This document shows positions 1 to 64,000 of a stretch of DNA of 64,000 nt, piece by piece (the first letter of the stretch is position 1; each line of letters begins with the position of its first letter). The notes under the pieces were generated by a model. The model searched no databases. It worked only from the letters and a program-made list of their open reading frames with translations, and had not been told where the DNA came from. Source of the stretch: Odiellus spinosus (lineage: Eukaryota; Arthropoda; Arachnida; Opiliones; Phalangiidae); contig OY987231.1 of the NCBI GenBank assembly GCA_963920705.1, forward strand, positions 21,739,024 through 21,803,023, in the 5' to 3' direction. A program made the translations under genes and the position numbers.

Positions 1-2945
1 ATTTTTCATAACCATCCAGGAGCATCGCGACATTACTCCCCCCTATACCTTTCCTTTCTATTCTTTCCGAGACTTTAAAAGGAATTTTCATCGCGTTTCT
101 CATTCGTGTAGGGGGTAAACAATATTCCCATCCCATCATCCTAACCCAACCCACGCAACCTCCTAGTAAGTTAGTTCTAAAACTCCTCGCTCTGGTTTCG
201 GTCAAAGCCGCGAAATTCACCTCTGGCGCGCCCGAGCTACGTATATCCTATTTTGGAATTTATTTCCATCCCCCACTGGAAAATTTTACCTTCCCGCGGT
301 ATATATATGCCTAGTCCGAGTTTTAATGAAACTTTACTCGAAGTTAAAACGTCTTTACCGTAGAACAGCGATATTTTAAAAGCCAGCTTTGCGGGGGTCT
401 CGGGGCGAATCTTTTCAGAACTAGAGTTAGATTTCCTTTCGCTATATATATATATACCTTTAATATTAAATTAGTAAATCAAGCGGGCTAGAAAGGGCTC
501 GCTCTGGGTATCGTCAACGTAAAATATCCCGCGGATTATGCTGCAGCGAAATTCGCGGAAAAGGACAATCAAGATTCATTATGGAAAGAGAAGCCCTCGA
601 CTATTATGGCAGTGAAACCCTGGATACACTGTCTCTATCTCTCTCTCTCTCTCCTTGAAAATAAAACTGAAAACCTCGAGCAAGCGAGTGAGCGAGCTAT
701 AGGGAGTCGTTATACGCATTTTAGTATTTATTTTAGCGCCCTGCTGGCACCCCTGGAGGTGGTTTTCCAACACCAAAGGTTCCGTAACACGCGTCCTCCG
801 CTCGCACGCGTGGAGATTCTAATATCCTGAAGTAGCCATTTCCGGGTGTAATAAAAAAAGGGGTAAAATAGAGCTGGACCTATATCAGTAGTACGTCAAT
901 TGATTTGACACCAAACGCGAACATATATTATAGATATAACTGGTATCTAAGCTTTGCATAAGTGTGCAGCCAATAGATTCAGTTATAACGTTGCAAGGAA
1001 CTTGTATTACTATCTATCTACGGTAATTTTGGGTTCTTCTGAAGTTACAACTGAGTATATTTATTTATGGTACATTTATATAGGTACACGCGCCCTCCGG
1101 TGTATTCCCGCAGCTTTCCCACAGAAATGCCGTACTCTTTCGTATCATTAATCTTTATTTTGGATGAAGGATTTAACCCCTTGTGGTGCGCACTCCCGGT
1201 CTATAACATATAGTCTTTTTAACATTTGCATCCTTTGTCATATACCATCGAGTTATATTAATTAACTAGTATTTAGTGCATGGATTTCTCGAAGCTTGGG
1301 CTTTGTAAATTGATTATAAATATAAATAAAGTTATTTTAATTGTAATATAGCTAGTTTTTAGGCCATTTCCACGCTTTTCAATGAGTAAGCGTAAGTTAC
1401 CGCGCTATTCAGTCGTTAGATTAGTGCCTTATATGGTCCGTAGTGAAAAATGTAAATGAGCTTTATGCATATGTTTTATTATCGTGGCTATTTATGTATA
1501 TTTTATTTCGCGCCAAAAGGTGTGAGGATAAAAAACAAATTTTTAGTTGGAGAATCATTGCACTAGAAGCGGCAATTCACTCTTAATAAGGGAAAATGGT
1601 CGTCAGGACGTAATAGAGCGTAGGCTTAGCCTTCGTATATAAAATAGTGGAATTATGAAAGTTAGCAATAAGAAAACGAATATTGAAATTTCTGGACCTA
1701 TCATTTTTTCTAAAAATGAACTTTTTGGTTATATTGGTTAGGGGAATGGCCCCAATTAAGTTTGCCCCCTAGAAGTCTTTTTGTTTTGTCCCTTAGGACT
1801 AGTTTAATTAAACGCGGTAATTTTGTTGGGCTACGTCACGGATCGATTCGTTAATCTGAATTCAAGTTAATTAGGATTATCCATGACGATGCTCAATCCT
1901 TTTACACTCCAATTAATCTTTTATATTATTTAATCTAATAAAATCAAATGACTGAGAGCTTTAAAGAAACCTTTTTTTTTATTAGAAAAACAGCTTTTTT
2001 TTTAATATAGAAACTCTTAAACCAATACTTGGAAGTTCTTCTTAGATCTAAAATATACACTCAATATATACGAACTTGTACGAAAACATACAGTCTACTA
2101 ATCTATTCCGTAACCCATGGTAACCAAGTTTTCTAGAGAGAAGTTAGGTCGAACTGCTTGAGTGTGTCTCTCTCTTCTCCACACTCCTTTTCTACTTTTC
2201 TCAATCCTTATCTCGCTTTCCTCCTCTGCAAATCATAAATTTTTGAATTTGCCAAGCTCAGGGCTAAAAATGGTGTAGGTGGGTGGTTCGGGAATCGAGG
2301 GAGAAAATTGTTGGCGCATGTCGTGGTGCGTGGGGTTGTCGCTGGAGCGTGGAGACCTCGGTGCGCCATCTTCACTTGCCCCCCGCCTTTTTTTCCCTCC
2401 ACACCCCCCACAAAAATCTCTCTTGGATCAACACCGAATGATTCATCAAAAAATCTGTTTATACTAATCCGATTAAACTCGGTTCGCTCGCTAGCTCGCT
2501 TCCCGGCCAGGATTTTCTATAGTCAGTAACAGTTACAGTTTTCAGCTTATAACTAGATCATATTCCACCATGATTTTATAGCGCGTACGAACCTATAATA
2601 ACCCTTAGCTTCGTAAGATTTTACTTAGATATAAAGGGAGACTCGTTTCGCTCTTGCTGTCAAATATGGATGATATTGGTTATAGATTTCTAACACTTCT
2701 TTTAAAGGGAGTATGAAAATGAAAAGTGACAGTTTTTAGCTTTAGATTATGAGAGAAAAAATATACGTAAACCTTTCTTAACGTTTGTTCACCGTTAGCC
2801 AATGAAAAACGTTCCCCTGGAAGATATATCCAAGATTATAACTTCGGTTGGTATTAGTTACATTTTCGAGAATTGGGCGTACATAAAAATTAAAGAAGAA
2901 AACGCTCGCTGCGTAAAAGAGGTTGCCACCTCATTATCTTGGAAG
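1..2945. other. No gene seen; AT-rich sequence with microsatellites
   Basis: This stretch contains a TA run at about 444-458, a CT run at 631-654 and a CT-rich patch at 2163-2190. Open frames are at most 74 codons and unrecognised. A possible T2-type end, TTTAAAGGGAGTATGAAAATG, lies at 2701. Confidence 0.6.
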
Positions 2946-3052
2946 AAATGATTGGCTACCTTACTGAACACGACCTGCAAATGATTGGCTACCTTATTGA
3001 ATACGACCTTCTTATCTTAGAAATAATTGGCTACCTTATTGAATACGACCTG
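2946..3052 (+). repeat. Short tandem repeat, about 33-bp unit, three copies
   Basis: AATGATTGGCTACCTTACTG followed by AACACGACCT is repeated three times. The spacing is 33 bp and then 42 bp, the latter from a 9-bp insertion (CTTATCTTA). Confidence 0.9.
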
Positions 3053-3624
3053 TTTATCATGATCATGTTCACGCTCCCTTTAGAAATCCAATTCAGATGA
3101 AGAGATAACACGAAGCCTACGTAAGTTCGCGTTTACTGAAACTAGGAAGTGATTCGAACTCTTATAACTTCCCTTACGGAACTGTAGTTCCCATGCGGAG
3201 ATAGCAAACCGAATTACCCCCTCCTTACCCTATCCGCGTTTTATTTAAATTCAAAAATTTACAATGTTATAACCCATCTTTCCAGCTAGCGCGGGCCTCT
3301 TCTCGTTCCCTCTCTCTTTCTGGGCTTAGATATTTTGGAGGGCACCCTTGGCGACTTTGAATCCCCTTAAGAGCTGTCCATATAAACTCCTGATCGAATT
3401 GAGAACTCGACGCGCGGACATGTCGCCCATATTTTGCATAATAGAGAAAAAATGTCCCGTCGTTTTTGGCCAAAATTATATCGGATTATAAAATAGGGTT
3501 TAACACGAGTAGGATAACCCCTTTGGGATCTAGTTGTCTAGATTATTTAAGTTGTTAAGGATTTTATCGTTTTGGTTGCTCAGATTTTTTCAATTTTTCA
3601 AAACTGGGATGGTTTTATCTATGA
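3053..3624. other. No gene seen
   Basis: This is mostly unique sequence. The short reverse frame at 3267-3473 spans a CT-rich tract and is not credible. Confidence 0.6.
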
Positions 3625-3910
3625 CAGAAGCCGATGAAACCCTCCTTTGAAGTCTATTACTCCCGAGTCTTGTGTACCCCTCTCTGTATGGGTTAGTTTC
3701 AAAAAGCGCGATTCGTACGCCTCCTAACGGTAGATATTTTCGGAGCGGAAGTTCGTCGAGCTAATATCTCTAGCAGCCTTGGAGTTCGTCAAAAAACGTC
3801 GTATTTTGTGGAGAGAGAGAATTTCCAATTTTCCGTAGACAAGGGGGTATGAAGTAGGACCCCTCCGATCTCGTAAAATTGAGAATTTTACCAATACAGA
3901 GAGGAACGCC
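3625..3910 (+). mobile_element. Family A MITE, copy 1, 3'-truncated
   Basis: The left terminus CAGAAGCCGATGAAACCC and the family interior are present. The copy stops matching just after the subterminal CCAATACAGAGAGGAACGCC block, so the right TIR is lost and no TSD can be scored. The left flank is TCTATGA. Confidence 0.85.
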
Positions 3911-4850
3911 TCTGTTTGGGGAAAGCCTATATAATTAATGTAAGTTGGAAAGTAGGCCAAAATTCTGGGGTTATTGGACGAATATTTTTCTATCATTTCT
4001 TAATTAAATTTTATTAATGTATGCATTTTCGAAGCTCGTGTAGCCAGGAAAAAGGTTAGGGTTAATTTCTTAGATGAAATATAATTTTCATTTAATGAAA
4101 AATCAGAGATAAAGGAAACCATACCTTAGTACGCGTTGAAAACTAATTTTTACTGTCATTTTGTTTAAGATTAGTTCACGTGGAAAAGATGAAGCGGAGT
4201 GTTAAATAATATAAAACCTGATGCTAGAGAAAATAGTGTTCCGAAACATTCGTGATTGAGTCTCTCGACAAAATTTCGCCGTCGAAGTCTAGCCTTCTAC
4301 TTGATTTGTTCAACTCTAGGAGTAATTGTTCCTTGAACTTTTCAAATACGGTCTAGAGTTAAGCGATAGCCATTCCCGAACGGAACTAGACGTTATTTAA
4401 GCGAGTTGCGTCCTGTTCCACGCGCTTTCTCGTTTCCTTCCTGGTGGCGTTAAGACAAAAGCTTCCACGTCGGGGTATACGTCTTCCTCCTATAGCTAGA
4501 TCGCGGCTAGCCCGAGGAAACGAAAAAGATCTTTATATAAGAAAACGTTATATCTATAGGGATCTCCAGAAGACGTTACAGTTCCCGCTGCTCCCTCTTA
4601 ATTCTTATTGATAGTCGATAGGTCGAGACCGTGGTGCCTGCCCGCAGCTGGCCCGACGTTTAGACTATCAAGTCATTTGCCTGGAAGGGTATATAGCTAT
4701 TCGAGAATAGAGAGACCTCTGGAGGGAAAAAAACTCTCCATGGAATTCTATACCTTTAATTACGTTTCTTTATTAGTAAGGTGGGGGAAATAACTGACTT
4801 ATAAAGCGTAATCCTTTTAATTTCATTAATCCCGATTAAATATACGACTA
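3911..4850. other. No gene seen
   Basis: The DNA is AT-rich, with a GC-richer patch at about 4380-4700. No open frame exceeds 61 codons, and no palindrome with defined ends was noticed. Confidence 0.6.
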
Positions 4851-4940
4851 TTAACAATAGACTCCCCGTCTATCTTAGATGATAAATATGAATAACAAAA
4901 CCTGGTGTTCATAAGCGTCCTCTAACGGCAAACGTGGGCA
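4851..4940 (+). repeat. Family J end, copy 1
   Basis: TTAACAATAGACTCCCCGTC continues through ATATGAATAACAAAACC to CCTCTAACGGCAAACG. This matches the ends of the element at 12178-13504 and the copy at 45738. Confidence 0.8.
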
Positions 4941-5151
4941 AAATTTGTAACTAAAAATAGCGATTGAGTTGAGATGGTGAAAGTGACGCTGTCAGGATAT
5001 GTTGGGAAATCTGTACCGTTTAAGGTAGAAGCCGTTAACATCATTTTATCCTTCAAATACATTTCAAAAGTAACAAATTTTTGATCACCAAAAACCGTGA
5101 TTTTGAAAATAAACGAAATTGGAGTTTCATTTTTAACTCATGTTTTTTCGT

Positions 5152-5326
5152 TTAAAGGGAGAATGTCGATAGTCCTTATATGGGGAGTTCTCCATGAATC
5201 CAGCTAAGCCTATTTTAATGATAAGTTTAAATTTTATTTCTAGAGTAATTTGCTGTTGGATTAGGCCTATTTAAACGACAAGGAATCGATAAAAAAAGTA
5301 TTTTTAAGGTTTCATTCTCCCTTTAA
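5152..5326. mobile_element. Family B (T2/Kolobok-like) MITE, internally deleted
   Basis: The element starts TTAAAGGGAGAATG and ends CATTCTCCCTTTAA, so a TTAA flanks each side. Most of the left arm is missing. What remains joins GATAGTCCTTATATGGGGAG to the standard right arm with GGATTAGGCCTATTTAAACG. The TTAAAGGRR terminus is the hallmark described for T2-type MITEs of the Kolobok superfamily; the assignment is by termini only. Confidence 0.85.
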
Positions 5327-7361
5327 CATAATTCTTAAAGGAAAGATACTAAAAATGAGTTCGTTTTAAGGGCCTTAAGCTTAATTTTGAAAGATACTTA
5401 GGTTTATTTTGGCTTTGTTTTCTAGAACGCGCCTTAGAAATAAAGAGCTAGCTACGCCTCTCCGTGCAGGCTCCATGACGTTTTTGAAGTTCATGCTAGG
5501 GAGCTTTGTGAAAGGCCTATTATTCTTAGCTCCCAACTCGTAACAAGGCAAAGTCTATCTATATATCCCCACTGGATCATTTTCCATAAAAAAGGCCCGG
5601 CTTCGCGCTAATGGTTGTGTAGTATATATACTAGCTCGAGCTGGCGTCTGTTGTGAGCGGAATGAATTCTCCTTTCGCTAGTTCGTGAACTCCAGCTTTC
5701 TCTTCTAGTTTCTCTCCCTCTCCGTGTTTAGATCTTCCATTTAGAGCGAAAGAACGCGAACAAAGTTACGAGCAACGGACGCCATCTAGTAGATTCATCT
5801 AAGCAAGGGCGTTCCGGATGCTTAGCGTATACAACATTCGAAACGATTCATTAGACTACCCAAGAGAGAGGAAAAAGTAATTTTTGGGAAGTTTTGGGGA
5901 GTGCCTGGCCATTTTCCCTGATACTCATGATGGCAAATGAGGATATTCCCAGCGTAGGACTATGAGTTGATAAAAATCCTCAATTTGTTCCCTTTCTCCC
6001 GGCCAGCTCCGTTCTTATTTCTTAAAATCTCCCGTTGGTAACCTAGAGGGAAGGGTAACGCCAAGTCTTCAAGTTGTAATAGTTTTAGGACTAGTGAAGA
6101 TGAAAATGAAGTGTACTCCTATTAAAAATAAGGCTTGTTTGAGTATTAAAACATTCTGAACTGACTCTGGATTTTGGAAAAAGATTATAATTTTGATATT
6201 ATATTAAAAGAAGGACCATTGGCTAATCAAAAGACTCCACACCTTTGGTTTTATAAAATAACCGCGACACGTACTGTTATAAGCATTAGCGCGGCTCAAA
6301 GAGATTGCCGTAGCTGGTGTCGCGGGGGTTTAACTTAGCCAAAGATGTGGCGTCTTTTGATTAGTCGAAGGTCCTCCTTGTCATTGAATGCCAAATTAAG
6401 AAGGATTCCGTATTTTATAGAATTCAGAGTCCCCTCCTGAACGTTTTAGACTCAATTTTCTCTTTTCTTGCCTTTTAGATCCATTTAGGGCCTTGGAGTT
6501 TGACATGTCAGTTGAAATATATCAGATTTTATGAATTTATCAGAAAAAACAGTCGGAAAATTTGGTGAAACCTGTGATTTATTGTCTCAAAATTAGAGTA
6601 TGGACTCTTATATATCTCTCTCAACGCGTGTTAGTTTTGGCCTCCCTTAAATTATTCCACTAGTAATTGTCCGTCGCTTTTTATCTTAGTACACGCTTGT
6701 AAGCCGATAAGGGGCCGACCATAAATTTATCGCGACGTGGCTTTATTGACAAGGTGAATAACGCGAATAATTACATCACAATTTACTTTCAACGCTTAAG
6801 ATAAGCTTTATTTCCTTTAATTAAAACACTCGGTAGACAAATTATATTTTATAGGGAGTTTTTCCTATCTTGATAATTCGTTCGGGTTTTTCGAGGGAAG
6901 CGATATTAAATCGTGACTTTCTGCTGGCTTCGAAAAAGCTTTTTTCAAATCCCGGGCACGTATTAGAGAGAGAGAGGGTCCAGGGGTGTGTCCCTGATAC
7001 GGGTTAGAAATCCGGCAGTACGCGTTGGGAGTGTTAAATTCGATATAATAATGCGACTTAATTGTATGAGACTCGTTTATTCGATTCGCATTGAGGGAGT
7101 TCTCCCGTAGAAAATCCCTGAACAGAAGATTATCTTTGGAAAAGAACTCTATAGACCTATATATCGTATCAATGTGGGGTAATATTTTTAAGTACGGTTT
7201 TATGAAGTTCAAAACGCCATATCTATAGTTTGAAAAGTTTTTAATGATGATTATAACTTTTGATTTTCATTCTTATATTAATTTTTCTGTTTTGGGAAAT
7301 TGCATTTGATCAAAAGTGAAGTACATGGTGTAATGATGTAATTGTTTGCTTTGGTTTTGAT
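5327..7361. other. No gene seen outside the 6211 fold-back
   Basis: This is unique sequence. The 115-codon reverse frame at 6865-7212 has no recognisable motif and includes a GA-repeat-encoded stretch. Confidence 0.55.
6211..6379. repeat. Family R: 169-bp fold-back
   Basis: The left arm AAGGACCATTGGCTAATCAA continues through AAGACTCCACACCTTTGG. The right arm CCAAAGATGTGGCGTCTTTT continues through GATTAGTCGAAGGTCCT. The arms are about 38 bp with a few mismatches. The loop contains CGCGACACG and CGTAGCTGGTGTCGCG, a second inverted block. No clear TSD is visible. Confidence 0.85.
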
Positions 7362-7700
7362 TTAGAGGGAGGATGAAGAGGGAAATAAAGTGATTTTTTT
7401 TTTTTTATCGACCCTATACTTACCATCAAAATAGGCTTAGCTGGATTCATGGCGATCATGCATTCCCCATATAAGGGTCATCGATCAATGTCATTGGTCG
7501 ATAGTCCTTGTATGCGAGGGGGCAGACACTAGCGAACTCAGGTGTACAAAATTTTTTAAACTCTTTGAACTATCAAAGCTGTACTCAGAGTTTATAAGAG
7601 TTCGGACTCAATACACTGTCAAAACTGAACTCAGGTGTACAGCGAATTCAAGAGTGACGGACCCCTCGCTTGTATGTTATTCCCAAGTCCCAAAATACAG
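7362..7700. mobile_element. Family B-like MITE remnant interrupted by an H element
   Basis: The left end AGAGGGAGGATGAAGAGGGA is a diverged B terminus of the same subtype as the lone end at 63343. The middle block CAAAATAGGCTTAGCTGGAT and the TAAGGGTCATCGATCAATG block match family B. The element is split at 7515 by H1. Its right end is not recognisable, so 7700 is approximate. Confidence 0.65.
7515..7668 (+). mobile_element. Family H MITE, copy 1, with 8-bp TSD
   Basis: This 154-bp element runs from CGAGGGGGCAGACACT to AGTGACGGACCCCTCG. The perfect 8-bp duplication CTTGTATG flanks it (7507-7514 and 7669-7676). It is inserted within a family B remnant. Inside, GAACTCAGGTGTACA occurs twice in direct orientation. 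An 8-bp duplication fits hAT- or P-type transposition. Confidence 0.93.
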
Positions 7701-8676
7701 AATAAATAAGATCCACCTCTATTTTACGTTGGACATATGATATTTTCTGATCGAAACAATTAGGGAACCCATGTCTTTTGAAGAGATCATTGTGAAGCTC
7801 TATAATTCAACGAAATAAAGCTTTCTTTTTTTTTACTAATTTTTAATCAAAATTCCGTAGTAAATTCCTTCGTGATATTAAAAATAAAAAAAATAAATTG
7901 TCGAAACTTCTTGAGGACAATTTCTTAAATATATATATATATATTTTTTTTAACCACGAGTTTCTGTATAGCTATCATTCCATTTTAAAAATCTGCCAAA
8001 GCATTTGACAAGCGGGAGTGGAATTGGGGTCGCCCGATTTTTTTTTTTTTTTTTTTTTTTTTTACATTACTCTTTAACTTTTTCTTGTTTCGCCGTCAAC
8101 AAATCAAGCAAGCGGGTTAGAAATATATGATATACTCGTCCATGTATGTTAGGGTAAAGGAACGAATGTCAAATGGTAAGATATTCTTTTTTTATCCAAG
8201 GCTTCTTCTTCCAATTCCTTTGGCTTTTCTACGATGTTAGGAGGTTGGGTTTTAGAGGAATATATTTTTGCATGACTCTCTATTGAATGTCAACAACACT
8301 ACCGGACCCTTTTTCTTTTTCTTTCCAATCCCGCTCCGATTTTCAGGCTTTTCATTTTAACGTCAATGACAGGAATAGTTTATTGTATATTACTCGATTG
8401 AAATGCTGTACACAGCTTTTTTTTTTCTTTCTCTTTACTTAAAAATGTCGTTTGAACTGTTACTTTTCAATATTGTTTACAATTTATATGTTTTGAGCGT
8501 TGTATTTTAACGTCAAAAACATTTATTGCTCGTAAGTTTATTAGTTTGACAGTGAAATTAATTAACGTGATATCAGTTATATTTAAAAATCTACGTCAGA
8601 AACACGTCAGTGTTTTTTATTGAACTTTTCGCTGAACACAATTATAAATTTGCTCAACTTATCTGTGGCTAGTGCA
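7677..8676. other. No gene seen; T-rich sequence
   Basis: This is AT-rich DNA with a TA run near 7931-7943 and poly-T tracts. No long frame is present. Confidence 0.6.
8039..8063 (+). repeat. Poly-T tract
   Basis: An uninterrupted T run of about 25 follows CGCCCGA. No element with a matching body lies upstream on either strand, so it is scored as simple sequence rather than a retroposon tail. Confidence 0.85.
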
Positions 8677-9125
8677 TAGGGTGGCCACAGGTCTGGGAAA
8701 AGTCAGGGAATTTGAAAATGAACCAAAAAAGTCAGGGAATTTTAAGATATTTTAAAAAGTCTGGGAAAAGTCAGGGAATTTGAAAATGAACCAAAAAAGT
8801 CAGGCAATTTTAAGATATTTTAAAAAGTCAATGAATTTTAAGATATTTTAAAAAGTCAGGGAATTTTAAGATATTTTAAAAAGTCAGAAAAATCGTGGAG
8901 TTTAAAGATCTTTCGAGAAGTCAGGAAATTATAATCATTATCTGCAGAAAAGATTCTCAGCTGACCGTGTCAGTTGTATAGATTAGAACAAAGATACGCG
9001 TGCAAAAAGTTTGGCGAACGCGATTATATAAAAAATAAAAGGTTAAAAATTGGGTAGTATTAGCCGAAACGGTCAGGGAAAATCGTTGGAAAAGGTCAGG
9101 GAAAACCCTATAAAAGTCAGTTTTG
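8677..9125 (+). repeat. Family E: TAGGGTGGCCAC-led AGTCAGGG minisatellite
   Basis: The segment opens with TAGGGTGGCCACAGGTCTGG. Units built on AAAAAGTCAGGGAATTTT and AAGATATTTTAAAAAG follow, with a higher-order duplication near 8700-8810. Units decay after 8890 and reappear as GGTCAGGGAAAA at 9073-9110. Its leader shares GGGTGGCCAC with the family D terminus, which suggests a related transposon end. Confidence 0.85.
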
Positions 9126-9724
9126 ATTTTAAGCGAGTGACCTCATCAAATGTATTATATTCGAAAGATATAAAAACCAGCCTGAATTTGGATACTAACC
9201 CTTTAAGAAATATTCCTTATTATCCTTTTTATGTATTGATAAAGGTGTGGTCCTTGTACTGTTTTTCCGCGAATGTTAGGCTTATAAAATATGAATGGTT
9301 GGATCTCTCTTGTCTTTCTCTCTCCGCCACACCGCGCGAGTTTTTCTTCTGGGAAAGGAACGCTCGGAAACCGATAAAAAACAAACCCATCCGGCTTATT
9401 TACGACTTATCGATGTGTAGAAGCATATTTCCCCTCTTAGTCCCTCTTCTCTCTATCTGGGCAGCGCGTATTTCTTCCAGCGCTATCTTTTTTGTAGGCA
9501 TATAACTCTAGTCTGGCGATCAAACTATACAGTAAGAATTGCCGAGTACTTCTTTATATTGATTGCCATTGCAGCCAATATAAATCCTATATGTTTTCTC
9601 AAAAACCGTATTTTTCTTTTCTTTGTTCCGTAATATATTCGAAGAATACTCTATAACGCGTAAGGTTATTTTATAGTAGTAAAAATATTCATAGCCAACT
9701 CCTTTTAAATGGAAGTATAGTATT
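9126..9724. other. No gene seen
   Basis: The 151-codon frame 9050-9505 starts inside the AGTCAGGG minisatellite and runs through CT-rich sequence. It has no recognisable domain. Confidence 0.55.
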
Positions 9725-9731
9725 GTAATAC

Positions 9732-10061
9732 CAGAAGTAGATGAAACCCTCCTTTGAAGTCTATTACTCCCTGGTGTTGTCTACCCCCTCTCTGTATGGG
9801 TTAGTTTCAAAAAAACGCCTCCTAACGGTAGATATTTTCGGAGCGGGAGTTCGTCGAGCGAATATCTCTAGCAGCCTTGGAGTTCGTCAAAAAAACATCG
9901 TCGTTTTGTGGAGAAAGAGAATTTCCAATTTTCCGTAGACAGGGGGGTATGAAGTAGGACCCCTCCGATCTCGTAAAATTGAGAATTTTAGCCATACAGA
10001 GAGGAGCGCTATATCGAACATAAGAGTAGTAGACTTCAAAGGAGGGTTTCATCTACTTCTG
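9732..10061 (+). mobile_element. Family A MITE, copy 2 (TAG-end subtype)
   Basis: This is a complete 330-bp copy. Both termini read CAGAAGTAGATGAAACCC, so it has TAG where most copies have CCG. It is flanked by a perfect 7-bp duplication GTAATAC (9725-9731 and 10062-10068). The interior carries the family's GC-richer core with GGAGCGGGAGTTCGTCGAGC. No transposase is encoded; the open frames across the element are by-products of its sequence. Confidence 0.93.
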
Positions 10062-10074
10062 GTAATACTTAAAA

Positions 10075-10176
10075 GGAAACTTGGAGTTAAAAATGGAACA
10101 GCTTTAAACAAATATATAAATTCGGCATGGTGTTCCGAAAATATATTCAAATTATGTTTCATTTTTAGCTCCAAGA
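10075..10176. repeat. Fold-back with AAAGGAAACTTGGAG ends
   Basis: The left arm CTTGGAGTTAAAAATGGAAC is mirrored by GTTTCATTTTTAGCTCCAAG about 80 bp downstream. The same left arm recurs at 11528-11562 after TTAAAGGGAAACTCGGAG. This may be another small T2-like MITE family. Confidence 0.65.
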
Positions 10177-10370
10177 GGTCTGAAACATTGCTGCTGGCGT
10201 GTTTAGAAAATATTTTATGTGTAAGGTAAATTTGTAAAACCCTGATTATGGGCTTTATCCTGAACTTTGGTGCGGTACTGTTCAAACACATTTACAGGCG
10301 CCCGTTGAAAATGCATTAGATTAAATAACCCTAAATGATGGCTTCGTTTTCAGCAGAAAATTGGCGTACC

Positions 10371-10742
10371 TCCCAATGCAACCTAAAAACACCTTATCGT
10401 TTAAATAGATCTAATCCAGCAGTTAAAAATTTACAAAGATATAATAAACTTGAAATAAATTTAAAACTTACCATCAAAATAGGCTTAGCTGAACTCCACA
10501 TATAAGGACTAGCGACCAATGACATTGATCGATGGCTCTTATATGATCTCCATGATCACTAGTCCTTATACTGGGAGTTCAGGATATCTCCATGAATTCA
10601 GCTAAGCCTATTTTGATGATTAGTTTTTTATTTCTAGATTAATATTTGTTTCTATTTTTTTTTTTTTTTTCTGTTGGATTATGCCTATTTAAACGATAAG
10701 GAATCGATAAAAAACACTTGTTAGGTTGCATTATCCATTTAA
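10371..10742. mobile_element. Family B MITE, ends decayed
   Basis: The arms are inverted: AATGCAACCTAAAAACACC on the left and GTTAGGTTGCATTATCC on the right. The inner arms AATAGGCTTAGCTG and CAGCTAAGCCTATTTTGATG and the centre around CATTGATCGATGG are also palindromic. The right side ends in TTAA at 10739. The left TTAA is lost. Confidence 0.85.
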
Positions 10743-11527
10743 GAATGTAGATTTTTAAATTTTTAAGCAATTACCAACAGTTTAAAAATTAAAATATTAA
10801 GAAATGACTTTCCTTTAAATTAAAATCGGACTAACATTGAACAAATCTCGAAGTCTCGTTGACCTTAGTCAATCCTCGAAAACTCTAATGAACCGAGTTT
10901 TCTTCCGCATTTTTACAATCTCGGAAAAGGGATAAGATGGAAAGGGTGGAAGAGGGATGAAATCTCGCTCTCTCTCTTTCTCTGAGAGTTGGTAGTAGTA
11001 GCGGTAGTCCATAGGGGAAGTTCTTATCGTTGACGCTGGTTCGTGGGAACAAACTATATAGATAGAGATGGGTAGGGGGTGTAGGAAGACCGATTGAATG
11101 ATCATCTCTGCCAAGGATCGAGGAGCGTAGTCTCTCGCTTCCTCTGGTGATTGCACCCTGCAGCTGAATCGAAGCTCATTTCTGTCGTTTTTATCACGGA
11201 GATGAATCCGTATACGATGGGAAAAAATTGTATTTCAACGCGTACTGTACTCTAGATGGCCCCTCTTTCTATGTCACAAGTTGCCTTAGAGATAAATAGA
11301 AGATTACCTTTGTACGCGCTGACAACTAAGTATGATTCTAGCGGTATTTTTTTTTTCTTCGCTCACATACGGGAACACCATTGGCGCGACATGCCAATGA
11401 TAGACTAGTGTTATTATGGTTCACGATGCTGTACATGGTATATACATTGAAACGGCCCCTTTTTTCCCATTATATGGATTGAGATTTTGGAAATTGCTCG
11501 ATTATTGCTAAAGAGGAGTTTCGTACA
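10743..11527. other. No gene seen
   Basis: This is unique sequence with a CT/GA-rich patch at 10960-10990 and a poly-T tract near 11348. Confidence 0.6.
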
Positions 11528-11562
11528 TTAAAGGGAAACTCGGAGCTAAAAATGAAACCGCT
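11528..11562 (+). repeat. Solo T2-like end (TTAAAGGGAAACTCGGAG)
   Basis: This matches the left arm of the fold-back at 10075 (GGAAACTYGGAGYTAAAAATG). It has no clear right partner before the B2 element that begins 90 bp later. Confidence 0.55.
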
Positions 11563-11654
11563 TTTTAATTTATTTTCTAAATCAATATGCCAAAAAAGTA
11601 TTCGAGAATTTTTTCACAATTTTTAGACACGATTTTGGTATTTAAATTATTTTC

Positions 11655-12098
11655 TTAAAGGGAGAATGAAAGCTCAAAACAACCTATTTTTAATCGATTA
11701 AGAATGCTAAAATAATATGAGAAAATCAATAATATAACTCACCAAAAATATTTCGTTATTTTATAATCAATTTCCAAAGCTCCGAAACTTGCGGATGCTA
11801 AGCCTTGGCTGCCTAGCTCGGCGAACTAGGCGAGCACGAGCCGTATTATTTTTAATATTCCCGTCTGATCTAGTCGCCAATCACGAGTGAGTACGCGTAT
11901 TTATAAAATACGCGTACTTGCTCGTGATTGGCGACAAGAACAGCCGCGAATATTAAACAAAAATACGGGTCGTGCTAGCCTAGTTCACCGAGCTAGGCAG
12001 CCTAGGCTTAGCATCGGAACTTTGGAAATTGATTATAAAATAGCGAAATATTTTTGGTGAGTTATATTATTGTTTTTATCATTATTTTAGCATTCTCA
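11655..12098. mobile_element. Family B2 long palindrome, right end lost
   Basis: It begins TTAAAGGGAGAATGAAAGC. The arms run inward through ACTCACCAAAAATATTTCG and a CTAGGC-rich block. They meet at a perfect GTACGCGTATTTATAAAATACGCGTAC-type centre near 11890-11920 (arm GTACGCGTATT). The right arm stops at CATTCTCAAAAG, short of the expected outer 40 bp. Confidence 0.9.
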
Positions 12099-12177
12099 AA
12101 AGCTGTTCCTTTTTTAGCCACATTGGGTATATGTTAATGATGTTCGAATTCAAATATATTTGCGCTTTCTAATTTCT

Positions 12178-13504
12178 CATGGACACCTTAATAGATAAAA
12201 TATGAATAACATAAGGGTATACTCTAACGGCAAACAGTGCAGGCAAAAGAATTGGGCTTTTGTAGTCCATTCGTCTTTTAAAACGAAATTATTTTAATCA
12301 TAGAATGTAATTTATCTTTAATATTAATATTTAGTCTGGAAAACAAAACATTTAATTCTGTCGTACGAGTTTGTATATACAGAGGTGCTGGGGAAAAATT
12401 TGCGTAATAATTAATACGAAGGAAAAATTTAATAACGTACGCAAAATGCAATTAATTAGAGAAGCTCGTAGTCAATTAAGATTTCCATCAAACGATTTAT
12501 ACCAACGAGAAAGTAAAGAGGTAAAAAGAGAAAGCGTTAGTTAATTATAACGACTTAATCTATTACTCTTGGCGATAAATCCCATCTTTTCGTAAGATCT
12601 TCTTTGAAAGAAGAAAAAAAAAAAATGAGGAAAATGGATAAGGAAATAATTTTCCATCCCATTTTTACTCTTTTCCTCGATCCCTCCTCCACCCAAAAAT
12701 CCCTTAGTACCCCTTACCCAAATTTTTTTATACATACACAAAGTTATTTCCCGTCCTTTTTTTTTTTCTTTTTTACGTTCCTCAATTTTTGCATATTTTA
12801 TATAACGTTCCTTTAGAGTTTTTACCAATGGAAAGAAGGGGCCATAGGACGCGGCATTAGGAAAGAGGGGTAATTTTCGAGTTTTTGGACAAACTCCAAC
12901 ATCAGATAGAGTCGAAAAAGGGATCCACCCTTCCCCAACATCCGAATTTGAAAGATTAACAAGAGGGTTAAGTCAGAATTCTAACCTTCCGAAAAATGTT
13001 TTTGGGGTTTAATTTCGTAGGACTATTATAACAATGTAGACCTATCATAATAGCAGAAGCCGATGAAACCCTCCTTTGAAGTCTACTACTCCAATGTTCC
13101 ATAAAGCGCTCCTCTCTGTATGGGTAAAATTCCCAATTTTACGAGTTAGAAGGGGTCCTACTTCATCCCCCCCTGTCTACGGAAAATTGGAAATTCTCTC
13201 TCTCCACAAACGACGACGTTTTTGGACGAACTCCAAGGTTGCTAGAGATATTCGCTGGACGAACTCCCGCTCCGAAAACATCTACCGTTAGGAGGCGTAC
13301 GAATCGCGCCTTTTGAGAATAACCCATACAGAGAGGGGTAGACAAGACCAGGGAGTAATAGACTTCAAAGGAGGGTTTCATCGGCTTCTGATAGCAGCCA
13401 CGCACGAGATTTTGTTAGTTACCACTGTTTGCCGTTAGAGGACGCGTATGAACGCCATGTTTAGTTATTCATCTTTATCAAATATGATAGGTGTCCATTG
13501 TTAA
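12178..13504. mobile_element. Family J element with long inverted ends, carrying an A insertion
   Basis: The left end (12178-12246: ATGGACACCTTAATAGATAA through CTCTAACGGCAAACAGTG) is mirrored at the right (13413-13504: CACTGTTTGCCGTTAGAG through GGTGTCCATTGTTAA). The arms are about 70-90 bp and imperfect. The 1.3 kb between them holds AT-rich DNA, poly-A/T tracts and family A copy 3. No transposase is recognised; the open frames near 12541-12828 are low-complexity. An alternative reading is two unrelated J copies in opposite orientation. Confidence 0.6.
13054..13390 (-). mobile_element. Family A MITE, copy 3
   Basis: This complete 337-bp copy is in reverse orientation and lies inside the larger J-ended segment 12178-13504. 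Both TIRs are CAGAAGCCGATGAAACCC. Flanking heptamers ATAATAG and ATAGCAG match at five of seven positions and differ by two transitions, which fits a decayed 7-bp duplication. Confidence 0.9.
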
Positions 13505-14484
13505 GTCTATAACCAACCGATTATGGTTATAGTAAGTAACCGAAAACACTCTAAAGTTTGGAAGGATTTAAAAACAGAGTATAGGAGGAGGGTAGAACTG
13601 ATCGATCCTTACACTGGTGCAGAACTGGAGCATATCCCGCGTATCGCGTCATTATCTTTCTGGAAGTAGAGAGAAAAATTTGGCCCTCCTTTTATTTGGC
13701 ATCCCAAAAATTGAAGGCTCCAGGGGGAGAGAGATAGAATGTGTGTGTAAAAAATATTCGGTACAGCCAAGGTTTTTAAAAAGGCGCGTTATCTGTAAAA
13801 ATGTAATTTTTAGTGGCACGGTTTTTAGTAAAATTAAATGCTCCGTATAAAAGGCTTTAAAAAATAAACGCGATATCTTCTTAGTAGCTTCGGGCGCCCA
13901 GTCTCTTTTATAGAAAAACTAGCCGAACTGGGTGAGGTGAGGGGTTGTATAAAAATTGCCTACAGTCAGTGATTGATGACTGCTTGCCCTAAATGGTTAT
14001 TACATCGAAACTACTTCTCCCCTTTCCCCCCATCCTAACATTCCCCTAGTTTTTCTATTAATCGAAGAAATTACTTTAGAAAATTCAAGGGGGTACCATC
14101 GTGGTATACGCTATGTGGATATACGTATATTTATATATAAAAAAAAAAAAAACTTTATTGCGATCGTTATCGAAGCCGAAATTGAAAATGTCGAGCTTAT
14201 TTTGATTTTCTTTTCCGTTTAATTTCTTTAACGGTTCGTTGGGTTTTTTTTCCTTCTTTTTATTTATTTTATGCCACGGCCTATTGTATATATCTGATAC
14301 GCGTATTTCTTTCCCAAGAAAATTCAATTTTATTTTATATTTTGAGAAATAATCAATAAAATTTAAATTCGATTATATATACATGTATAGTTAGAATTTT
14401 ACGATATAAGCCAAGTTATAAAATTAGATTCAATTAATTTTATCTTTTAAAGTTCTTATTAAGTTAAAAACGTATTGATTTATG
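13505..14484. other. No gene seen
   Basis: A small hairpin (CTATAACCA/TGGTTATAG) lies at 13506-13531, directly beside the J end. Otherwise the sequence is AT-rich with an A13 run at 14138-14151. Confidence 0.55.
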
Positions 14485-14490
14485 TTTAAT

Positions 14491-14953
14491 CAGGGAGACC
14501 ACTTTTCCTATATTTCCTATTTTTCCTATATTTTCACCTCCTTCCTATTTTCTCCTATAATTTGATATTAATTCCTATAATCTCCTATATTTCTACTCAA
14601 AATCTCTAGTTAAGGGTAAAGTTCTAAATCATACTGTCAGCCGTGGCTGTATAAGATTATTTTAGCTTAACTGTACATTTACCAGGTAAAATAGTCTGTA
14701 AAATTCCATACTATATAAGCAATTGGATCATATTAATACCGTGTTTAAACCGGTGGTGAGAGTTGTGATGCAATAATAAACATGGTTCCTACTTTTAATT
14801 AATTATTTTCCTATTTTATCATATATTTTACACTTATTTCTTCCTATTTTATCCTATATTTTACATAAAATTCTTCCTATATTCTCCTATATTTCGCAAT
14901 GAAATTTCCTATATTTCCTATATAGGATTTTCAAATTTTCAGTGGTCACCCTG
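14491..14953 (+). mobile_element. Family D element, copy 1, with 6-bp TSD
   Basis: Termini CAGGGAGACCACT and AGTGGTCACCCTG form a 13-bp inverted repeat with one mismatch. The perfect 6-bp duplication TTTAAT flanks it (14485-14490 and 14954-14959). The interior is rich in CCTATATTT units. A 6-bp duplication is known for IS3EU-type and some other DNA transposons, so the superfamily is left open. Confidence 0.9.
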
Positions 14954-14959
14954 TTTAAT

Positions 14960-16437
14960 TGAATGAAACGTTAATTTTTACCGTTGATTTTTATGATTAA
15001 TTGAATATATTTAGATATTTACAGTAAACTTAATTTCGGTAATTAGATTATATAAGATTGAAATATTGTTTTTAAATCATTTCTTAATATATTTCAATTT
15101 TTCCTGTTATTTTTCAGTCAAAAACAGTCATAATCACCTTGAAATTTCAGCTCGAACAAAGCTAAACTTGCCACTTGTGTTTTGGTTTAAAAGAAATAAG
15201 CTTTCATGCTGAAATTTAAAACACGAGTCTCTGTATATTTTGAAATATATCGAAAATTGCATATTGCTTCTTAGAATAATTAATAGCAGTCCTTTGAGTA
15301 TGCTTTGTCAAGCGTAATTTACCATTTTAAGCGCAAGTTTTCAGACTTTATAGAAACACATATTTTCTTTAGTAACGCGCGTTATTTGGCTAAATAATTA
15401 TTTCCTAATATGGCTAAATTATTTCCCAAGTACCAAAACCCTTATCCTATCTAATGGAAAAATTGAAAATCAATTTTAAATATTTCCTTCGTACCTATAA
15501 TTTCAAATAAGTTTAAAAAAAATCTAGAAAAACCTCGTTAAAACTTCAAAATTCAAATGTTTCAGACCCTGAACGAATTTCATTTTAAATTTCGTAACGA
15601 AAACTTTTGAAAACGTTTTACGGTCGATATAGACGTACGCGTATTTTTTATTTCTTCCATTTTTCTTTATCTTTCTTTCAAATTCAACCTAATGTAAATA
15701 GCTATGTTTACACTCGAACCTGTATTTCTTTTTTTTTTTTTTGCCTCTTGGTTCGTTCGTGGTTACGCAAACATTCCAACGCGGAAGACCAGAAACTTTT
15801 CTCAATAAAGAAACGTTAAAGAAAAAAAAAAAAAAAAAGTAAGAAAAATACAAACTGGAGCAGAATCTCATGCTAGCTCAGTGATTTTTCGTTCTTTTTT
15901 TTTTTTTTATTTCACAATGCGTTTTACGAGAGAGAGAGAGATAGAAAAAAGAAATAAGAAACTCAAAAAAAAGGATGAAATGTAAGAAAAATAGTTCGGC
16001 TCCTGAAGCTAGGGGGGTTGTAGAGAGAACGAAGATCAAAATGTCTTTTATAGCATTATGAAGAGACGAGAGAGATAGAGAGAGAGAAAAGAAAGAAATT
16101 TCTAACGGGATCCGAAGATGGTGGCTGCAGGGTGTACAGGAATTTGGCGACTAAGGGCGAGGAATGAGTCGATAGCCTGGGGTGAGATCTATGGATGTTG
16201 AATTCTATTTGGAGTTAGATCCTTTCCACACACTAGCCTCTAGCTATCTTTAATGTTATAATATGGTAACTTTCAAATGATATAAAATTGTCCGCGGTTC
16301 GAGGAATCGTAGTTCGTTTCATTCATTAGAAAATTACAGTTTCAAGATATAAATAACTGTTAAAATTTAGTCAAGGTGAGGTGCACTGTAGAAAAGAATT
16401 GTAGAAGTTAAAGGATTTTATTACCTTTTACCACAAC
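14960..16437. other. No gene seen; homopolymer and GA-rich sequence
   Basis: Poly-T and poly-A tracts lie at about 15729-15741, 15819-15838 and 15896-15909, with GA-rich patches at 15928-15945 and 16064-16095. No credible frame is present. Confidence 0.6.
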
Positions 16438-16444
16438 CTTTTAC

Positions 16445-16781
16445 CAGAAGCCGATGAAACCCTCCTTTGAAGTCTATTACTCCCGGGTCTTGTCTACCCC
16501 TCTCTGTATGGGCTATTCTCAAAAGGCCAGATTCGTACGCCTCCTAACGGTAGATGTTTTCGGAGCGGGAGCTCGTCGAGCGAATATCTCTAGCAACCTC
16601 GGAGTTCGTCCAAAAACGTCGTCGTTTGTGGAGAGAGAGAATTTCCAATTTTCCGTAGACAGGGGGGGATGAAGTAGGACCCCTTCTAACTCGTAAAATT
16701 GTGAATTTTACCCATACAGAGAGGAGCGCTATATGGAACATTGGAGTAGTAGACTTCAAAGGAGGGTTTCATCGGCTTCTG
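16445..16781 (+). mobile_element. Family A MITE, copy 4 (reference copy)
   Basis: This complete 337-bp copy has a perfect 7-bp duplication CTTTTAC on both sides. The TIR matches for 39 bp with one mismatch. A second inverted block, CTCTCTGTATGGGT, follows on each side, separated from the TIR by unmatched sequence, so the arms extend to about 65 bp. Confidence 0.95.
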
Positions 16782-16788
16782 CTTTTAC

Positions 16789-18005
16789 TGATAAATTTAT
16801 ATTTTTTCTGACGATAAAATATAGGCTACCATTGATATATACTTGCCAAATTACTTTAAAATCTAGTTGTTATTTTAAAAAAAATATATACACACATATT
16901 ATTAATCTCAGTGAAAATAAATTAGTCAGAATTCAAGTGTAGCAATATTATTTTGATGAATTTGGGGAAGGTTAAAGAAGATCATGGCTTGTTTCCGACT
17001 GTGAGCGTAATATTATGGGTTTTAAAATCGCTAAATCGCTGTATATTTTGATATATGTTTTGTGGTTGATTGCCTCGAATCTCGAAATCAGGGTAACGTC
17101 ATTTAAGCGAGGAAAACTTAATTTTCCGTTGAAGTACCCAAAAAGACTGAGTTTAAGAATACACGATTAAGTTCAAAATTTGAAATTAATTTTTCCTTAT
17201 ATTTCATTACACAAATCCCTTTATTTAGAAAGAGGGAATATAATTTCAAAGCTATCTATAGCAATTATATCAATATATTTAAAATATACTTAAGATATTT
17301 ACGCTGCAAAACCAGGATCTTTCGCTTCTTTCTTAGCTTTAGTTGAAAAGGAACAAAACCGGGTTGAATTTGAAAAAACAACTAGGCATAGAATGCTTTT
17401 TTTTTTTCTTTCGTAGTCCCGAAACACCTGCGAAAGTAACAGTACGGCTTTAAAAGACGGAAATCTGACGACACTCGGACCCAAATGTGAAAAATCGAGA
17501 GAATACGTTTGGTTTTCGAGATAGAAAGAGAGAGAGAAAGGAAATAAAATGTTTGAATTTATTGTTTTTGGGGGTAGACTCGTGGAAAAATAATGATTTT
17601 AAATATTAGACGATATAAATCATGAACTGTTTCGGGGCGAAACTTTTCGGGGATATTAAGCTCATTCTCCTCCCCATTTTTCCCTCGTGAAATATGGTTC
17701 CTCGAGTCTCTCTTTCGACGAAGTTTGGTTATTTTGTAGCAGGGAGTTGTTTTCGTAAATGGTATATGGTTTTCTACCCCAAGAGGGTTTAAATCTAATA
17801 TTCCTAAATTTAAGTATAGAATGGCGATATACGTAAAATATAAATTATACACCAACAACAGAATCAAAGAACTAGAAAATTTTAATTTTAATCGAAAAAT
17901 TTAGTTTCTCTATGGCGTATTTTTAATTAGAAATGAGTAATAAATAAATTAAATAAGCTACATTTTAATCCTTTGTATCATTCGATGTTAATTTTAACTA
18001 GTTCC
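16789..18005. other. No gene seen
   Basis: This is AT-rich unique sequence. The 102-codon reverse frame 17559-17867 has no recognisable motif. Confidence 0.55.
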
Positions 18006-18036
18006 TTATACTTTGCAATCTAACAACAAGTTTGCC

Positions 18037-18456
18037 CAGAAGTATATAATAACCTCCTTCGGGGGGAAGTATGAAAGGTAGGCAAAATCGACGAACAACA
18101 AGTGCCCGGCGTAAATCGCGGCGGATCGACACACCGCTTTACTCCCAAAAAATAGTTACACCATTTTGAACCTCACTAAATTTTCCCTACGCGCACTTCC
18201 GGAACTCGCGAGCTGAAGTCAACCTTCGACTCCAATTTAACAGACAGCCTGACTCCCGAGACAGGAAGTTCTAAACGCAAATCGAGCCGTTTTGTTTATA
18301 CAAAGAACATTTACTATAGAGTAGCGACATTGAGAAGTCCAGCGCGAGCTAGTGGCCTAGATAGTCAGCAGCGGGCTCTTGTTGTTCGTGATTTTTAGCA
18401 TTGGTAGTATAGGGGCTTTCATACTTCCCCCCGAAGGGGGTTATTATATACCTCTG
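18037..18456 (+). mobile_element. Family C MITE, copy 1, with 7-bp TSD
   Basis: This 420-bp element has 41-bp TIRs that begin CAGARGTATATAATAACC and contain their own C-rich/G-rich hairpin (CCCCCTTCGGGGGG). The perfect 7-bp duplication GTTTGCC flanks it (18030-18036 and 18457-18463). The interior is GC-richer than its surroundings and non-coding. It includes CGCACTTCCGGAACTCGCG. The host site is itself a family B MITE. Confidence 0.95.
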
Positions 18457-18474
18457 GTTTGCCTAATCCACCAG

Positions 18475-18652
18475 TAGAGGTCGGGGTTTGAACAAGATAA
18501 TTTCCGTTTGTTTTATCTTTATTCATAATCTGAAATTCTTCGCGGGAAGTCTATGATAAATGCAATGTAATCGCGAATATTTAACTGATTATTATTAATA
18601 ATTAACTGATTAACCTAATATTTCTGGATAATCTTGCCCAAATCCCGACCTA
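18475..18652 (+). mobile_element. Family N MITE, copy 1
   Basis: This 178-bp element starts TAGAGGTCGGGGTTTGAAC and ends AAATCCCGACCTA. It is flanked by a 10-bp direct repeat AATCCACCAG. It matches the element at 52096 through TTTTATCTTTATTCATAA and AAGTCTATGATAAA. It sits inside a family B element, 18 bp after C1. Confidence 0.9.
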
Positions 18653-18940
18653 AATCCACCAGTAAACAAAATTACAAATTAAATTAGAAATAAATTTAAA
18701 ACTTTCCATGAAAATAGGCTTAGCTGGATTCATGGAGATCCTGCATTCCAAATATAAGGACTATCGACCAATGACATTGATCTATTACCCTTATATAGGG
18801 ACTTCAGGATCTCCATGAATTAATCTAAATTTATTTCTAGTTTAATATTTGTTTGTAAAAACGATTAGTGTTGGATTAGGCCTATTTAAACGATAAAGAA
18901 TCGACAAAAAAACAATTGTTAGGTTGCATTCTCCCTTTAA

Positions 18941-20041
18941 ATATTAACTTTACGATATATTTATATGAAAGAGACGTTAATCCCAAAAAAAAATAATAAT
19001 TTATTTATAACTTCATACATAATAAAAGCTAATTCTAAACCCCTTATATAAATCCTACCAAATTGAATTTCGGAGTGGATTCTTAATACTACGAGCTTAT
19101 AGACGGATTTACCAATATAGGAGGTGCGCATGAAACGAGACGAAAGAGATTAAGAATTAATTTTCCGGGAACCTTCCCCTTTAATATTGACAGTCTATCC
19201 TAAGTTATACTACGCTTACGTAGATACTAACCTTTAACTCAAGTACATAAATACACGCGTACTCTATCCCTTACCCTATTTTACCCAATGATTCATCAAT
19301 TTCCAAAACGCGACAGAAATTATTCCTTATAGCTTAGGGCGTCCGGCAAAATCTTCATTCCCTCTCTCTCCCCATTCGTCCCAAAGAGATGAAACGAACC
19401 CGGCAACCCTAGTTCGCTTCGGGGAAAAGGAGTCTTATCCCTCGTCTCTCCGAGTCTTGATCCTGGAGCAAACATGAATATTGAAACAAAGTCTAGCATA
19501 TTGTCACGAAATTGGAGCCTCCAGCCATATTTTCGACTGGTCTTCGTACGAGTCTCTTTTCATGTCTATTCCTTCTCCGAGAGACGACGTCTCTTGACTA
19601 GAGAATCTCGGCTTTGAACTATATACCAAATTTTCCCATCATCCACGAACCATCTCGAAGATTCAGTAATCGCAAAGCTATCTATGCTCCTCTGATTCTG
19701 TCTATGGATCTTACACGCTGAAAACACTATACGCAATTAAAGTTTATTTCACTCTAATTTAGTTCCACTGTTCAAAGTAACGTTATTCTTTATATCTTCG
19801 ATTTGTTAATTTTGCTTAGAGTTATAAAGGTAACCCGCCTTTGCGCGTGATACCAACTCATTAGGACCTCCGGGCTATCTGTCCAAATACACTTTCAATC
19901 AAATACAAAGCTGGCTCGTAATGTCCGGTGTTATAAAAGTCTCTGAGGGTTGACTTTCGCCGCGTTGTGATAACTTAAGTGGGATATAAATGTAATATAA
20001 AATATGTATTCTTAACTGTGAACCAAAAAACAACCGTTATA
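18941..20041. other. No gene seen
   Basis: This is unique sequence with moderate GC at 19320-19620. No repeat with defined ends was noticed. Confidence 0.55.
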
Positions 20042-20152
20042 CCCTCTTCAGACGAGCTGCGTAATAATTAGCCGTGGCTCTAATCAGATTTAACCGATGT
20101 TCTCAGTTCAATAAACCTCGATTAATCGTGATTAAACCTCGTCTGAAGAAGG
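20042..20152. mobile_element. Family M: 111-bp MITE with TA flanks
   Basis: Inverted ends CCCTCTTCAGACGAG and CTCGTCTGAAGAAGG are each bordered by TA. The TA pair fits Tc1/mariner-type insertion. Only one copy was seen in the window. Confidence 0.75.
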
Positions 20153-20154
20153 TA

Positions 20155-21265
20155 TTATGTGATTAATTCGTTTTTTAATTTAAATTGTGTTAATGTAAGC
20201 TGTAATTAGTTGAATTTTAAGATTTCTGTAACTGTTTCTTCTCTCCCAAATAATATCGTCCAATCTCCCGATCCTGGCCCCTTCTCCTTCCATATGGTTT
20301 GTTTGTTCATATATACAGACCCCGTCGCCATCGCCGCCATCGTGAAAGGTCCGAGGGCGTAATATCGGGGAGCGGGGTAATCCCGCGTGTCATGTTCTAA
20401 GTTACAGGCTGTAGTCATATTGCTCGAATTGGCAAATATTGTTTGAACCCCGGCGATGACCTTTTAGGAATTCGGTAATCCGTTTGGCAGTGCCCTTAAC
20501 GATCCTACTATAGTTTTCCCCGTTCCTTGGCAGTCTCTCCGAATCCCCATCATCCCGCTTTATCGGATTTCATTATATTGATCAACATAATAAAGTAAAT
20601 ATACTGAGAATAGATCCTCCCGTCCATAATCCCGCGCTCTCTTTACTTACCGTTACTGCGTCTATAGGCGCGTTACATCATCGGATGCGCGCGTGGGAAA
20701 ATTCGCTTCCTCTAACTTGATTTGGTTCGCTCGCATCCTGCAGCTTCGTAAGGCGTTATTCCCTAATTCTACAAGTATAATTCTACAAGTATACGATTCT
20801 AGTTAAAAACTAGACTTTCCTTATCAGAATTTTTCGAGGTTTCCCCGCCCCCCCTACAATGAAAACTTTCAAATTATTCTACTTTTCCGGACGGGTTTAA
20901 GAGCCAAAAATTCCAGTCAGTTACTCAGTTCCGCACTAATATCTAGCGCTTCTTTTGACCCCCCGAATTGCGGAGGAAAAATCGTTAATTCGGAGTAGAA
21001 TTTTTCTCTTTTTCGGGTAAAGTGGTGGTGGGAGGGGGAGTTTCATTCGTTTTGTACTATTCTTCGTAGCCATTCCGATCATATACATAAATTCCTCAAT
21101 TTCTTGAATTTCTATCTCTATACATCCAATTATTTATTATAATTGAATATAAGAATAATTCTGAATTAGCCATGTTATAAGTATTATTGCAAAACTTTTC
21201 GTAATTTCAGAAATTTGACGTATTTCTTATATTCTAAAGAAAATCCTACAATTTCCATTTACCTT
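20155..21265. other. No gene seen
   Basis: It contains a GC-richer patch at 20260-20420 and C-rich runs near 20850. Frames are 70 codons or fewer and unrecognised. Confidence 0.55.
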
Positions 21266-21610
21266 ATTAATTTCTTCTATTTTTTAGCATATCATAATTA
21301 ATTTCTTCTATTTTTTAGCATATCTTAATTAATTTCTTCTATTTTTTAGCATATCTTAATTAATTTCTTCTATTTTTTAGCATATCTTAATTAATTTCTT
21401 CTATTTTTTAGCATATCTCAATTAATTTCTATTTTTTAGCATATCTCAATTAATTTCTATTTTTTAGCATATCTTAATTAATTTCTATTTTTTAGCATAT
21501 CTTAATTAATTTCTTCTATTTTTTAGCATATCTTAATTAATTTCTTCTATTTTTTAGCATATCTTAATTAATTTCTTCTATTTTTTAACAAATCTTAATT
21601 TCTATTTTAC
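21266..21610 (+). repeat. 31-bp tandem array with acceptor-like units
   Basis: Eleven units follow the pattern TTAATTTCTTCTATTTTTTAG + CATATC. Ten keep TTTTTTAG and the last has TTTTTTAAC. Three consecutive units (near 21437, 21465 and 21493) lack the same TTC, giving a 28-bp period, so a variant unit was itself amplified. Each unit looks like a polypyrimidine tract followed by AG. Confidence 0.96.
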
Positions 21611-22400
21611 TTCATGGGTATAATATCATGTATTGTTTATTTCAAAAGCATTCTGGGATTTCGAACTAACTTTTATAATATATTTAATATAATAACCATG
21701 GCCGTAAAGTTGTGTAGAATATAATTGAGCAATAAGTTAGTCTGCGTTTCATGGCTTCTCTGAAATATTTTACAATTCAATTATATTGAAATTAAGCTTA
21801 TTTGATTTAATTTTGAATAGAAGATAAGTTTATTCATAATCATTTTAGTCTATTATTAACTCTTGTTAAATAAAATCATTATATAGAGTTAGGAGGGCTA
21901 GTTAATTCCATATCCATTGTGTAAACTCGAAGTAGCTTGCATAAATCAAGACGGAATAGATTTTAATGTCTGAAAATTCCAGACTAAATTAAGTGGTACT
22001 ATTATGGCGAGAAATTATATCTCTTTCATAATTGGATCTACAATAAACACTCTTAAGTGATTTTACAAAATAGTGCGCTAACTTTCGGCGGATTGATACA
22101 CTATGTTAAACCTCATTATAATAATAATAATTATTAATTAGTTGTAGGTATATATTTAAATTAAATTTGTCATCGACAAAGGGGTCTTTTTGAAGTAAAC
22201 CTGAAAATATTTTCAGAGCCTCAACATTGATAATTAACCGCGAATTATAACGAAACATTTGACGAGTTTTGTTAATGTTTTTACGTACATTTTAACAGAC
22301 TAACTCAATTAAAAATAACTTCCTAAGCTCAGTATTACTTTAAAAATAATTTAAAAATACTTGCTGGGTCGGATTTATACATAATCTTAAATCTCATTTT
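21611..22400. other. No gene seen; one short dispersed word
   Basis: GGCGGATTGATACACTATG followed by TTAAACC at 22090-22115 recurs with changes at 30083-30112 and 36801-36829, suggesting remnants of a dispersed repeat. Confidence 0.5.
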
Positions 22401-22666
22401 TAGCTACGGTCACACTAGCATTTCTTAATCGGTTTGAAACGGTAAAATCAAAAAGAGGATTTTCAAATCGATAGTAATCGTTTTAAGCGTCACGTGTTAG
22501 CTCTTTATCTTTATAAATCGATTTATTGTAGCTTCATCCATCAGTTGTTGAAACCGAATCGTGACGAAACTGGTTCCCGAAGCAATCAAATCGATTCGAG
22601 AAAAGACAGTTTCCTGCTCACACGAAACGGTTTAAATCGATTCGAAGGACTAGTACGAACGCGACT
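22401..22666 (+). repeat. Family I dispersed repeat, copy 1
   Basis: The sequence begins near CGGTCACACTAGC and includes GTAGCTTCATCCATCAGTTG and CTGGTTCCCGAAGCAATC. Its two ends are weakly inverted, with CACTAG and AACGG matched at the right by CTAGTACGAACGCG, so it is probably an old DNA transposon. A diverged inverted copy lies at 29690-29835. Confidence 0.7.
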
Positions 22667-23717
22667 ATTGTAAAAATGCAATTATTCCTGGGCTGACGGC
22701 TCGAATGATTCCTTGACTGATACCCTAATCGTTAATGTTAGCTCTAATTGATAGCGTCTTGGTACGTGGCATGTCTTAGAAAATTCATGAAAAACCATGA
22801 TACCATACCTATCTCTCTCTCTTTCTTTTTCCCTGCAGTTAGGATTGTACAACAATAAAAGAGGGGTAACGGGGAGTTTTAAATCCTGGCGTTTAGCGGG
22901 AAGAATAAACTTGACGTAGCGAACGAGAAAAGAGGGTGTTATTTGAATCATTGAATTTTCAACAAGATACAAAGGTGGACCCCCCCTTAAACTTATAAGA
23001 AACTATTACCGCGTAACAAAATCCATCTTTTACCTTTTGTACGTTTTGAAAACTAAATCTGATTCTAACTCAAGAAATGAGGATGAGGTGTAGGGTTGAT
23101 ATGATACATTCCCCGTTCGAGTATCGTTTACAAAAACTACTTTTATTCGTGCGTCGTTTTACGTGACGTATTAATCCGCAACAACTTTAGCTAGATTGCA
23201 AACTGCTCTCGAATAAATAATATATATCGTATATATATCTCCCTTTCCATATACCTAAATCGATACAAATCCCCCTGGCTCATCAGGAGCCTAAAAATGT
23301 CCCGCGAACCATGAAACCGATAACGCGAACGTCTACATGTATCTAAACACTACGCTCGACTCATTTGAAGCAAGGAAGAAAAAGCTGAAAGTGTCAGGAA
23401 TTTTTCTAAGAGAGGGTGAAAAATTAAATTAAATTTATTCAGAATCGATTTTTATTGTCTAAGTTGTAAAATTACAACGAAATTTATACGATATAGTGAT
23501 AACTAGTTTGAGATTATCCGAACAATATTCTAAAATTAAATAGGATTTCGGGGATTTTGAAAAAAACAAATAAAAACGAGCTGATTTGTCAAAATTTGAA
23601 TACGAAACTAAAAGTTGTTCTTAAAAACCCAAAAAAGGCCGGCTAGTAAAAAAAGGTCGTGTAAAAGTCAGAGTAATAACAACAAAAAAATAGGCCAAAA
23701 GGTAATGTAGCTTAAAA
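22667..23717. other. No gene seen
   Basis: A reverse frame at 22682-22972 (96 codons) has no recognisable motif. The rest is AT-rich unique sequence. Confidence 0.55.
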
Positions 23718-23872
23718 ATGGTCCAAATTAGAAAATTCCAACAAAATTCGACCAAATAACCTAAATTTACAATAGTGGACCAAAATTAAAAATTATTTTG
23801 GTCCATTTTTGTTAAATTCGGGTTTATTTAATATATTTGGTCGAATTAGGTTGGAATTTTCCAGTTTCAATC
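23718..23872. repeat. Family S: fold-back centred on a TTTTGGTCC palindrome
   Basis: GAAAATTCCAAC and TTCGACCAAATAA on the left are mirrored by TTTGGTCGAA and GTTGGAATTTTCC on the right. The centre is GGACCAAAATTAAAAATTATTTTGGTCC-like, with arms of about nine bases. It is probably an old MITE. Confidence 0.8.
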
Positions 23873-24154
23873 AAGGTTTGACCAAAATTTTCGATTTTAC
23901 CTCATTGGGAAAGCTGATTTCGTTATTTTATGGGGGCATATTGAAATGAAAAGTAGAACCGACGTCACGCGTATGTATAAACTGCCTCGGGAATTTTTCA
24001 ATTTCTTCAGATTTAATTCGCTAGCTTAGGGCGAGATCAATTAAACAAAGCCAGAATGGAAATTCGCTTGGTTTTTTTCTTTACACCCTTCCTTTAAGAA
24101 GCTTTCCTCCGCTAAGTTTTCTACTTCCTCCTACATTTCTTTGTTGCTTAGGAA

Positions 24155-24640
24155 ATGTTGAACATGTTCTATAACTGGTTCGGTTTTGTTCCATCCCGTA
24201 AAGCCTATAGACAAAACAGAATTATTCCCGCCCTTGATTACCTTCTTGAAATGGGTATAAAAATCCCGGAGCGTCGTTCGTTTTACTACTTTATTTTTGA
24301 CCCATTTGTAGAAGGTAACTTTGTATGTAAAGTCAACGGATATAAAGCGCGGAAACCCCGACTTTTTTACATGTATAATAAAAACCGGGGGGGCTGGAAA
24401 ATAATCAACAAAAAAAAATTTCGTGCCAGTGAATTTTGAAGGTAGTGTTGTAGGATAGTCTTAAAGTTCTCCCTTCACCAAGGCCCTACCTAAAAAAAAG
24501 TTTTTTTTATGTCTCTGGAAGCTTTAAGGCATTTTATCCTATATGAAGACTGCCTGCGCTTGGCCTCTGCCTTTAGCGATAAAAATAACGGTGCTTCTGG
24601 CCTTATTTTTCTAAACTCGTTTTAAAATTGCGTCGTGATA
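24155..24640 (+). pseudogene. Unrecognised coding-like stretch, possibly a decayed gene
   Basis: A 94-codon open frame (24155-24439) starts 2 nt after a pyrimidine-rich tract ending TTGTTGCTTAG, which could be a 3' splice site. The product starts MLNMFYNWFGFVPSRK and is basic and aromatic-rich, ending KKKFRASEF. A second short frame (24510-24623) starts MSLEALRHFILYEDCLRLAS and stops after GLIFLNSF. A one-base change of frame at that point would continue as KLVLKLRRDKATQSFF. I do not recognise the family. Composition and successive frames look more coding-like than elsewhere in the window, but chance is quite possible. No poly-A signal, partner exon or matching copy was identified. Confidence 0.18.
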
Positions 24641-24662
24641 AAGCTACCCAAAGTTTTTTTTT

Positions 24663-24673
24663 GGGGGGGGGGG
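24663..24673 (+). repeat. Poly-G run (11)
   Basis: This is a G11 run followed by AGGGG. Runs of 12-13 G or C also occur at 29414-29426 (C13), 30222-30233 (G12), 32610-32622 (C13) and 40546-40557 (G12). They are unusual in such AT-rich DNA. Confidence 0.9.
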
Positions 24674-25130
24674 AGGGGTTCTTTGTTTAGCGCACCTTTC
24701 CATTTTTTGGTGGGTATATGTTCTAAATAAACTCAAATTAAAGGGTTTTAGAGAAATTGTAACTATTTTGGAAAGCAATTAATGTCATTTGAGTATGTTT
24801 TCCCAACCTCAGAAAACTATAGCTGGTTAAGGACGAAGTGAGCTCGGTTAATTCCGAAATTATGATGTTTTTGTGAACTTGCAACGGAAAAACTAAGAAA
24901 GATTTTGGGATCGGACTCTAAGACTCCAAAAAATCAATCTGTTAAGTGAATTGATACAGTAAATTGGTTTCTATTTGTTAATGCTACATATATTATTTGT
25001 CCTGGTCAAAAATAATAATGAGAAGACAATTTTAATTGATTTTCTAACCCTAAATTATGTTTGAATGATAATATAAACCACCCAGAAACATCTGTTCAAG
25101 TTGTTAGGCTTAGCGATAGGCTGGACTTTC

Positions 25131-25225
25131 TGTACTAAGTATTTTATCACGTGCTAGAATGAGGGAGACTCTACTGTTGGCTATATATATGCCACCTGAC
25201 CATATAGAGATGAAGTTGCGTGTAA
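25131..25225 (+). repeat. Family T dispersed repeat, copy 1, diverged
   Basis: ATCACGTGCTAGAATGAG, then GAGACTCTAC and GCCACCTGACCATATAG match the other T copies in order, but the second CACGTG has decayed to CACCTG. Confidence 0.65.
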
Positions 25226-28200
25226 GCAAATGTTTGATTTTCAAAGCCCCGTTTTCAATCCAAGAAACGTTTAAAGCAAATTAATTTATATATCCGCTTA
25301 TCTGTTACTTGGTCACTTGAAGTCTGTTACCATGTGTTAAACGAAAAGCTTGATTTTAAGCGCGAAAGCTCGATTGTTGGCCAAAATTCTTGTTAGAAAA
25401 CGAGCCTTAATGATCCCAATTTCCTTAAAAATCCTTTAAAAGATACAAAATAAAACTCTTAAACGTTTTACGACAAATCTCGAACGAAAAAAAAAGAGGG
25501 GAAATAAGTAAATTTATTCGCCTAAATTGTTCCTATAATCGGCTACATTACCCGAGCGAATCAATAGCACCAGTGCGAAGCTCTCTGACGAAAGTGGGAT
25601 AGGTTTTTCTCTTCCATTAAACGCAATAGGGCCATCTTGACACTAGCGGGAAGATTTTTACCACGATGAAAAACGAAGCCAATTATATTAAAACAGCGAG
25701 TGACAACATTGCGGGGTTTTTTAGGACCTTGTCTTTTGCCCTCCGCATTGCGCGGATGCAGGCGCGCGTGTAGACCAAAGCGGGAGACCGAAGCGTAGGA
25801 ATGGGTGTATATACGAACGGATATAGGAAAGAAAAAATGGAGCGCGGGAACGTCTTCCGTAATGTAATTGGTGCGGGGATCTCATCTTCCCAGATATCTT
25901 CCAGAAAATTCGAATCATGCAAGGAACATGTAGGCCTAGGGGAGAGACCTAGACCAGCTCGACTACAATCGTTATCCCCTCGAAAAAAGACGAGAAATCT
26001 AACCACCCCTAGCCGCGTTTTAGTCTCATCCCAACTTAGACTTACTCCGAAATGAGATTTTTATACATTGCGCCTGCGTGTTTGTTAGTTATTGTATATT
26101 TATTTGGAGTATTGTTTCAACTATACCCGTGTCCAATAGAGGTTTTCAACAGTTCTATTTTGATATTAATTTAATTTTGACATAAATTATAATTTTAGTC
26201 TCATTATTATAAGATTTCTAATCAATTTTTGTCTTGGTTATTTTCAAAACGGTTCCACATGGCGGTTCGAAGCGACTTGACCAAAAATGGTCAACCCAAG
26301 ACAAATATTCGCTAGGTATAGATCTAAATTTGCTCCACTTTTCGTATTATGTTCTGTTGAACAAAATTATATAACTGACATAGAAAAACACTGAAAATTT
26401 ATAGAGCCACGGAATAATAATGAAGTTAACCAATCAAAGAATCATCCATTACTATTTCCCACTAAAACTGTATGGCTATTATCCAACATCGACCATCTTG
26501 TTCATTTCAACTAGGCCTAGTCCAAGCGCTTTTTTGGACGCTTTACGTCTCGGCCGAAACTACAATACCAATCAGTTTAAAATTTCAGTAAAGACGAAGC
26601 TAAACGAGCTATTATCTCTAAGCTTTTCAATCGCGATAAGAACTATGGCGAAGCTTCGTATAAACGTACGGAAATTTCAACCTGATTCTGACTGAAGGGG
26701 AAAAGAAGGACATTTCCATTAAAGAGGCAGTCGCCCTCCTCTCGCTTCTATCTACTTGCCCACCCATAGTTGCCCATACACCCCCGCAACCACCACCTTC
26801 TTGCCAATCACTCTTCTTCTTCTCTTCTATCCCCAACCCACTCATTTCGTTACACGGAAAAATTTCCCAGATAACACAGCGAGATAGCTGGTTTTCCACC
26901 CACCCCCCGCGCCCCGAAACTACGAACCGACTCGACATAGAGCGAGAAAGAGAGAAAAGGAGAGATCCGAAGTTAGCTATAGCCGAGGGGACACGCCGGC
27001 TTATAACCACCTTCGTGTCATCAATTACGTCCCGATAGATCTCTAGATTCTTCACCCAGCACCACCACTCCTTTAATAGCAACTGTGTCAAGACGAAGAT
27101 TACGGATAGTCTCCGCTAGCCCTCACCTGATGACATTCGTTGAAAAGCGAGAGACCGTATACTGTACCGAGTTCACCCACCCTATAACTATCGAAGAGTA
27201 TAGCTCCGAAGTCATACGCGTATCCTCAATCAGGTCGCGGTGTATCAAAATTTTCTTGGCTATACGGATTGGATTCTTTCCGCCTATACCTCAAACCGAC
27301 AAGCGAAGGCCCAAACCTAGTAATTTAACTTTACTGATTTTTACCTTCAACAGTATTGAAATCGATCAAAATTTAGTGTTCAAACGGTAGGAACCTCTCA
27401 ATTTTAGATATAAGTTACTTCTAGGAAAGTTCAATATCGATTTTTAATTGCAATTAAGATATATTTAGAATTATTTGCAAATTATTCTGGGCTTCAAGTT
27501 CTCGTTCTTTTCCAAGTTTTTAGGGATATCATTTGTCATACCGATGTGCCATTTTATCACGAATGCTATAGGCCTACATTTTCAAGGGATGTTAGAGCCC
27601 CCAAATGTTATTCCTATGAGGTTTAACATTGTGTATTCTTCCGCGTAAGCATCAACTACAATATCAACTTCTCTTCAAATATATAATCCAAGAATTTCTA
27701 GCTAAATGTTTTTCAGAATTATTTTAAATTATAATTTAAATGAAATAATAATTATTTAGTTTCTGAAATTAATTGTTGGCTAATTAATTTCAGTCCGTTT
27801 TCATTGTGAATCTCTAATAACAAAGTTAATATTTTATTATGATTAAATATAATTTCAGTTATTTGGTTTTTGCTTTCGGGTAGCCAATTTTCTTTTCTTT
27901 TTGATCTTGATCTTAATGATATGTCCAACTATAATTGCTAGGTGGGCTTAATGTTTGAATTACCATTTTCTTCAAATTAATTTTTTGATTGACAGTCTGT
28001 CCTGGGGTTCTACCATGGTTACACCCTCTTTTTTTCTGAGGGTGGACGTCATCGCCTAACAAATTTTCCAATTGCATGTTTTTTTTTTTTTTTTTCGTTC
28101 TTGCTTCCTGGTTGAGACGTCTTAAACAATCTTTGGAAAATTGGGAGTTTTTCTTTGGGGGACCGAATTTTTGTCATTAAGCAAACTTTTCTACGAAGGT

Positions 28201-28470
28201 TAATGATGTATTTTTTCTATTTTGGGTATTGATATTGGACTCAAATTGAGAATGATCACATAATAATGGGGCATTATATATACTTACGCTAATAAAAGAC
28301 TAGTTTCTGATATATTTTATATTAACTTGCAGATAGTGTAGTATTATGATCGATTAATTATTTTAATTCGGGGGATGTCACACTTTTTTCAATGGCTATA
28401 TACCTTAGGATTTGAAAATAGCTCTCGATTAACTTTGAGATTTCAATTTTTCTAGCTATGGTTTTACAAA
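25226..28470. other. No secure gene; region with the largest back-to-back open frames
   Basis: Unrelated frames of 107 (reverse), 91 (forward), 154 (reverse) and 101 (forward) codons lie in 25683-27390, where GC is higher and tracts are C-rich or CT-rich. None shows a known motif. An unannotated exon cannot be excluded here. Confidence 0.45.
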
Positions 28471-28871
28471 AAAAAGGGAGAATGCAACCTATCGTTTAAA
28501 TATTCCTAATCCAACAGTAAAAGGTTTACAAAACAAATATTAAACTAGAAATAAATTTAAAACTTACCCGGAAAATTGGCTTAGAGGGATTAATGGGGAT
28601 CCTGAATAGCCTCCGTGTAAGATCTAGCGACCAATGAGCAAAGGCGAGATCTCACCGAGACTTACAATCGCATTCGATGGTTCGCAACACCTTATACGGG
28701 AGGAAATCATGATGTCCATGAACCCCGCTAAGCCTATTTTTCGGGTAAGTTTTAAATTGATTTCTAGTTTAATATTTGTTCGTAAATTTTTTTCGCTAGT
28801 GGATTAGGCCTATTTAAACAATAAGGAATTGATAAAAAATCACTTGTTGTTAGGTTGCATTCTCCCTTTAA
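28471..28871. mobile_element. Family B MITE
   Basis: This palindromic element is about 400 bp long. It runs from AGGGAGAATGCAACCTATCG to GGTTGCATTCTCCCTTTAAG. The left target has decayed to AAAA and the right is TTAA. The centre is GC-richer (CAATGAGCAAAGGCGAGATC). Confidence 0.9.
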
Positions 28872-29689
28872 GAAATACTTAAATTCACGATGCTTGAATA
28901 ATATATTGAAAGTGTGAAATTTTGAGAATTGAATGCGCTGTATATTAAATTAATTCTAAGTATATTAATTTACAAATATTATTATTTGAAACGATAATAA
29001 TTTGCGCCTTATCGGATGCCGCCAAACAGCAAATACGTGATTGAATCCAAAATTCGAGATACAATGCCGAGTATTGAACATTTAGCGAAATGGCTCGGAA
29101 ACTTTAAGCCAAGTTTCGCGTCAAATTTATCTCTGACACATTGACGTCTTTTGAAATTCAATCATATTTAGTTTAGGAACAAAGTATAAAGGGCTGGAGA
29201 ATTTAGGCTGCGGCTCAACCGGCCCTTGTCTCTCGTTTTGAATGACGACTCGCGTTCGTCATTCTTAACCAGGAACGATTTAAACGACCGGGGGGACTGT
29301 TGTATTAAATCAGAGATGATAAAGCGTTTGGGGCTTTCGGGAGACGAAGCTTGAATTTGAATCTCAAATATTTCCATCAAACAGTTGTTTCCGCCGAATA
29401 CCCCAGCTTTAAACCCCCCCCCCCCCTCCACCCTTTAATTATTACGAAAATTTAAAGGGAAGCCATGCCATAATCTCAAAATGGAAATAGCTTTGTTTAA
29501 TAGCTTTTCGTAATAAACGTGTCTAAACATGTTTTGGAATTTCTGTACGAGTAGTTTCTTAATTGAATTAACTAAACATTCGATTAAAGATATACCAAGA
29601 ATAATCTTTTCTAGCCACGCCTTGAAATAGTAGAAATTTGTATGGGTTCAATAGCTTTAAACCTTCGGTAGAGTCGTATGAACGGGAAT
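28872..29689. other. No gene seen
   Basis: This is unique sequence with a C13 run at 29414 and a possible T2-like end (TTTAAAGGGAAGCCATG) at 29452. Confidence 0.55.
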
Positions 29690-29835
29690 CCGGCTTTTTT
29701 ATTCGAATCGATTTGGTTCGATTTCTCGAAACTGCTTCGGGAACCAATTTTCGTACCGATTTGGCTGGTTTCAACAACCGATAGATGAAGCTACGATAAA
29801 TAGATTGATAATGATAATGCGTGAACGCGTCACGC
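29690..29835 (-). repeat. Family I dispersed repeat, copy 2, partial
   Basis: In reverse complement, TCGTAGCTTCATCTATCGG, TTGGTTCCCGAAGCAGTTTC and AAATCGATTCGAATAA match the central and right parts of the copy at 22401. The outer ends are missing. It lies 40 bp before H2. Confidence 0.75.
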
Positions 29836-29874
29836 TTAAAATGATCCCTGGTGATTTGAATATAGGTCTAATTT

Positions 29875-30036
29875 CGAGGGGTCCGACACTCTTGAATTCG
29901 CTGTACACCTGAGTTCACTAAGTTCAGCTTTGATAGTGCATTGATTTCGAACTCTTATGAACTCTGAGTTCAGCTTTGATAGTTCAAAGAGTTCAAAGAT
30001 TTTGTACACCTGAGTTCGCGAGTGTCTGCCCCCTCG
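29875..30036 (-). mobile_element. Family H MITE, copy 2, with 8-bp TSD
   Basis: This 162-bp copy is in the opposite orientation to H1. It runs from CGAGGGGTCCGACACTC to GAGTGTCTGCCCCCTCG, with the perfect 8-bp duplication TCTAATTT on both sides. It contains several GAGTTC/AGTTCA words. Confidence 0.94.
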
Positions 30037-30044
30037 TCTAATTT

Positions 30045-31006
30045 TACCGTTAAGAAATTCGTGTATAACAGTAGCTTTTGTTAAGGCGTATTGATACATT
30101 ATGTTAAACCCAATTATAAGGAAAAAGTAGTATTGGAGCTTCATATTTTGTAATTAAAGCACGCGCAAAATATCAACACTAATTATTCGCAGTATAATCT
30201 TAACTGTAAAATTACAATAAAGGGGGGGGGGGGTCCTTTTCTATATTTAGATAAAAGCCGCTTTTGAAAATTAATTTAATTCCAACCCTTCCTATAAATA
30301 GCTTCCTCTTTATATAAATTTCCTCCTCGTTTTTGAACGTAATGAATTATTGGTATACGAGTCTTTGTGTAAAGGGAGAAATTAATCCGTTGGCAAAACC
30401 AAAGCTTATACGAACTAAGTTTCGTGGCAATTCTATATTTCTACGATAATGCGCCTCTACATAGAGGATATCTCGAGAAAAGGGTCTAACAGCGGTGGAA
30501 GATTTCGTATACAGGCTAGTATAGTTACGCGCGGTTAATTGACACTGAGCAGATTTTCAGGGGATTTTGCGAAGGAATCTAGGAACGCGAAGGGATTTAA
30601 AGGTTACTTAATTATTCTGTTCTTAAAGCGGTAGGGTTCATTTTAGTATAAACTTATAATCCGATTTATAAGCAATACGCGTCTGATATTGTTATAGAGG
30701 TCCCGAAAAAAAAATGAAAATTAATCAAAACTTGAATCGTCGTAACCGCGTTTTTAAAAATTGTGACGAAACAGCTAATTTGACTGAAGTCTAGTTGGAG
30801 AAGTTTTTTAAGAAACTAAAATGTAAATTTGTGTTTTTGAAATATGGAATTTTAATTTTACGTCATACTATTTGAAATTCAACAAAACACGTCCTGGGAT
30901 TTGAGATTTGAAATAGAAAAAAAAAATATCTGGAGATTGGGATTTAAAATAGAGCATAAATGTCAGCAGGTTTGAAATTTTGCAGAAACAAGTCTAAATT
31001 GGTTAA
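30045..31006. other. No gene seen
   Basis: It holds a copy of the TTGATACATTATGTTAAACC word at about 30088 and a G12 run at 30222. The minisatellite decays into its right part. Confidence 0.5.
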
Positions 31007-31790
31007 TTGAACTAGTAGAAATAAAGTCATGGAATTTGAGTAGAAAAAAGTCAGTGGATTTTGTTATTGAGTAGGAAAAAGTCATGGTTTTCGTTATTCA
31101 GAAGACATGGGATTTTTTATTGGGTAGAAATAAACTCGGGGGAGTTTTATTGAGTAGAAATAAAGTCAAGGGATTTGCTATTGAATAGAAATAAAGTCAG
31201 GGATTTTTTATTGAGTAGAAATAAAGTCATGGGATTTTTTATTGAATAGAAATAAAGTCAGGGAAGTTGTTATTGAGTAGAAATAAAGTCAAGGGATTTT
31301 TTATTGAATAGAAATAAAGTCAGGGGATTTTTTATTGAATAGAAATAAAGTCAGGGAAGTTGTTATTGAGTAAAAATAAAGTCAGGGAAGTTGTTATTGA
31401 GTAGAAATAAAGTCATGGGATTTTTTATTGAGTAGAAATAAAGTCATGGGATTTTTTATTGAGTAGAAATAAAGTCATGTGATTTTTTTATTGGGTAGAA
31501 ATAAAGGCATAGGATTTTTAATTGAGTAGAAATAAAGTCAGGGGATTTTTTATTGAGTAGAAATAAAGTCAGGGGATTTTTATTGAATAGAAATAATGTC
31601 AGTGAATGTTTTATTGAGTAGAAATACAGTCATGTGATTTTTTATTGGGTAGAAATAAAGGCATAGGATTTTTTATTGAGTAGAAATAAAGTGAGGATAT
31701 TTGTTATATGTCATAAATAAAGCCAGTTAATTGGTTATCGGGCAAAAATGATGTCAGGGGATTGGCTATGGGTCAGAAATGAAGTCAAGG
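31007..31790 (+). repeat. Minisatellite, ~31-bp unit, about 25 copies
   Basis: Tandem units of the form GTAGAAATAAAGTCAGGG + GATTTTTTATTGA make up this array. Units vary at CAGGG/CATGG/CAAGG and in the length of the T run. Both edges decay gradually, with AGTAGAAATAAAGTCATGG at the start and GTCAGGGGATTGGCTATGGG at the end. It shares the AAGTCAGGG core with the arrays at 8.7 and 52 kb. Confidence 0.95.
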
Positions 31791-33186
31791 GATATGAAAT
31801 TGAGTCTGGCAATATTAGAAAATTATGTAATTAGTCAGGAAAGATTAGTGTAATTTGGTTTTAAAAATATTTCTTACCCCTCAATAACATCCAAACTTAA
31901 AAATGTAAATTTCAGAGGCGCCTAATAATTTTATAAGCTTCTTTAGAGCATAAAGATTTGAAATGTTACGTGTTAGAACAATGGCATTCCGTTAATTGAA
32001 TCAGTTCTGAATAATTTGGTAGAATAGTGTAAAACGTGTCTTAATTTATTTGAGATACAAATATAGAATAAAAGGTTTAAACGCCTATAATTTGTGTGAA
32101 ATATCACCTTTATATAAGTCTAGAAAAAAATCTCTACGGTACTACAAGGAAGATAAAAATGTTTTCGATAAAAAAACATCTAGACTAAAATATTAGTGCC
32201 ATTATTTTCGAAGCATTAAACAATTGGCGGGCCTCTGTTTAGCACGTAATTCGAGCAAGTCATTAGCGATTAATCATAGTTGCGGCTCTTTACCCCTCCC
32301 ACTCGCTAGAAATAATAAAAAAAAAATGTTTGCTAATACGAACAGCTCGAGGAAAAGGGCATCTGAAAATAACCTTCGTTTTACTAAATTTAAGGGTTAT
32401 CATTCTTCGTTAAGACCCTAGCTAAAAAAATGGGGGGCCGCGATGGCTGCCAAGTTAGCTCTTTAACAGTACCGCCCTTCCACTCTCTCTCAGAGATAGG
32501 GAGAGAGAAAGAGAGGTCGTCGGAATAAAAAATGAAATAAAAAAAGATTTCTTTTCCCCTTCGCCCTTTAATCTGCATATTCTAATCAGAGAAATACTTT
32601 TAAATCCTACCCCCCCCCCCCCAACCTTATTCCTGGGATAAAAAAGAAGCTGAACTTCGACTCGAAAACGATGAAAAAATTATATATATGCCTATACTTC
32701 TCTTCGTTTTAAATCTCATAAAGAAAAAATCTATTATTGCCTTTTTAAATATTTTTAAGAATTTATGAGGGTAATTTTAAATTAATTATATAGGTGGAAT
32801 GAAAATTAGGTTAATCCGTAGTTAGACCCATCGGTTTTTACTATTTTCAATATTTTTAATCAGTTCTTTATTAATTAAGGTAGTTAAATTTTCTTTAAAA
32901 AATAATTTTCATCATAATACCATGAATATCTTTTAATTTAAAAATGGATTATAATTTTAGTTTTATCAAACTATTAAAAAAAAACTAATCCCTTTTGTTA
33001 ATAAATCAATATAGATAATTAATTTTCATCTCTATAATATTCTAATAACTTTGTTGAATTAAATACCCTGATATGAACCCAAACATTCGGTACATATATT
33101 AGGCCAATGTTTTGAATAATCTGCCAAGATTATCAGGTTCGAGAAAATCTCTCAACCAAAGCAAAATGCGTTTAATTAAAACTTTA
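31791..33186. other. No gene seen
   Basis: This is AT-rich sequence with a C13 run at 32610 and a TC/GA-rich hairpin-like patch at 32487-32515. Confidence 0.55.
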
Positions 33187-33193
33187 GTTCTAC

Positions 33194-33530
33194 CAAAAGC
33201 CGATGAAACCCTCCTTAGAAGTCTACTACTCCAATGTTCCATATAGCGCTCCTCTCTGTATGGGTAAAATTCCCAATTTTACGAGTTAGAAGGGGTCCTA
33301 CTTCATCCCCCCTGTCTACGGAAAATTGGAAATTCTCTCTCTCCACAAACGACGACGTTTTTTGGACGAACTCCGAGGCTGCTAGAGATATTCGCTCGAC
33401 GAGCTCCCGCTCCGAAAACATCTACCGTTAGGAGGCGTACGAATCGCGCCTTTTGAGAATAACCCATACAGAGAGGGGTAGACAAGACCCGGGAGTAATA
33501 GACTTCAAAGGAGGGTTTCATCGGCTTCTG
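33194..33530 (-). mobile_element. Family A MITE, copy 5
   Basis: This complete 337-bp copy is in reverse orientation and flanked by a perfect 7-bp duplication GTTCTAC. The left end has a point change, CAAAAG for CAGAAG. The interior is nearly the same as copies 4 and 7. Confidence 0.95.
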
Positions 33531-34251
33531 GTTCTACGTCTATATAGAATCTCGTATTTCTAATTAATATCATTAATATCGTTATAAAACGCTCGCTTAC
33601 AAATTTAATAAATGGCGCTAATGATATATTCATTCCCACCACATTATTAAGGCAATTCGAATATCTCATTAGCCATACGTTACTGGATCGATTCTTAACT
33701 CAGCTTGTGTCGAGTTTAAAAATAGAGCATTGAACGTTCAACTTTAAGTAACGATTTTCAATACAAGTATAAAGGTAGCGATAATAAAAAAAAAAAAAAA
33801 ATACCCCAGGCTTCCGACAGAATTTTTTTTTTTTTTTTCTATTCTTCTCTCAAAAGGAAATAAAAAGTTTCGATCAGTCTGTCGTTTTAATGAAGTTCCT
33901 AATTGAGGGGATTATTTTTTTATCCTCGAACGGGGAATGATCTCTAATAGTTCTGAAGGGTATTATATACAATAGAATTGCGGGGCTACTAAGGAAAAAA
34001 ATAAAAGTTCTATCCAATTTATATTGTTGGATGAAACTCGAGTATATATAGAGATGAGTCTTTTGTGTTTATTGTGGATGGAAACTGAATCCGTCGGATT
34101 AAAGTGATGCCTATGGATTATATTTTTAGTTTTATTAAACTATTAAAACTCCTTTTTTTAAATTTTATATCTCTAGGTTGACTCGTTCTTAAGAAACTTG
34201 TCAAAAATGAAAATGTCAAAAATATATTGAATTTTTGTTTATTTTTGGAAC

Positions 34252-34380
34252 GTAATTAACGATAATTTTCGTACGAAAGTTAAAACTATTACGAAAAAGA
34301 CCGCGCGAAAGCGACCTTATCACGTGCCAGAACGCGCGAGAATCAACGCCACGTGACCATATTGATGACGTAGTATTGCG
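34252..34380 (+). repeat. Family T dispersed repeat, copy 2
   Basis: AACGATAATTTTCGTACG, GCGCGAAAGCGACCTTATCA, CGTGCCAGAACGCGCGAG and CCACGTGACCATATTGATG occur in order, followed by ACGTAGTATTGCG. Two CACGTG E-box palindromes are 30 bp apart. Confidence 0.85.
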
Positions 34381-35532
34381 TTTAAATAAATAATGTTTAT
34401 AATTGTTTCGAGGAATTGCCCGAATTCTAAAATGACAAACAATTATGACCACAGTTATTTAGGAAGATAATTATTTGATTTTTCAAATGTAGCTTTTAAA
34501 ATTAAAAAATAAATTAGATGAGAGAACATATCACTAGCTTCTGTTTTAAATTTTGTAATATTGCGCGAAACAATTCATAAAAATGCTTGAATATATTCAT
34601 TATTTGTCTATTATTGGAATTATCTATATATTTTAATACAAATTGACCAAATTATAATGATATAGTATACCCATAAGAGATGAGTAAAATAATATGATGA
34701 AATTAAACCTAATACCCACTACTACATAGACCACCACAGTTGCGATTCTATATAACTCCCACTTAAATGAAATCCAAGAATTGTTTTGGTACATGGTTCC
34801 CAACGATTCGGGTCGATTCGTATGACGTGGTTTCTATTGTTCGGGTTACGGCCAGATTGGTTGGACAGACCGCGTGTCAAACTTTGTCGGTCTAAAGGGA
34901 AAAAAGCTTCTGTACATTTCCTTTTTTATATATTATATATATCACGATATCCATATTATACAGTAGCGCCGCGAATTTTTTTTTACCGCACTCGTTTCGT
35001 TATATAATTCCCCTCCACAACACCGTTCTATTTTCTCCTCCTCTTCTTTTTTCTCTATTGCTGTTATGGACGAAAATTTGCATATGAATGTAAGAATTTT
35101 GGCCTAGGGAGAAGTGCCGGGATGGCTTAATCTCTTCTCTTTAATGGTAGCCCGTTTATTGATAAATTCATTGGCGCGGTAGACCGTGGAGGGTGAATAT
35201 ATGGGCTGATATCTTTTGTTCGTCGACGTCGACGACGACGACGACGAGAGAAAGAAAGAAAAAAAGAGTAGGAAAAAACTTGTCACTCTTGATTGGAAAC
35301 CTAAGCGCTCGCCCGCGGTGTACGTGTCTAGAGATTTTGTATGTGTGCCGAGTGAAATATTATATACGATTTTACTATGGTTTGATCTTACCGACACGTT
35401 GTATTACTCGCCTGGTATAAATTGAAATGTTTCAATAAGTATCTAGGCCTATATTGTAATGAAAAAGTACTGAATATTGGCTTCTCTTTGGGCATTGTTG
35501 TTAGCACTACGAAATGCGTGAGTTTAGCGAAA

Positions 35533-35785
35533 CCTGAATGGCAGCTTTTCCGTGAACACCAAAGCGCGACGGCGCGAACATTTCTACAGGGGCTAATAGG
35601 AAATATATTAGGTTACTAAACCCCTGAATGGCAGCTTTTCCGTGAACACCAAAGCGCGACGGCGCGAACACTTCTACAGGGGCTAATAGGAAATATATTA
35701 GGTTACTAAACCCCTGAATGGCAGCTTATTTTTGAACACCAAAGTGCGAATGTTGGGATCATTTCTACAGGCGTTTATTTGTATT
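35533..35785 (+). repeat. 90-bp tandem repeat, about 2.7 copies
   Basis: Units start CCTGAATGGCAGCTTTTCC at 35533, 35623 and 35713. Units one and two are almost the same. Unit three diverges after GCAGCTTAT and ends with ATTTCTACAGGCG. Related single segments lie near 46440-46515 (CACTTTTACAGGCGTTC) and 10290-10365 (ATTTACAGGCG). Confidence 0.92.
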
Positions 35786-36005
35786 TAATATGGTTTTTTG
35801 AAATTGTAAATAAGCTTAAATGATATAACTCATCCTATTTGTATTTAGTTCACATATATAGTTATAAAAAGGCATTATATGTATGAATATGGCTATTAAA
35901 ACGCCATATTCAAAATTGTATACCTCTGGGCTGATTACAAAATTTATGTGTCAAAAATATGCATGTATAGGTAATTATATTTCTATGACGTATTTTATTT
36001 CTAGA

Positions 36006-36150
36006 ACTTAACGATAATATTCATAGAAAAGGTAGAAATTTCTGCATTAAGTAGCGCGAAAGCAAAACATATCACGTGCTAGAATTCTCGAGAATCAACC
36101 GTAGACTCTACAAAAGCCACGTGACCATGTAGTAATGACGTAATATTGCG
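36006..36150 (+). repeat. Family T dispersed repeat, copy 3
   Basis: ACTTAACGATAATATTC, TAGCGCGAAAGC, ATATCACGTGCTAGAATTC, CCACGTGACCATGTAGTAAT and GACGTAATATTGCG match copy 2. An extra block, GTAGACTCTACAAAAG, lies between the two CACGTG sites. Confidence 0.87.
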
Positions 36151-38175
36151 GGGAATGTTTTATTTCAAAAAAAGGCGATTGTAAAATATGTATTTTTACT
36201 GTCTCGGTAATTTTTTCTATGATATATGTATTTATATTTTGAATCGCTTTTTAACTATCTGACTGAAAATGCTACTTTCATTTAGAGTTTTGGCATTTTC
36301 AGGGCTCCCACGTACAGGTCCCTAAAATACCTAAAACGCCCTACTTTTTTTTTTGAGGTCCCTAAACCACCATAAAATCGCGAAAGCTCTGACGACAAAA
36401 CTTTCAGAACCACATACCAATCATAATGCCTTGTTGTAAACTTGAAGCGTGATTTACCCGTGACAGTACCTAAATCAAACCGATTAAATGTAACTATTTT
36501 TCTAAAATCTTGTATCCATTTAAAAGATACTTTTAAGCTTGTTTTCCTAATATAAAAATGAGATTTATAAGGAAGGCTTTAAATTTAAAACTTTATAGAT
36601 GTTCTTAGCACATATTTTTACTCGCGAAGATATATACTTTACGTATATTTCCGCGCAATTTACGAGAGAACAAAGGTTTATAGGAAACTAGCCGACGTAG
36701 TGGTTATCGCCACTTTTATTTTCCTTCGTCAAGTATTAATGAAAACCGCGAGCGCTTACATTTCTGTCCAAGTACGGTTTACAAAATGGCCAAAACTGAG
36801 GCGGATTGATACGTAACGTTAAACTTAATAGTGGGGAAAATCTAGTTATTGCTTACTCGTGTTGAACAAGAGTATAGCACGTCCTACAACAAGTTCGTGG
36901 CGGACGATTGAATAAGATCTCTGCCGTTTTTTTAAATTCAAAAAGCGAGTAAATGTCGTGTTCCGCTTTTGTATTTAACCCAAACTTTAATATTTTATAA
37001 CCTTCGTTATAAAGTTAATGAATTTAATTGTAAATTTTCATTAATACTAATTAGAAGAAATGAATATAGTTTATTCAATATAAAGTTTGCTTCACGACAA
37101 CCAATTAAAATTTAGTCAGTTTGGAAGGTGCTCAAGGTTTAACGCAATTAATTAAACTCTTTGCATCTTGATTAAATTTTCAAACTGAAATGTAGGCTTA
37201 GCAAGATCTCGCGTTAATATCTATACATCATGCGTTTTCACAATCCATGTAAAACAAAATATATAACATTGTTTTATTTTCCCGAAACTTTGTTAAAAAC
37301 GTTAGTTTGTTTTTGCTTTCAAGTACTTTAAGAGTCTATTTAGATAGTTTGCTTTGAAATTAGAGTGTTCGTGGGTTTAACGTCATTCATTGATGGTGCG
37401 CGAATAATTTAGGAGGCTTCCATACGTTGTATAGAGAAATAAAAGAGGAAAAACGGAGTGCTAATCTTGTAGTCGTGGAAACAAAAGACGGCCGCGTTTT
37501 TGTAAAACCTCAGGCACGTCCGCGTGTACTACGTTTACACCGTACTAAGAATCATTTCGAAATATCAGCTGGTTCAAAGTTAGATCCCTCTCTAACTCCA
37601 AGTAACGAAGCGCTTCGATGGTGATAAAATGGTACCAATCCCTTTAAACGTTCTGAAAACCTTAAATGTTAGTGACCAACTAGAATTATTTCAAGTTTAG
37701 TGTTAACCAATGATAAAGGCATAGACCACGCTTTTTCAATGGTACTGGAATTGAAGGGGCCTATGGTTTAATGTACCGCTCTACTCTACAAATCATATAC
37801 AGTACAACAAAAATAAACGTCCCGGTAGAAATAAGAGAAAAGGAATACGAAGAAAAAACAAAATCTAAAAGAACGTCTTCATCTCCGCAAAGAAAATGAT
37901 CGCAACGCCGCTGTGGTCGTAATATTTTTACGATTCATAAAAACGAAAGTAATAAAAAAAAAGAGACGTATCCGAATAGAAAAAAAAAGTCGCAAAGAAT
38001 CGCGCCCGGAAAGAACCAAGCAAAAAAATGGTGAAAATAAAAATACCGGTATTGCTAGAAAAAAAAACTTTAGCAGCTTTATATGGTTTGTCGATTTTCT
38101 CAGCTTTTTTTATATATTTTACAAAAATAAAAGCAGTAAATACAAAGTCAGGTAGAACATAAACATAGTAACGTA
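36151..38175. other. No secure gene
   Basis: Open frames at 37427-37624 (65 codons, starts MYREIKEEKRSANLVVVETK) and 37913-38155 (lysine-rich, from A-rich DNA) have no recognisable family. A GCGGATTGATACGTAACG word at 36801 marks a dispersed repeat remnant. Confidence 0.45.
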
Positions 38176-38182
38176 ATTAAAA

Positions 38183-38521
38183 CAGAAGCCGATGAAACCC
38201 TCCTTTGAAGTCTATTACTCCCGGATCTTGTCTACCCCTCTCTGTATGGGTTCGTTTCAAAAAGCGCGATTCGTACGCCTCCTAACGGTAGATATTTTCG
38301 GAGCGGGAGTTCGTCGAGAGAATATCTCTAGCAGCCTTGGAGTTCGTCAAAAAAAAACGTCGGCGTTTGTGGAGAGAGAGAATTTCCAATTTTCCGTAGG
38401 CAGGGGGTATGAAGTAGGACCCCTCCGATCTCGTAAAATTGGGAATTTAACCCATACAGAGAGGAGCGCTATATCGAACATTAGAGTAGTAGACTTCAAA
38501 GGAGGGTTTCATCGGCTTCTG
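38183..38521 (+). mobile_element. Family A MITE, copy 6
   Basis: This complete copy is 339 bp long. The flanks ATTAAAA and ATTAAAT form a 7-bp duplication with one mismatch. A poly-A expansion lies in the core near 38348. Confidence 0.92.
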
Positions 38522-38528
38522 ATTAAAT

Positions 38529-39949
38529 ATATATATTTGTGATCTAGTTAGATGTCGAATATTAGGCATGAAATTAGATTGAAAAAGGTCGAAAAGGTTT
38601 TAATTTTGTTGCCTATAAATTGTGATATAAAATTCTTAATTATAAAGGGACTATTTCGCGATACTTGAGGTAAAAAGTTAATTACTTACCGTAACTAAAA
38701 TTAATATCGTATTTTTATATTTATAATTAATTGAATTTTAGGTCAAATTTATTCATTTCTTTTTTTGAATCGTCAGAAAATCCTAAAATTAGATAAACCA
38801 TTTAACTATAATTTCAAACTTACAAATAACTAACTAATAATTTTAACTAACGATTAATTTGAAATTTCTGCTGACTCGAATAAGATAAAGGCACTTTTTT
38901 TAAAAGTACAAAATAATAAATTATTTAAATTACACAAAATATTGAATAAAATAAATTTAATTACCATAATTAAAATATCCCTAAAATTATATTTATAATT
39001 ATTTGAATATTAGTAATACTTCGAAATGAGTTTTAATTTTAACTCTAAACAATTAATCTATTAAATCTATTTAAATTTAGAATTTCATCTCTCCTAATTC
39101 CAATTTTTTTCCACTTGCTACAATTTCACACTGTATTCTCCACCATTTTTCACACCATTGCCAAGTTATCGCGTTTTTTGACGCTGTTTTTTTTCCTCTT
39201 GCCTCTCTACAACGTCGAACGACAGTTTAGAGTTCGAAAACATAGTGTTCCCAATAATTTTGGTCGGCTATCATCTTCCGATAATATTGTTCGCCCGATA
39301 ACCCTTTTGCCGTTTTATATCGAGAAGCTAAAAAAACTCCAACAAAAACTATCAACATTAAGGAAATCGAAATAGTAATAAAAATAAAACTCAGACGGTG
39401 AGGGGTCGATTTAAACAACTCTTGGTTGAAAAAAAAAAAATCGCTGAAATGGGATGGGATCGAGGTTTGGCCTCGTTCGTATATCGTTTATTTAAAGCAT
39501 TGTTCACACTAAAGAAGAATTTAATAATCCTAGGTTTTCACGTTATTAAAGTCAGGCTTTCACGGAATTTCCACGAAATTCAAATGGAAATTGAGTAGCA
39601 TTTTCGATATTCTCGAAAATACGCGTGCGCTTTTAAAATACCAGCTAAATAATTATGTTTTATCATTGAGTATACGTTTATTAATGTAGATTAAGGGGTC
39701 ATCCGCGCATGATACATTTCGCAACTCTTAAACGGCGCCCCGTACGACAAAACGTCATAGAAGATTTTCGTCTTAAAATGAGAACCCACTGTAGCTCGGT
39801 CCTACCACCATTTTCGAAACACTCTGTATATATTGATAGAATATCGAACTGGTGTGAACACGGCTTTTGAGATCAACGTAAGGTTACGATTCATTCTTAG
39901 AAGATAGTAAAGAAGCCCTTACTTAAAACTGGCCATCTAGTATAGCGCC
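38529..39949. other. No gene seen
   Basis: This is strongly AT-rich. Overlapping frames near 39115-39598 are short and unrecognised. Confidence 0.55.
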
Positions 39950-40391
39950 TTAAAGGGAGAATGCAACCTAACAACAAGTGATTTTTTATCGATTCCTTAT
40001 TGTTTAAATAGGCCTAATCCACTATTTAAAAAATTTACAAACAAATATTAAACTAGAAATAAATTTAAAACTTACCCGGAAAATAGGCTTAGCGGGATTT
40101 ATGGAGGTCTTGATTTCCTCGCGTGTAAGGTCTAGCGACCAATCGCACGCGACTGTAAGTCTCATGGAGATCTCGCGTGAACGGCGGGCCTTCGCTCATT
40201 GGTCGCTAGACCTTACACGGACGCGATTCAGGATCTCCATGAATCCCGCTAAGCCTATTTTCAGGGTAAGTTTTAAATTTATTTCTAGTTTAATATTTGT
40301 ATTGTAAACTTTTTATCGATGGATTAGGCCTATTTAAACGATAAGGAATCGATAAAAAATCACTTGTAATTAGGTTGCATTCTACCTTTAA
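39950..40391. mobile_element. Family B MITE, most intact copy
   Basis: This 442-bp copy has TTAA on both sides. The outer TIR is about 70 bp (AGGGAGAATGCAACCTAACA and onward, mirrored at the right with one change, CATTCTACCT). Inner arms around AATAGGCTTAGCGGG and a central stem CATTGGTCGCTAGACC/GGTCTAGCGACCAATC make nearly the whole element self-complementary. No coding capacity is credible. Confidence 0.93.
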
Positions 40392-41723
40392 CTGACTTAT
40401 TTTTACTAATTTTTTATTTAACCTGTGCATTTAGTTTTGCTGCGCATTTAAAATTTTAAATGGCGTTCAATCATCTCCTAAAACGTAAATTAAAACTCCG
40501 GTCTCTTGTAAGAAGTGACTAATATAGAAAAAAACCTTTTTTTTTGGGGGGGGGGGGTTCAAATTGTAATCTACTTTGGCGGTGAAATAATGGTAAAATC
40601 GATACCGTTAATGCATTTAAGTGTAGGCGTTTTAGGATTGTACCGCTGTAATTCATTAGGAGGAGGGGTCGGCTTTTTATTTCTTTGTCCTAGGGCCAAA
40701 CCGGTAGTTAGAAAGAAAAGTATGCCTTTAGCTTTAATGGGAAGGAAGTAAGACTAAATGCGTTTCTGTACAAGTTTTTGTTGCCTTATACGCGTAATAT
40801 TGTGGAATAGGGCCGGCAATCGAGTGAAATTAACGGTTATTTGCGTTGCAAAAACCTTACGTTTTTTAATATATATAGTTGAAAAAATAATAAAAAAAAT
40901 TGTTTTATAAAGTTTGGACAGCGTGCATTAGCCTCTGATACCGTCTGGCTAGATATAATCTGTAATTTACCTTGGCATTTTACTCGGTAAAGTATCAGGG
41001 TAATGGTAATTTATGGTTTTTTCTGGTAAAATTACAGTAAAAGTGAAAAAATTGATAAAAAAGGTCTTAATTTAAAGGGTAAAAGAAAATTGAATCTACG
41101 TTAACCTGAGAAAAATATCAGCTCTTATTTTTAAGCATCTCCTAAATGTAATAGAAAATGTTTTAAAGATCGGACTTCGTTGTATGCTATATATCAAAGC
41201 ATGGAGCCCTTGTGTTTGAATCTTCAAATTCATCACCCGACGAATAGACGTCGTTAACCATATGACCCTAGAGAAACCATATATCATATATAACCAGGCT
41301 AAATACCTTTCATAGCGACCACAACTGTTCGAAACGGTGTTTTCTTACATTTAAAAAACATTAATTCAAGTCACTTTGCAGTATCAATACAAATTCAAAT
41401 GGCCAAGAATATATCATGAAAAATAGTTTTTGTTTCGTCAGAAATAAGAATTTTGAGAAATTTGAAAAATAAATTCCGCATTTAAAATAACAGAAATGAA
41501 ATGTTCATTGTCAAGTTACCTCTTTCTTTACCAATCTCCCAAAATTACTGTAGTTTTAGAAGACTATTCTTCGAATACTTTGCGGTTAAATTTCGTCCGC
41601 TTTGCTCTATCTCACATACCCTTCTAAAAATTGAATACCAAACTCTAGTGTTTCATTTTCGTTCGGAGATTAATTATCTATTAATCTGTTATTACGTATT
41701 TATATTACCTACACTGAAATAAA
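40392..41723. other. No gene seen
   Basis: It contains a T9-G12 junction at 40537-40557. Frames are 78 codons or fewer. Confidence 0.55.
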
Positions 41724-41729
41724 CGAATA

Positions 41730-42259
41730 CAGGGTGGCCACTTTTCCTATATTTCCTATTTTTTCCTATATTTTCACCTCCTTCCTATTTTCTCCTATAA
41801 TTTAATGGCAATTCCTATAATCTCCTATATTTCTACTCAAAATCTCTAGTTAAGGGTAAAGTTCTAAATCATACCGTCAGCTGTGGCTGTATAAGATTAT
41901 TTTAGCTTAACTGTACATTTTCCAGTTAAAATAGTCTGTAAAATTCCATACTATTTAAGCAATTGGATCATATTAATTCCACGTTTAAACCGGTGGCGAG
42001 AGTTGTGACGCGATAATAAACATGGTTCCTACTTTTAATTAATTATTTTCTTATTTTATCCTATATTTTCCACTTATTTCTTCCTATTTTATCATATATT
42101 TTCCACTTATTTTTTCCTATTTTATCATATATTTTCCACTTATTTTTTCCAATTTTATCCCATATTTTACATAAAATTCTTCCTATATTTTCCTATATTT
42201 CGTAAAGAAATTTCCTATATTTCCTATATAGTTTTTTCAAATTTTCAGTGGTCACCCTG
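41730..42259 (+). mobile_element. Family D element, copy 2, with 6-bp TSD
   Basis: CAGGGTGGCCACT and AGTGGTCACCCTG are the ends, flanked by the perfect 6-bp duplication CGAATA. The middle (GTCTGTAAAATTCCATACTA) closely matches copy 1. The element is about 67 bp longer because a CCTATTTTATCATATATTT unit is repeated at 42050-42165. Confidence 0.92.
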
Positions 42260-42265
42260 CGAATA

Positions 42266-43571
42266 TAGGTATATAAACATAACACATTTACTTATTACAA
42301 TGAAAAAACAACAATCATTATAAAAAAACCTTTCGAAAATCGGATAAATGTACAACATGTTATTTAACTGACGAATATAGACTATTTTTTTCAACTTTTT
42401 CGTTCTATCCTAACTCCAAATCGCGAATTTATTGTACATAACCGCCGAAAACATTTTGTTTTCTTTTTTTACATAGGGCCTAGTTGAAACCCATTACGTT
42501 ATACAGATATACTAAAAAGCGTATATAGAAAAAATGATCTGAAATCCGTATATACCGCGGCCTTTGCAATCCTGTCCAAATAGGCCCAACTTTTGTAAGA
42601 GTCTTTCAAATCATTAGATACGTTGGAATCTCTAGTCCCTTTATATCGAAACCCCTAGGGGTTTAGAGGGAAAATGGTATAGCCATCCCGCTAGTCCCGC
42701 TTCCCAAAGACACGTCAAAAAATATCAAAAAACGCCATTAGGTGATGCGCGCTTCTTTTTTTCCGTTACAAGCATCTTCCCTGCCTTTTTTCTCTCTTTC
42801 GCTCTCGAGCAACTCGTACACATACCGGGACCTTCAGGACATTCCTAGTTTCGATCGGATTCAACTTTATGAACTGCGCGCCGAATCCAGCTAGTCGTCA
42901 ACTATAAGACGCGAGCTATGCCTCTTCTACTTCCTCAAACTGCCAAAAATCCTCACCAAGGCCTAACGTGTACTTTCTATATACGTTCCCCTATACTGGC
43001 GGCGTTCTTCTTCCGTGTAATCTTTTCCACTTTGATTTGACAGCGCGTACAACACTACGCTATCCTTTATCTCTATAATTGTTTGACTGGAGATAAACGT
43101 GGTCAATGACTTTTTCAGTGTTGTAAAACCAATGTGGATTATAGAGTATATCGAGAATTTGGCGATCCCACGTTTTTTTTTTCCGGGAAACTTTATTTTT
43201 TTTTTTCGATTTTTGCTACACCATGGTTCAATATGACTATTCGCGCCTTTTTTAGTTCCTAGTGTAAACATGTTGTAACTCAATGTTCTATCGTGCTCAT
43301 CAAAGTAATAAGATTTTTAAACAATTTTGTGAAAAATCCCGAGGGCGGTTGATCACTCCACATAATTGTTGTACAAATCTGAATGTATGTGAGGTTAATT
43401 TGAAAATCTTATGTTAAATTTTATTTTAATTGACCATAAGATGCGGATCTTTTCTATTTGGGAATATTGTTTCATCCATGGAGAAATGAAAATTAGAGAC
43501 GTTAAACACAATCTTACTACCCAATAAAAGGGTTAGGTCTTGATCCTTTTCATTATTCAAAACCTTACTAC
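42266..43571. other. No gene seen
   Basis: Apart from the 16-bp palindrome at 42652, the sequence is unique. The 106-codon reverse frame at 42963-43283 is lysine-rich and unrecognised. Confidence 0.5.
42652..42667. repeat. Perfect 16-bp palindrome
   Basis: AAACCCCTAGGGGTTT is fully self-complementary and stands alone in unique sequence. Confidence 0.85.
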
Positions 43572-43578
43572 GATTAAG

Positions 43579-43915
43579 CAGAAGCCGATAAAACCCTCCT
43601 TGGAAGTCTTCTACTCCAATGTTCCATATAGCGCTCCTCTCTGTAGGGGTAAAATTCCCAATTTTACGAGTTAGAAGGGGTCCTACTTCATCCCCCCTGT
43701 CTACGGAAAATTGGACATTCTCTCTCTCCACAAACGACGACGTTTTTTGGACGAACTCCTAGGCTGCTAGAGATATTCGCTCGACGAGCTACCGCTCCGA
43801 AAACATCTACCGTTAGGAGGCGTACGAATCGCGCCTTTTGAGAATAACCCATACAGTGAGGGGTAGACAAGACCCGGGTGTAATAGACTTCAAAGGAGGG
43901 TTTCATCGGCTTCTG
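43579..43915 (-). mobile_element. Family A MITE, copy 7
   Basis: This complete 337-bp copy is in reverse orientation with a perfect 7-bp duplication GATTAAG. The left TIR has a few substitutions (GATAAAACCC and CCTTGG), while the right TIR is intact. Confidence 0.95.
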
Positions 43916-43922
43916 GATTAAG

Positions 43923-45323
43923 TTGATAAAACCCTCAAATTGTTTAAATAAATTCTATCTGGGAATTTTTAACATTAGATCATTATTTGGTTTTTGCCTA
44001 TTAATTACCGTAATTTTGGAAATTGGTAAATTACGTGGTAATTTACAGGTATTTACAAAATTATTTGTAATTTCTGTTATTGTTTTAAACGCGGAATTCC
44101 TCACCCAATCGCATAATTCCTTATTTCTGATATAAAACAGCACATTACAGTCACGAAAAATGATACGCTGTACCATTTGACTTTGCATTGATAGGCCAAA
44201 GTGACTTAGACACGAAACATTACATTAACATGTTCTTAACGATGCCAAACACGAATAACTACTTGTAAATTATTTTAAACGTTAAACTTTAGCCTTTTAT
44301 GCAATTTGTTCACTTTTAATTCAAAAATTTTGAAATTATAATTTTACGTTTTGATAAATTTACCAGAGAAAACCGTAAATAACTAGGGGGTAAATTACCG
44401 ATTTCGAACTCTATAGGTAAAAATAAAACCAATATTCCGGTAAAACTTTAGTTATGACACATTCGCGTTCAGATACTGAACTTCTCCCTATTGTAACGTG
44501 TACCATTCGTACCGCACGAACAAAGCCAATTTTACCAAAGTTTAGCCGGCTTTGTTTTCGAATCTCTTTATATCCTCTTTTCCTTTATTCCGGCCGTTAT
44601 CCAGTACTGATTCCTTTTGACATGATAGCTTGAAAAGGAGGATTTTTGTAGCACGGTTACCATATACAAATGGGTGATTTTTTTTTCCCTCTAACTCTCT
44701 TTTGTCGGGTTGAAATGACTATGGGGTTCTCTCGCTATAACTATCTGGCACGCTTCTTGGTGCCTTCACTCCCTCGTATCAACCACACCCTGGCTTTAAC
44801 ACACCCCCTAGCGGAGGGTGGGGCGGATAATGCACAGTTTTAAAGTATAGATACGGGCTGCTTTCTCTAGCGTTAGTATAGTTGATTCGTGTCGGAGTAA
44901 ATCCCGTCTTCGGCCACCACGTCAAGAGAAAAATATATATCGTTTATCGCAACATCGGAAAGGGACCAAAATCTCCGTATAAAACTATGGCTGTCAAGTT
45001 TGAAATTGTTCCTTTCCAAGTCTGCGCGAAATTATACTCGCAATCAGTTGAAATCTTCAGCGGGTATAATTCTTCTATTTTATTTCTACGTATTGTTTTA
45101 ATATAGATGTATAAGGAAACTTAGCTTTGTACGTAATGAATATTCGCATTGTTTCGGATAAAGTTCAGAAATGTGGAACAGAGAAAGAGAGAGAGAATAT
45201 GTTGGTTCGTTTTACGGAATTATTTAGAAAACAAACCAGGCGAGGATTTGTAAAGCACCACGCTGACGAGCTTTTTTTTTAAAGGCTAAGTCTAATTTTT
45301 TGTTACGTGGTATTGTAATAAAA
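43923..45323. other. No gene seen
   Basis: This is unique AT-rich sequence between family A copies 7 and 8, with a GA-rich patch near 45181-45198. Confidence 0.55.
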
Positions 45324-45330
45324 CTACTAC

Positions 45331-45654
45331 CAGAAGCCGATGAAACCCTCCTTTGAAGTCTATTACTCCCGGGTCTTTTCTACCCCTCTCTGTATGGGTT
45401 ATTCTCAAAAGGCGCGATTCGTACGCCTCCTAACGGTAGATGTTTTCGGAGCGGGAATATCTCTAGCAGCCTTGGAGTTCGTCCAAAAAACGTCGTCGTT
45501 CGTGGAGAGAGAGAATTTCCAATTTTCCGTAGACAGGGGGGATGAAGTAGGACCCCTTCTAACTCGTAAAATTGGGAATTTTACCCATACAGAGAGGAGC
45601 GCTATATGGAACATTGGAGTAGTAGACTTCAAAGGAGGGTTTCATCGGCTTCTG
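45331..45654 (+). mobile_element. Family A MITE, copy 8, 13-bp core deletion
   Basis: This 324-bp copy has a perfect 7-bp duplication CTACTAC. Relative to copy 4 it lacks 13 bp (AGCTCGTCGAGCG) in the core. The deleted segment contains a short palindrome and is bordered by GCG-type microhomology, which suggests slippage or a repair deletion. Confidence 0.95.
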
Positions 45655-45737
45655 CTACTACTGAGTTATAAGATTATTCCTAAATCAATTCATAAATAAA
45701 TAGCTAAGAATTTTTAACCTTGATTAAAGATAAGTCT

Positions 45738-45833
45738 ATTAACAATGAACACCCGTCTTAATAAAGATGAATAACAAAACTTAGCTTTCGTAAGCGTCCT
45801 TTAACGGCAAACAGTGCCAAAATAATTAACCAA
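45738..45833 (+). repeat. Family J end, copy 3
   Basis: TATTAACAATGAACACCCGTC continues through AAAGATGAATAACAAAAC to CCTTTAACGGCAAACAGTG. No inverted partner was found nearby. Confidence 0.82.
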
Positions 45834-48379
45834 CGAAACCACGAGTGTGTCTGCCTTTTCTATATCCATAGCCGAAACGTCTTCCGTATTATTTTTTTGT
45901 GAACTCTCATTGAGCTAAGTTGAAATCTCATGCTAGGATCAGAAGTTTCTGGAGACTTTTCCTTTAAAGAGGGTGGAAGGGGGAAGTCCTTTGAGTTGTT
46001 ATTTCACTGTAGTTTGCTTTCGCTTACGCGCCAATCCGACGAACGTTGTAATTACGTTAATTATAGCGCGCGTGCTAGAGTGTATATTATATTATGTAAT
46101 ATAATAATATATATCGGAGCTCGGCATTGTTTGACGATATACCTAAAACTCGCCAGCATGTTATATTTATATATACTTTAGGAGTTTTGTACAAGCTCAT
46201 CTTTACTACGAAACTATACCCGGTATTGAAATGTCTGTCATTTAAGCGCAATTTCCGCGGGGTCTCTTAAAGTTTCTGATATATATTGCGCGGAAAGACC
46301 AATTCTCCTAAAATTTACAAATACAACGCTTTTAACCCCGATTTTAAGTATTTGTTAAGTGTGTAGCGCGCTCCTCTCGTATATTTGCTAAGCTTGAACT
46401 TAAAATACGTTTAGGCTATTTGTAGTGTAGTCTCTAAATTTTGGCGTTATAACCCTAAATGTCGGCTTTACTTGGAACATGAATGTTCGGTGGCTGGAAC
46501 ACTTTTACAGGCGTTCATAATTATATAGTTATGCCATGAAAAGTCGTTTTTTTTTCGAGAAAATGTGTGTTAGGTTTAACAATTAATCTCTGTTGAGTTA
46601 TTAAATTTATATTTAATTTTGTTTTCGTCTAATCAATTGTAAATCATAACGCGTAACAATATTAGTAACTGTTTCTCGCGCGTCATGCGCTTACGAACCA
46701 TCGTGACTCCTTGTCACTGGATCCATTTTGTAGGAAATGAAACAGCCAAAAAATATTTATTTATTCAGGTGGCCTTAACACATCTACTGACGTTCAGTTA
46801 AAATTTGTTTTTCTCAAATCACGATTTAATTTAGAAAAAAAGGAGGCTAAAATGCGAAGTACATTTTGATGTCATTCGCGCCTATATTTTTAATTTAAAT
46901 ACGGTATTTAATTTGATTTTACGTTTCTCCTACGCGTTTCAAATTTGACATAATTGGTGGTTGAAAGACGTGTAAAGATGCGTAAATCTCAAAACGTGTT
47001 TATAAAAATAGTATAAATAATAGATTCCGTTGAAAATTATCTTGATTCAAACCTCAATTTTTAAAGCCATATCGTTTTAACAGCGGGGAAGAGATATAGT
47101 CTAGGATCTCCCTACTCTATAGAAGAGTCATTTCCTACGTCGATAAAAATGAAAATGTCTTTATCCTTTCGCGGAACTCGTGTAAAGTGTTAGGAAACTT
47201 AGCCCGAAGAATATAAGAGAGTTAGAAAGTGAGAGAGAAAGCTCTAGACATAGGGTGGGAAAACTAGAGAATGAGTCGACGATGGTTCTATTGAGAGAAA
47301 TTGCTTTTGATCCTTTTCATTGTTCCCGTCGTTCGCCTTTGGCCGCCCGCCCGTCCGCGTTTGTAAAATCGTAAAAACCTTTTACAACCCTCCTAGGAGC
47401 GATGTTGAAAGTCGGTGTAGCTCGTGAGCTCGAAACAATGCTAGAAGACCGTGGTATATACGCCTAGATATACCGATTTACAGCGTAAATCCGTAAGCCT
47501 TGGCCGCAATTTGATAGCCGCGTCAAACCGCAGGTGCACTCTAAAGCGCCTAATTACCAGGGCCGTAAAAGTTCGTACGCCTCGCTCGCGTTAGAATATA
47601 AGTCAACTCGTATAAAGATAAAGCCGGGCAAGCCCAGAGACCCGTTCCTCGTTGGTACAAATTAAAATTATCGCTTCTTTTTATTACAATTAAATCTGGA
47701 GGCTTCTTACCTCCGTCAGATATTTTGAATTAGGTTGAAATTACATCAAACGTAAACAATTAAGCGGTCGGGCCCCTCTTAATTTAAACATATATCTTAG
47801 AAGGGGGCTAGCTTTGAAAATATTGAAATTCCAACCTGAAATCGACTGTACGCGCCTTTAATATCGTGTTTATTTATGGAAAGGGGATTTACTTTTACGA
47901 TAACCTTATTTTATACCATAAGCAATATTTAACCTAGATTTAATGTAGTCTTTGTTTAAAGTGATACGAGCGTATATAAAGGTTTAAATGTATTTAACAC
48001 TCGCGTAAATACAAAGGATTCATTTTTTTATAGTTAGAGTTAATTAAAAATGAATGAAAGCATTGTTTTAAATTGCGATTTTAATCACGATTTAAATTAA
48101 GCGATTAAAAGCTCAAACACGTTGCTGCCGTTGTTTAATCAATCCTTATTAAGGTCTGTAATTATCTAGGAATACGAACAGGCATCCAATTAAGACGGAT
48201 TAACGGCAATGAGTGGTTTGGATGGTAGATATTTCGCGTTAATTGGGATTATGGATTAGTATTGATGGTTTTTATTTTAACCCACTTGATTTTCGATGAT
48301 AATTTCCCCAAAAGTTTCAAAATAATAGAGATTTTTGTCAAAACAAAATGTTTCATTTGCCAGTTCGGGTGAGAACATA
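45834..48379. other. No gene seen; includes a GC-richer patch
   Basis: The patch at 47330-47660 is rich in CG words but has no long frame. A segment related to the 90-bp tandem lies at 46440-46515. Confidence 0.5.
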
Positions 48380-48442
48380 TAACAATGATACGCATACCTT
48401 AATAGATAAGGATTTATCTATTAAGATAGGTATCCATTGTTA
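48380..48442. repeat. Minimal J palindrome
   Basis: This is a 63-bp near-perfect palindrome. TAACAATGATACGCATACC and TTAATAGATAA are mirrored by TTATCTATTAAGATAGGTAT and CCATTGTTA. The arms match the outer ends of family J, so two J ends appear fused with no interior. Confidence 0.85.
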
Positions 48443-51400
48443 AATGTCCTAGATAAGCTTAAAATTAAATTGTAAGTCAGATCGGTAAAATATAGTTTAT
48501 GTACAGCTGTAATCAAAACGAAATAATACAATTATTTGTGATTTAAATTATATATTCACTAGTAATTGACCAACTTATAACACGAGATTAATTTAAAACT
48601 TATTAAATCATAACTGAAGAATGGTGTATAACTTATTTGCATATTCACCATTTTTAAAAGAAAATATAAAAAATAAATTTTAACAATTTATGGCTACAAA
48701 ATTAGCTCATTATCAAATAATTGGTTCTTTAATCTATTAACTCGTAATTAATGACACTTAAAATAAGGAGTGTATAAAGCAAATCATCTATTTTTAGAAA
48801 AGAGTAATTTAAATTAATCTTACCCGCTACTGGCGATAATTTCGTTACGACGCACCATCTCGGCTTCCACTATAATAAGAGATTTGAAAAACAACATAAA
48901 AATCAATGTAAATGAAAAATGTATGAGCTTCCTAAAGGGGGGTGTGGATTACGTGGAAACTACTCTCTAATTAATTGATAACTTTTTGTTTTGTTAAAAA
49001 ATAAAAAAGTACACCTCGCTTTTGGAAGCCCATATTATACACTTCAACTAATCGTAATTGCTAGAATCCTCTTGTAATTTATGAAAGGGTTATAAAAAAA
49101 AGTAAAAATTACCATTTTCATTATATTTATATTCCTCGTAATATGATACCTCCCGAGGGAAAAGGTTTATTAACATTTTGAGATTATTTTAGGCTGTTAC
49201 AATATTCGTATTTTTTTTTACCGGCGGTTTTTGAAACAAGAACAAAAAAAAGCGGGGTTTTCGCTCTCTCTTTTGGTCAATAATTAATGACGGTATTCAT
49301 CGGCTACCTAAATGATTCTCAGCACGGAAGCTCTGTTTATGAACTCACTACGACTCGCATAATTAAAAGAGACGGGTGGCGTTGACCTAAGCCGCAGTCT
49401 TTCTCGCGTGTTATACCCATTTCAATTTTAACTCGGGATTACGGTTTTAAAGGGAACCTGAACTAATATACGAATGCTTTTAGTTGATAAAGTGTTTCTT
49501 CGGAAAGAGAAGTCTAAAGATGTTAATTAAAAAACGTCAGATCGTAGCTTAAGTTAACTAGAAACTCCTCTTCTAAACATTTATTTTCCGAACAGCATCT
49601 ACTTCATCAAATAAGAGCGACTTAAATATAACAAGGATCTTGGCACTTAATTACCATTTGAGATTAAATTGAGAAATTGGATCTATGTTTTAGAGAGGTT
49701 CAGGGTTTAAACGTAAATTTCCCATTGATTTTTATAAGAACTCAGTCAAACTGTACGCGATTTGAGTCCGATTTATCGAAAATTAGACAAAATTAAAAAA
49801 GAATAATCGGCATAACTATCAGAATAAGTTATGACTTGATTTTTTGGGCCATGATGTGGATAATATTAATTATTAATTCATATACGAATACATCATTGAA
49901 GTTATTTTTAACTTTTATTGGAACCGTGGTCCTTGATCTTTAGCCGTGAGATACGAGAGAATGATACAATTTAACGAAGCAAACAAAATTTGGTCCAAAC
50001 TTATTGAGATCGGTGTAGTGATTTTCAAAAAGTCTATAGAAAATTTCATTGAAATTGAACCAGTAAAGAGTATTTGCAAATCGCGTGTTGACCCTATTTT
50101 TCGAGAGAAAATTTAATTTCCAGTTAAGAGGAAGGGCCAAATTAAATTAAAATGACGTCATATCAAAACCCACTCCCACCATTCGGAAGACAGAAATATA
50201 TTTTTGATATTTTTTATTTATTGAAATCTGGGATTTAATATAAATAGTAAATATTTTTTGTTCTTTTATTTCTCTAGTTGTTTTGTTTGTCCTTGAAGCT
50301 TGCGCATTAGTCTTTTAGCTAAGGCCATTGCATAAATAATGAAATAACTATTAACTATGCATGATATACTAATACGACTGCGCGTCAAAATAATAAGAAA
50401 TCGTACAGCATTTTATTTTATACTTTTACCCCAAAGAACTAATAATATTTAAAATTCAAAACCTTAATTGCGTTTGAATAGTAAAGTTAACATTATTTTA
50501 AAAGTTAGCTTTCTAATTTATATCTTCTCCTTATTACTTTACACTTCCATTAGCTTAAAACTCTTATAATTAAAATATGCAGTCAGTATCTTCCTTAAAA
50601 TAAACTACTTAAAACAGATCTAGAATGCACTTTATAAATTGCAAAAGTTTTAACCTAATTCCGGCTTCTATTTGTATATATAATTAACCTAGCTTACTAT
50701 CTTTTCATTTATCTTATATACCTGTAAATATTTAAATATATTTTGAATATTTTACGTCTTCGACTGTAAATTTTAGGAAACACTTTTGACGCGACCTATC
50801 CAAATCCCACTAGGTGTTGACGAATTTTCCGAAGCTTCGTCTCCAATCTCCGTTTATTGTTATTCCTCCACCTTTTTATTTTGTTGTTAACTAGAATTTG
50901 TTCAATATCTTTAAAAGGCTTTTAGCCATTTCGACATTTCACTTAAAGAAAATTAAACCAGCCTTTTCGAACTTCTCCACGCGGCGACTAGAGTTGAAGC
51001 GTTGTCAATAAAAAAGTAAAATCCAGGAAATCGTTATTTGCTTTGGGAGTTTTGGAGCAAAAGTAAAAATCTAAATGAGGTCGTATATCTCGTCTACCAT
51101 CAACTATAGGGGGGGAGGAAGGCGACCAAAAAAACTTTTTTCTATTTTATCCTGGTCTTTTCTTACTTTTCTTCCTTCCCGGAACTTGAGGGAACCTTCA
51201 ACGAGTGTCCTGGGATCAGCCATCCTCCCACGTAGTTCGAAGCAGAGCGCACAAAAAAAAAAACAAAAAAAACAAAAGAGATTGTTTTTCTTCGGGGTTT
51301 TTTTGCGTTTTATCTATTCTTCCGAATCTCGTATATGTATATCCGCAGTCCGAGAGACACGTTCTTATATACAGCAAAGTTTTGGTTTGTCGGTGTTAGA

Positions 51401-52059
51401 AAGTCGGGATTCCCCACTCTGAGTACATCGCGACGGGGTTAACTGTGTACTAGGGATATAAAGTCAGCTCGATGTAAAGGAATTTCCACCTGCACTAATC
51501 CACATAAGCGAGCGATCCCCTCGCAGCCGATCTCAGGGAGACCGCGTGAGTTTGGTTCCTCTTTCCCTCTCCGCACCAACGCCAACGACGAAAGCGAACT
51601 CTGGCGTCGACCCCCTCCAACCACTCTTTTCCCCATTCGAGCGTTTCTCGGAGTATTTTCCTAGTCCTAGCGTGGCCCTCTCTCTTTCTTTCTCTTTCTC
51701 AACTCCTGCATGGAGGTGATTAAAGATTTTTCGCTATATACGGCTGGTTTTTCTAGAGCCGAGGAAAAGGCCTGGGAGTCCGATTCTACTTCTCGAAAAA
51801 TATGTAAAGAAAATGGATTTTTCCATTTTCTACTCTTCCTATATATAGGGGAAACTCGGAGGGTTCTTAAAATAACCGAATGCCTATACTTCTTTTTATT
51901 GTTCTTCGATTACTCCAGGGAAATGCCCAATCCTATATACGAATGTTTTTTTTTCCCCGAAACCAAAAATCAATTTTAATTATCATTTAGTCGTGAAAAA
52001 GGGAAATTGTAAAGAGATAATGAAACTATTTTGCTCGAACAAGGTTGAAACTACTCGGG
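48443..52059. other. No gene seen; longest stretch without a recognised repeat
   Basis: This 3.6-kb AT-rich block has only short frames: 66 codons reverse at 49940, and 115 codons forward at 51075 across a poly-A/T-rich patch. A T2-like end, TTTTAAAGGGAACCTG, lies at 49447. Confidence 0.5.
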
Positions 52060-52440
52060 AAGATTTGCAAAGGTCAGGGGAAATTCAGTCAGGGATAGAG
52101 ATCGGGGTTTGTACAAGAAAATTTCTGATTATTTTATCTTTATTCATAACTTAAAAATTTTCCAGGAAAGTCTATGATAAACCCAATGTAATCGCGAATA
52201 ATTTTCCGATTAATTTTTAATGATTAACTGATTAACTGATAGTTGTGGATTATTTTGTTAAAACCCCGATCTCTAGTCAGAGAATTTAAAAAAATGATTA
52301 TTAAAGGTCAAGGGAAATTAAGTCAGGGAGATGATTTCACGGAAGGTAGAGAAATATATTTTAAGCATTTCATATTTGAAAATGCGGCTAAAGGAAAGAT
52401 CGATTATCAGGGATTATCTGTATGAAGCAGGGAATTAAAA
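52060..52440 (+). repeat. AGTCAGGG-type degenerate minisatellite interrupted by N2
   Basis: Loose units AAAGGTCAGGGGAAATTCAG, AAAGGTCAAGGGAAATTAAG and ATCAGGGATTATC occur on both sides of the N element at 52096-52275. The array is old and partly scrambled. Confidence 0.75.
52096..52275 (+). mobile_element. Family N MITE, copy 2
   Basis: This 180-bp element has perfect 15-bp TIRs (TAGAGATCGGGGTTT and AAACCCCGATCTCTA). Flanks GTCAGGGA and GTCAGAGA form an 8-bp duplication with one mismatch, taken from the AGTCAGGGA unit of the host minisatellite. Confidence 0.92.
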
Positions 52441-53733
52441 TGTCTAATTAAACTAAAATTCGCGAGTCATTAATTATAAACTATTCAGGACTTCTTTCTT
52501 TAATGTTTAATTCGTTTTTGGCCTAAAAAAAATACTCATTTCTCAACTCATTTTGTTTCTCACGAAGTTCCCACGCCCGTATGATTGATTTCTTTCACGC
52601 TCGTAAAGAAAATTATAACATATATATGCGATCCACAATATTTATTAGGCGAGGGAAAGCTTCATTTTTCCATTTCTTTCTTTCTTATTTTCTAAGCCTA
52701 ATAAGTTGATTTAGAATATTTAATATTTCATATATTTACGTATTAATCTATAAAAGCATGCACGGAAATTTGCGCGAATATACGATTTGAAATGAAAATT
52801 CGCGTTAGGCCTAAAAAATCCATTTGAATTTAAAGGAAATGGAGTGTAATATGCGATAACGTAACTTTTAGATTTCGCAGACTTTAAAATATGGTATTTA
52901 CTTAAAAACAAATATTTAAAATTACAACAAAAACGGTATTTTAATGCACTTTCGTTAAATGACGCGTAATATTTAATAGATAAAAATTAGAATTTGCTTT
53001 CTAAATTATGACGAAGAACATGCAATAAAACGAATTTGCCAACCGAATGTTTTTTAGCCCTAATTATCGTCTAAAAATGAACTCAAGCAAATGTATGTTT
53101 TTCGGAACACAAATTCGAGTAAACAAAACGCAAGACTTCATTGCAGGCTTCATTTTGTTTGAATTTCATTAATAGTTAGCTACATTGTTAACATACTTTT
53201 AAATATATCCAAAAACGGGAAAACTATCTAGTTTTATAGCTTTATTCTCTCTTTACCCTCAACTATGAAATCATTTTTATTCATATTTGAATTCCATATT
53301 TACATCACACTCGATGCTTTTACTCTGTTGCCTTTAGGTCATTCATTGACTGCGCTCCCGTTATGTTTATTACGTCGTTTGGAAGGAAATTAATGAATTT
53401 GCCTTAAGCCGAATGATGTCATTCCCCGTTCCTTAAAATATTTACTTTCAATTATGAAACATTTCAAGCTCAAAACTCTTAGTTTGCCATTGCAAATATT
53501 GAGCTTATTGAACAATATTTACTTTTCATAGAGGGTTCGATTCGCTAAACATTTATTGACTTAACTTTCTATTGAAATATTACGCATCTTTTATGTCAAT
53601 TAATTTTAGCAACGCTATTTAAGGTGTTTGGAAAGGGAAAAGTGTATGGTTTTTATACCCCATCGGCCTTTGTCATCTTTCAAATAAGTATCATATTAAA
53701 AATATAATAATGTAACTTGAAAATTTGGTCTAC
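52441..53733. other. No gene seen
   Basis: This is AT-rich unique sequence with no fold-back of note. Confidence 0.55.
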
Positions 53734-53871
53734 CCCCATTTCGCCCAAAAACATTTGGCCCAATTCCCATTTCGCCCAATCTCAAATAATCTAACCTAAC
53801 CCTACCTAACCTAACAATTGGGCGAAATGGGAATAGATCATTTTGGGCGAAATATTTTGGGCGAAATGGGG
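53734..53871. repeat. Family L hairpin with a CCTAA-rich loop
   Basis: Arms are built from repeated CATTTCGCCCAA words: CCCCATTTCGCCCAAAA at the left edge and TTTTGGGCGAAATGGGG at the right, with CCCATTTCGCCCAAT and ATTGGGCGAAATGGG inside. The loop at about 53792-53816 reads CTAACCTAACCCTACCTAAC and continues for one more unit, resembling insect-type telomere repeat. Confidence 0.88.
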
Positions 53872-55560
53872 ACACACCGAAAAGGTGATAAACGAAATTT
53901 CTAACTTTGCTGTCATGTGAGGCTGTCATGAAGTTTTCATGAAATCCAAATGAAAATTGAGTAGCATTTTCGGAAAGATTGTTAAAATATATACACATTT
54001 AATTAATTAATAAATTAATTAATTAATTAGGTTTTAGGAAAACATGATTAAAGATAGAGGTAAAAATTTGAATCTACCATGGTTAAATTTTTGATATAAT
54101 TTCAATGTATAATGTATTTACGTAGTAGAACGTTTTCTTTTTAACTAAAGCCCAATTATGAAAACTTTAGCCAAAATTTTTAACCATATGCACTCCAAAA
54201 TTTTCCTTTTTAGGTGTAATTTAGCTATAGAATAGCTTATTATATATACTTCCTGGCTGTATAACATTCTTTTAGGACAGAGATAGTTGCTTTTTTGCTC
54301 ATTTTTGCGAGAGCAGTATGAATAAGGGAATGAAATTCTCATTAATCCCCAAGTTTTTTCGCCCCTTTTTTTTTTGCGGCAAGATTGGCGAGTGGAAAAA
54401 AAAAGCGGGAAAAAAAAAACCACGAGGTAGATGTTGAGTATCTCCGAGAGAAGAATAAGAAAAAAGGATGCTTTACTTTGTCAACTAGAATAGAACTAAC
54501 AGACCAAAGAATAGAACGTATACTTTAACTCTATCTAGCACTATCTTTTAACACTACATATCCCTTCTTTAACCTTTACTGAATGTTGTTACCGAAACAA
54601 AGGTTAGTACGAGGGTAGAGGGAGTAAGTTTCTTGGATGATGTTTCGTGAGTGGGCGAGTTCTATTGTTTTTCACGTTGAAGTAATTCCACGGAGAAAGG
54701 CGCTAGATATGTTATTACGTAACAGATGCTTGTTGGTATTACCTGGGCTTTGATGTGTAGTATATTTTGGGCATGAAATTTTACTATAGCGTATGGAATA
54801 GAGAATGGTAGGCCGTTGGCGTGACCTAACCACTTTGTTGTGGGTTATCCAGGCCGCTCACGCTACGGCGTTACATCCGCAAAACTGTACCTCATAACTG
54901 AGTTTTTGGGTAATGCACACTCTTTGCGGCGGAAAAACTTTTTTTTGTTTTCGTGTGGTTTCTTTTTCCAAGGGTGGAAGAGATGATGTACTGTTTATGT
55001 TTTATTCTTGGATCGTAATGGTAGAATATTTTTATTTCACTCATTTTTTTTTTTTTTTCCTTCAGTTGTTTTTCACGGACATAACAAAACGGAAAAGTAT
55101 TATTTTTAAAGGCGCTTTATATTTTATATTTTATTTCATTTTTAAATGGTGGCTTTAGTTTTATGGCGAATTTAATTGAGGGTTAGTTTTTAATTTTTTT
55201 TTTTTATGATGAACCGAAATTGTCTTTTTGTCTTTGACGTAATGCCACACTTCCTGTCTAACGACAAACTTCGCGAATTCTGTTGACACGTTTTTGTCAG
55301 AGTGCAATATCCACGAATGTTAGTTCTTTATACATCCATGCTTAACTCGAGCTGAAATCGGAAACCACTACTCGCTCGTTAGAAAATTAAACCAATTTTT
55401 TAATCTTCTAGCGAGAATCAGCTTAGTCCATCGAAAAATAGACCGCTTAAAACGTTTTAGATAGTTTTAAAGTCAGTGGGAATCCTTTTACAATTTTAAA
55501 AAGACCTCACGTCAAAATTTTATTCAACATTTGAACTACAGCTACAATCTTAATACACTA
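53872..55560. other. No gene seen
   Basis: TTAATTAA-type simple sequence lies at 53999-54029. Frames of 100 codons or fewer are unrecognised; the one at 53696-53998 crosses the L hairpin. Confidence 0.55.
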
Positions 55561-55567
55561 ATTATAC

Positions 55568-55834
55568 CAGAAGCCGATGAAACCCTCCTTTGAAGCCTAT
55601 TACTCCCGGGTCTTGTCTACCCCTCTCTGTATGGGTTAGTTTCAAAAGCCTCGGAGTTCGGCAAAAAATTGTCGTCGTTTGTGGAGAGAGAGAATTTCCA
55701 ATTTTCCCTAGACAGGGGGGTATGAAGTAGGACCCCTTCTAACTCGTAAAATTGTGAATTTTACCCATACAGAGAGGAGCGTTATATCGAACATTAGAGT
55801 AGTAGACTTCAAAGGAGGGTTTCATCTACTTCTG
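55568..55834 (+). mobile_element. Family A MITE, copy 9, internally deleted with mixed ends
   Basis: This 267-bp copy has a perfect 7-bp duplication ATTATAC. About 70 bp of the core are missing between GGTTAGTTTCAAAAG and CCTCGGAGTTCG. The left TIR is the CCG subtype and the right TIR is the TAG subtype. Confidence 0.94.
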
Positions 55835-55841
55835 ATTATAC

Positions 55842-56361
55842 TCATTAGAACAAATGAAAATGATTCAAATGCATTTCTTTTTTGGCCCCCAAATATTTCC
55901 TTCGTACCATCTAGCATCGAAAATAATTTAAGCGTAAAACATTAAGAGAAATACGTTTTCGTGTTTTAAAGGCATTTTTATTGACATCGGTTGTTGTTTT
56001 AGATGGCAATTTATTTTTATGATGGATTTAATTGTCGATTAAAATGAGGGATATTCATTGTCCGCCATAAATTTGGTTGGCATCGATGACTCTGGCGCGT
56101 CACAAAGGCCGCGAATTTCACGAAAGTGGAATAAAGAGTTCGAGGATTTACCGAGTTATGATAGAAGAGCCAATATAAAAACAATGGAATTATGAGTGCC
56201 GTTTATCACCCGGTATAATTTATATCGCATTGGGACGGAGGGCCAGGGGCTCGCTGAAGATCTCGCTCATCTCTCGCGATACCTTGGAGCCATAATGTCG
56301 TAACTTATATTCCGCACTCTAAGAAATTGTTTTATCATCATTGAGCTAAACTCGATTCCTT
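55842..56361. other. No gene seen
   Basis: This is unique sequence between family A copy 9 and a B fragment. Confidence 0.55.
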
Positions 56362-56490
56362 AGCTTTTAAATAGGCCTAATCCAACAGTTTAATACAAAT
56401 ATTAAACTAGGAATAAATTTAAAACTTACCCGGAAAATAGGCTTGTTTGTAAATTTTTTTTTACTGTTGCGGATTAAGCCTATTTAAACG
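56362..56490. mobile_element. Family B fragment, core deleted
   Basis: The left arm AAATAGGCCTAATCCAACAG through AAACTTACCCGGAAAATAGG is fused to the right arm from TTTGTAAATTTT to GCCTATTTAAACGA. The central palindrome and both termini are missing. Confidence 0.8.
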
Positions 56491-58573
56491 ACTGTCTCAC
56501 AAGTGTCTGAGAGTAAAAATGCCTCATATAATTAGATAGTTTCAAATTAGATGAAGGGTAAATCACGCAAATCTTTGATCTACGATTATCGGTAAAAAAA
56601 ATATAAGTTACGACATTCTTGTTCCAAGATAGTTTGCGCTTGGACTTCCCTATCCACGCACTAAGAGAACGTAAATCGATGGGTCTTCTTCGTGCAACCT
56701 TTGGGGACACATTTGGAAGCAATAAAGACCGCAAGAGGCAGTCCGATTTTGTTCTTATAGTATAGTAGGTATACGCGGGGAGTATAAGTGAGCAAACTGC
56801 CCAATAACCACCCTTCCCTTGGTCCTTCTTATACCGCGATCGAGTCTGAAAGGGTGCGTTGGGAAGTTCTTACGTATAGGCGAAGTATCTCGCTAAGACC
56901 TTGGCTGGACGAGTAAACACCGCTAATGATGACGGACATGAAGGGGATGACCGAGGGTCAGTCGACGTATATCGGCTTTCCATAGCCAAAAATCGGCGTT
57001 TATGGTGTCAAGTTTAACTTTTTGACCCCCGAGGCTAACCCCGATTATTGGCTTATACTTCCTTTGACGAGCAGTTGGTCGAAATGTTTTTTTTTTTTAT
57101 CACGGAGTAAAAGTTGAGAATTTTATAAACAGTAGAGTGTGCAAGTTTAACGAAACGTTTTTTAACAATTTTTCCTTTATAAAGAATGCGTTAGGCATAT
57201 CCCTGTCCTGATAAATATACGTTAAGAACTTTCCAACGTAAATTACATTTACAACTCTTCTATTGAAATACTTCTTTAATACTTATTCTAAATTAGGCCA
57301 AATGATATTAGAATTTCGCCCACAAATATTTATAAATGACAGAAGTAGATGAAACCCTTATTGTAAACCAATATGCGCTTAAGTGTATAATTAATTCATC
57401 GCCTATTGCTAATTTCTTTTAATTAACAAGAATTTAGTCTAGAATAAATTGAAATTTATAAATAAACCAATGCCCGATTCTATAATAATCTATCAAAATG
57501 TGAAGCCTTAATCAATTAACTTAATTAAAAAATTAAATTTAAAGCCGCAGTTAAAACTCGCCCTTCTATTCTCGTGTTAGAGCTGGTAGTTTGCAAAGAT
57601 TACTTTTTCCCAATTTAAACTTCAGCGTTCCTGACCGACAGACGTATCTAAAATATTATATATTTTAATTATATTTAAAATCGATTTAACAACTAGTAAA
57701 TAGTGAAGTTAAATTCATTTCCATTTGAATCCATGGCATGGTCTGAAAATTGGTTTATTTTTATCAGCAAATAAGAAATATCATTTGAAAATCCTTGAAT
57801 TCGTTAAGATTTGGTATAATTTATAAATTCAGTCCCACAAGTCGTCATGACAAAATATATTTCACCTCAAAACCTATAATATTCTACCAATTGAAAGAAA
57901 AAGTTTTTTTTCTTTTGGGCGGAAAGATTGCGTATGTCAGCGTAGTTTTCTTTGCTCTCTACCGTCCAAAAGTTGAGGCACAATAGCCAAAAATCCAATA
58001 CTAAAAGGAGAGCCTCCTGCGCGCGAATATCTCTCCTCTCTCTTTTCTCGGGTCATTTTGAAAACATCCACCCTATTCCTCGGATGCTGGAAAAGAAGAA
58101 TCGGCTATAATCAATCGCATTCTTAGAATACTATCTCTTTCTACAGTAAGCGAACAGTTTCCTACGGGAAAAAGAATGGTTCCAAGCTCGAAACTAACTC
58201 TACTCATTCCTAGCCCTAAAAAAGGACCGAATATCCATTGAAAAATGAAGGTTCAAATAGGGAAAATACTCTTTCTAAGATTGAAAAAGGTTATAGAAGT
58301 TTGCTTGAAAGGAGAGGGAAGGATTTGGGCATTTTGCCAGAGACCTAGGCCAGCTTCTATGTTTTTTTTTTTCTTCTTCTGGTCCAAGCCTAAACACCGA
58401 ATCGATTAAGATAAACTGGGTTCTTCGGCCTATGCCTATACGATAAAGCGCCGCCTACAGCTAGGATTTCTAAAGCCACCAACAAAAAAAGACTCAACCA
58501 GACAATGTGACTCTTGGTTTGTTTTTAAAGTGATGTAGTTGTAGTTGGTGTTGTACTAAGTTGGGTTAAGTAC
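56491..58573. other. No gene seen; GC-richer patch
   Basis: The patch at 56740-57070 has higher GC without a long frame. The A end fragment at 57340 is the only repeat identified. Confidence 0.5.
57340..57358 (+). mobile_element. Family A MITE end fragment (TAG subtype)
   Basis: Only the terminal CAGAAGTAGATGAAACCCT is recognisable. The sequence after it is unrelated AT-rich DNA, so this is a truncated end or a scar. Confidence 0.7.
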
Positions 58574-58680
58574 TTTCACGAAAAAGACCCCGCGAAAGCG
58601 ACCTTATCACGTGCCAGAACGCGCGAGAATCAGCTGTATGCTCTACAATAGCCTGTATGCTCTACAATACTGACTATGTC
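58574..58680 (+). repeat. Family T dispersed repeat, copy 4, with an internal duplication
   Basis: TTTCACGAAAAAGACCCCGC through TTATCACGTGCCAGAACGCG matches copy 2 closely. After GAGAATCAG, the block CTGTATGCTCTACAATA is duplicated in tandem, and the second CACGTG is absent. Confidence 0.85.
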
Positions 58681-60190
58681 CCCCACCTGAAGCCGATGTA
58701 ATTGTGGCTAAAACTATTGTTAGGGTGTTATCCACCTTGTTCTTTATATTTTAGAGTTTAGCTTAGGCGAGACGAGCGCATTCGGAACACAGTCGGAAAA
58801 ATATGAATTAATCGTTTGCAGTCATCTTCCATCCCGTTAAGCCACCCTGGAAAAAAATATTGTCTAACATCTTATCGGAGTTTACCAGCTGCTTTTTTCC
58901 CCCGACGAGTAGGTGTTCGTAGGTGTTTTTATACGAGGTTTAAAAAAAAATCCCCCATTCGCTTCAATTTCTGCCCAGGCGAGCTCAAATTCATTCCATT
59001 GTCTAGGACCCCATATTTTTTTTGCACGGGTTTTTGTTGAAAGTTAGGTTTGTTCAATTGTATACCTTTTTAACCCCTTTTTTTTCTTTTGTTAATTCGG
59101 AAAACGAATTTAATATTTTTCGGCTTAAAGGATTTATCTTTTTATATTGTAGCGAAAGATAAATTAACCTTACATTGTCAAAGTATATGAAGATAAAGAA
59201 TAGATGATTCCGAAATTTATTAATTTAATTTTCGAGACTGATATACTGTTACGAAAACAGTTTATTAAAAGGAGGGTGAAAAGGAAAATTAATTGGCAAT
59301 TTTTTTTATTGATTCTTCTTCTAAAAATAATAATAAAATCAGGATAATTGGTTAGATAGAAATGATGTATGAACCCAGGGCGATTTTTTTTAAGCGATTT
59401 GGCACCAGGGGGCCAAAATTAAATGCGCCCCCTTATTTGAAAATCCAACATTCGTCAAGCCTTCACTCGCTCCCAGAAATAATTTCAAATTCAATAACTA
59501 ACGTCAAGTTTTTCCAAATTTTAATAAAATATTCACACGGATTAGGGTATCTCCACATTTGTTGGGCGCTCCCATTTGGCTAGCCCCCGGGGGTCAAGCC
59601 CTTTATGAACCCTAAATTTACTAAATGAATTAGAAATCATTTTTTAATATAAAACCTTGCATTTTAAATATATTAGCCAAATAATATATAGTGTGATGGC
59701 TTCTTTTTTGAATATACTAAGGTCAGTTGTTACCATAATCTATTGACCTAACTCTTTGTGCACCAAAAACTCCGAAGAAGTATCCCATCATATATATTTT
59801 TTTTTCTTCCGAAAGTCCGGATATACATTCTTATATAGAAAAATCCATTGAAGTTCTAGTATCGCGTCATTTTTCACAATTGTCGCAACTAGCGGACTCC
59901 ATCCAGTAAATCATCTTTTTATATTTGACGCTCCCGCGAATCTTCGCTTCTTCTTCGGTTTTTTTTTTTTAGGAAACCTTAGATCTCCGTTGGGATGATG
60001 ATGATATTTTTCTAGCAGTGACGTATTCCATTTTCAGAAAGAAATCTTATCACCCTATCTTTTTCTTATTAGATAGTAGAAAGCGACTTATTCCGTTTCT
60101 TTTATTTTTCCTAGATTATAGGAAAACATTCTCTACACTAGCTATAATTTCAAAGGGATACAATAAAGAGTTATCATTAATTGTTTTTTT
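58681..60190. other. No gene seen
   Basis: Frames of 74 codons or fewer are unrecognised. There are poly-T tracts near 59797 and 59961 and a GATGATGAT run at 59994. Confidence 0.55.
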
Positions 60191-60692
60191 TTAAAGGGAG
60201 AATGAAAGGCCGAAACAACTTATTTTTAATCGATTAAGAATGCTAAAATAATGAGAAAAACAATAATATAACTCACCAAAAATATTTCGTTATTTTTATT
60301 ATCAATTTCCAAAGTTCCGACACTAAGCCTAAGCTGCCTAGCTCGGTGAACTAAACTAGCACGACCTGTATTTTTTTTTTTTTTTTTTTTAAATATTCGC
60401 GGCTGTTCTTGTCGCCAATCACGAGCGAGTACGCGTATTTTAAAAATACGCGTACTCGCTCGTGATTGGCGACTAGATCAGACGGGAATATTAAAAAAAA
60501 ATACGACTAGTGCTCGCCTAGTTCGCCGAGCTAGGCAGCCAAGGCTTAGCGTCTGCAAGTTTCGGAACTTTGGATCAAATGATTATAAAATAAGGAAATA
60601 TTTTTGGTGAGTTATATTATTGTTTTTCTCATTATTTTAGCATTCTTTATCGATTAAAAATAGGTTGTTTCGGCCTTTCATTCTCCCTTTAA
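60191..60692. mobile_element. Family B2 palindrome, complete, TTAA target
   Basis: This 502-bp element (including both TTAA) is an imperfect palindrome along its whole length. The outer arm is AGGGAGAATGAAAGGCCGAA, mirrored at the right. The central stem GAGCGAGTACGCGTATTTT lies around 60422-60460. A poly-T run near 60370 breaks the left arm. Termini match T2/Kolobok-type TTAAAGGRR ends; no transposase is present. Confidence 0.94.
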
Positions 60693-62634
60693 TCTATTGA
60701 AAATGTTAGTTTGGTTTTGGGTTAGGTTTGATTAAGGTATAATCTATGGGATTTTAACACGAAAATTTCCGATGATTGGAGAATATAATTAGTATTATTT
60801 CTGATCTCACGAGGTCCTAATTAGTCGAAACCTTCGCTATTTGGTGGGAGTTCGGTTATGGGAACTTTGCCCTTAAGTTAGCCAGATATTTCTGAAGACC
60901 ACTTCGTTAATTTAGAATAGAATCCATAATTTAATGTGACTAGCTGACACGTAAAATATATTGGTGGAGAGTTCTTTTGAGCCTTATTGGGGCGCCTTTT
61001 CACTGGGTTCTCGTGTAGCAGCATCTTAGGAATTCCTCTAGCTCTCTTCGGGCATCGAGGCAGGCAACTGCGCCGCGTCAATTCCCGGGTTATCTATCAT
61101 TTTAACGCAATTTTCGGATTTTTCCTATTCTTTCTCCTTGACGCGCTAAGGAAATCCGTAATGGCATTGAAATGCTCGCCTATTTCAAAGCTACTTTGCG
61201 TTGGGTTGATGCCCGTCAGAACCGCTTTCTTGTACTTATAAAGGAACTCGTTAGGCCTAAGACGGAACGTTGCCCCCTTCTGTTTTTCCGTGGAATTTAA
61301 CTCGTAAGGAATCCGTCTTCCGAAAGAAAAAAAAATGCAAAAGCGAGAGAGAGAGAGAAAAAAAATTGCACCTTTTTTTTTAAGTAATCATAGAGGATGG
61401 TCGTATATTCTCAAGATGAAAGTGGTATATCTTTTTATGTCAGTTATTTTAAGTTTTCAAGCTTAAAAAGTTAAAAATATTTCCTTTATTTTTAAGATGA
61501 GTTCTGTTCTCGGGGCTTCTCTGGGTCAGGAAAAATCTGTATAAAGAGCCAATGAATTTTAAAATTAAGCCATGGGAGTAGTGAAAAATAAGGGATTATA
61601 AAATTGAGTGTATTATAATTAATAATGTGTTAAAAAAGAACATTTTAAATAATCACGCAACCTGCACTCGATTCGGGCATGATGATTCCAATACACCTGA
61701 AAAACAAATCCTTTGAAATATTCTAACGGCCTCAGTCTAATTTGCCGGGAAATATATGAGGAAGGGAACGCTTGATTGGCTGATTTTTGTCTTGCGCAAA
61801 GACTGATTTTTGAGTTTGGAAAAAAAAAACGTGTATCTGTCTTCTGCTATAGATGGTCTGTAACATTTCCAAACTCCTACGGCGATTTCGGTAATATCTA
61901 TATTATTTTATTGATTAATAGATATTACATCTCAGAACCTAATATTATCGTGATTTAGGTTATTACTAGTAACTATTTATTAACACAACAAACAGAACCT
62001 CCTTTAACACTCATCTTCAGTTGATAAAAGAAACTTTAATGTAATCTTTTAAGATTATTTACTTCTATAATAGCGTCTTAGATATCGTCTAGGCCTAGTT
62101 CATGTAGTTTTAGAAAAATTAGCAGACTACATAATATAGCCAATAAAATAATAGAACTATCTCTAAATCCTTAACCCTTCTCTAGATGGCACTGCGGTTT
62201 GTTCTGCTAATCACGTGACCTCTTGGTTTATCCCTTCCTCTTTACACGCGGCCACCCATCTTGTTTATTTGTTTTTCAGGTGTATAGGTCCAAGTTTCCC
62301 TTTAAAAAAACCCATTTCTTATCAGATAACTATATTTATCTTAGAACCGGAACAAAAATTTTATTATATTATATTTTGTTTTGATAAAATATCTTACAAT
62401 AATATACATCATATTATAAAACTTTTGGAATTTTGCGAAACCAGTTCCTGTTCAGACGATATTGTACGTGTATTAGAGAATTGTCATATCTATAGAGCGC
62501 CGCTGGCCTCTTTCCAAACTCGTTTTATTTCGAGTTTGGATAACCCTGAGAATACTTTATTGGTAACTTTGTCACGGTCTTGACTTCCGCGATAGAGAGA
62601 GAGGCGGATCGAGAACGAGACTGAGAAGTAATAT
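60693..62634. other. Region upstream of tRNA-Trp; no secure gene
   Basis: A 122-codon forward frame (62215-62583) ends 51 nt before the tRNA and crosses an acceptor-like tract TTTATTTGTTTTTCAG. It has no known motif. A GA run lies at 61345-61362, and degenerate GTCAGGAAAAATC words appear near 61525. Confidence 0.5.
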
Positions 62635-62706
62635 GGCTCGGTGGCGCAATGGTAGCGCGTTTGACTCCAGATCAAAAGGCTGCGTGTTCGAATCACGTCC
62701 GGGTCA
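62635..62706 (+). tRNA. tRNA-Trp (anticodon CCA)
   Basis: This intronless nuclear tRNA gene decodes UGG as tryptophan. The 72-nt sequence folds as a full cloverleaf. The 7-bp acceptor stem pairs GGCTCGG with CCGGGTC, with two G-U wobbles. The D arm pairs GCGC with GCGC. The anticodon stem TTTGA/TCAAA encloses the loop CTCCAGA, giving anticodon CCA at 62667-62669. The T stem surrounds TTCGAAT, and A at 62706 is the discriminator. The internal RNA polymerase III promoter is visible: an A box near 62642-62652 (TGGCGCAATGG) and a B box near 62685-62695 (TGTTCGAATCA). A T5 run follows at 62719. CCA is not encoded, as expected for a nuclear gene. From general knowledge, the D arm, anticodon arm and T arm closely resemble animal tRNA-Trp. 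The gene stands alone, with no neighbouring tRNA seen. Confidence 0.97.
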
Positions 62707-62718
62707 AGAAAATAATTA

Positions 62719-62723
62719 TTTTT
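62719..62723 (+). terminator. RNA polymerase III terminator of tRNA-Trp
   Basis: A run of five T residues begins 13 nt after the discriminator base. This is the usual position and form of a Pol III stop signal. Its function is inferred from position only. Confidence 0.8.
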
Positions 62724-63342
62724 ATTTAAAGAATTTTAATATTATTACCTAATCAGCTTGTAGTAAATTCCGGTTGAATTTTGTTGTTTTGTGGTCATAA
62801 ATAGGACAAAATAGTCTTTTTAAGTGTATCGATTTTCTATTTAACCTTCATTTCGCCATCTATCGGAATTTTTGAGAAACTAGAAAGAGTCTTTACTAGT
62901 TTTCGCATCATTTCAGTCTCCTCAGAGTCCTCTCTCTCTCTCTATCTCTTATATGCCTTCCGAAAAGCCGCGTTTGCGGGTATTATCGATTTGGTTAGCG
63001 TTTCCTTTCAATTTCGTGTCGTTTAATCCCTTGGTTTCTTGCCCATTTTACGAGGATTTATTTAGGCTTATGATAAACAACAAAACGATATTCATTCACT
63101 AATTTTATAGGAGAGATTTTCGATATTTAACGCGTTCGTAAAATAAATACAGTTGATTTATTGTTTAGTATTAAAGGGGGTTTATTGGATATTTCCGCGG
63201 TTTGATAATTTTAATTTTTAATTTTTTGATATTGGATTATATTCGTATTTATTAAACCGCTTGGTTCCTTAATTAAATTAGAATACATTACGTGATAAAT
63301 TAAGTTCGTCTTGAAACCAATCATCCGTACGGACCTTTTAAA

Positions 63343-63366
63343 TAAAGGGAGAATGAAGAGGGATTT
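63343..63366 (+). mobile_element. Solo T2-type end
   Basis: TAAAGGGAGAATGAAGAGGG resembles the left end of the element at 7362. No inverted partner is visible downstream before family C starts, so this is a fragment. Confidence 0.5.
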
Positions 63367-63551
63367 TTTTCTTTAAATTGATTCTAAGTCTACACAATAA
63401 TGGTTTGAGTAGTTAATTTTTTAGTATTTGTCTCTGATTTGAACCAAAAATCTTAAATATAGTGGGTTTTTTTTTGGCAATTTATCCTCCAATCAAATCG
63501 GACCAATCGCAAGATTGCTTTGACAATCGCATTGATTTCTATCCCCAACAC

Positions 63552-63970
63552 CAGAGGTATATAATAACCCCCTTCGGGGGGAAGTATGAAAGGTAGGCAA
63601 AATCGACGAACAACGAGTGCCCGGCGTAAATCGCGGCGGATCGACACACCGCTTTACTCCCAAAAAATAGTTACACTATTTTGAACCTCACTAAATTTTC
63701 CCTACGCGCACTTCCGGAACTCGCGAGCTGAAGTCAACCTTCGACTCCATTTTAACAGACAGCCTGACTTCCGAGACAGGAAGTTCTAATCACAAATCGA
63801 GTCGTCTTGTTTATACAAAGACCATTTAGTAGAGTAGCGACATTGAGAAGTCCAGCGCGAGCTAGTGGCCTAGATAGTCAGCAGCGGGCTCTTGTTGTTC
63901 GTGATTTTTAGCATTGGTAGTATAGGGGCTTTCAAACTTCCCCCCGGAAGGGGGTTATTATATACCTCTG
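63552..63970 (+). mobile_element. Family C MITE, copy 2, with 7-bp TSD
   Basis: This 419-bp copy is almost the same as the one at 18037, although 45 kb apart. The perfect 7-bp duplication CCAACAC flanks it (63545-63551 and 63971-63977). Its right TIR has one inserted base and one substitution relative to the left TIR. Confidence 0.95.
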
Positions 63971-64000
63971 CCAACACCGATTCCGACGAAAGTCTCACCG

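What the first reader, a model, noticed from the sequence alone, without database searches (positions are those of the whole stretch)
16438..18463. Families A and C share CAGA(A/G)G ends and an exact 7-bp target duplication
Six family A copies have perfect 7-bp duplications (GTAATAC, CTTTTAC, GTTCTAC, GATTAAG, CTACTAC, ATTATAC). Two more A copies have imperfect ones, and both C copies have perfect ones (GTTTGCC, CCAACAC). The interiors and most of the TIRs differ. Shared outer bases plus a fixed 7-bp stagger imply a common transposase. Seven bp is an uncommon size: hAT and P are usually 8 bp, and Dada is reported at 6-7 bp. This may be an uncharacterised lineage. No source element lies in this window.
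Basis: partly seen in the sequence, partly recalled or inferred. Interest (0 to 1): 0.72.

Follow-up and report, generated by a model that had tools for sequence, protein, structure and literature searches.

The report
P-element-like MITEs with 7-bp duplications
Two families of short, apparently gene-less jumping DNA in this genome copy seven bases of the host at each landing site and prefer the same kind of site as known relatives of the fruit-fly P element, so they are probably ordinary passengers of P-type transposases rather than a new kind of element.

Summary
The window holds 8 full family A copies (267-339 bp) and 2 family C copies (419-420 bp); 6 A and both C have exact 7-bp duplications, the other two A copies have 1 and 2 mismatches. 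In 250 kb sampled elsewhere in the same genome, 6 of 6 A and 1 of 2 C copies are exact, the other C having one mismatch. None of the 18 fits 8 bp.

Seven bp does not mark an unknown lineage. 1360 and Galileo, both P superfamily, make 7-bp duplications at palindromic GTTNAAC/GTANTAC sites. A's sites fit far above chance; C's three exact sites fit GTANTAC only modestly. TIR length and inner inverted repeats at bp 55-79 also resemble P/Galileo anatomy.

A and C belong to a larger set: 27 CA-ended, 7-bp elements of at least seven TIR types in 314 kb; an empty site proves the duplication for one of them. A common transposase for A and C is not shown. No transposase was found, and the whole-genome search did not complete. 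Verdict: P-type (1360/Galileo-like) MITEs, new members of a known kind.

The parts
16438..16788 (+). Family A copy (element 16445-16781, 337 bp) with exact 7-bp target duplication CTTTTAC at 16438-16444 and 16782-16788
18030..18463 (+). Family C copy (element 18037-18456, 420 bp) with exact 7-bp duplication GTTTGCC
63545..63977 (+). Family C copy (element 63552-63970, 419 bp) with exact 7-bp duplication CCAACAC
9725..10068 (+). Family A copy (9732-10061, 330 bp) with exact duplication GTAATAC
13047..13397 (-). Family A copy (13054-13390, 337 bp), imperfect duplication ATAATAG/ATAGCAG
33187..33537 (-). Family A copy (33194-33530, 337 bp), exact duplication GTTCTAC; one end CAAAAG
38176..38528 (+). 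Family A copy (38183-38521, 339 bp), duplication with one mismatch ATTAAAA/ATTAAAT
43572..43922 (-). Family A copy (43579-43915, 337 bp), exact duplication GATTAAG
45324..45661 (+). Family A copy (45331-45654, 324 bp, small internal deletion), exact duplication CTACTAC
55561..55841 (+). Family A copy (55568-55834, 267 bp, internal deletion), exact duplication ATTATAC
3625..3909 (+). Family A copy with a recognised left end only; the BLAST match stops at element base 285 of 337
16499..16512 (+). Left inner inverted repeat of A (CCTCTCTGTATGGG, element bp 55-68), overlapping the THAP-consensus match TATGGGCT that starts at element bp 63
16711..16724 (-). Right inner inverted repeat of A (same 14-mer, bp 58-71 from the right end), overlapping TATGGGTA that starts at bp 66
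18091..18102 (+). Left inner inverted repeat of C (ACGAACAACAAG, element bp 55-66)
18378..18389 (-). Right inner inverted repeat of C (same 12-mer, bp 68-79 from the right end)

Best explanation
A and C are MITEs (short non-autonomous cut-and-paste DNA transposons) moved in trans by transposases of the P superfamily of the 1360/Galileo type. SHOWN: TIRs of about 38-42 bp, CA termini, no recognised transposase in the window, exact 7-bp target duplications in 15 of 18 copies, a palindromic GTNNNAC target preference (strong for A, modest for C), and an inner inverted repeat near bp 55-79 from each end. INFERRED: a P-type transposase with a THAP domain binds the inner repeats, pairs and cuts the ends, and joins them to the target with a 7-bp stagger; host repair of the gaps gives the duplication. 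INFERRED: A and C probably use related but different transposases, because neither their inner repeats nor their TIRs match beyond CAGARG.
For: Exact 7-bp duplication in 12 of 14 A and 3 of 4 C full copies, 0 of 18 with 8 bp. Target motif: the 12 exact A sites score 35 of 48 for GTNNNAC against 12.0 expected and 47 of 72 for GTANTAC against 19.8 (0 of 100000 draws each); the 3 exact C sites score 7 of 12 against 3.0 (1000 of 100000) and 10 of 18 for GTANTAC against 4.9 (634 of 100000). The 10 window sites score 38 for GTANTAC at the duplication frame, at most 25 at any other offset within 20 bases; 7 newly sampled sites (6 A, 1 C) give 24 of 42, 1 of 100000 draws. Over 17 symmetrised sites the A-G-T half-site (A 18, G 17, T 29 of 34) resembles the ANAGT reported for P and 1360 (PMC4168063, passages). 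Published 7-bp P-superfamily elements: 1360, Galileo. P-superfamily TIRs other than Galileo's are given as 30-50 bp (PMC3688188, passages); the ends of A and C match inverted over 38-39 and 41-42 bp in BLAST, 31-36 and 28-38 bp by a stricter count of the 15 exact copies. Inner repeats at bp 55-71 (A) and 55-79 (C) sit where Galileo's THAP footprint (+63 to +80) and P's sites (53-63, 41-51) lie (PMC3688188 sections 12 and 13). A has a match to the THAP consensus TXXGGGX(A/T) (quoted in PMC3464256, passages) at bp 63-66 in 15 of 16 window ends. Seven CA-ended TIR types share the 7-bp duplication; for one of them, D, empty paralogous sites show a single copy of the 7-mer.
Against: No P transposase was found: none among 145 window ORFs or the 102 sampled ORFs scanned (102 of 164 of 90 aa or more in the first 200 kb, the last 50 kb not scanned); whole-genome search did not complete. 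Family C has no THAP-consensus match in its inner repeat, only a reverse-strand one at bp 40-41 of its right ends, and its sites do not fit the 1360 motif well (8 of 18, 9232 of 100000 draws). Position -3 of the target is mostly T (18 of 34, A 9) where Galileo and P/1360 motifs have A. The zebrafish P element Pdre2 has 13-bp TIRs and 8-bp duplications (PMC10983969, passages), so TIR length is not a firm mark. CAGAGG ends also resemble hAT ends (recalled). hobo (hAT) prefers GTNCGNAC, so the target motif alone does not separate P from hAT. The THAP motif in A is one family-level observation, about 3% likely by chance in a 15-bp repeat (my estimate from 1.95 matches per kb per strand).
Confidence: 0.8

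Rival explanations
1. A and C are hAT MITEs of a lineage with an unusual 7-bp stagger.
For: CAGAGG at C ends resembles hAT-type ends (recalled); hobo shares the outer GT...AC target bases; hAT transposase sequence exists in this genome (L004:7430-9840).
Against: hAT elements are described with 8-bp duplications and TIRs of 10-25 bp (PMC3942097, passages; hobo 99.83% of 1198 at 8 bp). Elements with hAT-like ends (CAAGG..., TAGAG...; label recalled) and exact 8-bp duplications do occur in this DNA, six picked from the 8-bp scan; being selected for 8 bp they give no rate. A ends (CAGAA) do not fit YARNG (recalled).
Confidence: 0.12
2. A and C share one transposase of an uncharacterised superfamily.
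For: Shared CAGARG and 7-bp stagger; no source element found.
Against: P-superfamily precedents explain stagger and target. Other 7-bp types here start CAAGGA/CAAGAA, CATGGG, CATGGA, CACAAG, so CAGARG is not the class mark. A/C similarity beyond it is at chance; inner repeats differ.
Confidence: 0.05
3. A and C are moved by one and the same P-type transposase (a narrower form of the best explanation, so its odds lie inside those).
For: Both start CAGARG and use 7 bp; Galileo subfamilies with almost identical terminal 40 bp are thought to share a transposase (PMC2775673, passages).
Against: Here only about 6 outer bases agree, against 40 in Galileo; inner repeats do not match.
Confidence: 0.25
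4. Dada-type elements (6-7 bp duplications).
For: Duplication size overlaps (PMC3706591, passages).
Against: Dada-U6 and Dada-U1 had no TIRs, and Dada with definable ends sat in small-RNA genes; A and C have long TIRs, and no window copy lies at the one tRNA hit, 62634-62707.
Confidence: 0.01

Closest known systems
1360 (Hoppel) of Drosophila, P superfamily
   Same: 7-bp duplication; palindromic GTTNAAC target, which A sites fit (45 of 72, 0 of 100000 draws) and C sites do not clearly fit.
   Different: TIR sequences were not compared (none found in the text I could read); host here is probably not Drosophila (inferred from contig count and sizes); only short copies seen.
Galileo of Drosophila, P superfamily
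   Same: 7-bp duplication, GTANTAC target; subterminal THAP site at +63 to +80, position matched by the inner repeats of A.
   Different: Galileo TIRs are 0.5-1.2 kb; here about 38-42 bp.
P-MITEs of Anopheles gambiae
   Same: Short P-derived MITEs; their masters have 27-31 bp TIRs (PMC1562414, passages).
   Different: 8-bp duplications there, 7 bp here.
hAT MITEs
   Same: CAGRG-type ends on C (recalled); outer GT...AC target bases as in hobo.
   Different: hAT gives 8-bp duplications and has shorter TIRs.

Membership tests
P superfamily | THAP plus RNase H-like transposase with GTP-binding insertion in an autonomous partner | tested here: inconclusive
   No P transposase in 145 window ORFs or 102 sampled ORFs; intron-split or decayed copies could be missed; whole-genome search unanswered in 25 tries.
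P superfamily | 7- or 8-bp target duplication | tested here: met
   12 of 14 A and 3 of 4 C exact 7 bp; precedents.
P superfamily | Palindromic GT...AC target | tested here: met
   GTNNNAC: A 0 of 100000 draws, C 1000 of 100000, the 12 other 7-bp elements 0 of 100000; shared in part with hobo, so not exclusive.
P superfamily | TIRs of about 30-50 bp, starting CA | tested here: met
   38-42 bp in BLAST, 31-36 (A) and 28-38 (C) by strict count. CA start seen for Pdre2 (whose TIRs are only 13 bp); for the Drosophila P element recalled.
P superfamily | Subterminal transposase (THAP) site about 40-80 bp from the end | tested here: inconclusive
   Inner inverted repeats at that place in A and C (0 of 2000 shuffles for three A copies and C1, 14 of 2000 for C2); THAP consensus in the repeat of A only. 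Binding not testable here.
Galileo | TIRs of 0.5-1.2 kb | tested here: not met
   About 38-42 bp; range.
1360 | TIR or transposase sequence of 1360 | not tested
   No 1360 sequence was at hand.
hAT | 8-bp target duplication | tested here: not met
   0 of 18 A and C copies.
hAT | TIRs of 10-25 bp | tested here: not met
   Longer in both families; range.
Dada | No TIRs; insertion into small-RNA genes | tested here: not met
   TIRs present; the one tRNA/Rfam hit in the window, 62634-62707, is not a copy's site; features.
MITE | Short, repeated, without transposase, TIRs and target duplications | tested here: met
   267-420 bp; no Pfam transposase match in window ORFs, including the frames of 110-125 aa that run through some A copies.

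The most novel reading that the evidence does not exclude
This genome, probably not a Drosophila, hosts a broad radiation of P-type elements with a 7-bp stagger: at least seven unrelated TIR types sharing only CA ends, 7-bp duplications and GTNNNAC targets, 19 such elements in the 250 kb sampled outside the window. That would make the 7-bp branch of the P superfamily old and diverse, rather than a feature of drosophilid 1360 and Galileo with 8 bp elsewhere.
Probability: 0.4. Interest if true: 0.5.

Novelty: new member of a known kind. Interest (0 to 1): 0.38.

Why it matters
It replaces a possible new superfamily with a testable P-type assignment. If the autonomous partners confirm it, transposases with 7-bp and 8-bp staggers could be compared inside one superfamily to ask what sets stagger length.

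Tried and rejected
Rejected: Dada (TIRs present, wrong targets). A new lineage on stagger alone (1360 and Galileo precedents). A/C kinship by TIR similarity beyond CAGARG (590 of 5000 shuffles and 1031 of 5000 random window segments reach the score). A source element in the window (145 stop-free ORFs of 66 aa or more; 12 Pfam families at E up to 0.05, best 0.004, none a transposase).

Led nowhere: TIR patterns in viral contigs (0 hits) and A TIR in genome contigs (0 hits; C not scanned there); blastn of A against plasmids (no match); paper searches with no listing. Empty sites: no usable one for an A or C copy. The span reported for C at L022 is the element's own right end; spans for L006:2880 (89%) and L012:4564 (74-77%) were not examined. 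A THAP hit (E 0.00018) lies in one of 20 sampled ORFs; by eye it is L002:4903-5286 minus, and I recognised no P transposase near it by eye. TIR sequences of 1360 or Galileo were not found in the text I read, so none was compared.

Limits: the class scan demands an exact duplication and 14 of 20 TIR matches and tested 12 of 16 end dinucleotides (not AA, AT, TT, CG), so the 12 non-A/C elements are exact by construction, as are the six 8-bp ones. Four of the seven TIR types are single copies. Totals whose rows I did not print: 6 bp, CA 18 and TA 53; 8 bp, TG 32. In the stricter scan many 6- and 8-bp rows are palindromes inside long inverted repeats. In one search the A copy at 43579 fell outside A by its label; one search corrects this. 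score the left copy of the duplication and include the imperfect ones. Motif counts cover the 8 window A copies, not the 6 sampled ones. L007 contains 3690 N. For Pfam I passed 102 of 164 sampled ORFs of 90 aa or more (24 lay below the printed list; I left out others, mostly overlapping ones), none from L022-L026.

Full report
Observation. The window carries 8 full copies of family A (267-339 bp), one more A left end at 3625, and 2 copies of family C (419-420 bp). Six A and both C copies have exact 7-bp duplications; the remaining two A copies have 1 and 2 mismatches. Three A copies (13054, 33194, 43579) lie in the other orientation. A scan for CAGRR ends with exact 7-bp direct repeats finds seven of these elements and one unrelated pair; 20 block shuffles find 0 or 1.

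Outside the window. The whole-genome search did not complete (25 calls), but stretches of the same genome could be taken: 250 kb in 25 pieces (3690 of these bases are N). BLAST finds 6 full A copies, all exact at 7 bp, and 2 full C copies, one exact and one with a single mismatch. In all, 12 of 14 A and 3 of 4 C full copies are exact at 7 bp and 0 of 18 at 8 bp.

Target choice. The duplicated 7-mers are not random. The 12 exact A sites score 35 of 48 for GTNNNAC against 12.0 expected, with 0 of 100000 background draws as high; the 3 exact C sites score 7 of 12 against 3.0 (1000 of 100000), 10 of 18 for GTANTAC (634 of 100000), and only 8 of 18 for GTTNAAC (9232 of 100000). For the 10 window sites GTANTAC scores 38 at the duplication frame against at most 25 at any other offset within 20 bases. 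Seven newly sampled sites repeat the preference, 24 of 42, 1 of 100000 draws. The motifs came from papers, not from these data. Flanking bases agree only in part: A at -1 as in P and 1360, but mostly T at -3, where the published motifs have A.

What makes 7-bp duplications. In D. melanogaster, 1360 gives 7 bp in 98.21% of 279 insertions with motif GTTNAAC, P gives 8 bp with GTCCGGAC, and hobo (hAT) gives 8 bp with GTNCGNAC (PMC3276498, passages). Galileo gives 7-bp duplications with consensus GTANTAC, and three D. willistoni copies have 8 (PMC4168063, passages; PMC2775673, passages). Both 1360 and Galileo belong to the P superfamily. So a 7-bp stagger with this palindrome is known, and P-type.

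Ends. The ends of A and C match each other inverted over 38-39 and 41-42 bp in BLAST (each family with itself), 31-36 and 28-38 bp by a stricter count of the 15 exact copies. P-superfamily TIRs other than Galileo's are given as 30-50 bp (PMC3688188, passages), though zebrafish Pdre2 has 13 (PMC10983969, passages); hAT's are given as 10-25 bp (PMC3942097, passages). Inside each TIR lies a second inverted repeat: CCTCTCTGTATGGG at bp 55-68 and 58-71 in A, ACGAACAACAAG at 55-66 and 68-79 in C1. Of 2000 shuffles none reaches it for three A copies or C1, and 14 do for C2, where the shared run is 9 bp. Galileo's THAP footprint lies at +63 to +80, and P's THAP sites at 53-63 and 41-51 (PMC3688188 sections 12 and 13). 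The A repeat carries a match to the THAP consensus TXXGGGX(A/T) (PMC3464256, passages) in 15 of 16 window ends; C has none in its repeat, only a reverse-strand match at bp 40-41 of its right ends. This motif match is weak evidence on its own.

A larger class. In 314 kb (window plus sample) 27 elements have CA ends, an exact 7-bp repeat and good TIRs, 8 in the window and 19 outside; ten other end pairs give 0 or 1 each at 7 bp, and TA ends give 11, 7 of them in one low-complexity stretch of L008. The 27 fall into at least seven TIR types: A (12), C (3), a CAAGGAGGATCAGA/CAAGAAGGATCAGA family D (8), and single copies starting CAAGAATAGA, CATGGGCCAA, CATGGATTAA and CACAAGTAAA. The 12 that are neither A nor C score 31 of 48 for GTNNNAC (0 of 100000 draws). 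One D copy (L003:9008-9287) sits inside another repeat whose empty paralogues (L003:4270-4569, L002:6651-6950) each match the joined flanks at 296 of 300 bases without gaps, with a single copy of ATTATAG: direct proof of the 7-bp duplication for a member of the class, not for A or C. Elements ending CAAGGTTAGTAAAG and TAGAG(A/G)TCGGGG in the same DNA show 8-bp duplications; I take them as hAT-like from their ends (recalled), and they were picked for 8 bp, so they show only that both sizes occur here.

Common transposase for A and C? Not shown. Beyond CAGARG the TIRs agree no better than shuffles (590 of 5000), the inner repeats differ, and the class as a whole shares only CA and 7 bp. Galileo subfamilies thought to share a transposase are almost identical over 40 terminal bases. 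Two related transposases are at least as likely (inference).

Mechanism, committed. P-type cut and paste in trans (confidence 0.8): THAP-domain binding to the inner repeats, pairing of the ends, excision, joining to a palindromic target with 7-bp stagger, gap repair. Shown: ends, duplications, target motif, inner repeats. Inferred: the enzyme and every step of the reaction. The missing piece is an autonomous partner; none was found in 145 window ORFs or 102 sampled ORFs, and none of the A or C TIR matches in the first 200 kb belongs to a longer element.

Host. Unnamed; an animal by inference (a THAP hit in the sample; THAP domains are said to be restricted to animals, PMC7776569, passages). 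Contigs are 35.4, 34.5, 29.4, 24.9, 20.4 and 23.7 Mb for C1, C2, C3, C5, C8 and C12, more large contigs than a Drosophila karyotype gives (recalled), so probably not Drosophila. In papers seen here, P elements outside drosophilids (Anopheles, zebrafish) have 8-bp duplications (PMC1562414; PMC10983969; passages only). A 7-bp P radiation in another animal would be a modest but real extension; whether it is already in print I cannot say, as my reading was limited to ten searches of one open library.

Noticed in passing
window 14491-14953 and 41730-42259: Two copies of a longer repeat with ends CAGGG(A/T)G(A/G)CCAC flanked by exact 6-bp matches (TTTAAT, CGAATA); the second has units spaced 33 bp near 42046-42259. 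Possibly hAT-like with degraded 8-bp duplications.
   Followed up: no
window about 18475-18652: Just right of the C copy lies a repeat with TAGAGGTCGGGGTTTG-type ends, apparently flanked by TCCACCAG on both sides (read by eye); a relative is at 52096-52272, and elements with such ends elsewhere have 8-bp duplications.
   Followed up: partly
window 38177-38539, 45322-45696, 43429-43758: Open frames of 110-125 aa run through or into three A copies; no Pfam family seen for window ORFs is a transposase. Probably chance.
   Followed up: partly
window 31052-31836 and 21213-21631: Two arrays of repeats spaced mostly 31 bp apart.
   Followed up: no
window 62634-62707: tRNA-Trp gene (anticodon cca), the only ARAGORN or Rfam gathering-score hit in the window.
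   Followed up: no
L006:1183-4734: Four copies of sister family D within 3.6 kb, each with its own 7-bp duplication.
   Followed up: partly
L004:7430-9840 (+) and L016:6503-8755 (-): hAT-type transposase ORFs (DUF4371, Dimer_Tnp_hAT) and a 751-aa protein with a DDE_Tnp_4 domain.
   Followed up: partly
L002:4903-5286 (-): Lone THAP-like exon (E 0.00018 for one of 20 ORFs, assigned by eye).
   Followed up: partly
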